DNA of 64,000 bases, taken from contig VXCM01002132.1 in NCBI GenBank assembly GCA_014773175.1, positions 90,237 through 154,236 on the forward strand, given 5' to 3'. This DNA is from Lucifuga dentata. Lineage: Eukaryota > Chordata > Actinopteri > Ophidiiformes > Bythitidae. The position numbers and the translations under genes are program-made. Below, in pieces: positions 1 through 64,000 of this stretch; within the stretch, counting starts at the first letter, position 1; every line of letters begins with the position of its first letter. The notes under the pieces were generated by a model. That model was not told where the DNA came from. It made no database searches and worked only from the letters and a program-made list of their open reading frames with translations.

Positions 1-200
1 TGTGTGTTTTTTTTGTTGTTGATTGTTTTAATTGTTGTTCAGCACCTAAAGTATTGAGATATACGCTTTACAAATGAATTTTTTTTAAATTCTTATTATT
101 ATATAGTTAGATATTCTTAAAAACACATGCTCAGGTCACTGTACATCTACCACAAAGCTACCACTAGCAATTCAAAACTCATAAGGAAAAACAGCTTTAC

Positions 201-3200
201 CTGTGAACTCAATGTCTACAAACACAGTGATGAGGGCCTCGGCCAGCTGAGGCGCTTGTCTGTAGGAACAGAAGACTCTCTCTCGCTGGAACACCATTGG
301 CTGAGGAGCACCGGGAGCCACTGGCTCCATGTGAGGCATCACCGCCTCTAAGACCTCGGCCAGCTTTGCTCGTAAATGAGGATTCTTCATTCTAATGAGA
401 AGAAAGGACGGACGGACAAGTACCACATAAGCTCCACTGGATCTCAACAGTTATTTCTTTCAGTTCACCTCAACAGATACACCACTTTTTGTTGCGTACC
501 TCTCTACATTACCCATGAAGACAGTAATGAAGTTAAGGATCTGCTCCAGACTTTCCGCAGAAGACTCCAAGACATCGTCAGCAAATCGACGCAGGAAAAT
601 GAAAAAATCTCCCAAGTTCTCTGCGAAAAACTCTGGCAAACATTAAAAAAAGGCCCAATTAAGTCATGACTGAAATGTTAAGGAATGTTCACCATGAATA
701 AATTAATCATCTCAATTTATCTTGAGTGACTATGCACATTTGCAGTCAAAACATTTTCTGCATCTAATCCAAAAACACAGAGATTGAATCAGGCCAGATG
801 ATGAAACACATGTGGATTCTTTCTAACCAACATATTTATGAGCCTTAACCAGCGCACCAATACACTCAAGCAACATTAATACCAGAATTTTGACTAGATG
901 TGTAACTGATTTAACATATTCTAAAATGGTTTGGTAAATGGAGCAACAGCTATTTTAACTGTAGATTTTACATTTCTGGTCCCTGATAGACCTCTCTAAT
1001 GGCGGACGTTTTTATATGTCAAATACAGGTGTAACTAATGACATTAATAACAGATGCATCCATTGAGGTGTATGCTGGTACTCTACTATCATTACTTTTA
1101 TTAGCTACACCTGTGCTTTTCCTGCTAACAAGTCAAAATGTCTACCATGAATAAGGCCTATTATGTTCAGGCTGAGAATATAAGGGGCAGGACTTTCTGT
1201 TTGGCTGAAAGTGTAGTGTACTGGCACATGTGACCTACCTGGTACATAGCAGAGCATAGTATGCTGTAGGGAGGGCAGGGGAAAGCTTAGTGCTACATGG
1301 TCTGGTCCCTGGTTTCCCATGCCAAGCTGAACAAGAAGAGCAGCAGTGGAAGCTTGTAGGTTAAGGCAGCATTGCAGCATGGCAGGTTGTGTGGCAGCAG
1401 CTTTGGTAGACAGGTACACAATCATCAGACGCTCAAACTGCTCCAGGAGCTGCTCTGACATCGGATTGCCTGTTCGCTGGGCTTCCTGCCATGTAACCTG
1501 GAGCCGGTGGAGAGACTGGTTCATCTTCACCATCTGCTCGTGGAGTCTGCACGTACACATTAAGCATGCACAGGTAGGTGAGCACAGACAGAACAAGGCA
1601 GCACAGATGAATGCCGACATATTGTGCAAACATAAGGAAAACATACATCTTTTCTGTAAGGTCTGTGAATCTGTCCTCTCTTTAATTTCTTTATAGTTGG
1701 TTGTTGATGTGTGTGTGTGTGTGTGTGTGTACCTGTGGAAGCCAAGATGAAGGGTGAGCTGTGTGAAGATGAGGTTTTCAGTCAGCAGGCTGTAGGACTG
1801 GGCAGACTCCACTAGCTGCTGGGGAGGCACGGGGATCAGACAGGTTTCCTTGTCGAGGCCTTGTAAAAGAGACAGGTAATCATTTAGTCCTCATAATTCT
1901 TACCAGAGTTTGCTACATTAATGCTGCTACTGCACAATAAAGCCGTTCTATGAAATTTAAGAGGGAAATGAATTTAAACCAGTAAAAGGGGAACAGTTGA
2001 TGACATTATCACATTGTTTTATGTGTATATATATAGATTACCTCTGGCATGCACGTTGCGATTGCATCTCTCTTCTTCGCTCAGCTCTTTGAGTGCACAG
2101 TAGGAAGGGTTGAAGGTGAGCAGTTTTGGTGAACGTGGCCGACAGAAGGGCTGGCACAGCTTCACCAGAGCTGCACCTAAGTTTAGGAAGAATGCATCTG
2201 AGGCATACATCTGGAAGAAGATCTCAGGCATCTGATTGGCCCATATCTTGGCACGACCAGCATTAGCCTGCAGACAACTACCTAACCAAGAGAGCAGCAA
2301 GTGCCGCGTCTCGCCAGAGCGCTGAAGCAAGTTCTTCAGGATTTGTTGCAGCTTGTCATGATACTGGCCCATAAACTGAAACACAAGGAAAGATGAATCA
2401 TTAGCCCTAATGGATGTGTACACATAACTTCAAGGTTCACAAGTTCAAATAGCACAAAAAGTTTTGCCACTTTACATGGCAGTCTTTTTATTTAATTAAA
2501 AGATGATCTTTGACACACCATCTGTTTCAGGAATAAAAGCAAAACTGTGTTCTGAACTAAATAAACTAAGAACAGCTTTACACTAAGGACCTCCTAACAT
2601 GGAATGACTCCCTGCGGGACTCTTTAAGGCCAGACCTGATGTCACGCTGAATTCCTGTGTCTAGTCATTTCCACAAGAAGTGGGCATGAAGCGCAGCTTT
2701 GGCAGTGCATCTCTTTAATGTCTTTCATAGACTCAAACAGGTCATGGCTTATCGCAAATTATGTATATTTTTCAAAATCCAATCTTTGAAGTTTAACTAC
2801 CACTTGGATTTCAGACTATTTTGAATTTCATCTGTCTTAACAAAAAAAAAAAAAAAAAAAAAAAAAATCTAACACAGAACCAGAGGAAAATATATTTGCT
2901 GATCTTTTGAGGGCTCCAAAACTTGCACATTCATTACTATTTTATACAGACATACAAAACATTTGTCTATGCAAATGAAGTAATTTAAAAACAATTAATT
3001 TATTCACTAATTCAGCTTGGATGCTTTTGGCAACTCGTATCAAAAAACATATGCACAGCATCACAGACACAGTGACCTACAGAGATCAGCAGTATGCAGA
3101 GAGAAGGTAAGTGAATTCTGCTTCAGCGTCATCAGATATACTGAGGCATGGCAACGTCAGTCAACAGTCATGCATCCATATGGCCAATAGTGCAGACAAA

Positions 3201-6200
3201 TGAAATGCAAGTGTGTGAGTGAAGGAAGGAATGAATAAGAACAGCTAAGAACTGTGAATTCATTCAAAATTACCCACAACATGATGAAAAAGACTAATTA
3301 TTAATTCACTGAGAAAACGGATATAATATTACAGTTTATTTTAGCTAAAACAGGAACTGCTTCTGATGAAAACAGTGTCTGTTCACCTGGTGGATGTTGG
3401 CCTCCTGGACCTTTGTCTCCTGGGCACTGGAGCGGGACGGATTCAGGAAATAGCCATGTCCCTCCACTACACCTGGAGTTTTCAACAGGCAGGAAATACT
3501 CAGCACTGTCCCCAGTAGGCTCTTCTGATACTGCAAACCATTAGCTGGGTCTTTGGGCTGAATGTGTTCCACTAATACCTAAGAGTGGAGGAGAAAAACG
3601 AACAATATAATAAACTGTGGGATGGTTTTGCTATTTCTAGTCACTGAAAAAACAAACTTTAAAAGTTGATAGTATTAAGGAGATCAGGGTAGCACTGTGA
3701 AATATTATGTGATTACTAATTGTGATTATTGTATATTACTTGATTTCTAGTGACTCAAAGCTTCAAGCTTCTTTTAATAGAATTTGCAAATATAAGGTCC
3801 CTATGTGTGTTTCCCAACCTTAGCGATATCTTTATTGTGGCTGAAGTAGAGAAGAACATCTAGGTAGGAGTAGAGGAGAGGCTGACACAGGTCCAAGTCT
3901 TTGATGCGTCCCTGAAAGATATCAAACACTGGCCCTATCACCTCCTCGAAAGTGCGCACCTCCTGCTCAGAGAGCAGACCTGCGATGACCTCCTCCACAA
4001 ATTCAACCACCTCTTCAGGTTCTGAAATGCAGTGACATGGAAAATAACTTTGTAAGAGAAGGAAAAGAGAACAGAAGAATAATTAGGTCTCAAGTGGCCT
4101 AATCCGGGACCTACGTGCTCCACTGAAACCCTCCAGCAGCAGGTCCAGAAGCTGTTCGTAGATATTCTGGCTGACATAGATCTCTGGGGTGAGCAAGACT
4201 GTCCGCATGTTAGACACTGTCAGATTCTTACAGCGCACAGCAAACGACAGTAACTTCTCTGGTACTTTTTTCACCTGGCGCACAGAAAATTAAACCATGT
4301 AAGAGTATAGTTTATTACCTAGATTACCCAAATTTACTGAGGCTTAATCAGCATGCGATTACTGGACAACTTTTAAAAAACAGTCACACCGAAATGCTCC
4401 AATTATGAAGAAATGTAGAAATGTTCCCACCTCTTCCTTGGCCCTCTGGCAGCATGCATAGAGGTAAGGGATGGCACGTTTCTCCCCGGCATCGCGGTCA
4501 GCAGACAGGTTAACAGCGCTGCAGGAGGTCATGTAGATAAGGTGGTTTCCTGGCTCGAGTAGCAGCAGACGATTAAACAGAGCCTGGATGATGAATTGAA
4601 ACAACAGACAGAATGCAGTCAGTGTTAAACATCCAGTGTATTTACTTGCTTTGATGTGGTGCTGATTTAACCTTTAACTTAGCTCAACCACATATTTTTT
4701 AATCCCCTAAAATATAACGTAATCAAATCCTCATATCCCATGTAACACCTAAACATTTATCTGTTCCTTACTTAATGCATCTGAGCTCCAAATGTATAAT
4801 TTTCTGCCTCTGAATGTATTCTAAGTCTGTTTTGCTCTTGGTTTTGCTCACATTTATTCACCAACAGTATCAAATGTTTTGTGCTTTACTGAGTAATAAA
4901 CAACAAATGGAAAGAAAAGAGTTCTTATCAATTCTTATCAAAGAGTGGAAGATCATGGACATCATTTGTAGTGAGACTGATGCTATCTGACCTGTTCTAT
5001 GTTATCCATGTCAAGCCAGTCCTGCCCATCCAGATCTGCAGCCATTTCCTCCAGGTATACGCAGCGAGGAGGGATCCCATTACCTCCTCTCAGATTAGGA
5101 TCACCTAGGGAGACAATAAAACCATGGTCCATTAAATATATTCAGATCAAATCAAAGTCCAAAAATAAGCTTGAAGCTAAAAGCAAACCAAGCAAAAACA
5201 CTAGAGTAAGTGTGAATTAAACAGAATAACAGAATTTTGCCAGGAGGATTAAATGCACAATATGTATTTGCTTTGGTTTATTTCAGACTAACAGAGGTTG
5301 TCAAATAATTCATAACAAAGCAGAACGGGGGGGGCGGGGGGGGGGGGNGGGGCAGCTTTATTCTTCATTTCCTGATCATCATGACTCATCTTTGAGCTGT
5401 CTCAGTGGAGGACAGAGCAACCAGCTGAGACAGTGAGAGTCTCTGTGTTATCTAAGGGTGGTGAGTCATCTGCTGCTTACTGGAAACTTTAAATTTGACT
5501 TTCAAGATGGACAGCACCATCCAGTACAAATGTGAATAACAGATGTGAATATTTTCAGAAGAAAAGCACAGTTCCAACATCAGGCACTTTTCTTTCAGTC
5601 TGACTGAAGGAAAAGACTTTGTCATCAGTATGAATGGGTCAACACAGGTTACCTGGCCTGCTCTGTACCCCTGCTCACATGCAGGTTTTCACAGCTCTCG
5701 TACTGCGGCTTCGGTGAATACAGGTTACTACAGTATGTACACTGAGTTATCGGGTTACTAGGTACAATAACACAATCCACTGAAAAAGCCCTGCAATTAC
5801 TCCTAGCCTTCTAATGCTAATAATGTTCAGTTTTTGTTGCATCAGGGAGGCATTGATTAAACTCTATGACAATATTCTAGTTATACAGAATGAATATAGA
5901 GTAATAGGTGAATGAATGTAGAGTAATATGTTTACAGTTGATTACAGGTTTTATTAAAAATGTTTCTAAAATAAACCTACACTTGTGAGTTCAATGTCTG
6001 TCTGTCCCTTCTGGCCTCAGAATAAGTGCATACAACACAAACCAGACGTGCAAGCTCAGAGGTCTATATTCAGTATCAAAAAGCAGGTTTAATGATGTCG
6101 ACTGAATGCACATAGTAAATCCAGAACACCCNCCCCCCCCCCCAATCTGGATCATGGACTGAAGAAAGAGGGTTTTATTCGGTTGAGTCCATCGATCGGC

Positions 6201-6875
6201 GTCAAAACCAAACATAGAAGAATCTAATAAAATTACAAAACTTTATGAAAAATAACATCAACAGCATTCCTTTTGCTATGGGTATATTTAATCAAAAATA
6301 AGATCAAAATAAAATACTTACACATTATATCTAATGATCTAAATATTCTAGGATCTGTTTAAGATATAGATCAAAGTCTAATATTGTTCTGCTTTTACTC
6401 ACTGTTTTCCAGTGTGATCAGGAATATTCGTTGGATCATATGGTTGACATTGAGTTGCTCACACAGCTCTTGGCGAGAGCGGAATGAACGGCTGATCTCT
6501 GCCACAGAGTCGTCATTTTCATCAACGCTGTCTGACACAGAGTTCTCCGACTCTGACTGGCTTTCTCCTGAATCCTCCACTGCAATACAATATGCAGAAG
6601 GTATACATAATTTAAACTGAAAAAAATGTCAGTAAGGAAAAATAAAATAAAGATGCAGATGCTTTTCTGATATTTTTGGGACTGAGAACTATGGACCTAA
6701 ACAAATAAAGTGTGAGATTACAGAGAACTGGATAACTGTACTCACATGGTGGTTCAGCAGACACCTGTGGTGGTTTTTGGCCTGACACAAACTGCTTGGC
6801 ATCAGCCAGCGAGCTGAAGAGGGCAGCAAAGGGGTTGCAGGAGATGTTCTGGTTGTTGTTGCCCTGGTCAGTCAT
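201..6875 (-). CDS. ube4a: Ubiquitin conjugation factor E4 A (Ufd2-type U-box E3/E4), 5' part; 3' end beyond window
   Basis: Twelve coding exons, on + coordinates: 6746-6875 (ATG at 6875), 6403-6579, 4992-5104, 4431-4583, 4115-4274, 3819-4021, 3387-3578, 2042-2375, 1733-1859, 1239-1546, 500-632 and 201-391. All have GT-AG borders and compatible phases, giving about 740 residues of a family protein of roughly 1,070. Recognised by its start MTDQGNNN, then [55 protein letters not shown]-like [32 protein letters not shown] and [20 protein letters not shown]. These cover the N-terminal region and the beginning of the Ufd2 core domain. The C-terminal U-box that recruits the E2 enzyme lies left of position 1, so activity cannot be judged here. 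The family extends ubiquitin chains on substrates in cytosol and nucleus. No stop or frameshift was seen. The largest introns are 5105-6402 and 2376-3386. Confidence 0.96.
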
Positions 6876-8168
6876 CTCACTAGGGCTCAACACTCACTCC
6901 ATCCAAAATCCCAACCCTAAAGGCAGCAATAAAGACCCAACTAATAACACAAGACTTGTCCAAGTAAAGATTTGGTAAAATGTACGGTTTGTAATATACG
7001 TTTGCGCATACACCATTTTATCACACTCATCTCCAACATCATCCTGTTATAATCATCATCATTCCTCTGCACCTTAATCATACAGTGCAGACATACGTAA
7101 CCTCCATACCTAATCATCAACAACACGCTGGCTGATTATATTAGTCTGTCCAGTCAAACAGATCAGAGAGATACCAGGATTTTCTAGAAACAAGTACTGA
7201 GTCAAGAACTTAGTAGAATATAGTGTGGAAGAATTATTAGAATCAAGTTTCATTTTCTTGATTCTTGTGTATTATCTATCTTATCTTGTTTCCTGAAATA
7301 AGCTGAATTATATTGTTCAAATAACTTCACTGTACTGGCAGATTTTTTCATTTGAGTGAAAACAAAAATCAGACCTTATAAGACTCCACAACGGACAAAA
7401 TGACTTAATAGAGTGGAGATTTTTGTTTGTGTTTCTATCATAAGGCTGCAACTAGGTGACCTATACCTGCCCAACGTGATGGCTTCACATTTCTTATTTT
7501 GTCTTAACAGTTAACTGGGGCTTAATCTTCAATCATACAAAACAGAAAGCAGCAAATCCTCAATTTGAGAAGCTAGTTCAAGTACCGTGGAGTACTCAGC
7601 ACATAACAGGGTTTTAGACTTATGGAGGTGCTGTAAAGCAGCCCAGATTTTAGCTGGATTTGAGTTGTAAATTAACGTTTTGACAGCTGGACTGGTTTGT
7701 GGATTTGGTTTGAGAAAACAGATTGTGACGAGTACAAATGTACTCAATGTGAAATCATAATTGAACCAATTTTTCCTGCTTACAATCTGAAAGCGTGTGC
7801 TGCTCTTCAGATCATCTATGGACTGACTTTCATTAACGTTTATGGTGTTTGCTCACTGCTCGCCTCCACGGTTAAACCACTTTAAACCCGCACCCCACAG
7901 CAACTACCAGTGGTTATACATTTAGCTAAGTAACTAAGTAACTGAACGCTATTAACATTTAAATGCGCTATGAGTGACCTGTTATCTATAGATTTGGCTG
8001 GCTAGCTAGCTAACTAGCATAGTTAGCTAAGATGTAGAGCAGCAGGCTAAACTGTCATGGGGTCATCACGGCGGCATTAATATTATTTTTTTTTTATAGA
8101 ATACTGTCTTGTTTTAAAGTATTATTGATCTACAGCATGTACGCAAACGACAAAGAGCACTGCCGTAC

Positions 8169-8260
8169 CTGTTAGATGAGCTAAAGTGTGTGTTTTTAGA
8201 AGAAAATCGCTTCTACGAAACCTACTAGCACTTCCTCAGTAAATATAAATTACAAACGTC
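8169..8260 (-). promoter_or_regulatory. ube4a: Probable ube4a non-coding first exon and promoter area
   Basis: On the minus strand a strong donor, CTAACAG followed by GTACGG, ends at 8169. It lies about 1.3 kb upstream of the ube4a ATG exon, and no other gene here could use it. The start of transcription is not visible. The exon is inferred only from the donor and its position. A long TC microsatellite (8341-8397) lies just upstream. Confidence 0.45.
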
Positions 8261-8337
8261 ATCAAAATGAGACGGAACCATTACTTTGCTTGGTAGGCTA
8301 AAGAAAACACAATTTAAAGTATTTATTTTAATTAAAG

Positions 8338-8340
<3 letters not shown>

Positions 8341-8397
<57 letters not shown>
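8341..8397. repeat. (TC)n microsatellite
   Basis: About 28 uninterrupted TC units sit less than 150 bases upstream of the inferred ube4a first exon. On the minus (gene) strand this is a GA tract. Such tracts are length-polymorphic and can exclude nucleosomes; any promoter effect here is inference. Confidence 0.95.
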
Positions 8398-8399
<2 letters not shown>

Positions 8400-8400
<1 letters not shown>

Positions 8401-10760
8401 TACGTCAATATTACAGACAACCCGATGTGTGAAATTGTCTTATTTCACTGCACACTGTAATAAAGTGCTTTGAATCTTGAATTCGCTTAAGTTTGACCAC
8501 CTGCTGTGTTACTGCTGGCATTCAGCAGAGGGCAGCAGCAGACTACAGCTACGATCTGATCTTTAATGCTCAATTCTGATTTTTTTACTCAGGTCTGATC
8601 TGTTGTTCTGATGTCTCACATATGATTTTAAGTTACCTGTATCTGACACTTTTGTGAACTAAAAAGTGCCCTAAAAGGCCACATATGCCCACATTGCCCA
8701 CAAAAGAATAAAACATGATCTTCATGCGCTTATAATTTGTGTGACAGTCAAATAATGAAAATGGAGGGCCGTTTGGCCATTTCTTGCAATATTTATCAGA
8801 AATTTCATTACAAGGCTGATGTACATGATTTAGAATATAAAATGCATGTTTTGCTTTGAGGGTGAAATTTGAGGGTAGAAAGTGCTTGATGATGGTCTTA
8901 ATGCTTTTAATGACTCCCTTGACTTCATCAACAAATCCCTGTTAGGTCAGAATTTTGCTTGGCCAACAATTTGGTCCATGATCAGGAAAGTTCTACCTCC
9001 ACACAACAGATAATAAAATATAAAGACTCTGCAACAACATTCATGGTCTTCAGACAATTAAACTTTTCCATTTCAGACACCGCATGAACTGCCATATTTC
9101 CATCCTCAAGATAAAACATCAATATGCACACATTTTACAATATAAAATAAAGACTGTCATGAAATTTGCTGAGCACACTCATGTTCTCAAGGATACCCTA
9201 TGGTCTTTTCTCTAGTACAACCCAACCAAAAATTAATCCTAGATCCCTGTGTGCTGAAAGTTAAAAAAAAAAAAAGTGACAAGATGTGAAAAAATGAAAT
9301 TATCTAATTTCATAATTTTTCCACCTAAACTGATACTCGACTAATACTGATTTTTATGGCAGTAAATTATCCATCCATAACTTCATGCCTCCAGGAGACA
9401 CAAATTTCACTTTTGAGCTCAGATTTTTTTTAAAAAATAAATAAATTAAAAAAACCTCAAGAAATTCTCCTGAGTGCAACCCTCAAACAAACCTTATATT
9501 TAGCTCAACTGGCAACGCACATCATTGCCTTCTTGGGGTGCTAGCAGGGCATTGAAAGGCTAGTTTTGTTTTGTCATGAAATAATGAGACCAAGGTTTGA
9601 GGAAAACCTGCTTCAGGGTATCAAAGACCCCAGATAATGATTTATGTTTTATTTGGAGAGAGACCAAGAGTCCACCAGCAGATAACTAGATGTTTTCATC
9701 AAAGAACAGGAGAAAATACATAAATGGCAATTTGCAGTACACACACATCCAAGGAAAGTCACTTTAGCCAAAGATGTTTCTACAAAGGACTTTACTGTGA
9801 GAGATGCTGAGTGATCTGTGGTTTTCTTAGCTCCTTTGGAAACTAATACAAACTATAACAGCATTTACAAAACTTTTCTTCTCATGGTACATTGTTGATA
9901 CAGCCCCCAGTGTCATCCCTTGAATTACAGTACTCCATCGAAATGAGTATTTATTTTCATGCCTTATGTATGTGCTTTATTGTCTCCAGCACTACTACTA
10001 AAAGCTTTTATATGTTTCATGAAGAATTAGTTGTTTGCTTGGTCATGTAGTTCATACAGGTGTGACTCATTTAAGAATCTTTCTGTCTGTCATGTATGGG
10101 CATATGTTAACTTTCTTTCCATAGTGCTGCCATGCCCACCGTACACATCTTTTTTGCATCCTGTCAGGGGACAAGTCTGCAAAAGTCTCTATTTCACACC
10201 AACACAAAAGTAATTCTATCACAGGAAACTGATAAGGTAGCCAATTACAATTTCTTATTACTAGTCAATCACAAATGCTGTTACTTCATCAGCAAACAAA
10301 GACAATTCCCTTCATCAGTTATGTAGGCTTTGTAAACAATTCAAGCAAGTTGAAAACAGAACTTTCTTCCCTCCTTAAGCTTTTTAAACATCAACCTTCT
10401 GAACAATCATGTGAAAACTGTGAATACACCAACACTGAATGGAACATTTGCTATTTTATGAAATTAGCCAGCAATCATTCTACATAAAGTTGGTCAAACA
10501 GCTTAGGAAACAATACAATTTATGCTAAACAGCATCACTGAACACTGAGTTACATAGCCTTACTATACATACATATATACCACACCTTGTGATTGTTTAG
10601 AGAATTATTTGGCTTTTACAAAAAAAAAAAAAAAAAAAAAAAANTTTTTTTTTTTTTTTTTACATATTTATCTTCTGAACAAAACAGATTTAAAAAAAAT
10701 ATTTTTTACATCCAACTTAGTATGTTTAGAAAAATTACAGTACAGTTAGAAATGAGTGTT
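8400..10760. other. Intergenic stretch between ube4a and the BICDL gene
   Basis: No coding exon, RNA gene or clear transposon was recognised. The sequence is AT-rich with short A runs. An A-run/N/T-run junction at 10621-10662 is an assembly join, so the true sequence there is unknown. Confidence 0.6.
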
Positions 10761-10766
10761 TGATCA

Positions 10767-10772
10767 TTTATT
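10767..10772 (-). terminator. Candidate poly(A) signal of the BICDL gene
   Basis: AATAAA on the minus strand lies about 460 bases past the BICDL stop codon at 11234. It is the first good hexamer I noticed downstream; the cleavage site is not visible. Confidence 0.4.
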
Positions 10773-11233
10773 TCCTGACCATTCTTTTCTTTCTCATTGG
10801 ACTGTGATTTTAAATAATCTGAACAAGTACACCGCACAATGCTTCATCAACACATTTCATACTGATATAGCCTCAGACTTTAGGAGATTCACAATAATAC
10901 AAATATTAGAAAATAAGGCACAGTATTTACAGTCCCATGCAAAGCTTTCCATATACTTAAGTGAAAACAGTGTTACAGGTAGTCACAGTTTGATTTTAGG
11001 AAGACTCGACCCTTCAGTGAAATGTATAAGTGCCTGTCTGTTTAACTAGTCTTTGTTCACAGTGGCTCTTCATCACTGAATTTAAAGTGTCCATATGGCC
11101 AGCACTTGGTTTCTGCTTCTTCTTCTGGGATTCTAGCTCAGGAGCGCCACCTGTGACGTCCCTATGTCATTTTCTCATGTCTCTACTCCTCCACAGCCAG
11201 CTTGTGGGTGTCCAATACAGAGCTATCACTCTG

Positions 11234-14200
11234 TTATTTCCCATATTGTGCCACTTTGCCCCGTCTTAACCAGTCCCTCCAGGGGGATTGGGGTTTGTCC
11301 TGGTTGGTCTCTGAGCTCCATGTGGAGGAGGAAGAGGAGGAGGCCCATGTGGAGGCTGTCCTGCTGGGCCTGCGAAAGAAGGACATGCCATTGGGAGGGG
11401 GCTTCTTCTGAAGGTGCTCTGACTGCTGCTGAGACCTGAGCTGCTGGTTGATGATGATCTGGATGTCATCCTGAGTGAAGGTAAGGAGGAAGACAAAATT
11501 AGGAGGAAGTGTGATAAGAAGCTTAACATTTAACATGACAACCACACTGCATCCATAACATCCAACCGCTCATATGTCATGTAATTTATTGACTGTACAA
11601 TTGAACTGATATACTGCTTGACTGCTCTGAATATGCTCTTATTGTTTCTCTGATGTGATGTGTCACTTTGTGTCACCGTTTATCTGTGATAAATATATTT
11701 CTTTTGACAATGTGACAATTATCGATGAAGTTGCTTTTTGTTTTTTTGGGTTTTTTTTTTTTCNCTTTTGACAATGTGACAATTATCGATGAAGTTGCTT
11801 TTTGTTTTTTTGGGTTTTTTTTTTTTCATTTTTTCGTATTGCTGAAGAATCAGTATTGAGGTCAAAATACTGGTACTGACACTGGTATCAAAAAATGTTG
11901 AGCAATACGCAGATCTTTCAATAAACCTGGTAAACAATGTATAGAATTGGTTGAGCAATGGCACTTAAACAGATTCAATAAATTAGATAAACCAAAAGAT
12001 TGACACTCCTTGTATTATGAATACATGGGGATATTTTAAACTGAAATCCATAGTTTAACTCTTTTAATGATCTTGCATTCATAGTCTTTTTAAGAGGGAG
12101 AAAGCATTTGTCTGCTTTCAGCTAACCCATATCAGTTATCCAGGAAAAGAACCAGTGTTTTAGTATAAATACTATCTGCATCATCTTCATCAGCCAGTGG
12201 AGATCAGACTGAGTGACAGATGGATCAGTTTGGCATCGTGACTCAGCAACAGAAGGACTTGTAGACAGAGACATTCATTCATTTATTCATTTTTGTGTAA
12301 ATTGACCATGACAGATATGGCCCTGTGTGTCCGTGACCTCTGAAGAACACTAAACTCAGACACATCCATCACCTGTCGTGTCACATTATAACCAAGGCTG
12401 AGGACATTGAGCCTTAAAAATTATTTTTCTTGAAGTGATGTGTCAGGGCTGAAGTGCAAATTTGATGCAGAGTGAGATGAGCAGACAGATTCAGAGACAG
12501 TATGACTGGGAACAAACTGATAGCATGAGAGAGACTATATGGTTTAGGATACAGTGGATTGAACATGAGAAAAAAAACCTGCAGAGAGATAATGAACGCC
12601 CACCTGCCAGGCCTCCAGCTCCTGCGACAGCTCTAGTTTTCGTTGGATGGCTTCCAGTAACTGGTTGTTCAGACACATTAGATCATTTTTACTTCTCACC
12701 AGCTCTGCCTCCATCAGGTTTTTCCTGCCAAGAAATAATAAAAACTTCATTCAGACCCAACATATTCACACACTCTCAGATGTCCAGCAGCAGCAAAGGT
12801 ATAGTGTTCAGGTAAGGTAAATATTCAGGTGAACATTTACCTTACCTTTTCAGGTGAATGAACATTTTCACAGAACAATAAATTACTTCTCTCTTTGTCA
12901 TCAAAGATTTTTCCGAAAGAAAAATTTTCTAGATCGAAGTCAAGAGCAGCTGCCGTCGTCGAGATTTTTTTGGTCGAACTTTATTGTTTGGCAGTAATAA
13001 AAAAGGAAATCTTGCACATAGTACTTTTAAGGTTTAAAATGTAATTTGTTTTTAGACAAATACAGTTTATAAAAGAAATTTTTTTCTACAGAAAACAGAT
13101 ATGTATTTGTTATCTGTGAATCTAGGTAACATTGTGAACATGGAGAAATAATGAGCCACTCACTTGGCTATGGCTTCATCTCGGTCTCTGATGGCCTGTT
13201 GGACGACTTCAGCCTGCTGCTGTACAAACTGCAGCTTCTGCTTTAAGACAGTGTTCTCCTCCTGCAGCTGGTTATTCTACAGGACAGAGACATGAGCTGT
13301 GTTACAACATGGATTACATTCATCATTACCCGTAGTGTAAGTCTTCTACTGTATATGTCATCTGTTTATAGGATGATGAAGATGATATTTAAAGATCAAA
13401 GTGACAGTGAGTTATGATAGAATATGAATAAATAAATCTCAAGTCACTGAAATCATTGTGAACCTGAGTACACAGATTCACATATTATACTTGTCATGAT
13501 TATGTACATTGTAAAGAAACGTATGCTGTGTTTTTGGAAGGAAAAATCTGCCCCAATTTTTAAATTATTTCTTGATAAATGATTACAATTTTTCTACTAG
13601 AGTAACTAACTCACAAAGTAAATGGAGATCCAGTTTCCTTTTCTTTCATACATGGAAAATGTTGTTTGTGAAAAGTAAAATTTATTTTCAACTAGATCAG
13701 CTAGATGTTTGTATTTGCTATTACATATTTCAATGGTTTCCATGTCAAATATGATTTAATTCTACTATATTGGATATTGATATTTATTTATTTGGAGGGG
13801 AAGCTGAAGTGAGGACAAACAAGGGAACTGAATTGAAGCTGTGATTTATATATTAGTGGAGCAATTTATTTTAAAATTTGTTTATTACTAAAGAAAAAGA
13901 AATACCTATCATTTTAATCACTGTCATAGTGAAATTCTGTGTGTGTATGCATATAGTGTAAAACAAATACTAAGTTTTAAGTTTAGTGTCAATGTTATGT
14001 ACATTGCAGCCTAATGATAGTATAATAACGATATCCAGTTTAAATAAGGAAAATAGAGTCAAATTGATAAATGAATATCCAAATCTTTCAAGAAATAAAA
14101 AAAAAAAAAAACCTCAAATGGGGTTGAGTCTGTTTATCAAATTAAACTGGATAACTGTGTCAGCATCAAGGTCAGCAGTGTCCCAGCCAGATCCAGTAAT

Positions 14201-17200
14201 AATGTGCTGCCACAGGCGTTGCCCTCCCTGACGGATGTGTTCATTCGTTACTGAGTTACCTGATCTCTCAGCTCCTGTGCTGTCTTCAGATTCCCACACA
14301 GATCGTCCGTCCTGCCAACAAAAGCTGGATTCAGCTCCTGGATACAGACATGAACAAAGGGGTCAGGTGTCAGCTGAGCATTTCACTCAGATTTACACCA
14401 AAAAGAGTTTCTGTCACATTGGCCTAATTGTATGGTTCTGCAGGGGAGAAGGAGCTGGGACAGAATATTTTGTTACTGTGCTAAGCTCACGTTACTGCTC
14501 TGAATGGCCTGCCGACACCGTGAGCCATGATTGTACAATTGCGGTTTGTGTGTGCTCGCTCACGGCAAATGGGGCAAATTACAAGCTATGAACTGAATCC
14601 ATAGCATTAACGACACAATGAATCCTACACAGATCTTCAGAATTACATTGAGAAAGTATTCAAATGATCCTGTAGACATACTGGGCCTTCTTACAGCCAT
14701 TAGGGGACAGAAAAACTAACTGTGAATGAATGAGTTTGTAACTGAATATGGACGCATGCTTCACATACAAATACTGCATAAATATAGTAGTTTATAATCA
14801 GGTAACAAACACTTTACACTCAAAAACAGAAATATATTAAAAACCTAATGTACTGTTAAAATGTGTTATTATAAATATACACTATGAGCAAAACTGACAA
14901 ATGCCATGAATGTATTGAATAAAAAAAAATTTTTTTAGAAGAGTGTACAGCTCTATATCTCATGTTTGTAGTTTTTATCTGGCAGATTTCTTCACTACCC
15001 ATGACATACAGGTCACATATGGACTTAGCATGTACACTGTACGTTCATATATGATAGAAAGACATATAAAACCTAAAAGACCCGAAAACTATGGTGTAAT
15101 TTTCTTGTCATCTTTTATCATTTTCTCATCTGTCCCACTTACTCATTGTGTTCACTCACCTGAGGGCTACATGCCTGTGCTAGGGTCTGGGCCACTCCCT
15201 TTAGCTGCTGCAGCATGACCTGTAGTTCCTCCTGTTGCTCCATGACCTCTGGCACCTCTGCACTGTTCACTTTCAGGGTCAGTGGGAGCAGCAACTTAAG
15301 GATGGACCCCACGTCCTGCGTTATCTAAGTAAAACGAGGAGAGGAAGCAAGTTACTTAGTGTTAAATATTATCTTTCAAGCAGCTGAGGGTATAAAGTTT
15401 TGACCAATCTATTAAATTTCTTAATTCATAACCAAGATTGGGTAGATTGTGGTTTTGATTTACTTTCAAGACAGAATAAATGTAACTTGGAAGCTGGTAC
15501 AGTATATTTGGCCTACATAAAGACAGACTGTTAAAAATGAGCTGTTCTTGAGAAAGTGGGTAAAAAAAAAAAAACCAAAAAAAAAACCAAGGGAATTCTC
15601 CTTTTCTCTCTAACCTGTCACATTTTCTCCTGGCATGCAGTACTTCTTCATGACATCAGGTATGTACACAACGGGAGGTGTAAACATGACCTCATCACAC
15701 TGTTTAACTTCCTTGAGTCAAATATGCAGCTTGATAACAATTTGAACAAGTTAAACCAGCAGAGATTACCTTTCTTATGATGGCACCGATTATTTGATAC
15801 AGGAATTGAAAGGACTAAAGCAATGAAACACTCCTACAATGTGGCTATGACAAACAGGAAACGTAGCGAATGACTCATGGGTGCAGTCACACGTCACATT
15901 TTCCTGCTGGAACAAAACAATAACAGTAGACCAAGATTTTCAGAACTGCTTCACCATCACAGAGTTTCAAAATTCTGTTTTCTGAGATGCAGCTTGTTAT
16001 CTACTGTTATTTTGGGTGTCTTCATTTTGTAACTCGCACCTTTACTGTGGCATTGTGTCCTTGCATCGAACAGAAGTCACACGGTTATGGAGAACTTGGA
16101 CAAAATGTTCTGTTCATCATGTTCCACTCTACAAAGACAGCTACTTGAATGTGAAAACAATTTAAATCTTTCTCAAAATCCACTTCTTGTTAGAAGATGT
16201 GGTGCCAGTCTGGAAAGATGTCATGCTTATTTCTGGAAACTCTTTGTTCAATATTCTTATTTTCTGTCATCACAAAGGAACACAATTTCCCCTCACAGCA
16301 TACATGAATCACACAGGCACAACGAGAATAGAACAAACCCAAAACTAAAACTTATCAACCAAAGAGCAGCGATACAGTGCAGCCACACAAAACAACTCTG
16401 GTGTTTTTGTCAGTTATTCATCACACTGCCTCGTTTATGTTGTATTTTCACATTTCTACTTCAGGGCACAGACTTTCATTTTGTGCAATTACTACACATC
16501 ACAGCTTCTCTTTGTGCAAGTTCTCACAATTTCTGTTTTCATACTTGATCACTTAACCAGTTTCATTTATGTAGACTTTAACTTGTAACTCTACTACTCA
16601 ATGTTGTTATTTGCTACCCTTCTTCCTTTACCACATCCAAAATGGATATTGACTGACCGACCAGACAATTCTCATCATTCCCTTCTGCTTTACAGTAATT
16701 CTGCCATTTTCCAAGTCTGATTCAGGGAGGCTGCAGGTTAAGTACCGTAACGAACACGTCCCTTTCCCTAGTCATGGCCTCCCTCTCTTCCTGGAGAATG
16801 CCAAGTTTTTCCCAGGCCAGATAGGATATTTAATCTCTCCAGTGTATTCTGGCTCTGACCCATGGTCTCCTCCCAGTTGAATGTGCCCAGAATACCTCCT
16901 CAGAGGTGTCCAGGAAGCATCCTGATTAGATGCTTTAGCCACCTTAGCAGGCTCCTTTCACTCCAAGCTCTCTTGTGTTGTCTGATATCCTCAACCTGTC
17001 CCTAAGGGTGAGTCCTGACACCCTGCGGAAGGAACTATTTTCGCCCGCTACAAATGAAATTGAAAATGCAAAAGAAGCACTGCCCTAAATTATATCTGGT
17101 TTGAGAAATACATACCTACATATATTTGAGTGGTATTATTTGTGTCTTCAACTTTTCCTAATAGGGAATCAGCCAATTATTTCTCCTGTTTTGCCATAGT

Positions 17201-20200
17201 GGTTTATTATAGTGAGTTGTGACTATCTAGACATGTAGTCCTATTCTTTTGGTACCTCTTCTTTGCTAACTCCCAGGCCTGCGGCGTCCAAGCTGCTCTC
17301 CAGTTCCGACAGCAGTGAGGCGTCTCCGTGGCTCCTGGCTTCCTGCAGTAACACCTCCTCCTGCAGCTCCTCCACCTGGGCCTGCAGCTGCTGGGATCGA
17401 CCCCGCGCTGCCTCCACCTCCTGCCGCGACTCATTTAGCTGAAACCATAAGCATGAACACACACACACACACACACACATAAATGATTCTGAAGTTAGCC
17501 AGTGCAACAAAATTTCATCCTTAACAGAAGGTAATCTTGCTGGAATTTTAACCTATGTATCCTCATAAATCATATTGATAATAAACACAGGCAGATCTTT
17601 GTGACAATAGAAAAGTTAATACTCATGGTCACATGCTGTAATTCAAATAGATTAAAACATGAAGCACGTGTTAAAACTTCTGCCAACATTCAACGAGAGA
17701 GAAATCCTGACATGCCAGATTCCAGTCTCCAAGCCAACACGAAACTAACTGAACACGAAAGGAATCCAGATTTGCAAGTGACAGTTATGATGAGGTGATT
17801 GTTAAGTAATACTTCCTACTGAAACCCAGGCTGCCAGGCAGGGAGCAGAAATCTCCTTTATTATTGAGGCTTTTCATACACATGGACAACTATGCAGTGT
17901 GGCTTTGTGTTACAACTAAGCACAAAAAAAATCTGTATTTATTTTAAAATCTGTTCACATGGTCACTTTATGAGGATTCATCTGCCATTATGGGAACCAT
18001 CAACTGTTCCTTGTCATGTTAACCATTTATTTTAGGGTTAAGACTTGGAGTTAGGCATGTAGAGGTTGTGGTTATGGTTGGGGTAAGCCTCCAGGGAATA
18101 CATGTAAGTCAATACAATGTCTGAAGTAATGTGGCACAAGTTTTGGTGTGTGTGTGAACCTGCTGACTGTGCTGCTCATTGAGTTGGTCCTGCAGAGCGA
18201 GGCGTGTGTGTAAAGAGGCCAGATTTTCCCTCAGCTCAACGTTCTCCTGACAAACACTTTCCAAACGCTCCTCCAACACCTGTTCCTTCTGACTGAGACG
18301 TAAAACCTGGATATAAACAGACACACACACACACACACACACACACACGGTTCACAAACTGGACTATACATATCTTAAATGAGGAAAAGTGATTTCTAAC
18401 TTCTACCCTGAAAGATAAACTCCCACAACTGCAACTCCTTCCTGAAACTACAACTTATTTACTTGCATCACAATCCAAGTGATGAAAGCAGCAAGGCAAA
18501 TGAATACAGGTAAGATGCATAAATAAGAAACAATTTTGATAGGAAATGTGAATACACACAAAGCCAGACTTGTGCAGTGTGTTCTGTCATTCTGTCCTTG
18601 TGGATGCATGGTGCTCTGTCAATTTAGCATCAACAGTTAGAGCTGGATTAGCTTTAGCTTCAGCAATTTGTGTTAGCGTTAAGGTGTTTGGTTGCACTTG
18701 CATGTGTGTATGTGATTTTGTGTTTCTTTTTTTTTTTTTTTTNTTTTTTTTTTTTTTTTCTCTTGTGCACAGTAGTTACCTGCTCCCTCATGGCACTGAT
18801 CAGCTCCTCTTCCTGCGGCCTGTTATGGCTTCCTTTTTGCTGGAGCTCCTGTTTTAGAGCCTGCAGCTCACTGGACATGGCTCTCTCCACCTCCATTGCC
18901 TACCCGGGCAGAAACACACACAAACACACACCATAAAGATCACAAAAACACATGAGATGAGATAAAGCTTTTTTTTTTTTTTAAAGGAGAGAATATGTGA
19001 GGGTTATAGATGGGAAAACAAATACACACATCCCAAAATGTAGCTATGACCAGGACAAGTGGAATCATACATATGCATTACTCAGTTAGAACAGTATGGA
19101 GTCTTTCGTGAGGCATGAGGTTTAAGAACAATGAGGCCAAAATCCTGAAAACTAAAAATAACTGATTCTATAACAGAAGATTGCTAAAGGATCAAATGTC
19201 ATAAACTACAAAATATAAAAACAAAGTCTATATGATACCTGCCTGAAAGCTGGGGATTAGATGTCTAAAATTCCATATCTCTGAGGTATTGTTTTGCTGT
19301 ACATCTCTTTGTAAATGGAAAACCAGAGACGGCTTCCGTTGCTGCTTATGTACCAATCGCTCGTGGCTACAAGTTGTTTTGGTAATAGAACAAAAAGTAA
19401 CACGCTCCACGTGATCATCGTTTCAACCGAAAGTACTAAAACTGAATTGGTTAATCATACTTTCACAGAAGTTCAGTACCAGAATCAACATGATTCTGAA
19501 AAACAAACACTCAGGAGCCTTTGTGTTGTGCCAGATCTGTAGCCCCAGTCCACAAACCACCCCATTGCTCTCTCAAACCCCCTTCCCCCAAGTCCTGGAC
19601 TGGGACCCTGACTCAGCAGTTTGTCAAAACCCTGTCAGGTCCCATCACAGTCTCATAATACAAGATGAAAGGTCGGGGTCTGTGGCAGATGGAGCAGAGG
19701 GCATCTTGGTCTTGGCAGTGACATCATCATGCCACATTAGACAACAATGTGGTGGGGGGGGGGGGNTGGAAATTAGGGGGGGTAAGAAGAGGGAAAACTT
19801 GCATTGTGTGTGGGAGCATACAGAGGAAATCAGGAACGCAGACAGCATAAATTAGAGGGAAAGTGTATGTGGAGAGAGAGAGAGAAGAGTTAAGCACTAT
19901 TGGACAAAAACAAAACATAGCATGCAGACACAGTTGGAAGGGGGNCGAAGATGAACGCTTGTGTCCATGCGTCGTCATTATACTGCCTCATCTCATCAAG
20001 AGGGGTCCACAATAGAAGCAGCGACCCACTGAGAATCACCAGAATTGGGACTGGAAGGAGGACGCTCCATTTGGTAGGGACACAAAGATAGGACGATATC
20101 CCCTCATGTGGCCCCCCAGCCCTGGGCCTAAGCTGAGGTCTCTAGCAGCTGACTCCCCCAGCTACAGCAGGGCCCCTCAGGGACCGCTCTGGAGACAGCT

Positions 20201-23200
20201 TTCCCCTGGGATGAAGGGATGTTGTGGGTATGAGGAACAACATCAAAGGAGAGAATGAAAGATTTATATCTCTCTGCCATGTATATTGTCTTTTTCTTTT
20301 TGTCTGGGAGCGGCGTGATGCTGTCAGAGGGCAGAGGTCATGGAGGGCTTTGCTTCTGTTTGAGGCGTCTCCATTTACAATAACGGAAATCCACAGTGAG
20401 GGATCTGCCGCAGTTGTCCACTCCCCCACTCTGTTCCACAGCCATGCAGACTGATCAAGTGACACTGCAGGAGTTTAAACATTAATTTGTTTTTCACCTG
20501 TTAACCATACATAGAACAGACCTGCTTACATCTGACAACCAGGTTATGTTGTCTACATTTTCATTTTGCAAATTTTAACTAAATATTACTCTGTTAAAGA
20601 AATCTGATTCAATATTGACTGTAGCTAAGCTTATTGAAGCTGTGGTAAACATGAATTATGAGAACAAAATTATAAATGACTAACACTCACATGTCTGTGT
20701 TTAATTTAATTTGACACAGATCCAAAACAATGTCCTGAAATTACTGTTTGAGTTATTGATGTTATTGATGTCCTTAAAGTTGATGATTTTTGTAGAATGA
20801 ATGTTACTGTAATTGGCTGACCGTGAGCTGAACTCCTGTTCTGAACAGCCCCAAAATTATCAGCATTTCCAGCTTATCACACTATGATCATACTCCCTTT
20901 CCAGAATAGTATTCCTTAGTAAACCTGTTTATATCCAGGTTTCCCTAATTTCCAATAAACTGTCTTTTGCTGTAAATCATTTCTCATAAAAATATACAGT
21001 ATATATACAGTATATATATAGATATAGATATATATATCTATATATATATATATAGATATATATATAAAACTAAATCATCAAAATGCCTTAACCTCATTTT
21101 TCTTAAGTATAAACAATCCTATAACCTTTTGACTTCAACTAGTCAGAATTTTAGATTTTTGTTTGGTTCTTGTGATGTGCACATTTTGGGACTGCCTGAA
21201 AATCCCCCAGAAAAACTTACTCAAGTTACAAATTAAATAAGTGATTCATCAGATTCAAAACTAATTCATTAATGCTTGACGTAACCGCTCTCAAGTTGGT
21301 TTTGCGGAAATGATAACATGGGAAACATTGTCATGATAGATGCTAAGAAAAACACACTGGCATCACAAGACACTCCGACGTGTTTTAATTCCAATTTCCT
21401 TGAACCTGGGCTACTGTTGGAACAGTCAGTACGAAATCATGTGACAACCTGCCAACGTTTCCTTAACAGCACCAGAAATTATTTTTAACTCAGCAAACAT
21501 CAGCAAATCTTTCCCATCACATAAGCGGTTGCTTTGTTATCGCTGGTAAACATGATGGATTCTCCTCTCAAGTTTCTGTGATGCCCTCCTCCAGATTCTT
21601 GCTCTGGTTACATTCTTATAGACACCATATAGTGTTTCAAGTCATTTAAGCCATGATGTACCAGAGCCACAATCCAGAATCTTCATTACAAGACATTTAA
21701 TTTGTGCTTCCAGTGACAGACATTATAAACACTACATAAGAACAATGTAACAGAAATACCATAAACAAATTTGGACTACAAGCTCCCTCTCCAAAATCTC
21801 TGAGGGTGTGCCTCAACAAACACACACAAACTCACAGGCACACTTACCATATCAGGCTGTAGGGATAACACTATTATTCAGCACATCGGGAAAGAGACGT
21901 CAGAAATAGAGCTGAGGATCACTTTCGTCACACTCTTCTGCTTCCTTTCCTCAAAAAATACACTCTTGTCTCGGGCTTGCATGACTCCAGAGTCCAAAGT
22001 CACTCAGATCTGAATCCAAATAAAACAACTTCCTCACTTCCTCCTCCTCCAGAGTCCAGACAGGAGTAGACACTTTTATCTAAAGTGACTTTTTCCTGAG
22101 CTTCTATAGACTCTGTTTTACACAGACTTGGACAGTTCTATATTCTAAAGACCTTGGCTCATGGCAGTATTATTTGGTTTCATTTTTAACTTTGCAGGAT
22201 TTGCACTTTTGCAAGTTGCTGTTTATTGTATAACTTCACAACAGCACTAGGCACTGCACTGCTAAGTGTTCGGTCATGTGTAACACTACACGTCACAGCT
22301 GACAGCAAGCAAAACAATCCCTTCCTTTCCAGGCTGGAAAAGTACTTGTGAGTGATTCAAGGGTGTTCAGCTGTGTGATCCAACCAGCTCCTCCAAGTTA
22401 ACTGATAAGAGGCCTTAAATGATGTCATTGGTTTGGTTTGACTCAGGATCAAAAGGCAAACTTTATGAATATTTAACAGGAACACATACAATACAACTTG
22501 ATAATGATTTTAGTTGAATTCAACTGGTCAATAATTTCCTTGTCTTTCCCATGTTCAACCACTTTGTTTTCACTTCATTTTACTAAAGAAACTGTATCTG
22601 ATTGAACAATATGATGTGTGCTCGTATCTGATTTTTTTGCTAACAAATGAACACATACACATGACTGGAATTAATAAAGTCAAAACAACTTAATGTGTTT
22701 CCTCTGTTCCTGTTTCCTCTGTCCTTGTTCTAAATTAAAATAAAGTCATGGCTTACATTCTCACTCTCCTTCTTGTGTATTTACATGTTGTTTACATTCT
22801 GCGGTAGACTGCAATGGATCATTTGCCTGAGCCCAGCAAATCCTCATGGCTACTGAGAGACCAAATTCACTTCTGACTCTGCCTCAGTCCCTCCTGCATG
22901 GATAGAAAGTCTCTTTTTATTCATCACTTTATTGCTTACACTTAAACAGTAAGCATTTTCCCATGGCCGTGCTCTGAGACTATTACCAGCCTGTGTGTCT
23001 GGCCTTGCTCTAGAATAGATTAGGCGGAGACAAACTGATACGTTAGCGGTTTGCATAGAACATTGAGTTTCTTTGTGTGGATTAGGTGACAGTCCATCTT
23101 ATCTAGTTGGACTCAAGCCTGTAGCCACAGGTTGTTTCACCGCAACTCCACTGCCTCTTGCATAGATTTCTTTGCATCTCAAATCTGCTCCAAAAGCTGC

Positions 23201-25327
23201 ATTACATTACAAAAGCATCTCTTTGCAATTTTGATGTATTTGATTGGCTTTTGTGATTAAATCTCCTTTCAACTTTCCAATCTTTTCATTTTGAACAATA
23301 ATGAAATCACAAATATGGCGTTATATCCACATCTTTTACTCCGCCATCAGTTTCGGTCACTCACAGTGCTGAGCTGTTCTCTGAGACGCTGAATGTGCTC
23401 ACTGTGTTCCAGCTGGATTCGACTCTTGTCCCTCTCCGCCTCGCTGAGGGCCTGGGTGAGCCGCTCCACCTGGGCACTCAGCTCCCTCACATCCCTCTCC
23501 AAGTCCCCCACCTGGCTCTCCCACTGGGTCTGGCAGCTCTCCAGCTTCAGCCTCAGCTCATGCCTGCCCTGCTCCAGCTCCTACACAGGGAGGAAAAAAA
23601 TTAACCGGCGATAGAGTATAATTGAAAAGGTAACAAAGGCCGGTGTTTATAGTATGTGTTGATTTGAAACTCAATCATTCTTGTTGGCATTGAGATCTTA
23701 CAACAATGACAATGAATTGTTTTGGAAGTTGAGTGACAAAATGTCCTGGTGAGTCTCTTTCCGTCCTGTAAAGGATCATGGGTAATGTGTGACAGCTGAG
23801 ATCTCACTGAATGAATGGCAGTGGAGTGTGGAGTGGAAATTGATATGAGTATTTATAGTACTCATTCATATTCTATGAAAAAAAAAAACATCAGTCAAAT
23901 TCAGAGCAGATAAAATTCCATACCACTGTAATATTTCCTGTATGCATCCATCTGCGGTTACATGGGAGCTAAACCTTTGCCATTTGCTTATATAACTTTG
24001 TAAAGTACGTTGCTGATTAGGCACCATGCCTAGTTTGACCCCACTCTGTGATTGAAGTCATGGTCAGACCTGATAAGATTCAAGATTTAGTGTCAGAAAA
24101 ACTTTAAAGTACACATCAGTAGTCACCCTGAGGAAAGCAATGAGGCCATTATTTAGTCTGTCACAAGCAGTCAGGCGTGTGTGATGCTGCAAATCAATGA
24201 CTTGTCTACACACAAGTGAAAGTTTGAAGAAAACTTCATTCACTTGTCACATGCTTGCTTCATTGCTGGGGTGGATTTATGTGTTGTTTTCTATTTTACT
24301 GGATTTTGTATAAAAATCAAAACGTCATTCTGAAGTATCCTAAATATTTGAATCGGAGGTAAATCTAAGAGCTTCACAGACTGTGACTGCAGAATTCACA
24401 AAGTGATGCTATAGGTGAATTTTAACTAAGTCAGTTTGACTTTACAGCTGCAGGTTCTCCGAGACTGCTGAGATTACTTGTCCAAAAACACCTCTGTACA
24501 GCTGTCTCTCCATAGAGTTACAGTATGTAGTCCATATTACACAAATGAGCAAAGAATGAGTACATTGTGTGCAGATCCACTTCAGTCTTTTAGGCAGTTT
24601 ATTAATGAAACTCTGGCTTATGTTGACCTTGAGCCTGTTTCATTGTATTGTAAGCTGTTTGGTGGTAATGATTATGCCAATTTTTTGTGTGCAGTTATAA
24701 TATACTGTGTTTTCCAAGAGTATCTTAATATATTAACATATATTTAAAAATATATTTGCAATGAATGATACTACATATGATAGGACTGCCTGCTGTTTTT
24801 CATAAAGAATATAACCACGTTTACCACATGTATCTGAATACATGGCCAGAAGAAAAGTAATAAATTTGGAAGTCCTCTCTTTTATATTATATAATAACAT
24901 TTTGTGTTATGATGAGGTTTGTCATTTGAAAGTGTTATGATTGAGCTTCAACGCATCAAGCCAAAGACCACAGTGTCCAGAACTGTTCCTGAAGTACACG
25001 CTTCAGCTGATCCAGCTTGTATTAAACCGTATTCTTATATATCTGATCTGGAATATGAAAAACAGAAGAGGATTTTCTTACCTCCAGCTTTTCGGTGTAT
25101 TGTTCATGGAGTTTTTCGCTCTGATCTTTCAGCTGACGGTTTTCCAGGAGCAATGCGTTTCCCAGCTGGGCAGCCAAAATAACCTCTTCCTCCTTTTGTT
25201 TCAAAGCAGCCAGAAGTTCATTGGGGTCTTGATAATCTGTTATTTTATCCGTTCCGTAGTCGAAGTAGAAATCGTCCTCCAGGTCCATAGTCTTCGTTTT
25301 AAAGCGCCATTCATCCAGACGATCCAT
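11234..25327 (-). CDS. BICD family-like cargo adaptor (BICDL1/BICDL2 type), coiled-coil dynein adaptor
   Basis: Ten coding exons (+ coordinates): 25082-25327 (ATG at 25327), 23365-23580, 18780-18899, 18160-18306, 17256-17438, 15160-15324, 14260-14337, 13164-13276, 12604-12724 and 11234-11470. They sum to 1,626 bases, 541 residues. Nearly all of it is heptad-rich coiled coil. Residues about 50-60 (ILAAQLGNALL) are the CC1 box by which BICD-type adaptors bind dynein light intermediate chain. TEKLE-ELEQGRHELR, QLSTAMEVER, SLLSELESSLD, AIRDRDEAIAKKN and LNNQLLEAIQRKLELSQ follow the BICDL1/2 order, and LEAWQDDI starts the last exon before a short Ser-rich tail. The family links dynein-dynactin to Rab6-type secretory vesicles. 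The segment that in BICDL1 holds LWEAYCQVRYLC was not found between 15324 and 17256. I cannot decide between bicdl1, bicdl2 and the fish paralog bicdl2l, so no symbol is given. Confidence 0.92.
11701..11827. repeat. 63-base exact direct duplication around a single N (probable assembly artefact)
   Basis: Positions 11701-11763 and 11765-11827 are identical and separated only by N at 11764. The unit starts CTTTTGACAATGTGACAATT. This is what unmerged overlapping contig ends look like. It lies in the last intron of the BICDL gene, between exons 11470 and 12604. Confidence 0.9.
16811..17052 (+). repeat. Degenerate teleost interspersed repeat (Rex3/RTE-like LINE 3' region)
   Basis: The stretch contains GTCTCCTCCCAGTTGAATGT, CCAGGAAGCATCCTGATTAG and CACCCTGCGGAAGGAACT, in the order of a very common fish LINE-derived repeat that I know from many teleost genomes. 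It is truncated and full of substitutions. It lies in the BICDL intron between exons at 15324 and 17256. The family name is from memory and less certain than the repeat call. Confidence 0.55.
18319..18349. repeat. (AC)n microsatellite
   Basis: A simple AC run lies 13 bases intronic of the BICDL exon at 18160-18306. A shorter CA run (17457-17480) lies the same way beside exon 17256-17438. Both stand in the polypyrimidine side of the acceptors when read on the gene strand. Confidence 0.9.
18900..23364. other. Large BICDL intron without recognised features
   Basis: This 4.5 kb intron holds A/T runs, N junctions at 19766 and 19945 inside or beside G runs, and a palindromic TATA/GATA simple repeat (about 20997-21066). 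No further exon with family similarity was found. Confidence 0.6.
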
Positions 25328-25830
25328 AACTTAGAATCAAACGCGCCTTGTGGATAAATACGGTGGTTTTACAAATGCTCTGGTAGTCAGTAAAAAAATG
25401 TCATATATTCATCAAACTAGTCATCCATTACAGTTGCATACTTAGCTCTCTCTCAGTGTGTGTGTGTGTTTGTGTGTGTGATTATAACCTGTGTTTGCTC
25501 TCTCACCGAAAGTGGGCTGATCCCTCTGTCAGGAGCAGATGACAGTTTGTCTCCGTGGGGAGTTTCCGCATCAGTCACCTGAGCAACATCAGCTTGCACC
25601 TGTCCCATTCAAGATTCAGAATGGAGCATGACTGGACAAAAAAAACAAAACAACAAAAAACCTCTAATACCGTTCTATTTTGATTTCTACGTACAGTATG
25701 TCTATGAATCTATGAATTTCCTCTCTGTGATATTCTTTGTCTCTCGCTAACACAACAACATACATGTCATAATCACATTGGAATGTGTGTTTCAAAATAT
25801 ACAAAATGGCATTATTGAAAATATGATGGG

Positions 25831-26224
25831 TGATCGATAAGTTCTGAGCCTGATATATAAGGAGGTGAGTAAGGGCTGTTTATTTTTGTGGAACTAATAT
25901 AATTCTTTAGGTTTACAATTTTAGAGGTAAGTTGTATAAAATGGGCAAAATAGGAAAACAAGTTATTATGTGCTTGCTGGCTGCTGACCATGACTGTGAG
26001 CTTATTCAGCACCCACCCTACTTACCTGATTTGCCTTTTCAGACATTAACCTCTTTCCAAAGTTGAAAAGGGCTTGGAACCTGGAGCCTCAGATGATGTC
26101 ATAACACATGTGGAGGATATATATATATATTTTTTTTTTACCCATAAGAAAATAAAGCTGAAATTAAATCCCAGCATTGGCAGCAGTGAGGTCTTTCCAT
26201 ACTAGGCTCAGAACTTATCAATCA
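25831..26224 (+). mobile_element. Internally deleted mariner (DD34D) transposon relic
   Basis: Terminal inverted repeats of 21 bases with one mismatch, containing GATAAGTTCTGAGCCT, lie at 25831-25851 and (inverted) 26204-26224. Near 26013-26075 the plus strand encodes fragments HPPYLPDL and, after a frameshift, DINLFPKLK. These match the conserved C-terminal block of mariner transposases (usually HxPYSPDLAPxDxxLFxxLK). Most of the gene is missing, so it cannot move itself. It lies between the divergent BICDL and fam98c genes. Confidence 0.75.
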
Positions 26225-28090
26225 GTTCTTACATATGGTAGGTATAAATCGCACTGCATTGTTTGCCTGAGCTGCAGACTTGAGAGCTGACTCGAGTGAT
26301 ACTTAAGTTGTGAAAATGAAGACCTGAAACATGACTTGGACTTGTTTTCAAAAACAAATAGTTGTTTATTTAGCCAATTCAGAATATGAATATGTAGCTC
26401 TTACAAAATAATATTTATACATTATGCACATATAAATATTATTTTGTGTATGGCTCCTTCTCTCTTTCCTGACAACGTCCCAGTCTTTCTCCTTCACCCA
26501 GCCAGTGATCAACAAGTGCACCTTGAATGCTCAGGGCTGCAAAGGATGAGGCAGGGAGGGTATGGTTCCTTTGTTTTGCCGCTTTCTATAGGTCAGAGGT
26601 CAGCCCCCAGAAGGTTTTGCAGGGGGCAGTATAAGTGGAATAAAAGACAAAGCTTCCTGACGCATGGCGGGGCTTTTGTTTTCAATGGGGCCACACTTCT
26701 GTACATATGGCAACAGGGAACATGCAAACTTAGAAACACTGTACATCAAGCCCAGGCATGTCCCACTGCTATTGTCTCCATTGTTCTTGTGCATTTTATA
26801 GGCTGCTGGTTGAAGAGCTTGATGAGATGTCTCTCATGTGTACCTTAAACCACCATGTCCATCCCTAACAAGAGGATGGAATCTAAATGTTTATGGCATG
26901 AATGGATATAGTAATGGATGAAGCTTGTCTTGCTACTCTAATATATGCACACATTCAATTAATTTGTTCTGAACTTACTCTCAGCATGGACTGAAGGAAG
27001 ATATAGAAATATACTTGTCAATTTATGACAGCGCTTTAGCGTCATCTAGTGAACATACACTGAAACAGACAGACCGGTGGTACATTTAGTCAGACTAGCT
27101 TCACCATAACATTATTATTTTAATGGAAATATGTTATATTCACAAATGTAAGTTCTGTTACTCTTTCCTTTAGAAAGCCAATATCTTATGGACTCTTTAA
27201 TAATTATGAATAACCAAAAAATGTCCTTACTATTGTCTTGATACACAGAATTTACCCTTCTTTTATTAAAAAAAACTGTCTAACTTTCAACTGATGTGTG
27301 TTATTTGTATGCTGTTATGGCTTCTCTACTCAATAAATGTCTCAGAAAAAAACATAATGCCCCCCATAAACAATGTTAAACCAAAACAATTAATGATATT
27401 ACAAGATTAGTCCAAACAGGAGGTGAAGGCCCCAGCTAAAATGAAAACAAGGATGGAGAAGCTCATCTAGACCAACTACACAGTGGGCCATCTGATCCAG
27501 GCTCTCCCCCAAACTTACCAAAACATAGTAACATAACGTCATCAAAACTAAAGCCTGAAAAGGCATTACTATCACCTCCAACTCAACCCAAAAGCAACAA
27601 CTTAAAGAAAAGAAAAGTTTGTGCTATACGATCAGATCTCTCTGCCTTTGTCACCCTCTGCTCTCCATCTTCTCTCTTTTAATGGATCTAGGCTGGATCG
27701 GCTCAGGTCTTTGTCATTAGGCTCCCTGGAGGGAGGAAAAGCCAGAGGTAAAAAATAAAAGCAAAGGGTGAGGCAGAGCCACCAGAGACTGTGTGTAACA
27801 TATGCCTTTGTTGAATTATTTTTGCTTCTTATGAATTATTTTTCATGTTCATGCTCAATTTGACCTAATATTGTCTTATGTTCTCAATGTTTGTTTTTTT
27901 CCCCACTGGTCTAATTAACACAGAAACTGCTCTGCTCCAGTACAGTAGGTGGCGGTGTGGTTTACAACCCGCCAATAAAGTCCGCGTGGAAGATTCAGAG
28001 CAATTTGTAAATAGGCTCTAACTTCCTCTTATCGTCAAGGATTTAGTTGAGTACATTGATATTTACATATGTAAACTGTAATTTAGTTTA
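26225..28090. other. Intergenic, upstream of fam98c
   Basis: No exon was recognised. Just before fam98c, around 27940-28000, the base composition becomes more CG-containing, with a GCCAATAAAG motif (a CCAAT box) at about 27971. This is a plausible fam98c promoter, without a TATA box. Confidence 0.5.
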
Positions 28091-28095
28091 AGAAA

Positions 28096-30940
<2,845 letters not shown>

Positions 30941-31287
30941 CGCCGTACAGTTTCAGATAAAAAGAGGAAAAAAGAATAACATGCCTTTATATCTATTATG
31001 CCTGTCTCTAATTGACTGGAAGATAACTGATCGTTTTCTTTTATTTCCTTATTAAAAAACATAAAATGGACAGATGATAATGTTATGTTTTGTGTGTAAT
31101 TCTTAGTTAAAATAGCAAGATGTGCTGTACGTACTTGAATAATCTTATTTCTTAAGTTAATTGCTGACGTGCTTAACCTGACATTTTTGTAATATGTTTT
31201 GTCATGAAATAACTGAGTATAAAGAATATTTAATTTATAATGATAATGTGCTGGCTATGTAATTTATGGATTTGTTTATTCTTTAGT

Positions 31288-31293
31288 AATAAA
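31288..31293 (+). terminator. fam98c: Candidate fam98c poly(A) signal
   Basis: AATAAA lies about 350 bases after the fam98c stop and about 620 bases before chchd2. A weaker ATTAAA lies near 31051. Confidence 0.5.
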
Positions 31294-31909
31294 ATTAGCC
31301 AACTGTTGTCGATAACTAATCGCAGTGCTATATGCTTCTATGCTATATGACGATAAAGAAAACAGCTTAACACAACAGTTCATATTTATCACTGAGATTT
31401 AGAGAGAGGGTGAAACCTGATAATTAATGCCCATAACATTACTTTTTTACTTAATCTTTTTTCCAAGACTAGTATTAGCATATAAACCAAGTAACATATC
31501 AGTTTAGCTGTGATGCACTCTGAAGATACTGTTCCTGCTGTAAAAACAGCTTATTGCTGTGATTGCCATTTGTAATGCAGTAAAAATAATGTATATTTTA
31601 TACAAAGAATTACAGCCAGTATTTTTTGTTTTAATTTTTTTTCGGCATTAATTAAAAGCTAATGGAACTGTCTAAATGTAACAACATTATTTATACCACA
31701 AGTTTTTTCATCGTTGATACTGTATTGCTTTTTTTTTTTGTCTTACATCAACATAGCGGAAGTTAGCCGTGAAAAATATGATGTAACACAGGGAAAGTTC
31801 CGGAATAGCCAAAGGTCGAGGATTAGCTAGTAGTTTCTGTACGCGTAACGTACTGAGGTTATAGTTTATCTTTTGACCATTTAATCAATAAATTCAGTAA
31901 TAGTTTAAA

Positions 31910-34826
31910 ATGCCAAGAGGAAGCAGAAGCAGGACATCGAGGATGCCTCCTCCAGCCAGGTAACATTTAATAGCAGCTGGAAAACGAGAAAACGCAAAGA
32001 TAGTGTGTCGGCTAACTTGCGTGCTAACGAGTTTCAGCTATTTCAACAGATAACAGCGATCAGATAATATAGTATGTCGTTGAGATGTTTAATTTTTGCA
32101 ACTACATATCTTATTGGTTATTTTTTTCAGGTGATGTTTAAGTGTAATAACAAGTGTAATATCACTTATGAAGGTCATATCTCTTAAAAAAAAATTGCAC
32201 TATGATATCAAATGGTGTTATTGATATTAAAAACTAAAAGTGACCAACGCTTAAGCCCACAAATAGTTTTTGGTTGCTGACTCGCTGCAGTCAACAGACC
32301 TGAGTCAGACAAGAGTGAAGTCAAGTCAGGTAAACTTGTTTATGTAGCCCAATGTCACATGCAGTGTGTTAAAGGGCTTTTCAGACCCACACAGCCGGTC
32401 GAAGAAGACAAGAAAATACTCCTTAAAAATCTTAATATGTAAGGGAAAAAATAGGAGAAAGAATTAAGATCCTCTCTCCTTGAACAGCCAGGTGTACAAT
32501 AGGAGCCACACATGGGGAATTAGGCAACTGTGAAGAAAGAATAGTACAACAAACAAAACAAGAGAATCTAATGTCCACAGTGATGTAGTAAGTTTTTTAA
32601 AGAGTGTGATAATGTTAGTGAGACGGTCCAGTGAAGAGAGTACAGAGAAACTACTGTTCCAACTTCCGGTATTTGCTGGGATTTAGATATTAAAAAAATC
32701 TCTTTTTACAGTCGGGCACCACCACCACCACCACCTCCAATGGCCAGGGCTGCACCTCCACCTTCCCATGCCCCAGTTCCAATGCAGGCCCCTCCATCTG
32801 CTGTGGGTGCTCCCGCTGCAGCACCCAGGCAGCCAGGCATGTTTGCTCAGATGGCATCTACAGCAGCTGGGATGGCAGTGGGCTCAGCGGTAGGCCACAC
32901 CATTGGCCATGCCATGACCGGAGGTTTCAGTGGAGGACACTCAGAGCCTGCGAGGCCCGATGTCACCTACCAGGTAAATCAAATGTGGCATAATCAGGCA
33001 GATGGACTAGCATAAAGCCGATTATCATGGCTGGCACGTAGTAGGCATGTCATGAGTAACACATAATATGGGCAGAGTAGTGATAATAGGAAGAATGAAG
33101 CTGCTGTGATTAATTGATCCAGCCGTGTATTTACATAACTTAATCATTAACTGATAACCAGAGTGAAGTATTGGTGTCAAGAAAACACCTTAAATCTTAC
33201 TTACATTAAGCACCAGTGTCTTACTGTCATGACCCGGCTCTTGGGACACAGCAGTTTAGGTAAGCAAAAGTAACATTTATTAACAAAAGTCAGAATAATC
33301 AATAATGAAAAGGAACTGAAATGCATCGCTGAGGACGTCCAAGCCTGGTGCGTGTCAGAGAGCAAACACCCTCTGGAGTGGGCAGATCTTTATACTCTCC
33401 CCATCAACCATGTGTTGCCAATCAATTACTTCCCCACTGACCCAGCTAGGGGCCTGAAACACAAAACACAACACACACGCACACATACACACACACAGGC
33501 CCAAGGCCAGGGGAGTTGGAGCCATCACACCTACTTACATTAAGCACCAGTCAATTACAGGAGCTTGATTACTCATCAGTCTTCTGGATTACTCTTTAAG
33601 TGTAAACAACAGAGCTGGGATATTTTTGGTTTTGGTGTCTGCACACACCACTAATCATTACAAATTAATTTTAAAAAGCAAAGACTAAGTTCCTTTATTT
33701 GCCATTTCATTTTGTGATGTTTATAAAATGTTTTTTTTACAACATCTTATCAGATGTTATCAGCCTTTTGTCTACTATCAAGAAAGTCATGTAAACTTGA
33801 ATTATTGGGGAAGTTGGGTTACTCTGAATCATGTTAAAACATGAATCAAACTATTATATGAACCTAGCTATTTACAGTAGTAAAGGTATTTATGTTCATT
33901 ATTCCATTGTGCTTATGTCTTTTACACACACTGTTGAAGCATCTCTTAAACCAACCAATAACCCAGTGAAAAGCATCTAAGGCTAGTGTCCTACTTTTTG
34001 AAAATGAGAACTGTATGACAGTTGTCTAACGTATCACTGCATTACGCATCTTCATCATTTTATAGGAAATCTTACAGTGGGTCCTCGTTAGATAAATTAA
34101 CTTGTGGTCAAAATGTCATATTCAGATCTTTGATTGATCCTGCCGTCTGCTTTCTTTCTGCCAGGAGGCGTACCAGGCCCAGCCCGCGTACCAGCAGCAG
34201 CCCATGTACCAGCAGGAGGCTCCTCAGCAGCAGGCCTGCTCCTATGAGCTCAAACAGTTCATAGAGTGTGCACAGACCCAGAGTGACTTCAAACTCTGCG
34301 AGGGCTTCAACGAGGTGCTCAAACAGTGCAGGTTTGCTAATGGTAAGTGTTAAAATGATTGCGCTTAATCTAACACTGAAAACTTGTAAATCATTGAAAA
34401 GCTGGCCATTTAATATTATAATTTCCTATTTTGAAATTCTAATACTCAGGAATTCACCTATGTTTTAACTTGATATTGCATTGAGGTCTGGAACAGTTTG
34501 AAGAACATGTGATAAATCATTTATATGTCTCTGCAGTCGATTTTGCTGTTAAATATAGTTTTTAACAATTGATTTGACAAATAAGATGGTTTACATAAGT
34601 ATTTAGTTATCCAGCAAAGGACTTTGCACTTTTCAAAGTTGTAGGATTAAAGTGTTGCAGTACCCTATGTGACCGTAAGGAGGAGCAGCTTTAATGATCT
34701 TTCCAAATAATTGAGATTATCTGTTTTGTAGCAAAACATTTTTAGAAAGTGATCACTTTACACAATGGAAGAAAGTATGAAAACATTTCTAATGAAACTT
34801 TTATTTTCTCCACAGGCCTGTTGTGA
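31910..34826 (+). CDS. chchd2: CHCH-domain mitochondrial protein CHCHD2 (MNRR1)
   Basis: Four coding exons: 31910-31959, 32712-32973, 34165-34342 and 34816-34826. They total 501 bases, 166 residues; the last exon holds only 11 coding bases. The start [15 protein letters not shown] is a basic N-terminus followed by Pro/Ala-rich sequence. A Gly/Ala hydrophobic stretch ([20 protein letters not shown]) follows, and then a C-terminal CHCH domain with two exact CX9C pairs, [11 protein letters not shown] and [11 protein letters not shown], ending RFANGLL. This end fits CHCHD2 rather than CHCHD10. The protein acts in the mitochondrial intermembrane space in oxidative phosphorylation and cristae, and as a hypoxia-related nuclear regulator. 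Next to phkg1 in the same direction, as in human. Confidence 0.96.
32325..32560 (+). repeat. Degenerate teleost SINE/LINE-tail-like repeat in chchd2 intron 1
   Basis: TTTATGTAGCCCAATGTCAC, a GGGCTTTTCAGA block, then AAAATACTCCTTAAAAA and a GAT-CCTCTCTCC block occur in the order of an abundant fish repeat known from memory. No target-site duplication was seen, so the borders are approximate. Confidence 0.45.
33199..33551. mobile_element. About 315-base insertion flanked by a 19-base target-site duplication
   Basis: ACTTACATTAAGCACCAGT occurs exactly at 33199-33217 and again at 33533-33551. Between them is sequence beginning TGTCATGACCCGGCTCTTGG a few bases in. It includes a CA-rich simple repeat and ends near CCATCACACC. 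A 19-base duplication is typical of LINE-machinery insertion, though the TG..CA ends recall an LTR fragment. I cannot name the family. It lies in chchd2 intron 2. Confidence 0.65.
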
Positions 34827-34922
34827 GACAGAGGACAGAGACAAAAGAAGAGTGAAGAACGCACAGACTCTGTAGTTGGCAGCCATGATGGATAATGGAT
34901 ACAAAGAAAGTCACAAGATCTC

Positions 34923-34928
34923 AATAAA
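34923..34928 (+). terminator. chchd2: chchd2 poly(A) signal
   Basis: AATAAA lies 97 bases after the chchd2 stop codon. A second one, at about 35225, could give a longer 3' end. Confidence 0.75.
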
Positions 34929-35472
34929 CATGTATTATTTTCATAATTAAATAATTTCAGTCATTACTCTCAGACAGCATAAATGCACTGGTTTCTCAGG
35001 AGTGCTACAGAGCTTGTAATAATAGTAGTATATATAATGTTGATATATTTTGGTGTTGCATGTTTGAACTTGATTGTTAGTGTTTTTCATCATTTTCAGT
35101 GCTTTGACTTGTTAGCTGGATTAATTTCAAATGTCTCCTATACAACTTCAACTATATTACTACAACATCTGGATCACTGCTATCAAAATACAGTTTGCTT
35201 GTTAACAAGCATAGGCTTCTGATAAATAAAGCACTTGGATCATGAAGAAAAACTACACTTCATCATGTGTGATCATTTCAGTGCTCTGTGGTGCTGCACA
35301 CACACTTTGACTCCATCTGTTTGTGCAACCATATTCACAATTCCTTTCTCATTTCAACACACTTACTGTGTGACACATTTAAAACCTTGCATTTAGGTTT
35401 GTGGACTGGCTGTTTGGAGCGCCACCTTCAGGTTTCCACCCAGTGTTTAAAATCTCATTAAATGCATAGTTT

Positions 35473-35880
35473 AAAGGACCTTCTCGGTGGTTTTGTATGT
35501 TCGAGCCCAATAAATACTATCCACATACAGGTTACATTTCGTTTATTTCAAAAGCATAGTAATGGATGTGATACTTTTTCAAAAATTTCTTACCTTGTTG
35601 GCAGCCATTGGTTTCAGCTCATCCCAGTAAGCTGTTAAAAAAATCAACTTGCAGAGACATCAAACATGCTCAAGATAAGTAATCCATCACAGCAAACCAC
35701 ATGCTGTGTGGTTAGCCAATCCAGCATGGAGCTACATGGAATCAAATGTACGTCTCTGCCAGGGTGTGTCGTCTCAGGAGAAAAGACTGCTTTTCCCAGA
35801 GAAATTAAAATGACTATGCTGTCTACAGTACAATCGGTCAAACATGTTAGTAAGTGAAACATTGAATTTTAAGATTGGGG
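35473..35880. mobile_element. Partial copy of a MITE-like element (same family as 51081-51799)
   Basis: It begins AAAGGACC then TTTTGTATGTTCGAGCCCAA, matching the terminal repeat of the element in psph intron 4. Farther in, read on the minus strand, GAGCTGAAACCAATGGC matches that element's GAACTGAAACCAATGGC. No second terminus was found, so the right border is a guess. Confidence 0.55.
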
Positions 35881-36486
35881 TATCACCTGAACATTTGATT
35901 TTGAAAAATTAGGGATTTGGTAAAATAACACAAAAACTAAAATACGATTTTATGCTTTGGAAATGCTTGGCAGTAATGTAACAGCAAAATCAACTCAGAT
36001 ACTATGACACTATGGCTACTTAATTACAGTTTGTCATGCTATTTCCACATTTGTCATCAAAATATTTGTCTTGTTATTTTAATCAAAAACAATGCATGCT
36101 TGACCCAACATTTTTAATGCCCAGTTGTATTTCTTGCAATTTTCCATAACAACTATACCTAATAATGATAACTAAAAAGTAATATGCTGCTAAAATAAAA
36201 AAGTTGAAGTCAATCAGGGGTTAGTGGTGGAGATTTATATATTGGTGGGGCGTTAATGGGCACCCAGAGCAGCAGATCTTGCAGGACCGCCACTGTCAGT
36301 GCCTGTCTGGATTCTATTTGAACCCTTTAAAAAAAACATTTCTATTTATACAGTTTCTTTAATTAGAATTTAAGAGCTCAAATGAAGCACATGTCACGTC
36401 AGTCTAGTTCCTGTCCAAAACCCACAACTGAATTCTGACTGTGAATTAATGTGTGTAAAGTAGGTCTAATCGTGAAAAGTGGAATG

Positions 36487-36518
<32 letters not shown>

Positions 36519-36599
36519 GGAAACAGGAACTGTGAGTGTGGATCAGATTTTTGTTTGTGCTGCAGTGGAGGCACCAATTTATTTTTGGCGTTGACATTA

Positions 36600-36722
36600 G
36601 AGGTGAACCTTTCAGTGGCAGCAGCGGCCCCACGGGCTGCCTCACGCAAAATCTCTGCGCTTTTCCCCCTGAACACGCCGATGGAGAACCGGCCGAACGC
36701 ACAGTGATCACGCACGGACACG
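36600..36722 (+). promoter_or_regulatory. phkg1: Probable phkg1 non-coding first exon and promoter
   Basis: A CG-rich stretch ends in a consensus donor (CACG followed by GTGAGTGG) at 36722. The coding exon's acceptor is at 37260 (TTGTTTGCAG), 54 bases before the ATG. A GT run and mixed promoter-like sequence precede it. The transcription start is not visible. Confidence 0.55.
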
Positions 36723-36970
36723 GTGAGTGGAGCCACGGCTGATTTTTTTATACTCATTGCGTCGTCCTGCAGCCCGTGAAATCTAGAATGAGGGGCGATC
36801 CAGATTACATCCTTATAGTTAGGACTTGATTCATATAAATCCAGTCACGGTCCAAAACATTGATTGTGCGCATAATCCAATTTATCAAAGTCACCAGGAT
36901 ATTAGAAAGCTGAGTGATGTTATTTTTATTTTCAAATTTTCCAATAGCACGTAAAATGTCATTCCTAGCA

Positions 36971-36999
36971 TTTTATCTATCTATCTATCTATCTATCTA

Positions 37000-37032
<33 letters not shown>
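36971..37032. repeat. (ATCT)n(GTCT)n(ATCT)n compound microsatellite
   Basis: The run is a block of ATCT units, then GTCT units, then ATCT again, inside phkg1 intron 1. Confidence 0.95.
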
Positions 37033-37314
37033 TCTGGAACTGAAGCATAGTTTATTGTTTAAGTACACCTCCTATGAGATGCTTTAAAATACTACAGTGC
37101 AACAATCGTGAGGTGCTAATGATATTTAAAATCAGCTACGTAGCTTTAGATTTGTCTCGTCTAGTGCTGATGACGTCACAAAGCAATTGTCACACCTACA
37201 GCTCAGCTGTGTCAGTGAAGAAGCAGGCAATACCATTTTTTTTTTGTTTGTTTGTTTGCAGCTTGTTGTGCGCTGGAGAAAATTCTGTATTCTTTGTGAA
37301 CCTGTAACATCAGA

Positions 37315-40300
37315 ATGACCAAAGAGGAGGAGATCCCTGACTGGGTGGGAGCCCAGGAGTTTTATGATAAGTATGAGCCCAAGGAGATCCTAGGAAGGTA
37401 CGTTTATAAAGCACACACTTTAGTATACTATTACATCATATTTAATCAGTGTGGTGCAGAAATATCTATCTCCAAGTCCAAATTCAATTCTATCTGGCTC
37501 GTTATTTTACGGCAAGAACATAATGGATTTCAGTTAGTAATTTATTGAGAATTTAGTCAAAAATCAACCTCAGTGTGTAGTGTTGAGAAATCAGTCTATA
37601 GGTTTAAAGTTTCTGAAGGCCCTGAGAAATTTCAGCTCATTGTCATTCTCAGCCATCTGTTGGATGGTGGTGCTGTTATGTAAAGTGCAGTGTTCAGTGT
37701 GTGAGGAGGCTGCATTCACTTAGCTCAGTGAGTTTCAGACAAAGCTTTAGTGTGGGGAGCTGCCCGGGACTGGTCAGCATGGTGGTGATTTATGATGTAA
37801 CTCCACTGCCGTCTTCATAAGCAGGTCATATGCTCACTGGATGTGGATAATGTGTTTCCTGCTAGTAGTCTTCATATAGCTCAGTCAGCTTCACAGACAA
37901 GAACATTCAGCTTAGCTTCTTTATGTTGCTAATGTACAACAAAAGCAGAAAACTTCAGATCCTCCTCTGAACTGGATTTCATTAGGAAAGATAAACATTC
38001 ATGGGATTTTTCTAAATTGATATTCCCTCAATGTTCAGAAACACTTTGTAGCTTGCACATTTAGTGATATGCCATCCATCATCCATGCCTTCTTATCCTA
38101 TCCTACACAGACAAACTCAATCTAAATGACCAAATGACNCCCCCCCCCCCCCTTGTTTCTTCTTTTGATTTTTGTAATAGTTACTTTAATGTTACTTGTC
38201 CATTTTTCCAGTCTAAATTCATGACATTAACATGATTATTATTTACTCATTTGACAGACGCTTTTAGCCAAAGTGATGAAATTCTTGAGTGAAACACAAA
38301 CAGCTGTACAAACACAAGTCAAGATGTCAGCCTTAAAGCCTCACACAGAAGGCTGACATGTTTTTCTCTGCCTCAGGGGGGTAAGTAGTGTGGTTCGTCG
38401 CTGCGTCAACAAACGGACATCTCAGGAGTATGCAGTGAAGATCATCGACATCACGCCTTCAGACAAGATGACTGCACAACAGATTGAGGAGATCAGAGAG
38501 GCTACCATGAAGGAGATCGATATCCTCAAGAAAGTCTGTGGACAGGCCAACATCAGTAAGTTTAATCTAAAACAGTGTGCATCCACAGCTTAATTCTACC
38601 AGGAATTACTGGAAATGTGATCATTTTAATCCTGAAACGCTGTATATAAAGCAGACAATGTTTGGTATTCTGTTTTATAACACAGCCAGTCACACATACA
38701 TGATGAATTTGCGTGTTTATTTTTTCTGTAAAGCATTAGTAATTTGGATAATAATAATGAAATTTGCAATATGTGCTTCAAAGGTCTCTCTCCTCTCTCT
38801 AGTACAGCTCAAAGACTGCTACGAGTCCAAAGCTTTCTTCTTCCTGGTTTTTGACCTGTAAGTGTTAGAACTCTTATATGATTTGAGTTGAAACAGAAAT
38901 CAATGCCCAGTTGTTCAATGAAAAAAACAAAGTTGTGTTACTATTGAGGGAAAAAGCCCTTTGAAGAGATTTGAGATGCTGCTTGAATATTGATCAAAAG
39001 CTTTTTTTGTCCAGGATGAGGAGGGGAGAACTTTTTGACTACCTCACAGAGAAAGTTACTCTGAGTGAGAAAGAAACCAGGTCAGTGAGCTTGTTGTAAG
39101 AGGAATAAAATTTAAAAAATACTTTTTGTGAAGATCTCAGACTATTTGAGGTCAGGATGAGTGATGTGTGTTGGTTGCAGGATGATCATGCGTGCGCTGC
39201 TGGAGGTAGTCCAGTTTCTGCATGCCCAGAACATCGTCCACCGGGATCTGAAGCCTGAGAACATCCTTTTGGACGATGAGATGAACATCAAACTTACCGA
39301 CTTTGGTTTCGCTGTACAAATCCAGCAACATCATAAACTCAAAGGTCAGTATTAAACACTACATTTGGGGGGATTCTGTGAGAAAGACGGGAAATGTAGG
39401 GGGGCGGAGGTAACATGCAACAAAGGACCCTGGAATTGAATGGAGGATGTTAATACCACCAGTACGTAGAACATGTCTTAACCACTGAAGCACCAGACTC
39501 TCAGAACAGTTTGAGGCCAACTCAACTTGAATCATCCATCATGCATTTGCTCAAGAAGTGACACAAACATACAGTATCTGCCAATTGGAGAAATAAATAT
39601 ATGTTTAAAACACATGTAAAGACATTCCAGTGCTCCCTAAAATTTTTTCTCTCTCTATCTCCTTTTTCTCATGTGGTCGTATACAGTATGCCAACATTTA
39701 AAAGCAGCCACAGTATCAGGAGTTTGATTGCTAACAGAACATGGATCCCCCAGAAACTCCTACCTCAGCACATCTCTATTAGTGTCCTATTAGAGTTACT
39801 ATGTTTATAACCTCTGGTGAAGTTACCCCACACGTTACAAGTCTGGCTGCTGGTGGTCAGCAGAGGATGAGGGCTGGGTTACACAACATTCTTCCATCTC
39901 TCTCTCTCTCTAGTTTCACTGGCTTGACAAAGGTTAAGATGCAACAGGACACTCAGGACGCTCACAGTTCTTGGAATGCATTGACCTTTCAAAGAAAGAC
40001 GCAGTTAGTTCTTAGAAACAGAGAAGCACCTGGTCCTGGCCAGTCAAGCAGTTTAATAGGAATGGAATGGTTTGATTGGAACATCATCATAAAGTGTCAT
40101 TTAGTCTAACGTGCCCTTAAAGCTTAATCAAAATGTCTTGATACATAATAAGGTGAATAATGTGAAAACATTTTCCTTTAATGTTGCAAAAAGATTTTGT
40201 GTTATAGTATAATAGAACCACCAGAAGGGGTCAAAAGTAACTTTGAGTACATTCTACAATCTGCAGTACATCTATGTTGACACAAGTAGATTTGTTTACT

Positions 40301-42041
40301 AATTTATTACAAATTTGTTTCATCTTTATTCAGTGCACTTTCAAGACATTTTATGATTTTTAATGCCAGATCCTTAATAAATGTTTTTCAAGTCTTTTAA
40401 GAATGGTTTTGATAACTGACAAAAATGGTCGGAATCAGTTTTGCTTTTATTTATTTATTTATATTTATATTTCGATCCATCTTTAATGCAGAGGTGTGTG
40501 GGACCCCTGGTTATCTGGCCCCTGAGATCATTGAGCGCTCCATGGATGCACAACATCCAGGATATGGCACTGCTGTGGACATGTGAGTGTCCAGAAAAAA
40601 CACACAACACAGTATGAAGTCACATATACAAATCAAATTGCATAATTTTCAGGTAAAAATAATTAACAGTGCAGTTCTTAATGTGGACAACATAAGCTGA
40701 TTTTTTAAATAGCAGATTAATTATTCCACTAACACTGTATGAATGACATCAAAGTGCTGATATGTCTTTAAACGCAACATCGTCTTAAATTCTGTGTAGT
40801 TTTAGTACAATTAATAAGACGGAAAATTTGACGACTTTTGTACCCACATTTTGATTACAGCTGTTAATTTTGTTCAATTTTTATTGTCTACATTTCAATC
40901 TTGCAAACAATTCAAAGCATCTCAAATCATAAGGGGTTTTACAGAATTTTTGCTATATATAAAATGAAAACTCTTAATAGATTTGTAAGCCCAATTTTCT
41001 TTTGGTTTTCACCTGCAGATGGAGTTCAGGGGTTATCATGTACACCCTGCTCGCAGGCTCTCCTCCTTTCTGGCACAGGAAACAGATGCTGATGCTGCGA
41101 ATGATCTTGGCAGGGAAATACAACTTCTCCTCTCCAGAATGGGAAGACCGCTCGGATACTGTCAAAGATTTGGTGGGATAGCTTTACTCAATCTACCCAA
41201 CTCACAATTGTGGTCGTTTTGAAATCAGTGGATCAAATTTGTCTGTCTAGATAACTGATGTCACGACTGGCAATATTGGCTTAATCTGTATATTGAGGTT
41301 GCTGAATCCATAACATACACTCCATACATCCCTTCAGATCTCACGAATGTTGGTGGTGGACCCTAGACAGCGTTACACAGCTGCCGATGCTCTCAACCAC
41401 CCGTTCTTCTCCCAGTATGTGGTGGATGAAGTGCGACAGTTCAGTCCATACAGGCGGTTTAAGGTGAGATGTATAATGGACAACATATTTTTTGTTTTCC
41501 TTCCACATAGCCTCTCATTTCATGCAATTTACCATTGCACAATAAAGCAGTCGCATGCAAGGGCTGTTTTGAAAGCTCTTCTAGTTAGTGTGTTTGAGAA
41601 CACTGATATCTGCAGCACCCCAACTGAAACCATTCCATGCTAGGCTCAGTCATTTATCAGTTAAATCAATGTAAACTCTCAATATTCACGATAAGGATAA
41701 TTTACTGTCATGGCTAAAAAAAAAAAAAANAAAAAAAAAAAAAAAAATCACTGACCTTCACTCAACTCCAACAGGTCATTTGCATGACTGTGCTTGCCAC
41801 AATGCGAATCTACTGCAATTACCGTCGAGCAAAGCCTGTCACCAAGGATGTGATCAAGAGTGACCCTTATGCTGTCAAGCCCATACGCAAGCTCATTGAT
41901 GCCTGTGCTTTCAAGATCTACGGCCACTGGGTCAAGAAGGGCCAAACACAGAACAGAGCAGCACTTTTCGAGAACACTCCTAAGGCCATCTTGCTGTCGA
42001 TAGCTGCTGAAGCAGATGAGCCGAGCCTCCGCACCTGGTAG
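37315..42041 (+). CDS. phkg1: Phosphorylase b kinase gamma catalytic subunit, muscle type
   Basis: Nine coding exons: 37315-37397, 38377-38555, 38803-38857, 39015-39080, 39181-39344, 40492-40582, 41019-41172, 41338-41463 and 41775-42041. They total 1,185 bases, 394 residues. The kinase domain spans about 20-290: glycine loop LGRGVSS, Lys49 in [14 protein letters not shown] with catalytic Asp150, DFG Asp168 and [11 protein letters not shown]. Glu183 stands where other kinases carry an activating phosphosite, which keeps this family active without activation-loop phosphorylation. [12 protein letters not shown] and the calmodulin-binding C-terminal region ([36 protein letters not shown]) are typical. 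The tail is a little longer than mammalian PHKG1. The enzyme phosphorylates glycogen phosphorylase in response to calcium. I cannot tell the fish a and b copies apart. Confidence 0.96.
39385..39505 (-). repeat. tRNA-derived SINE fragment
   Basis: Read on the minus strand: GCTTCAGTGGTTAAGACATG resembles an A-box region, ATTCAATTCCAGG a decayed B box (normally GTTCGAATCC), and then GGGTCCTTTGTTGCATGT, the body that follows in many fish SINEs. It lies in the phkg1 intron between exons 39344 and 40492. Confidence 0.6.
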
Positions 42042-43300
42042 CTCCGATTTCCTCAGGGCAGGTGTGCTGGAACTTATACAGGGATACAACCACTGAATAT
42101 GGATTTTGTGTAACCCCCCTTTATGTAAAAGAATGGACTGCTAATGGTGATTACCAGTTAAAAATGGACTGGTAACATAAATGGCCGCTGCTAGACTCGG
42201 TTGATTTAAGTCTGTTTTAAGTGCTGACAATATGGTTGCTTGCTTCAGGAAAGGCTTAGTAGAAAAAAAGTTTCCTTTCTGGAGGCATCGGGGAAAAAAT
42301 AACTTGTTGCATATAAGAACTACACTGCGATTGTATTGCCTCAAGAACTGTGACAACAGTGTTGCAAATACAGTATCTGCAAAAATACAGCTGATATGTA
42401 TCACGGTTTAACAGTTTACATGATTACTCGAGATTTGAATATTTAGAGCAGATAGAACAGAGGTTACACAAACTATTTTAGCCAATACATGCAGTTTAAA
42501 ATTAACCCATTTTTAATTGTATAAACTTGTGGTTGGTTTAGTTTCTACAATGATGCCTGTCTGGAGAAATTAGAGCCAATTAATGACAGAAATTACATAA
42601 TGATTTGTTTGATGTCCCTAACTCATAGAACAGCTTGTATCAGAGGCCTTAAAGTTATTTACAACCATCCAGGCAATTCATTTAAATGGTCAAAGGTAAA
42701 TTTTCTGCAGTTTGAGTGCCTTATCAATTTTTATTCATTGATCACATTTGTGTAATCAATTGTTTTTACATAAATAGTACCTTTGAGCAAAATGTTGTTT
42801 TTAAAAAGTATTTATCTTCTCAGAACTGTGAAGTAGTGTGTAGTAATAGCCAAAACAAAACTTACTGCACAGAGTTCACTTAAAGATCTTGCAAATGTTG
42901 CAGCAAACCTGCATACTTGAAATGGGATGCACTCGTGTGTGTGTGTGTGTTGTGTGGCTTTTAGGAAATTGGCAGGTAATTATCAATACACATAGTTGTG
43001 CAACAAGTTGGGTGAGCATTTCTGTGGAAGCCCAGAACTGATGTTAAACAGCATCTTACTCTGTAGACAGACACAGCAGTGGGTGTAGTGTCCTAGAATA
43101 ATATTTGTACTGCCGACAGCTTAGCAGCAAGTTTTAGGATTAAGTGTGTCATTTGTTGCTTTTGGGTAAAAAAAAAAAAAAAAAAAAAAAAATCTCTGCG
43201 ATGCTATTGAATATTAAGATCTGACTTTTTCTAAGATCTGACTATTTCTCTAGTAAATGTATTTCTCTAACAGCTTTAAACTTTATTTAGAATCATTTAG
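42042..43300. other. phkg1 3' flank, tail-to-tail with the cct6a relic
   Basis: No exon was recognised. It probably holds the phkg1 3' untranslated region, but I saw no canonical AATAAA on the plus strand. sumf2, expected here by comparison with human, was not found. Confidence 0.5.
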
Positions 43301-43729
43301 ACAGAAGATGTGTTCCAGAAACAGTTTATTTAAAAAAAACAGTAATGTACATTTTTGATTTACATCTACAATACATTTTAAAATGTAAACAACAGAAAAC
43401 TCTTCACAGTGGTTTTAATAACACCCTGTTGACGTTATCTCTCAAGTGGTAGCTCTACTTACCTTAGATGAGTTTCAATCAACAACAGTCTGACCATCTA
43501 ACTCTGTGCTGGTCTTTACGTTTGTGCTTCACCTGAACATTTACCCTAGTCATAGAGCGACCTGAAAACACAAAGCATCTCCTGTTTGACACGCAAAGGA
43601 GAGACGCAAAACACCATGTAACACTTTAACTTACTCTTTCATTAAGGGATTTACGTGAGAAGTTGTTGATGTGTCAGAAAATACTGTTGAAGTAAGGTTT
43701 GTGGGTATAGCAGGACGGCACGAGTGTGT

Positions 43730-43869
43730 GACTGTCCTCATTCCTACACTGTTGGATTAGGCACAAAGCAGCACTTATCCTGTCATTATGTCGAAATGAG
43801 AGGAGGCTTTTGCATGGTGTCTGACTGTGTCCACCACAGATATGCTGGAACAGAATTCAGCCATGCATT
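43730..43869 (-). ncRNA. snora15: H/ACA snoRNA, SNORA15-like, copy 1
   Basis: Lies in the last intron of the cct6a relic. The 5' hairpin has basal stem GCATGG/CCATGC, pocket sides CTGAATTC and GTCAGACA, and upper stem TGTTCCA/TGG-ACACA. The H box is degenerate (AAAGCC) 15 bases after the upper stem. The 3' hairpin has basal stem CTCATT/AATGAG, followed by ACA at 43733-43735 and three bases to the end. Length is about 140, usual for the class. The pocket fits 18S rRNA UGUCUGG-UU-AAUUC, with one G-U pair. SNORA15 assignment rests on the CCT6A intron position and on my memory of its 18S target. Confidence 0.75.
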
Positions 43870-44735
43870 TATGTTATGGTGTTTTAATGCTGTCAAATGT
43901 AAATGGGCCCCATGCCGTAGTGTGATAGCATGTCCGACATACCAGCCTCGGTGAAACTCAGAGCCCTGGGATCATTGCTGGCAGCCTTTTCATTTGACTG
44001 AAGGTGTGCTTGTTGAGTCTGTTGATCAGCAGGGTGACTGATAAGGATTTATCGCATCGTCCTCTTACACTGGAACATGAGAGAAAAACACAAACCTGCC
44101 TTTCAGAACATGACATGACATATCTGCTTTAGGTTGTTCAGCTTTATTTGTTCAGTATGTGTCACAGAGATCAAGGTCTATTTTGCAAGAGACTTGAGAA
44201 CAAAATACATCAATACAACATTAGAAACAAGTGAATTCAATCACACAAAATGTCAAAGTATTCTGTGAAATAGAGCAACAGGAAATAACAGAATGAGACA
44301 AAGGAATGGCTGATAACAATGAGCAGAATTTGCACCCTAGACATTGTAAGTATACTGTATTTATGAATAACAGGTTCCTTGAATAAACAAGACAATTTAT
44401 CAGCCAAGAACACATGCCAGAACCAGTCTCACATGGAAGTCAGACACAGTGCTCGAACAATGATTATTTCAGTCATTTATCAACTAAAAATGCCAGACAT
44501 AAGCGATTACAGCTATACTAAGATTGGTTAAATTTTCTTACTTTACTTGGATCAACTGTTTATAAAGTGGATAAAATTATGCCTGGTGGTTACTCTGGTA
44601 ACTAATGACAGACATTTGCTGTTTTTTTTTGTTTTTACATTTTTGGGTCTAAATTATTCTGAAACAAACACAATTGACTGACAAATCAACAATGAAAATA
44701 ACAGCTTTAGAAGAAAACTGTGTAAAGTGTCATGC

Positions 44736-44874
44736 TTCTGTATTCACTCTTGGCAAAAGAATGAGACAAATAATACTCCCATCCTTATTTAGTCCAAGTG
44801 TGAAAATTATAATTTAGCATGGTGTCTGACTGTATGTACTATTTGAAGAGTAATACAGAATTCAGCCATGCATT
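44736..44874 (-). ncRNA. snora15: H/ACA snoRNA, SNORA15-like, copy 2
   Basis: Lies in the intron between relic exons 44928-44984 and 43943-44069. It has the same basal stem and pocket (CTGAATTC, GTCAGACA) as the other copies. The upper stem is different but paired (TGTATT-ACT/AGTA-ATACA type). The H box is a perfect ANANNA (AAATTA), 15 bases from the upper stem. The 3' hairpin closes with TTCAC..CTTGG/CCAAG..GTGAA, then ACA at 44739-44741 and three bases. All class rules are met. Confidence 0.8.
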
Positions 44875-46117
44875 TAAATACATGAAGAATCTACTCAGTT
44901 TGCAAAAAGAAATATAAGGTACCTCACCATTTCCTCTGGTCCTAAAAGATTCTGCCAAGGCATCTAAGCATCTTGATTAATTTCCTGCAATGAAAGACAT
45001 TGGTTGGCTGATTTAGTTTGGCTGGATATGTTGGGATGAAAGCTTGATATGCAAACATAAATGAGCTCAAAAATGTGACAAAAGAAAAAGCTACAGAATA
45101 TTCAGGGACCAGAAAAATAAAAGCATAATCCAATGAAATCCAATACTAATGTAATAAGTACTACCTTTGTGAATTTATTTATTTAAGCTTATTTATTTAT
45201 TATTTTTTGGACTGTGACACCTGTGAGGTGTTCATTCAATTTTTATAGTAATTTTTCTATTTATAAATATATAGTATATATATTTCTACTATAAATACCA
45301 GTGTGTGTGTGTGTATATATATATATCTTCCTACAGTCTGCCCCCCTCACATGTCTAAAAGGTAATAGACAAACTAGCTTTAAAATAGTGTAATCAATAA
45401 AACACACCACTAACTATGGCCAGACTTTAATCAACACCTTTCTGTCACTGTGCCAACAAAATTGGAACATCATAAGCTTCATCAAGATGATATTAATTTC
45501 AGGCCCTGTTGTACTGGACTTCATTTGATTTTATCAATTTATTTAGTCACTCATTGTTAAGGTGGAGGTCTGTATGCAAAGTTAATCAAAAGATAAATTT
45601 GATTTGAACATTGAACTGTAAAAAAAACCCAGAAAAAAACCAAGATCACCAGAGGAGGGTGAAATGTATGAAGTGCCTTACTAGTCAAAAATAATTCAGT
45701 GAATGGTGAATAGAGATTCATAATAACCAGCTGATCGTGCAATTCAATATGACAAAGGAGGTAGTCATCTTCACTGCACTACAGAGTGAAGTTTCCCTAT
45801 CAAACAATATGTAGATCATTGTTCACAGCAACAAATGGAAGACAGTTCAATGTTATCTGCATCCTTACCTACACACAGAGGCATTAGTACACACTGAGCT
45901 CTTCAGCTTGATGATTTTCTGTTGCTGACAGGAAACATAAATGCTACTAGAGAATAAAGTTTTTATCCTTCAGCAGCATTTTTGTTTCCTCTCCTTGGCT
46001 GAGGTCATCTCACTGAAATGCAGATGCAATGATTAAACAATTACATTCTCCACAATTGATACAGTAGAACAAGAGTTTTCCCCCCTCGTGTACGCACGCT
46101 GAAAACAATTCAGTGCA

Positions 46118-46247
46118 GCTTGTATTCACTCGCATACAGCAACTGAGATACATGACACCCATCTGCACTGTGAGGTGAAATGTTGCTTTCACATGGTGTC
46201 TGACTGCACACACTACGGACAAGTATCACAGAATTCAACCATGCATA
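46118..46247 (-). ncRNA. snora15: H/ACA snoRNA, SNORA15-like, copy 3
   Basis: Lies in the first remaining intron of the cct6a relic. Basal stem GCATGG/CCATGT has one G-U pair, the pocket is TTGAATTC/GTCAGACA, and the upper stem TGTGATACT/AGTGTGTGCA has one bulge. The H box AAAGCA (ANANNA) is 15 bases from the upper stem. The 3' hairpin closes with TTCA-CTC/GAG-TGAA, and the ACA box is at 46121-46123, three bases from the end. Length is about 130. Confidence 0.8.
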
Positions 46248-46703
46248 TGATCCTCCTTTGTTCTATTCTAATCGGTGTAAAATTCATTTTGTAACAAAGT
46301 TTTCCCGTTGAAATCACATACAGGGCCCTGCAGCCAATAAAAAAACATCTTGTGAAAGTGGTTTAACGTAAATACATGTAAGTAAATTTCACAGTCTACT
46401 ATAGCGTAATAATGTGGTATAACTAACTATCAGTGGTACTAGTAATAAGTAGCTATTTTCGATGCACTGTCGAATGTGGGGCAACACGTGCTTTCCAGTC
46501 TTACGTACACGTAACTTAACAGCCAAAAGATAACATTATCCGACATCATTTAGCCTGAAACTAGCAAATTTAATTAGCTAACTATTAAGTTAGCTGCAGA
46601 GTTGCAGACTCACATTTTCATCGTTCCTTTTGATCCCTTACTTGTTTTTTTTTTAAGTACACACTGTGTGATCTACAGGAACTGCTTTTGGGGTTTCGTC
46701 TCT

Positions 46704-46843
46704 CACGTGTGTCCAGACCGTTATCTCCATGCTGTTGTGCCTACAGGAAGGACATTAGTTTTATCATCTATGGTTTTAGCCAGTCTTCCAGGAACAGCGC
46801 CGGGCTGCATAGTGGCCAAAGTGGAAATTGCAATCTCACGTGA
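46704..46843 (-). promoter_or_regulatory. Candidate promoter of the snoRNA host with two CACGTG E-boxes
   Basis: CACGTG occurs at 46704-46709 and in the palindrome TCACGTGA at 46836-46843, in a CG-containing stretch just upstream of the first relic exon. Such sites bind USF, MYC or MITF/TFE factors. The start site is unknown. A pyrimidine tract CCTTCC on the minus strand near 46747 could be a TOP-like start, common in snoRNA hosts. All of this is inference. Confidence 0.4.
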
Positions 46844-46899
46844 CGCTACGGGACCGGCAAAGACTTTTCACATTCGTTACAAGATACGAAAGAAATATA

Positions 46900-47463
46900 C
46901 TTAAACATCTTATACATCCAAAATCCATTTTTTGAATGACCAAGTTGTGAACCATTGGGTCCAGTATAAAAGCCATCGAGAGCTGTATCCAGGTATGATT
47001 TTTTCTTTCAAAGGATTACTAATGCGCATGCGTCATCGTAACCCATAGAAGAGACTTCCGTGTACCCTCTTGAGAGTCAACCTTTTCATAGATCTTATTC
47101 ATTTGGACATTTTTAATTTTTGAATTTCACATTTTACTCATTTGAGTAACCACAGTAATTGCTGTTGTACTCTAAAGAGAAGGTCCTGGCTTTCCAATCA
47201 TACCGAGTGTGTCGGAGGATGGATGCTGACAGTCCCCTCTTTCTTTCTGGAAAAATGGCTACCATTAACAGGCACACAGTTAGGTCTAATAATTTAGGTA
47301 GAAAGCAGATTCGTTTTGCTAAATATACCACTCCAGTCATCTGAGAAGGACATAGATCTGAATACCAAGGTGAAGGGGCTAAGATCTATCCAATTCAACC
47401 AAAAGCAAAAGGAGTGAATTTTGAAATTCTCTTTGGCATCTATCCATCCAACAACTTTTAAGG

Positions 47464-47514
<51 letters not shown>

Positions 47515-48120
47515 TTGGTCTTTATTGGATTTTTTAATGCTCTCTAAAAATGACCCTCCCCTTTAGTTCATTTAATTTGTGGTCAGAATGTTCCTTTCCT
47601 CCACTTGATTGGTGAGTTTATCACCTTTCACCTTTTTTTGAGTTTGATAATGTTTCCAAAAACATTGATTTGAAACAGATATTTCAACATTAATGTATTT
47701 TACAAAATCCAAAACATTTCAGCAAAGCTCCATGAATTTCAATATATTTCATTCATTTACCTGACTTTAGGTAAATTATTAAAAGGTGACACCTGGCTAG
47801 AAATAAAGATACACAGAATACACAGACAAATTTCAAATGAAAATCACATTGAAAATGTCTATTTCTTTATTGATACCATAAATAATATGTAGGAACAAAC
47901 GGACACACTCGTGATTTATATATTTCGAAAATCAAACCATACCTGTTTGTCAGGTATAAAGTTAACAGGAAATGATAAGTATCAGGGTTAATCAAGATAG
48001 CAAAAAGTCAATTCTGTTTAAAGTTCTTGACATAACACAGTTCACGATTCTGTGTGAATTCACCATCAACTACACTCAATTGTATGTAATTATTATAAAA
48101 CATTTTCATGATTACATTGG
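46900..48120. other. Intergenic stretch with a (TTA)n microsatellite
   Basis: A TTA run of about 16 units lies at 47464-47513. Otherwise the sequence is AT-rich with no recognised exon or RNA gene. Confidence 0.6.
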
Positions 48121-48123
48121 GGC

Positions 48124-48312
48124 TTGCTGGCCTCCTCTCACCAGTCGTGCTGGTGTCGTCATGGAAGCGGGCCAATGAGAGGCGAGCGGTTAGTCGCCGG
48201 CTTCCTTCTGATTGGCTCAGCAACCCGCAATTCTTTTCCTGTACGGCGAAGTCATGACGGGTTGGCTAACGCACAAGCTACTGTCACTGCCTTACCAACG
48301 AAGTCTTCTTCA
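48124..48312 (+). promoter_or_regulatory. psph: psph promoter and probable non-coding first exon
   Basis: The stretch is CG-rich with one forward CCAAT box (48172-48176) and one reversed (ATTGG, 48211-48215), 35 bases apart. A consensus donor, TTCTTCA followed by GTAAGTAG, ends an exon at 48312. The next acceptor is TTTTTCTCAG at 49006, two bases before the ATG. No TATA box. Confidence 0.6.
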
Positions 48313-49007
48313 GTAAGTAGTGGGCATAAGCTGCATTCTGCGCTTATTTGAAGCGGGCGATCTGGTTTTGCAGCCTGAGGCAGTTTCGGCACCAGAAGCG
48401 AAGCTGATTACAGCGGTCAGGTAACTTACTGACTCTGCGATGATGCGTAGTATTCGAATCTAGCGGTCACGCTGCCGATTGGCAAATATTACAAGCGGAA
48501 ACGAGTTGCTTATCAGTACTTGATCGTTTTACGCGTGTTTGGGTCTTGTTTGCCAGCCTGTTCTGTGTAGCATGCGGGAGGGGGGATGACGCAAGCCGAG
48601 CTAGGGATGTCCAGTATCCGTCATATGGGTTGTTCAGAGGAGATGTGTATTGAGTAACACGTTTTAAACTAAAATATGGAGGCCAGTGTGTGATAACAAA
48701 AGCCGTACAAGCGCAATCGTATGCGCCACGGTAGTTTTTCATGAGTGGTTGTGCTACAGAAACACGCTCACTTGACTCTTACTGTAACAATGACCTGACG
48801 AGGCAGATGACGGTGGAAGGCACAGAGCTCACGTTTCCCGTGCACATTCGACCTGTGACATGCTTAATGGAAAATAATGAGCCTCCTAGTGCCTGTCACG
48901 CTACGTATCTGCTGTAACTTGCAGACTATGACATTAAGTCCTGTATTCCAAAGCTGGAAATCCTGCTGCCGACTGATTGTCTCATCTTGTTTGCTCTTTT
49001 TCTCAGC

Positions 49008-52000
49008 ATGATGCCAACACTGTCACAGACAAAGGAGCTCTTCAGGAGAGCAGAAGCTGTGTGTTTCGACGTGGACAGTACAGTTATCAAAGAAGAAGGC
49101 ATTGATGAACTGGCCAAATTCTGTGGTGTGGGGGATGCGGTTACAGAAATGTATGTGTAATGTGCTGATTTTATTGTACACATGATGACATCACAGTTTC
49201 AAGTGCTGAAAACAATCGATTAATTGATTGATCCAAAAAAAAAAATTTTTTTTTAGTAATGTATAAAGTGCAAATGTCAAACACTTGCTGGTTTTAGCTT
49301 CTCAAAAGTGAGGTTTTTCCTCCCTTTCCCTGTTTCATATAATTGTAATTAGAATCTCATTGTACAGTACTTTAAAACTCTTAAGCCAAAATAAGAAGTG
49401 TGAAGACATCACTTTGGACTCTGTGATAGCTATTTGTCCAAGTTTTTAGACATTCTACAGATTAATCAATAATGAAAATAATCATTATTTTCAGCTTTTC
49501 AATTTCATTTTGATCTGCATTGCTCTACAGGAAAAAGCATTTAATTCTTATGTTTTGTGACTCATTACTGGATTTGGTGTAAATATGCTGTCTTGTGCTG
49601 TTTTGTGTTGCAGGACACGCAAGGCTATGGGTGGCTCAGTCACGTTTAAAACAGCCCTGACTGAGCGTCTATCCATCATCAGATGTTCCAGAGAACAAGT
49701 GAACAAACTGATAACGGATCACCCGCCTCAGCTGACTCCTAGAATTAGGTTAGTGTGTGATGGTGTCAGTGTGTTTGAGGCTCATTACAGGAACACTCAA
49801 AACCCTGGAGTCTAAGTTAAAGGAGCATATGTAAAACAACTTCTGAATTTCTGTGTAGCTTCACCAACCAACTTTGGTGCCAACTTTGATTAATACCAAC
49901 TTTAATTAATTAAATTAATTGCACAACAAAATTAATTCATTTACAGACATTAATGCTTCAAATTAATGATTACGGTGAACAACCTCCCATTTCTGATGTT
50001 AATTGTTGAGCGCAAAAATAACAAAAAAAAAAAAAAAANAAAAAAAAAAAAAAGATTTTTACTGAGGTAGAAGCATTTTATACTTTTGAATATAAGAAGA
50101 AAAAAAGCAGGTGATTTATATTCCAAATCTTCTAGCACAGAAAGGTCAATCAGTATCTAGACTGAAACAGTGAGCTTAAATGTGCAGTTTTTCGTTTTTA
50201 ATATAACTTAAGTGATCAACATGCAACAAAATTTGCAGATGGAGCAGACAGTTTAGAGTAGGGGTTTATACACTTTATAAATTAGAAATGGGATATGGTT
50301 CTGTTCTATCTGTGATAGCTCTGGCATAATTATAATTTCTCCTTTTTCCTGAGAGGTGCAGAGATATTTAACCTGCAATTAAATTTTTTATACCACCACA
50401 TTTATACATATTCATACACAGGACAAGGTGTCAGATGACTCACATTTCGCTAAAGTTACCAAAAACACTCCTTCATGATTAGTTAGCATGTGTCTTTACT
50501 ACTTAATATATCAGGTCACCTCAGACAGATTAAACTTAATGGACCATACCATGGTCAATCATCAACCAACTGTTGATGATTGAGAGAAAATTTCTCTTGT
50601 TGCCTGTAGTAAATGGCCATGATATATGCATGCTCCAAGGTGTCCTGATACAGCAAATGGACTTAGCTGAGGTAATGCCTCTTTGCATCTCCATAATGTT
50701 ATTTTTGTATATCAGGACTCCTTGTTATGCATTATCTCTTACTCACCTCACATAGAAACATTTGGATGGTATTATACAAAAGTCAAGCAGAAATTGTGAC
50801 ATGACTCAATCACTGGTAAAAGGCCCTGTTTCTGCTTTATCCAGGGAGCTTGTGGACCGTCTGCACCAGCTCAACATAAAGGTGTTCCTTATTTCAGGAG
50901 GCTTCCGCTGCATTGTGGAGCATGTGGCCACTCAGCTCAACATTCCTTTGCATCATGTTTATGCCAACCGCCTTAAGTTTTACTTCAATGGTAAGAGTTT
51001 ATCAGTGTGGCATGTGACTTGTGTGGTGGAGCAAGCTGTTTGAGCCTGAGCTACAGACTGTTTATTAGCAAGTATTCCTTAAAGGACCATACCAGCCATT
51101 TTGTATGTTTGAGCCTAATATATTCAATTTTCATATATGTTACGTTACTGACAGCCATTTCCCAAAGGATAAAACCATATTTCAGCTTTCCTGATATTTT
51201 GTAAAATCTCTTAATCTTTCAAAATCAAACATTCAAATGATACACCCACCTTAAAAATCGATGTTTCACCTGCTAATAGTTACGCAGCCTTATGAAGTCA
51301 TGGTNATACACCCACCTTAAAAATCGATGTTTCACCTGCTAATAGTTACGCAGCCTTATGAAGTCATGGTCGTTTAAATTTTTAGATAAACGCAGGTCTT
51401 CTTTTGGGACTATATTTCCCAGTGGAGACATACATTGACTCCGCACTTTTTATCATGCTTAAACGCTAAAATTACGTAACTTCTAAAAAAAATCTGAATA
51501 CACGTCTTGTTCACGATGATGAATTACCTATCCCAAGAACATTTCGAGCATCGACAAGTTGATTTTAATAGCGTACCAGAATGAACTGAAACCAATGGCG
51601 GTCTGGAAAGTAGGAAAAAANACAAGTTGATTTTAATAGCGTACCAGAATGAACTGAAACCAATGGCGGTCTGGAAAGTAGGAAAAAAAAATTTTAATTC
51701 ACAGCATTATGTTTTGGGAAAGGATTGTCAGTAATGTTACGTGTGTGAAAATTGGAATATATTAGGCTCAAACATGTAAAATGGACGGTATGGTCCTTTC
51801 ATGACATTAAGACCACTGTAACAAAGCTTTACTCGAAGCAAATTAAGCCACTTCCAAACCTTTTCTTTTATCAGCTCTTTCAACATTTTTTCAACACTCA
51901 TCTGATCTCTCATAAGAAAACCAGATGTCCTTATGGAGAAACTGTTCTACGTTGCTAAATCACCCTTGTGTTTATTCAGGAGAGTATGCTGGCTTTGATG

Positions 52001-52354
52001 AGAGTCAGCCCACAGCAGAGAGTGGAGGAAAGGGAAAGGTTATCAGCATGCTTAAGGAACAATATGGCTTCAAGACTGTGGTGATGATTGGAGATGGAGC
52101 CACCGACCTCGAGGCTTGCCCTCCTGCTGTAAGTGTTCAGGCCAAAGCAGGCACTATCACCTGCTTATAACTATTTCAAGTGCGCACATATATACATATT
52201 TCATGGGTAGTTAATGTGTAATTCTGTTCTTCCCCAGAGCGCTTTCATTGGATTTGGTGGAAATGTCATCAGGCCGCAGGTTAAGGAAAGGTGTTTGTGG
52301 TATGTTACTAGTTTTGGAGAGCTGATAAAGGAACTAGAAAAAAATCTGAAGTAG
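49008..52354 (+). CDS. psph: Phosphoserine phosphatase
   Basis: Five coding exons: 49008-49150, 49614-49748, 50845-50990, 51980-52128 and 52238-52354. They total 690 bases, 229 residues (human 225). It performs the last step of serine synthesis: O-phosphoserine to L-serine, cytosolic, Mg-dependent. It belongs to the HAD superfamily. Motif I is FDVDST (nucleophile Asp21, acid Asp23 from the first Met), and motif II is FLISGG. The substrate-binding region has RAMGG-like KAMGGSVTFK, motif III lies in AESGGKGKV, and motif IV is GDGATD. Two adjacent ATGs exist: the first (49008) is used here, while the second would number the active Asp 20 as in human. Intron 4 contains a transposon and two assembly duplications that do not affect exons. 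Confidence 0.96.
51240..51370. repeat. 65-base exact duplication around a single N (probable assembly artefact)
   Basis: 51240-51304 and 51306-51370 are identical, with N at 51305 between them. The unit begins ATACACCCACCTTAAAAATC. This is the pattern of an unresolved contig overlap. Confidence 0.9.
51554..51688. repeat. 67-base exact duplication around a single N (probable assembly artefact)
   Basis: 51554-51620 and 51622-51688 are identical, with N at 51621. The unit begins ACAAGTTGATTTTAATAGCG. Confidence 0.9.
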
Positions 52355-52670
52355 AAAAACAATAGTACTGTTACTAATTTCAACATATTTTATTTGCACC
52401 TAAGGCTGTGCCTCTGGTTGTATCCAGTGCACATTTTTCTTAGACATTTAATAGATTTTTTATAATAAATGGAAATGTTTACAATAGCAAGATTTTTACC
52501 TTTATGGCATTGTTGCTCCCATTGTTTTTAATACTAGATGATACTAAAAAAGTAACCAAACACTGTCTGTGAAGGGTCAGGTGAGGATCTCAATGTTTTT
52601 GCACCTTTTGCATCAAAGCTTTTATGTAAGCTAATACAACTCCTGCATATATACAGTATGTGCAATGAGC

Positions 52671-52676
52671 AATAAA
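52671..52676 (+). terminator. psph: psph poly(A) signal
   Basis: AATAAA lies about 320 bases after the stop codon. Another (about 52464) lies closer and may be used as well. psph and nipsnap2 are convergent, with about 1.3 kb between their stop codons. Confidence 0.55.
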
Positions 52677-53694
52677 ACATTTTAATTCTGTATTAGTACT
52701 TACATTTAAAAATGTAATTATGTGATTACTTCAATCAAAGAATATAAGTATTAAAAAGAATATGCTAGTCAAACACGTTGTTTAAACTTTTTAATTTGTC
52801 CTGGCATTCTCATCCTTCCCTCCAAATTGTTCCCATGAACTTCCGAACAAAAAGACAAAATATACAGTACATGCTCACTTCAATAATAAAATCTCCAAAA
52901 ATAAAATATGCAGCAGCATGACTGCCCACTTACAGTTGCAAGTTCAGTCAGTTATGATTCTGAAAAGTTGAAGCCATATTTACGAACACAGCACCATAAA
53001 ACATCAAGCTTATCATGACAGGGAAACCTCACAGAACGTCACAGAAAGCAGCTGGCAACAGTACTTCACAAAAAAAGTTTGGTTTATAACAGACCTCAAT
53101 TTAAAAAATAATCATATTTTAGCTTCTTCACCATAGTCCAGTGAAATCTGTGTCCATCTTGTAACAGAAATACAGTACTTCAGAATATGCACAGCCTTTC
53201 TCAAGCTTGACTCAGCATGGCTTATTGCAAATTTACATCAATTAAATAAATATCCACTGTACAGTGAGCTTAAGCAGTACTATTTGTGGTGTTATTCATT
53301 TACACCCCATACTATACAGCTGCTCTTCTTTTTCATCGAACACTTTGGTAGGTTGTACGTGTAGAGCTGACCAGCTTTAATGTGGCATTGCACGTTTGAC
53401 ATAATGACATTTGGAGGTTTGAATCAGACAAATTTACTCATCCTTCATAGAACAAAAAATGCGGTTGTGCATTTTTAAGAACTGTGACTGCATTTGGTAC
53501 TTCTCACTAAATGAGTATTGCAACTGCAGATACATGGTAAGCTCTCTGCCTGCCCTGTCTTAGATGTGTTGAAGTAATGCAAAAAACAAAAGAGGAATTG
53601 CATGTGGAAACACTGACCATGGCAGTGACATTTTGGGTGAAAGTAATGTTTGAAAGGGGTTCATTTCATTTCAAATTCCAGCTTGGTTCAGATT

Positions 53695-56600
53695 TCACTG
53701 CAAGGGGGAAGCCTTGGTTGGGATCATAATCCTGGAATCCATGTGCTGAATGAGGGGAACTGGAGAGAGGTGCAAAGACAAAGAATTTAGGATTGACTTA
53801 GTGTGTCCAGACAGCTGAAAATATATTTGTTAATAATTCATCTCAAGTCTACAAGTAAATAAAAAGTTCACTATCTTGTTACCAAAGACCAGTAAGATTT
53901 TAATGTCCTAATTAATTAAGGACATTTTCAGTCTGTTATTGCTAACAGATCTGTTTGAGAAGGGACTTTTTGTTGCTCACCTGTGTAATACACCACCTCA
54001 TGCCATCCCTCCTCCTGCCATGCAGCATTCCTTGTGTGTTCTCTGGACAGAAGGTCTTTGTAAGCTGCAGAAAACAGCAGATCACACGAACATTCACAGT
54101 GGGTCACTACACTTAGTTATTTTGCATGTATTGCATTTGTATGGTATTATTATGTACATTATTATATACATATAATTTTACAGCTACACTATAGGCCAGA
54201 AGTTTGAGGCCACCCCCAGATTTAAAAATAAAAAAAAAACATCAATACAGATGAGGATCTCAATGTTTTTTTTAGCGATTTACTGCACAGGAAATGACAA
54301 AAATGTATAAAATAAACGTAATTAATTAGTTTTCGTGAAGAATTTGTCAACAAGAGCACATTATGAAGCCACTATGGCTTAAGAAATGATTTTTAATGAA
54401 AGCATGCCCAGTCTGTATTAGTGCACTGGCACTCAAGTTGTGTTCCAACTCCCTTGCCTAAACTCCTTTGCTTATATGTTTTAACATTCCGTTCAATAGC
54501 TGCTGTCTGCCTTCTCCCAGATCATTTTGTGATTAACCTGCTGCACAGTCTGGTCATGCTATTGCTGTTGTTTAACATCACATAACATTACATAGGGGAG
54601 GGGGTGGCAGTAATGCTGCAGAGGTGTTGTTTGGGGGGACAGATCTGGAGACTTGGTCAAAGTTAAAGAAATTAAGAAGAAAGAGAATTACCATTCCTTC
54701 CTTCAAAGACACGCAATTCCATCTGGTTTATGAATTATTGGTCAAAATTTCATTCTTCAACAGGACAATGATCCAAAACATACATTAAAATTTTGCCAAA
54801 ATTACATCCATTCAAAAGAGAAGCAAAAGGTTTTGAGAATTATGACTTGGCCAGAGGGGGTTACTTCAACAAAATCAAAGTCTGAGCCTGAAATGACTTC
54901 AGAGTGCTTTTATGTTGACAAATTCTTCTTGAAAACTAATTTGTTACATTTATTTTACATATTTTATCATTTCCTGTTGAATAAATTGTAAAACAGTGTA
55001 TTGATGATTTTTTTTTTTTTAAAGCTGGGGGTGGCCTCAAACGTCTGGCCTGTAGTGTACCTGAGATGTGATCTTACCCCAGAGGTGATGCACCATATAC
55101 AGGTTACCAATCTGTGAGAAAAACCCTCCCACAGCTTCTCTGTTGAGCTGGCGTAAGCCGATGGCTCTGGCCCTGTACAGAATAACAACTGCAGTCACAA
55201 CAAGGGCCCAAACTCTAAGACATCATCTGAGCTCACACATCTGCACACATCTGTCTTATATTTGACTTGTATTTAAAGAGGTATTTCAACATCTTCTCTG
55301 AATTTATTTTGTTTGTTTTTAAATTGCGTAATTGGATTTAGCCTGTTATGCTAATGTAAGATACAGTAAAACTGTTTCCATGGTCAGGATTATCCATCCC
55401 AACATCACATCTAAACATTAATTGTAATGGATTGCTATAGTCCTATGCACATACTAGATCAACTATTCCGATTGTGGCCCAGTTGTGCAATAAGTGGCTA
55501 ATTAAAAGAAGCAGAAATATAAATGTAATAAATAATCAGATAATAATCATGGTAATTTTTAATCAAAAATTATTATTATTTTCTCCAGTCATAAGCAAGT
55601 CATATCTATTGTACTATGTGTGTAATGTTGACTGGAGGGAAACATTGAGGACAAAAACATTCTACACTATCTAATGGTTAGAAAGAGGGACTCAATAAAT
55701 GATCACCAAATATCTGCTACCAAGAAAATTATACAAAAGACAGGACTGTATAAAGCCCATCAAAGTAACGGAAACTTAAATACATACAATATGTAACACT
55801 GGCTTTATTGTTAGAGGCAAATATGTGGTGTCCAATGAAACAGATATGAAATAGACTAAGAGAATTCCAACACAGTGTCACTGAGGGAAAAAAATCTATG
55901 GAAAAGCTGTGCAGACAGGAAGGATGCGTCACTGTACTGCTGGGTCATTGTGGGCATTATTGCTGTAATATTTGTTTTCTGTTCAAATTTACAGTACAGT
56001 CTTATCTTTCAATTTGTTTCTTAAATCATTCAATTAGTCACAATCAAGTGCACTGGAGTAGCCGATAATGCTTGATGGCTCTGTCAGTCTCAGTGTGAAT
56101 CTTTCCAGATTCATTATGATACACACACATTCATGCACTCAAATTTGGACCCTCTGCACTTGGCTTTGGAGTATGAAAGTGCAGCTTTAAAATAGGACCT
56201 CTCTGCGGAATAGCTTATTAATGATAGTATGATGAGGGAGCTGGTGGTTTGAAGTAGTGCAACTGTTCTGTAACTACAGTTCAGTAATCCAAATGGAATC
56301 AATCTGCCTTACCAGTAATTACCCCACTCGATCATGGTTCCTGGCTGGACAAAATTAAAAACAATAATATCCATTATTACAATGTAAGAAATATAAATCA
56401 AAGCCATCAATAACAGATAATAGAATAACAGACATTAATATTCTACTTTCTTCTTCTTTCCAGGGTAAGCGTATTAACACAAATAAATGGCATCAATATA
56501 AAACAGGTATTTTATTATTGTGAAGATAATGCTTTAAAGTCTACACCCAAAGCCTAACGCAATCATTCTCTGGAGCTTAAAACAACAAAGATCCTCTCCT

Positions 56601-59600
56601 TTCTAAAATGTAATCTCAGTCTATGATGGTGGATAGTAGTCTGAATCATGTGTCATGTGAAGAGCTGATCTGCAGACAGTTTTGCCTTTGGGATAACACA
56701 TCAGTTAATCTGCAGGAGTTGGCATGAGATTTATAAAGCGTTATGAAAGACTAAGGCCACTTTTAAATTAATCTGTTCATCCGGTTCAAATTCTGTGTCA
56801 CTGGATTGCCAATGCAATCATGAGTATAAGGCTGAGGTAACTTTGAGATCACAGAAGCAAGAATGTGACTGGAGGGCTATCAGTTTTTAATTAGAAAATA
56901 TGGAGAAGAAACAGGGTTTTACACACTCCCCTGCTGCAACAACTACTGGGGAAATGACTGAAAGCTCTGATTACACACTGGAACGACTCAGATGTCGACT
57001 GTGTGTGTGTACTGGGAAAGCTCCCGTTGGTGAATGTGTGAAACTGTATGAAGTACGTCTCATATTTTACATTAGAAAAGTTCTGGGTCAAAGTTAAACA
57101 CCAGCAAAAGCACTGCAGGGTAGACGTGGCTATGCTGTTTCAACATTCCCTTCTGCTCAACTATGTCTGGTTCAAGGGCAAAAAAAAACTGGGTTCTGAT
57201 CATGTTTGGCCAAAGAAAAGGTATGGGAAGTGAAAGCCAAGTCAAGCCCTGTGTTAGGCTGGGCTCACATTTTGAGCCAAATCAAATACCTTGCATGTCA
57301 GCACTTCTCATGATAACAAAAAATCCACATCTGGTGCTTACCCTGAGCTGGTAGGACCTGAGCTCATAGATGTTGGGACCTTCTCTGGGTACAGGCTCAT
57401 TCCAGAAGCTGAACTCCAAAAGAAGCTGGTTCCTGCGAGACAACAGCATCTTACCCCGCTCCTTCCTGTACTCTGTGAACTCCTGCCAGTTAATGGACAT
57501 TAATCAGTGAGCTTTACTACCACTGACTACAGTACTACTTAACAGTTACAAGCATAATATTAAAGAATCAATCATGAGTGATATAAAGAAAATGCCTGTG
57601 AAAATGTTTTTTTTTTTACCTTGTTCTGCCTGAGTTTGTTCATCACCTCTGTAAGGGCTGGGTAACCTCCTCTATAGCGCCACAGATGAACTGGTGAAAA
57701 ACAGATCACTGATGAAACATCACGCAAACAATCTGAAGCAGAGTCAAATATTTCAAAGCTAAATCATCCAATAATTCTATTTTATGACCTATAATTCTCC
57801 TCCTTTCATGAGAGATTTGGCTTAATACAGGACAGGAAATAACTGTTGTTTTTTCCAATAAATTTAAATGTTCATGAAAATACATCCTGATGAGTTGTTG
57901 AGGATGATGTGTTGCTCATCAGCTGGTAACAAGACAACCATGAAAGCCAATATTGGCTCATCAGAATACACACACATCAGACGATAAGTACACAAAAATG
58001 ACTTTCAAGTACTTTTCATGGATCCCTGCCTTAATGTGTAATCCTCCATTTGAGATACTACTAAAGCATTAATTGTGGGGCAGCAATACACAAAATGGAT
58101 AATGAGAGGAATGGGAATCATGGATCCTCGACAACATTAAGGCTCATGTATATCATCCAGCTTCTCCAGAGCTCCACAGTTATGCGCCCTGTTTGGCTTG
58201 CCAGAGACAACTGGGTATGTGCCATGACATATTTATAATTCTGACTTAGTGATAGTATACCTGTATGTGTGGCTATCTGTGTAGAGTAGATAAACCTTTA
58301 TACTGAGGATGGCTGTGTGCTGATGCTAGTAATCCTACCAGCCTGATCCTGTTCTCCATACCAGGTATTCCAGGTGCCCACCAGCTCACAGGGGTAGTAC
58401 TTATCAGCATGGATGGAGGGCAAAACATCTTCACTGAGATTAATAAGAAACAACTTCATTTATCATAACATCAAATATAAAAATATAGCATTAATCCATT
58501 GTAACTTTTCCATTTGATATTACATTAAAATTTCAGCAATGTGTTATAAGCAGCATTACTGTATCTTAAACTAGAAATGCATAAAACCTCAATAGTAAGC
58601 ATTCATTTTCTGGTCATGTGTCTTCTATTTGCGTGACAAGTCCTACATTAGGAATGAATGCTAACTATAAATAGATGACCTCCATTCGTCTCAGGTATGC
58701 CAGCCTGTCAATCACATCACAGGAACAGACTATAAGGAATATTTTTACTACTCAACACGTTACTCAAACGACCAGATCTCATATTACTACTGTTCTTACT
58801 GCTGCTGATTTAAGAATAAACGATAACACTCACCAAAGTTTGTTGTATGCATCCAGGCACTCTGGCTTGACATTATGAACTGCAAAGAAAGTTTTAAAAC
58901 AAAGTCCTTATACATTGTGGATATCATGTTAAATTCCAAGGATAAATGTTGTGAAGGAAACTTACACTGAATTTTATATAAGTTGCTTTCCTCGTTTTTG
59001 GTCAGCAAGTTTGAATGTGCATCTTTCCTAGGGTCAACTTTCCTCACAAACAGAGACTTAAACCAGCTATCCTCTCTGTTTCTACTGTTTGATGCTGCAA
59101 AGCATCTGGAAATTAAAATAAGTCATGATGAAAAATTGGGTGAATTCATCCACAAAGTCCAGACTTTAATCAAATTAGACAGTCTGTCTTATCATGAGCA
59201 TAATATGATTGGAACTGTATCCTCCACATATACTCTTTATATTAATATAGACAGAGAAGCGTCATTGTTTAGGTTAAACAAGGGAAGTCAAATATACACT
59301 AAGAATGAAATATAAAAACTTCTGAAAAAATATGACATGGTAATAGTAATGTTATATATACAGTAATATAGAAGTCATAGCAGGGTCACATGCAGCATAA
59401 CGCCTGTCAGGATGAAATAATTCTGATATATCTACAGTTAAGCGCCAAATTGACCTTGAGCCTTTGTGATATTCAACACCAAGAAATTAAAGGAAAAGTA
59501 GATTATTTACAGTTTCATGAGCACAGTGGTGTAATCTTAGAATAAATAATTTAAGAATCCACATCAGACTTCAGCTTTAATTAAGGTGTTTGTAAGCTAA

Positions 59601-59838
59601 CGGAGAAGACCAGTCAGTGGCCATAATGGCTAGCTAGCCGGGACTCATCCTGGTCACTGCAGAGGGCTAAAACAAACCTGCTAACAAACACATCTGTTTA
59701 TCTACAGACATGTCAAGCTGAACATGCACACTGATGACTACCAGACCTGCTCCAAACCACCGCCTGTCCTGCCGAACGAACCCTGCTGTTAGCCTTAGAT
59801 AAGCCCCGGCTCACTTTCTGAAGGACTCCAGTCGCCAT
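53695..59838 (-). CDS. nipsnap2: Mitochondrial protein NIPSNAP2 (GBAS)
   Basis: Ten coding exons (+ coordinates): 59742-59838 (ATG at 59838), 58966-59094, 58834-58879, 58339-58433, 57620-57690, 57342-57482, 56313-56344, 55078-55172, 53981-54064 and 53695-53759. They total 855 bases, 284 residues (human 286). The basic start [19 protein letters not shown] suits a mitochondrial presequence. Then come [88 protein letters not shown] and [12 protein letters not shown] at the end. Two NIPSNAP (dimeric alpha-beta barrel) domains make up the body. NIPSNAP1/2 are matrix proteins that appear on damaged mitochondria and attract autophagy receptors. Exon 7 is only 32 bases. Intron 8 holds a Tc1 relic that ends 19 bases from exon 8. 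Confidence 0.96.
54185..55059 (+). mobile_element. Tc1-like transposon relic in nipsnap2 intron 8
   Basis: Inverted ends of about 34 bases, starting TACACTATAGGCCAGAAGTT and (inverted) TACACTACAGGCCAGACGTT, lie at 54185 and 55059. Between 54760 and 54860 a plus-strand frame reads [10 protein letters not shown], then SKEKQKVL and MTWPE. This is the conserved block of Tc1 transposases around the second catalytic Asp. At about 875 bases it is too short for the usual 1.2-1.6 kb element, so it is internally deleted and dead. Confidence 0.85.
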
Positions 59839-59939
59839 CTTCAATTGCTGTGATAGTTGCTGTTACCACAACTGACCGCCAGGTGGTGGTATAGCACCAT
59901 ACCACCTACCGGGACGGCTCCAGAATTGACCAATGTAAA

Positions 59940-59942
<3 letters not shown>

Positions 59943-59990
<48 letters not shown>
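59943..59990. repeat. (GA)24 microsatellite upstream of nipsnap2
   Basis: Forty-eight bases of pure GA lie about 105 bases upstream of the nipsnap2 start codon, probably at or near its promoter. On the gene strand it reads TC. Confidence 0.97.
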
Positions 59991-59994
<4 letters not shown>

Positions 59995-59999
59995 GTTTA

Positions 60000-62900
60000 A
60001 AATAGTGTTTATTATAGTTGACCAGAGGAGGGGAAAACACTGTTGCACAAATTAAAGCATCATAATTGTAACAACTGTAACACAATACCCTGTGAGTGTG
60101 AATTTAGGGGCTAAAAAAAAAAAAGAAAAAAAGCTAAACATAAACCTGGCTATAACACGTATACAAATTTAATTTATTCAATTACCACAAAACAATATAA
60201 CAGGATTCAGAGTGGTAAAACAACCAGTATATCTCTGATAGGAATACACTTACTGATTACATGAAACATAGTGCCCATAAGTCTAATATGGTGCTTTACT
60301 ACAAGACAAACTTAGGTTGATTGGTAAAAGTGGTCTAGTCCATAGCTTAACTCCTCAGACACTGACATTTCAGAGAGTTACATGAAATCAAATCAAACAG
60401 ACACCAAACTGCTGTGAGATTCACCTCTTCTTACCTTAACTTTGCCTTTTGATTGATTGATTGGTTTTGGCAAACAAGGAAAGGAAAGGAAAGGCAGGGC
60501 AAGAGAAGACAAGACAGGACAACACCTGTGGTCTGAAGCCTTCAGAAAGTGCGCGTAAGAAGTCAAGATTAGTGTCCAGTTGAACATGAATGATGAGCAG
60601 AGTGATTAGGTTGTAACCATGGAGAAACTCAGTACAGTTGAAACTGGTGTATTACTTGACAGAGTGATCATGAAGCTAACGGGAGCATATTGTTGAGGCT
60701 TTGGCTTTAGAAGGAAGAATGCTTACTACCACTGGAATTCAGCGAATGCTGCAGGGATTTATTTTAAGTTCAAAGACATGAATCATAAGGGAGTGTTTCT
60801 CACTGAGACATTTTTGAACAATAAAAGGCAAAATGTCTGGGAATTCAAAATATTATTGAATTAGCTGCAATGTTTTTTCATTTTAGAAATTCATGATAGA
60901 TTGTGTTCGGAAATGTTCATTTTTCATCTAAAAACATGGTTTGACTTATTTAGACAATTTCTAACTATTCTGTTTCATTGCATTCCAACTCCATTTATTA
61001 TGTATTTAAATGTTAGTCAACCTAACATTTGTAAGGACATAAAAACAAAGCTAACCTATAAGCCTTACTGGGAATTATGTTGGGATTTTATTGTTATTTG
61101 ACTTTTGTTCCTAATTATTTGTTGTTTGATTTAACAAAGCTCTGGTGAATTGTTGAATGGTACAGCAGGTGGTGCTATGAGCAGCACCTTACAGCAGGGT
61201 CAATCTTCCTGCATGGTAAGCTTCTACTATGTCCAGGGGAACTCTTCTGTTAAAAGCAGAATAAGTCAAAGAAAATCAATAGAATACAGTTCCAGGAATG
61301 TTAGTATTCATTTGTTTAACCTGATCTGTTTAATGAACTACTTGGAAGCAAAATTATTTTACAAAGAGCAAATTTTATTAATGGAAGAAGTGATCTCAGC
61401 TTTTTACATAGACCTCAAGTTTCACTGCAGCAGCTGGTCAAATACCTCATTTTTGTTATAATAAAATGCTGATTTTAGAAACACGTCACAATGTTATGTA
61501 CTTTCATTGCATGCACCACAGCGTAAATATAATTGATATAAGAACAAGTCACATCGTTAGTATTTGTTAACAGGAGCGCCTCTTTCCCAAACCTCAAACC
61601 TGAAGGCTCAGCTAAGACATGTTTTACTGAGATCATGATGTTGGGCTTTGTTGCAGTTTTAGCAACATAAGACATACAGTATATCAAATATACTACATAC
61701 TGTATGTGAGAGGGCAAACTTTTTTCTCTACTGGTATCTATTAAGTTTATACTGTCTGCCCACTTTGAGATGCAGGAAACCTGTCATTTCTAATCCTCTA
61801 TAGTAGTAGTATTTAAGTGACCTTAACTATAGTTAAGCACCTGAGGGAATAACCCTGCACAGATCCCCATCTAAAATATCTTTGTCATAATTTTCAAGTT
61901 ACTGTATTACATCTTGATCCCAGATAATATGTATGTGGCCCATCCTCCTTTTCTTTTATACTGATATTTACAATGTCACATCCTAATGTCATGATTCCTT
62001 TAATGCCTTGTTCCCCAAGTAAGACAAGTTCAGCTTTTGAAAGCAAAGCTGAACTTCTCTTACTTGCCTCTTTCAAGGTTCTTTGACGTTTGAAGTGAAT
62101 ATAACTGTGACTTTTGCCATCAACTATGGAACACCCTCTCTGGAGAAAAATTATTTTCATCTTTAAATTATATGTAAATATAATTATATAGACATATTTT
62201 ATATTTCTATCTTTTATACAGCTCATGAAACGCATTCTTCTTCTTTAGTACAAACACCTGTTGTTAAGACTAGTCTTGGTTTGCTTTAATGCAACTCTAA
62301 AATCACTTACAGTATCCTTACAGTAATCTTTGGATACAATCATTTCCTCTAACCCAGGTTGTGTAAGAAGAGCTGAAAACAGCTGATATGATTCCCACAC
62401 AAACAAACCAGAACAATCATGCATGCTATTTATCAGGGACTTTTTAGAAACAGGAAAAATGGTCTTTAACTAACTCTCTTGAACTCATATGAGTAAATTC
62501 TGTACTTTTTTGTTGTCTTTATATATCTTGGGTGGATCCTCAGCAAATTGGAAATCTAGCCAAATTATCTGTCTTTTCAGTCTCCCTCTCCTCTCTTTTA
62601 TTATCTTTGGCCTTATTATAGACATGCTTTCCATTAACAGCTCTCCAAGACATGCTGTTGGACTCATGAGGAAATGCTTTGCACTTACATACAGTCCATA
62701 CAGTCCATACAGTCTTCACTCTTTATCTTGCAGGCTCTGCAGTGAGTAGCTGCAGACGGTACTGCACACAGTGGCTCTAACATATTTATCATGTGTAATG
62801 TGAGTAGATTAATATCCTAGAACAGGTCTGTGCTTATATACTGTAGTTCAGTTCTGTAATACAAGCAGTAAAATTATCATTTCCAGAATTATCAGACAAT

Positions 62901-64000
62901 GTCCAATTAAAAAAATGTCCCAGAGTGATGAAAGAGATTGAGAGTTGAAACAAAGTGTATGTGGATGTGTGTGTGATATTGAAGAAGCAGACTACAATGA
63001 CTAATATCTCACTACAGCTTCAACTTTTTGTTGTAATAAAATCTAGCAAGACATGTCTTCCAAATGAGAAACCTTTCTGTATCTCTCTGTAGGCTCTCAA
63101 AATGATTATTTAACATTAAGATTCCAGTGACTTAAATTGATTTCAAGGACATCACAAGATGATGTCTTTTGTGGGAATATTTTGGCTTGATTAGTTTGGT
63201 TTGTACTGTATGCTGTTTATTATAAAATCTTTACTATGCTTTGTGCTATAGTGTGAGTTAAAATCAAAAAAGCATTTGTATTAAATTAATGCTCCATTGC
63301 CTTTGATTAAGGGCTGTAGATCTGGAGTTTGTCCTCTGGTAACGCACTGTGGTTACCCACTGTTGCTAGTAGTTAGGATGGGTTAAATATAGAGGACAAA
63401 TTCCCCACAGGGATCAATAAATTGTAAAGTATTAAGCGTTGTAATGGTTAGGATGAAAGTAAAAGCTATGGTGTGTGAAGCGAAAGTCTCTAAGTCTCTC
63501 AAACTGTGCTTTGGAGAGGTGAATGAAAAATGTTCTGTCATCTCCAAGCACTGAAATCCCAGAGCACAGCCAGTACAGGTGTAGACTTTATAGTATATAA
63601 CATTTACGGCCCCTGCTATTGGCCTTAAGAAACTTGCATGGTCACATATAATTTTCATGGAGAGTCGCTTTATGGTTCTTGCAGAGTTTAGGCACAGGAA
63701 GCAAGGAAAACTGCCTTCCACTTGCATTTGTGGGTCACCTCACCTGAGAACAAATTTTGACCATTTATGGAATTATGTCTGCTTTTCTCTACTGTGCATA
63801 ACCTCTTTTGGCTTTAGGTCTTTCCTGTGGATTTTTGAAACACTGTCCCATTTGCCAGTTATTCAGAGCCAGTGTAACTGCTGTTCTACTGCTTTGGAGT
63901 AGGCCAGCTGTACAAATTAATCCTTATAAGAGAGGGGATACTGTGCTAACAAAATTATTTTTCTTGTCTGTGGTGCATATAGGCGGGTGGGTGGGGGTGG
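60000..64000. other. Intergenic stretch to window end
   Basis: No exon, RNA gene or named transposon was recognised. There are short repeats such as three tandem ACAGTCCAT-like units near 62690-62715. Reading frames here are short and have no family resemblance or splice support. Confidence 0.55.

Follow-up and report, generated by a model that had tools for sequence, protein, structure and literature searches.

A decayed cct6a duplicate that seems to be kept in a percomorph-like fish as a non-coding host of SNORA15

The window analysed here is a 64 kb stretch of fish DNA (C1767:90237-154236) whose translated stretches give the gene order BICD-like, chchd2, phkg1, cct6a relic, psph, nipsnap2; genome-wide searches were run on the 598 Mb assembly. 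The chchd2 and nipsnap genes were named by protein matches, and we take three further genes to be phkg1, psph and a BICD-like gene. The chchd2 gene is 73-86% identical to the first 14 matches listed, in which all 13 named species are, we assume, spiny-rayed fishes. Since the human order at CCT6A is presumably CHCHD2, PHKG1, SUMF2, CCT6A, PSPH, NIPSNAP2, the phkg1-psph interval corresponds to the CCT6A slot. It is there that the first-pass annotation of this DNA had placed a decayed cct6a gene, and the placement is borne out by a significant chain of protein fragments and by relics of exons 6, 9 and 10. The features of the locus are collected in Table 1.

Table 1. Features of the cct6a relic and of its promoter-like region (positions in the window)
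Feature	Position	Strand	Remark
Cluster of motifs: NRF1-like GCGCATGC at 47024, CRE-like at 47029, ETS-like at 47055	47024..47060	.	motif match
CpG-rich promoter-like stretch of relic	46401..47100	-	CpG o/e 0.85
E1, end of exon 1 relic (KGTMKM)	46614..46648	-	donor phase as in intact gene
Intron 1 of relic, spans undetected exons 2-5	46013..46613	-	GT-AG
SNORA15 copy 1, intron 1	46118..46244	-	49.4 bits, H box AAAGCA, ACA
E2, exon 6 relic (KIIKLKSSVC)	45869..46012	-	DNA alignment, 0/300 shuffles
Intron 2 of relic, no snoRNA found	44985..45868	-	GT-AG
E3, probably exon 7 relic (LDALAE)	44928..44984	-	similarity not significant, splice signals strong
Intron 3 of relic	44070..44927	-	GT-AG
SNORA15 copy 2, intron 3	44736..44871	-	90.0 bits, H box AAATTA, ACA
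E4, exon 9 relic (SVTLLINRLNKHT)	43943..44069	-	3' end at intact exon boundary
Intron 4 of relic, cct6a intron 9	43562..43942	-	GT-AG
SNORA15 copy 3, intron 4	43730..43866	-	45.0 bits, E 4.7e-6, ACA
E5, exon 10 relic, then donor GTAAGT	43463..43561	-	3' end at intact exon boundary
Two AATAAA poly(A) signals	43330-43325, 43287-43282	-	motif

Translated comparison of the 64 kb with CCT6A proteins points to SVTLLINRLNKHT, on the minus strand at 44059-43988, as the best match for 20 of 21 CCT6A queries (E 0.003-0.047, and E 0.012 with the human CCT6A protein); the 21st query is a NIPSNAP-CCT6A fusion, and just its NIPSNAP part outscores this match. Two further pieces, KGTMKM (46648-46613) and KIIKLKSSVC (45969-45877), are individually weak (E about 1 to 20) and stand in colinear order with it. 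Chained colinearly, the minus-strand hits at the locus score 28.9, 31.8 and 32.5 for three queries. The highest scores are 18.9, 20.1 and 18.7 among 500 dinucleotide shuffles, and 19.1, 17.0 and 17.0 among 57 mutually overlapping stretches elsewhere in the window, to which the plus strand of the locus was added. With all three queries the score of the relic is thus reached by 0/500 shuffles and by 0/57 other stretches, and chance was rejected as the origin of the CCT6A fragments; minor additional pieces in the traceback of the chain fall in introns and were not counted. A translated search therefore does find a significant CCT6A match at this locus, and KGTMKM, IIKLKSSVC and SVTLLINRLNKHT, proposed from the start as CCT6A fragments, can be retained as CCT6A-like and colinear. 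The fourth proposed fragment, LLGPEE, had to be given up: another frame of E3 reads LDALAE, a piece of exon 7, and exons 7 and 8 are non-significant there. By its order and by LDALAE, E3 is probably the relic of exon 7.

An intact second cct6a, whose presence in the same genome had been presumed, was located with fish CCT6A at C105:173354-179711, where 13 exons combine into one frame of 531 residues. The gene order on C105 is nipsnap, cct6a, sumf2 (as we take this gene to be) and BICD-like, and the nipsnap and BICD-like genes are paralogues of those in the window, so that one duplicated block, with different genes lost from its two sides, seems to underlie both cct6a regions. Paralogous neighbours on both contigs are as expected of ohnologues; the duplication may be the teleost one, as the first-pass annotation had thought probable, or another large-scale one. 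There is also a third copy of cct6a, an intronless fragment on C3766, which looks like a retrocopy.

The exons of the intact gene were compared with the relic exons at the DNA level, using 300 mononucleotide shuffles for each pair, and were scanned over the whole locus with 60 shuffles per exon. Exon 9 aligns to 44061-43943 (82/117 aligned bases equal, score 216), exon 10 to 43552-43463 (64/87 bases, score 130) and exon 6 to 45999-45882 (70/95 bases, score 144), and each of these scores is reached by 0/300 shuffles. The 3' ends of the exon 9 and exon 10 alignments coincide exactly with the relic donors 43943 and 43463. Both the relic and the intact copy have the end of exon 1 after AT of codon 46 (AT/GTGAGT vs AT/GTGAGC), and the similarity of exon 1 to E1 is by itself not significant, the score being reached by 21/300 shuffles. 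The same holds for exons 7 and 8 against E3 (41 and 48 of 300 shuffles), for exons 2, 3, 4, 5, 7 and 8 against E2 (9, 99, 39, 68, 84 and 13 of 300), and for exons 11-13, which were not detected downstream (60, 198 and 246 of 300). In the whole-locus scan exons 9 and 10 stand clearly above the 60 shuffles and ten other exons do not; a match of exon 5 at 46801-46707 scores one point above its shuffles, lies out of order upstream of exon 1 and was taken as chance. Between the scan and the restricted comparison, exons 2-5, 8 and 11-13 of cct6a were not detected at the relic.

With stops in the frames of the relic exons and with these exons undetected, an intact cct6a reading frame is absent from the locus, in line with the initial view that no working CCT6A protein can come from it. 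Its homology being significant, its introns kept and its frame lost, we classify the locus as an unprocessed (duplicated) cct6a pseudogene. The best relic block covers 24 codons, whose first, second and third positions depart from the intact gene 6, 5 and 12 times, respectively. That third positions have changed in excess is consistent with a time at which both cct6a copies were coding, and the 11/48 changes at the other two positions suggest that the protein has long been free of constraint. One could think of a host from which a short functional peptide, or a part of the protein, is still translated off the CCT6A exons that are left, and a 56-codon stop-to-stop stretch that includes SVTLL could be quoted for it; this stretch is partly intronic, and the stops in the relic frames, together with the loss from detection of most chaperonin exons, make such a product extremely improbable.

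At the 5' end of the relic, CpG o/e is 0.85 in the promoter-like stretch vs 0.24 in the gene body (43300-46350) and 0.32 in the whole window; a value of 0.85 is attained in 24 out of 1266 overlapping 700-base windows. The stretch is one of seven CpG-rich clusters in the 64 kb. By inspection, two of the others (7.6-8.5 and 50.9-52.05 kb) lie away from any gene start, and four mark the 5' ends of chchd2, phkg1, psph and a BICD-like exon. A promoter common to the relic and psph was considered and rejected, psph having its own CpG-rich stretch at 48101-48850, about 1 kb away. Three motifs within the promoter-like region are what we take to be NRF1-, CRE- and ETS-like sites, and the NRF1-like GCGCATGC is the sole such site in the 64 kb. 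No NRF1-, ETS- or CRE-like site was found in the first 2500 bases of the piece with the start of the intact cct6a; the features that the two starts share are a high CpG content (0.63-0.78 in the intact gene) and a CACGTG at a comparable distance.

The splice sites of the relic, described earlier as usable, are indeed GT-AG at all four introns, with the coordinates given then, and the expected poly(A) signal is present twice. Ranked by assumed donor weights, the five relic donors take places 1, 2, 3, 7 and 8 among the 253 GT of the minus strand, a ranking in which four of the five donors are those that the first-pass annotation had named, so that good-looking sites may have been chosen; the three relic donors at exon ends of the intact gene have ranks 1, 7 and 8. 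The best donor of the strand is the GTAAGT after 43463, and since the exon 10 relic ends just before it, the transcript may splice further than E5. The CpG-rich start and the top-ranked donors suggest continuing transcription and splicing of the locus.

What the introns carry was identified with the covariance model of SNORA15 (Rfam RF00398, gathering cut-off 47 bits). Introns 1, 3 and 4 have one copy each, two of them above the cut-off and copy 3 just below it; the ACA box is found in all three and an exact ANANNA H box in two, copy 3 being without it. The idea of a complete H/ACA snoRNA in three of the four introns is right as to the introns, all three snoRNAs being SNORA15, and slightly too strong in the word complete for copy 3, because of the H box. 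The Rfam scan found no snoRNA in intron 2, between E2 and E3, and detected no SNORA22 in the dead copy. Among the three copies 36/55 columns of the 5' hairpin are invariant, compared with 21/90 in the remainder, and the 3' hairpins have diverged. Pocket positions are identical in all three copies at 13 of 14 places, and each pocket can pair with the stretch UGUCUGG-UU-AAUUC, which we take to belong to 18S, by 7+5 nt around UU. This agrees with the target reported for SNORA15, 18S-U1367 (PMC7072173), which the snoRNA entries of PMC6466398 give together with human CCT6A as the host. In a genome-wide search with RF00398, where the best 50 of 75,874 candidates were scored, three matches were obtained, all of them at the relic.

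It may be argued that this is a dying duplicate, an unprocessed pseudogene whose snoRNAs and splice sites survive by chance with no selection acting now; the undetectable exons 2-5, 8 and 11-13, the missing strict H box of copy 3 and the diverged 3' hairpins would all fit such a state. We nevertheless regard it as unlikely, as 13/14 pocket positions stayed the same in three copies vs 11/48 first and second codon positions changed in the best protein relic, no other SNORA15 was found among the best 50 of the 75,874 genome candidates, the relic donors rank near the top of the strand and the CpG peak persists. Selection for a snoRNA host would be expected to leave just such promoter-like CpG, donors and snoRNA pockets in place.

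E2 contains, in addition, a near-perfect hairpin at 45995-45925 (-34.9 kcal/mol vs -10.1, sd 2.5, for 200 shuffles). Its sole match found in the genome is itself, in a search that skips very common words, and it was rejected as a mobile element. Such a stable structure, for which no second match was found, could make one see in the locus mainly a source of lncRNA or microRNA with the snoRNAs as passengers, which appears very improbable to us: the terminal loop is very short, the Rfam scan gave no microRNA family over the cut-off at the hairpin, and the constraint sits in the snoRNA pockets.

The intact cct6a has a cargo of another kind. SNORA22 occurs in its introns 6 and 9 (96.9 and 85.2 bits), RF00398 gives nothing in it at E up to 5, and a model built from the three relic SNORA15 copies has no match in the intact-copy sequence (L021-L024). 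The intact copy thus has two SNORA22 with no SNORA15 detected, and the dead copy three SNORA15 with no SNORA22 detected, a division that goes beyond what the first-pass annotation had seen. Intron 9 itself holds SNORA22 in the intact copy and SNORA15 in the dead one, which needs either the loss of a different snoRNA from each copy or a movement between introns.

These relics of cct6a with three snoRNA genes among retained splice signals, beside an intact second copy of differing snoRNA content, are best explained by a decayed cct6a duplicate which in this percomorph-like fish has very probably been kept as a non-coding host of SNORA15, largely as the first-pass annotation had proposed. Transcription, splicing and snoRNA maturation, as well as the need for SNORA15 as the cause of retention, are what we infer. 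Pol II would initiate near 46.8-47.0 kb, within the CpG-rich stretch, the transcript of the relic would be spliced through the remaining exons, and three introns would each be trimmed to one H/ACA snoRNA, SNORA15, with a 5' hairpin pocket guiding pseudouridylation of 18S rRNA at the site equal to human U1367. The intact cct6a would supply the protein and SNORA22. It seems, then, that the dead copy is kept for its RNA cargo.

It would be logical to go one step further and to propose that, with protein and SNORA22 on one copy and SNORA15 on the other, neither could be lost: the loss of either would remove something that the other lacks, provided that SNORA15 and SNORA22 are really absent elsewhere, the genome-wide search having covered SNORA15, with the best 50 of 75,874 candidates scored. 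One ancestral cct6a would have held both snoRNAs. We lean, with some reserve, towards the view that this ancestral cargo was divided, the coding copy keeping the protein with SNORA22 and the other only SNORA15, that the snoRNAs, and not the protein, made both copies indispensable, and that CCT6 duplicates were perhaps repeatedly kept in this manner. The repetition is suggested by a mirror-like division in human, as it appears from published tables. Among the matches listed for open-licence PMC papers, judged by titles and abstract starts, there is no report of two snoRNAs being parted between a working duplicate and a dead one, nor of the human mirror, and no paper on this fish locus.

The locus offers a checkable case in which small RNA in the introns, and not the protein, would be the reason for keeping a duplicated gene, and it illustrates a route by which a coding gene may become a non-coding snoRNA host. 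It also leads to the prediction that some "decayed" fish duplicates discarded by annotation carry a ribosomal guide RNA that is encoded nowhere else.

A CCT6 pseudogene hosting an H/ACA snoRNA, and coding genes turned into lncRNA, are already known. In human, according to PMC6466398 and PMC10454564, the pseudogene CCT6P1 hosts the H/ACA snoRNA SNORA22 in an intron, and its splicing has been measured. The fish relic is alike in being a pseudogene of the same chaperonin subunit with intronic H/ACA snoRNA and predicted splicing. It differs in that the human sources pair the intact CCT6A with SNORA15 and the pseudogene with SNORA22, so that the fish pair is reversed, and in that the fish copies lie in paralogous neighbourhoods with the dead copy in the CCT6A slot. 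Human CCT6 pseudogenes also carry SNORA15B copies, and the mirror between human and fish is not exact.

That lncRNAs can be fossils of protein-coding genes has been described (Hezroni 2017, PMC5577775), in a paper whose main text does not contain "snorna" or "host". The lncRNAs treated there and the fish relic have in common that coding was lost and that a non-coding transcript, presumed in the fish, includes some of the old exons; in the fish the retained function can be identified, namely the cargo of snoRNAs, and the region of the old promoter seems to be kept. We know of no evident coding ancestors of GAS5, UHG and U17HG. These are non-coding snoRNA host genes, as set out in PMC6954239 and PMC5024134. 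Four short pyrimidine runs in the start region of the relic are at most candidates for a 5'-TOP start. The relic shares with these hosts exons without conserved protein, conserved intronic snoRNAs and a spliced host, the last in the fish as predicted from its splice signals, and it differs from them in having a named coding ancestor, of which an intact copy is present in the same genome.

A near-perfect hairpin inside relic exon E2 of the decayed cct6a, which corresponds to exon 6 of the gene, folds at -34.9 kcal/mol as against -10.1 (sd 2.5) in 200 shuffles; cct6a exon 6 aligns with the first arm of the hairpin, and the second arm looks like an inverted extra copy. No further copy was found in a genome search that skips very common words, and it is possible that we see here a young microRNA-like hairpin.

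Features in and outside the window
Feature	Position	Strand	Basis
Near-perfect hairpin, relic exon E2	window 45925-45995	minus	folding energy
SNORA22, two copies, introns 6 and 9 of intact cct6a	L022 5329-5465 and 6646-6782
CpG-rich repeated element inside psph intron	window 51050-51700
Third cct6a copy	L024 4901-5186 = C3766:41400-41685		sequence similarity to cct6a

The third copy, which lacks introns, covers exons 1-3 and the beginning of exon 4 and contains a stop; it is probably a retrocopy fragment. The psph-intron element, resembled by several stretches in all within the outside loci L021 and L023, is probably a mobile element.

Intron 9 carries SNORA22 in the intact cct6a (contig C105) but SNORA15 in the dead copy. 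Two catfish gene models (P0061, P0074) hold NIPSNAP and CCT6A domains within a single model, which probably reflects the neighbour order nipsnap-cct6a, likewise present on C105.
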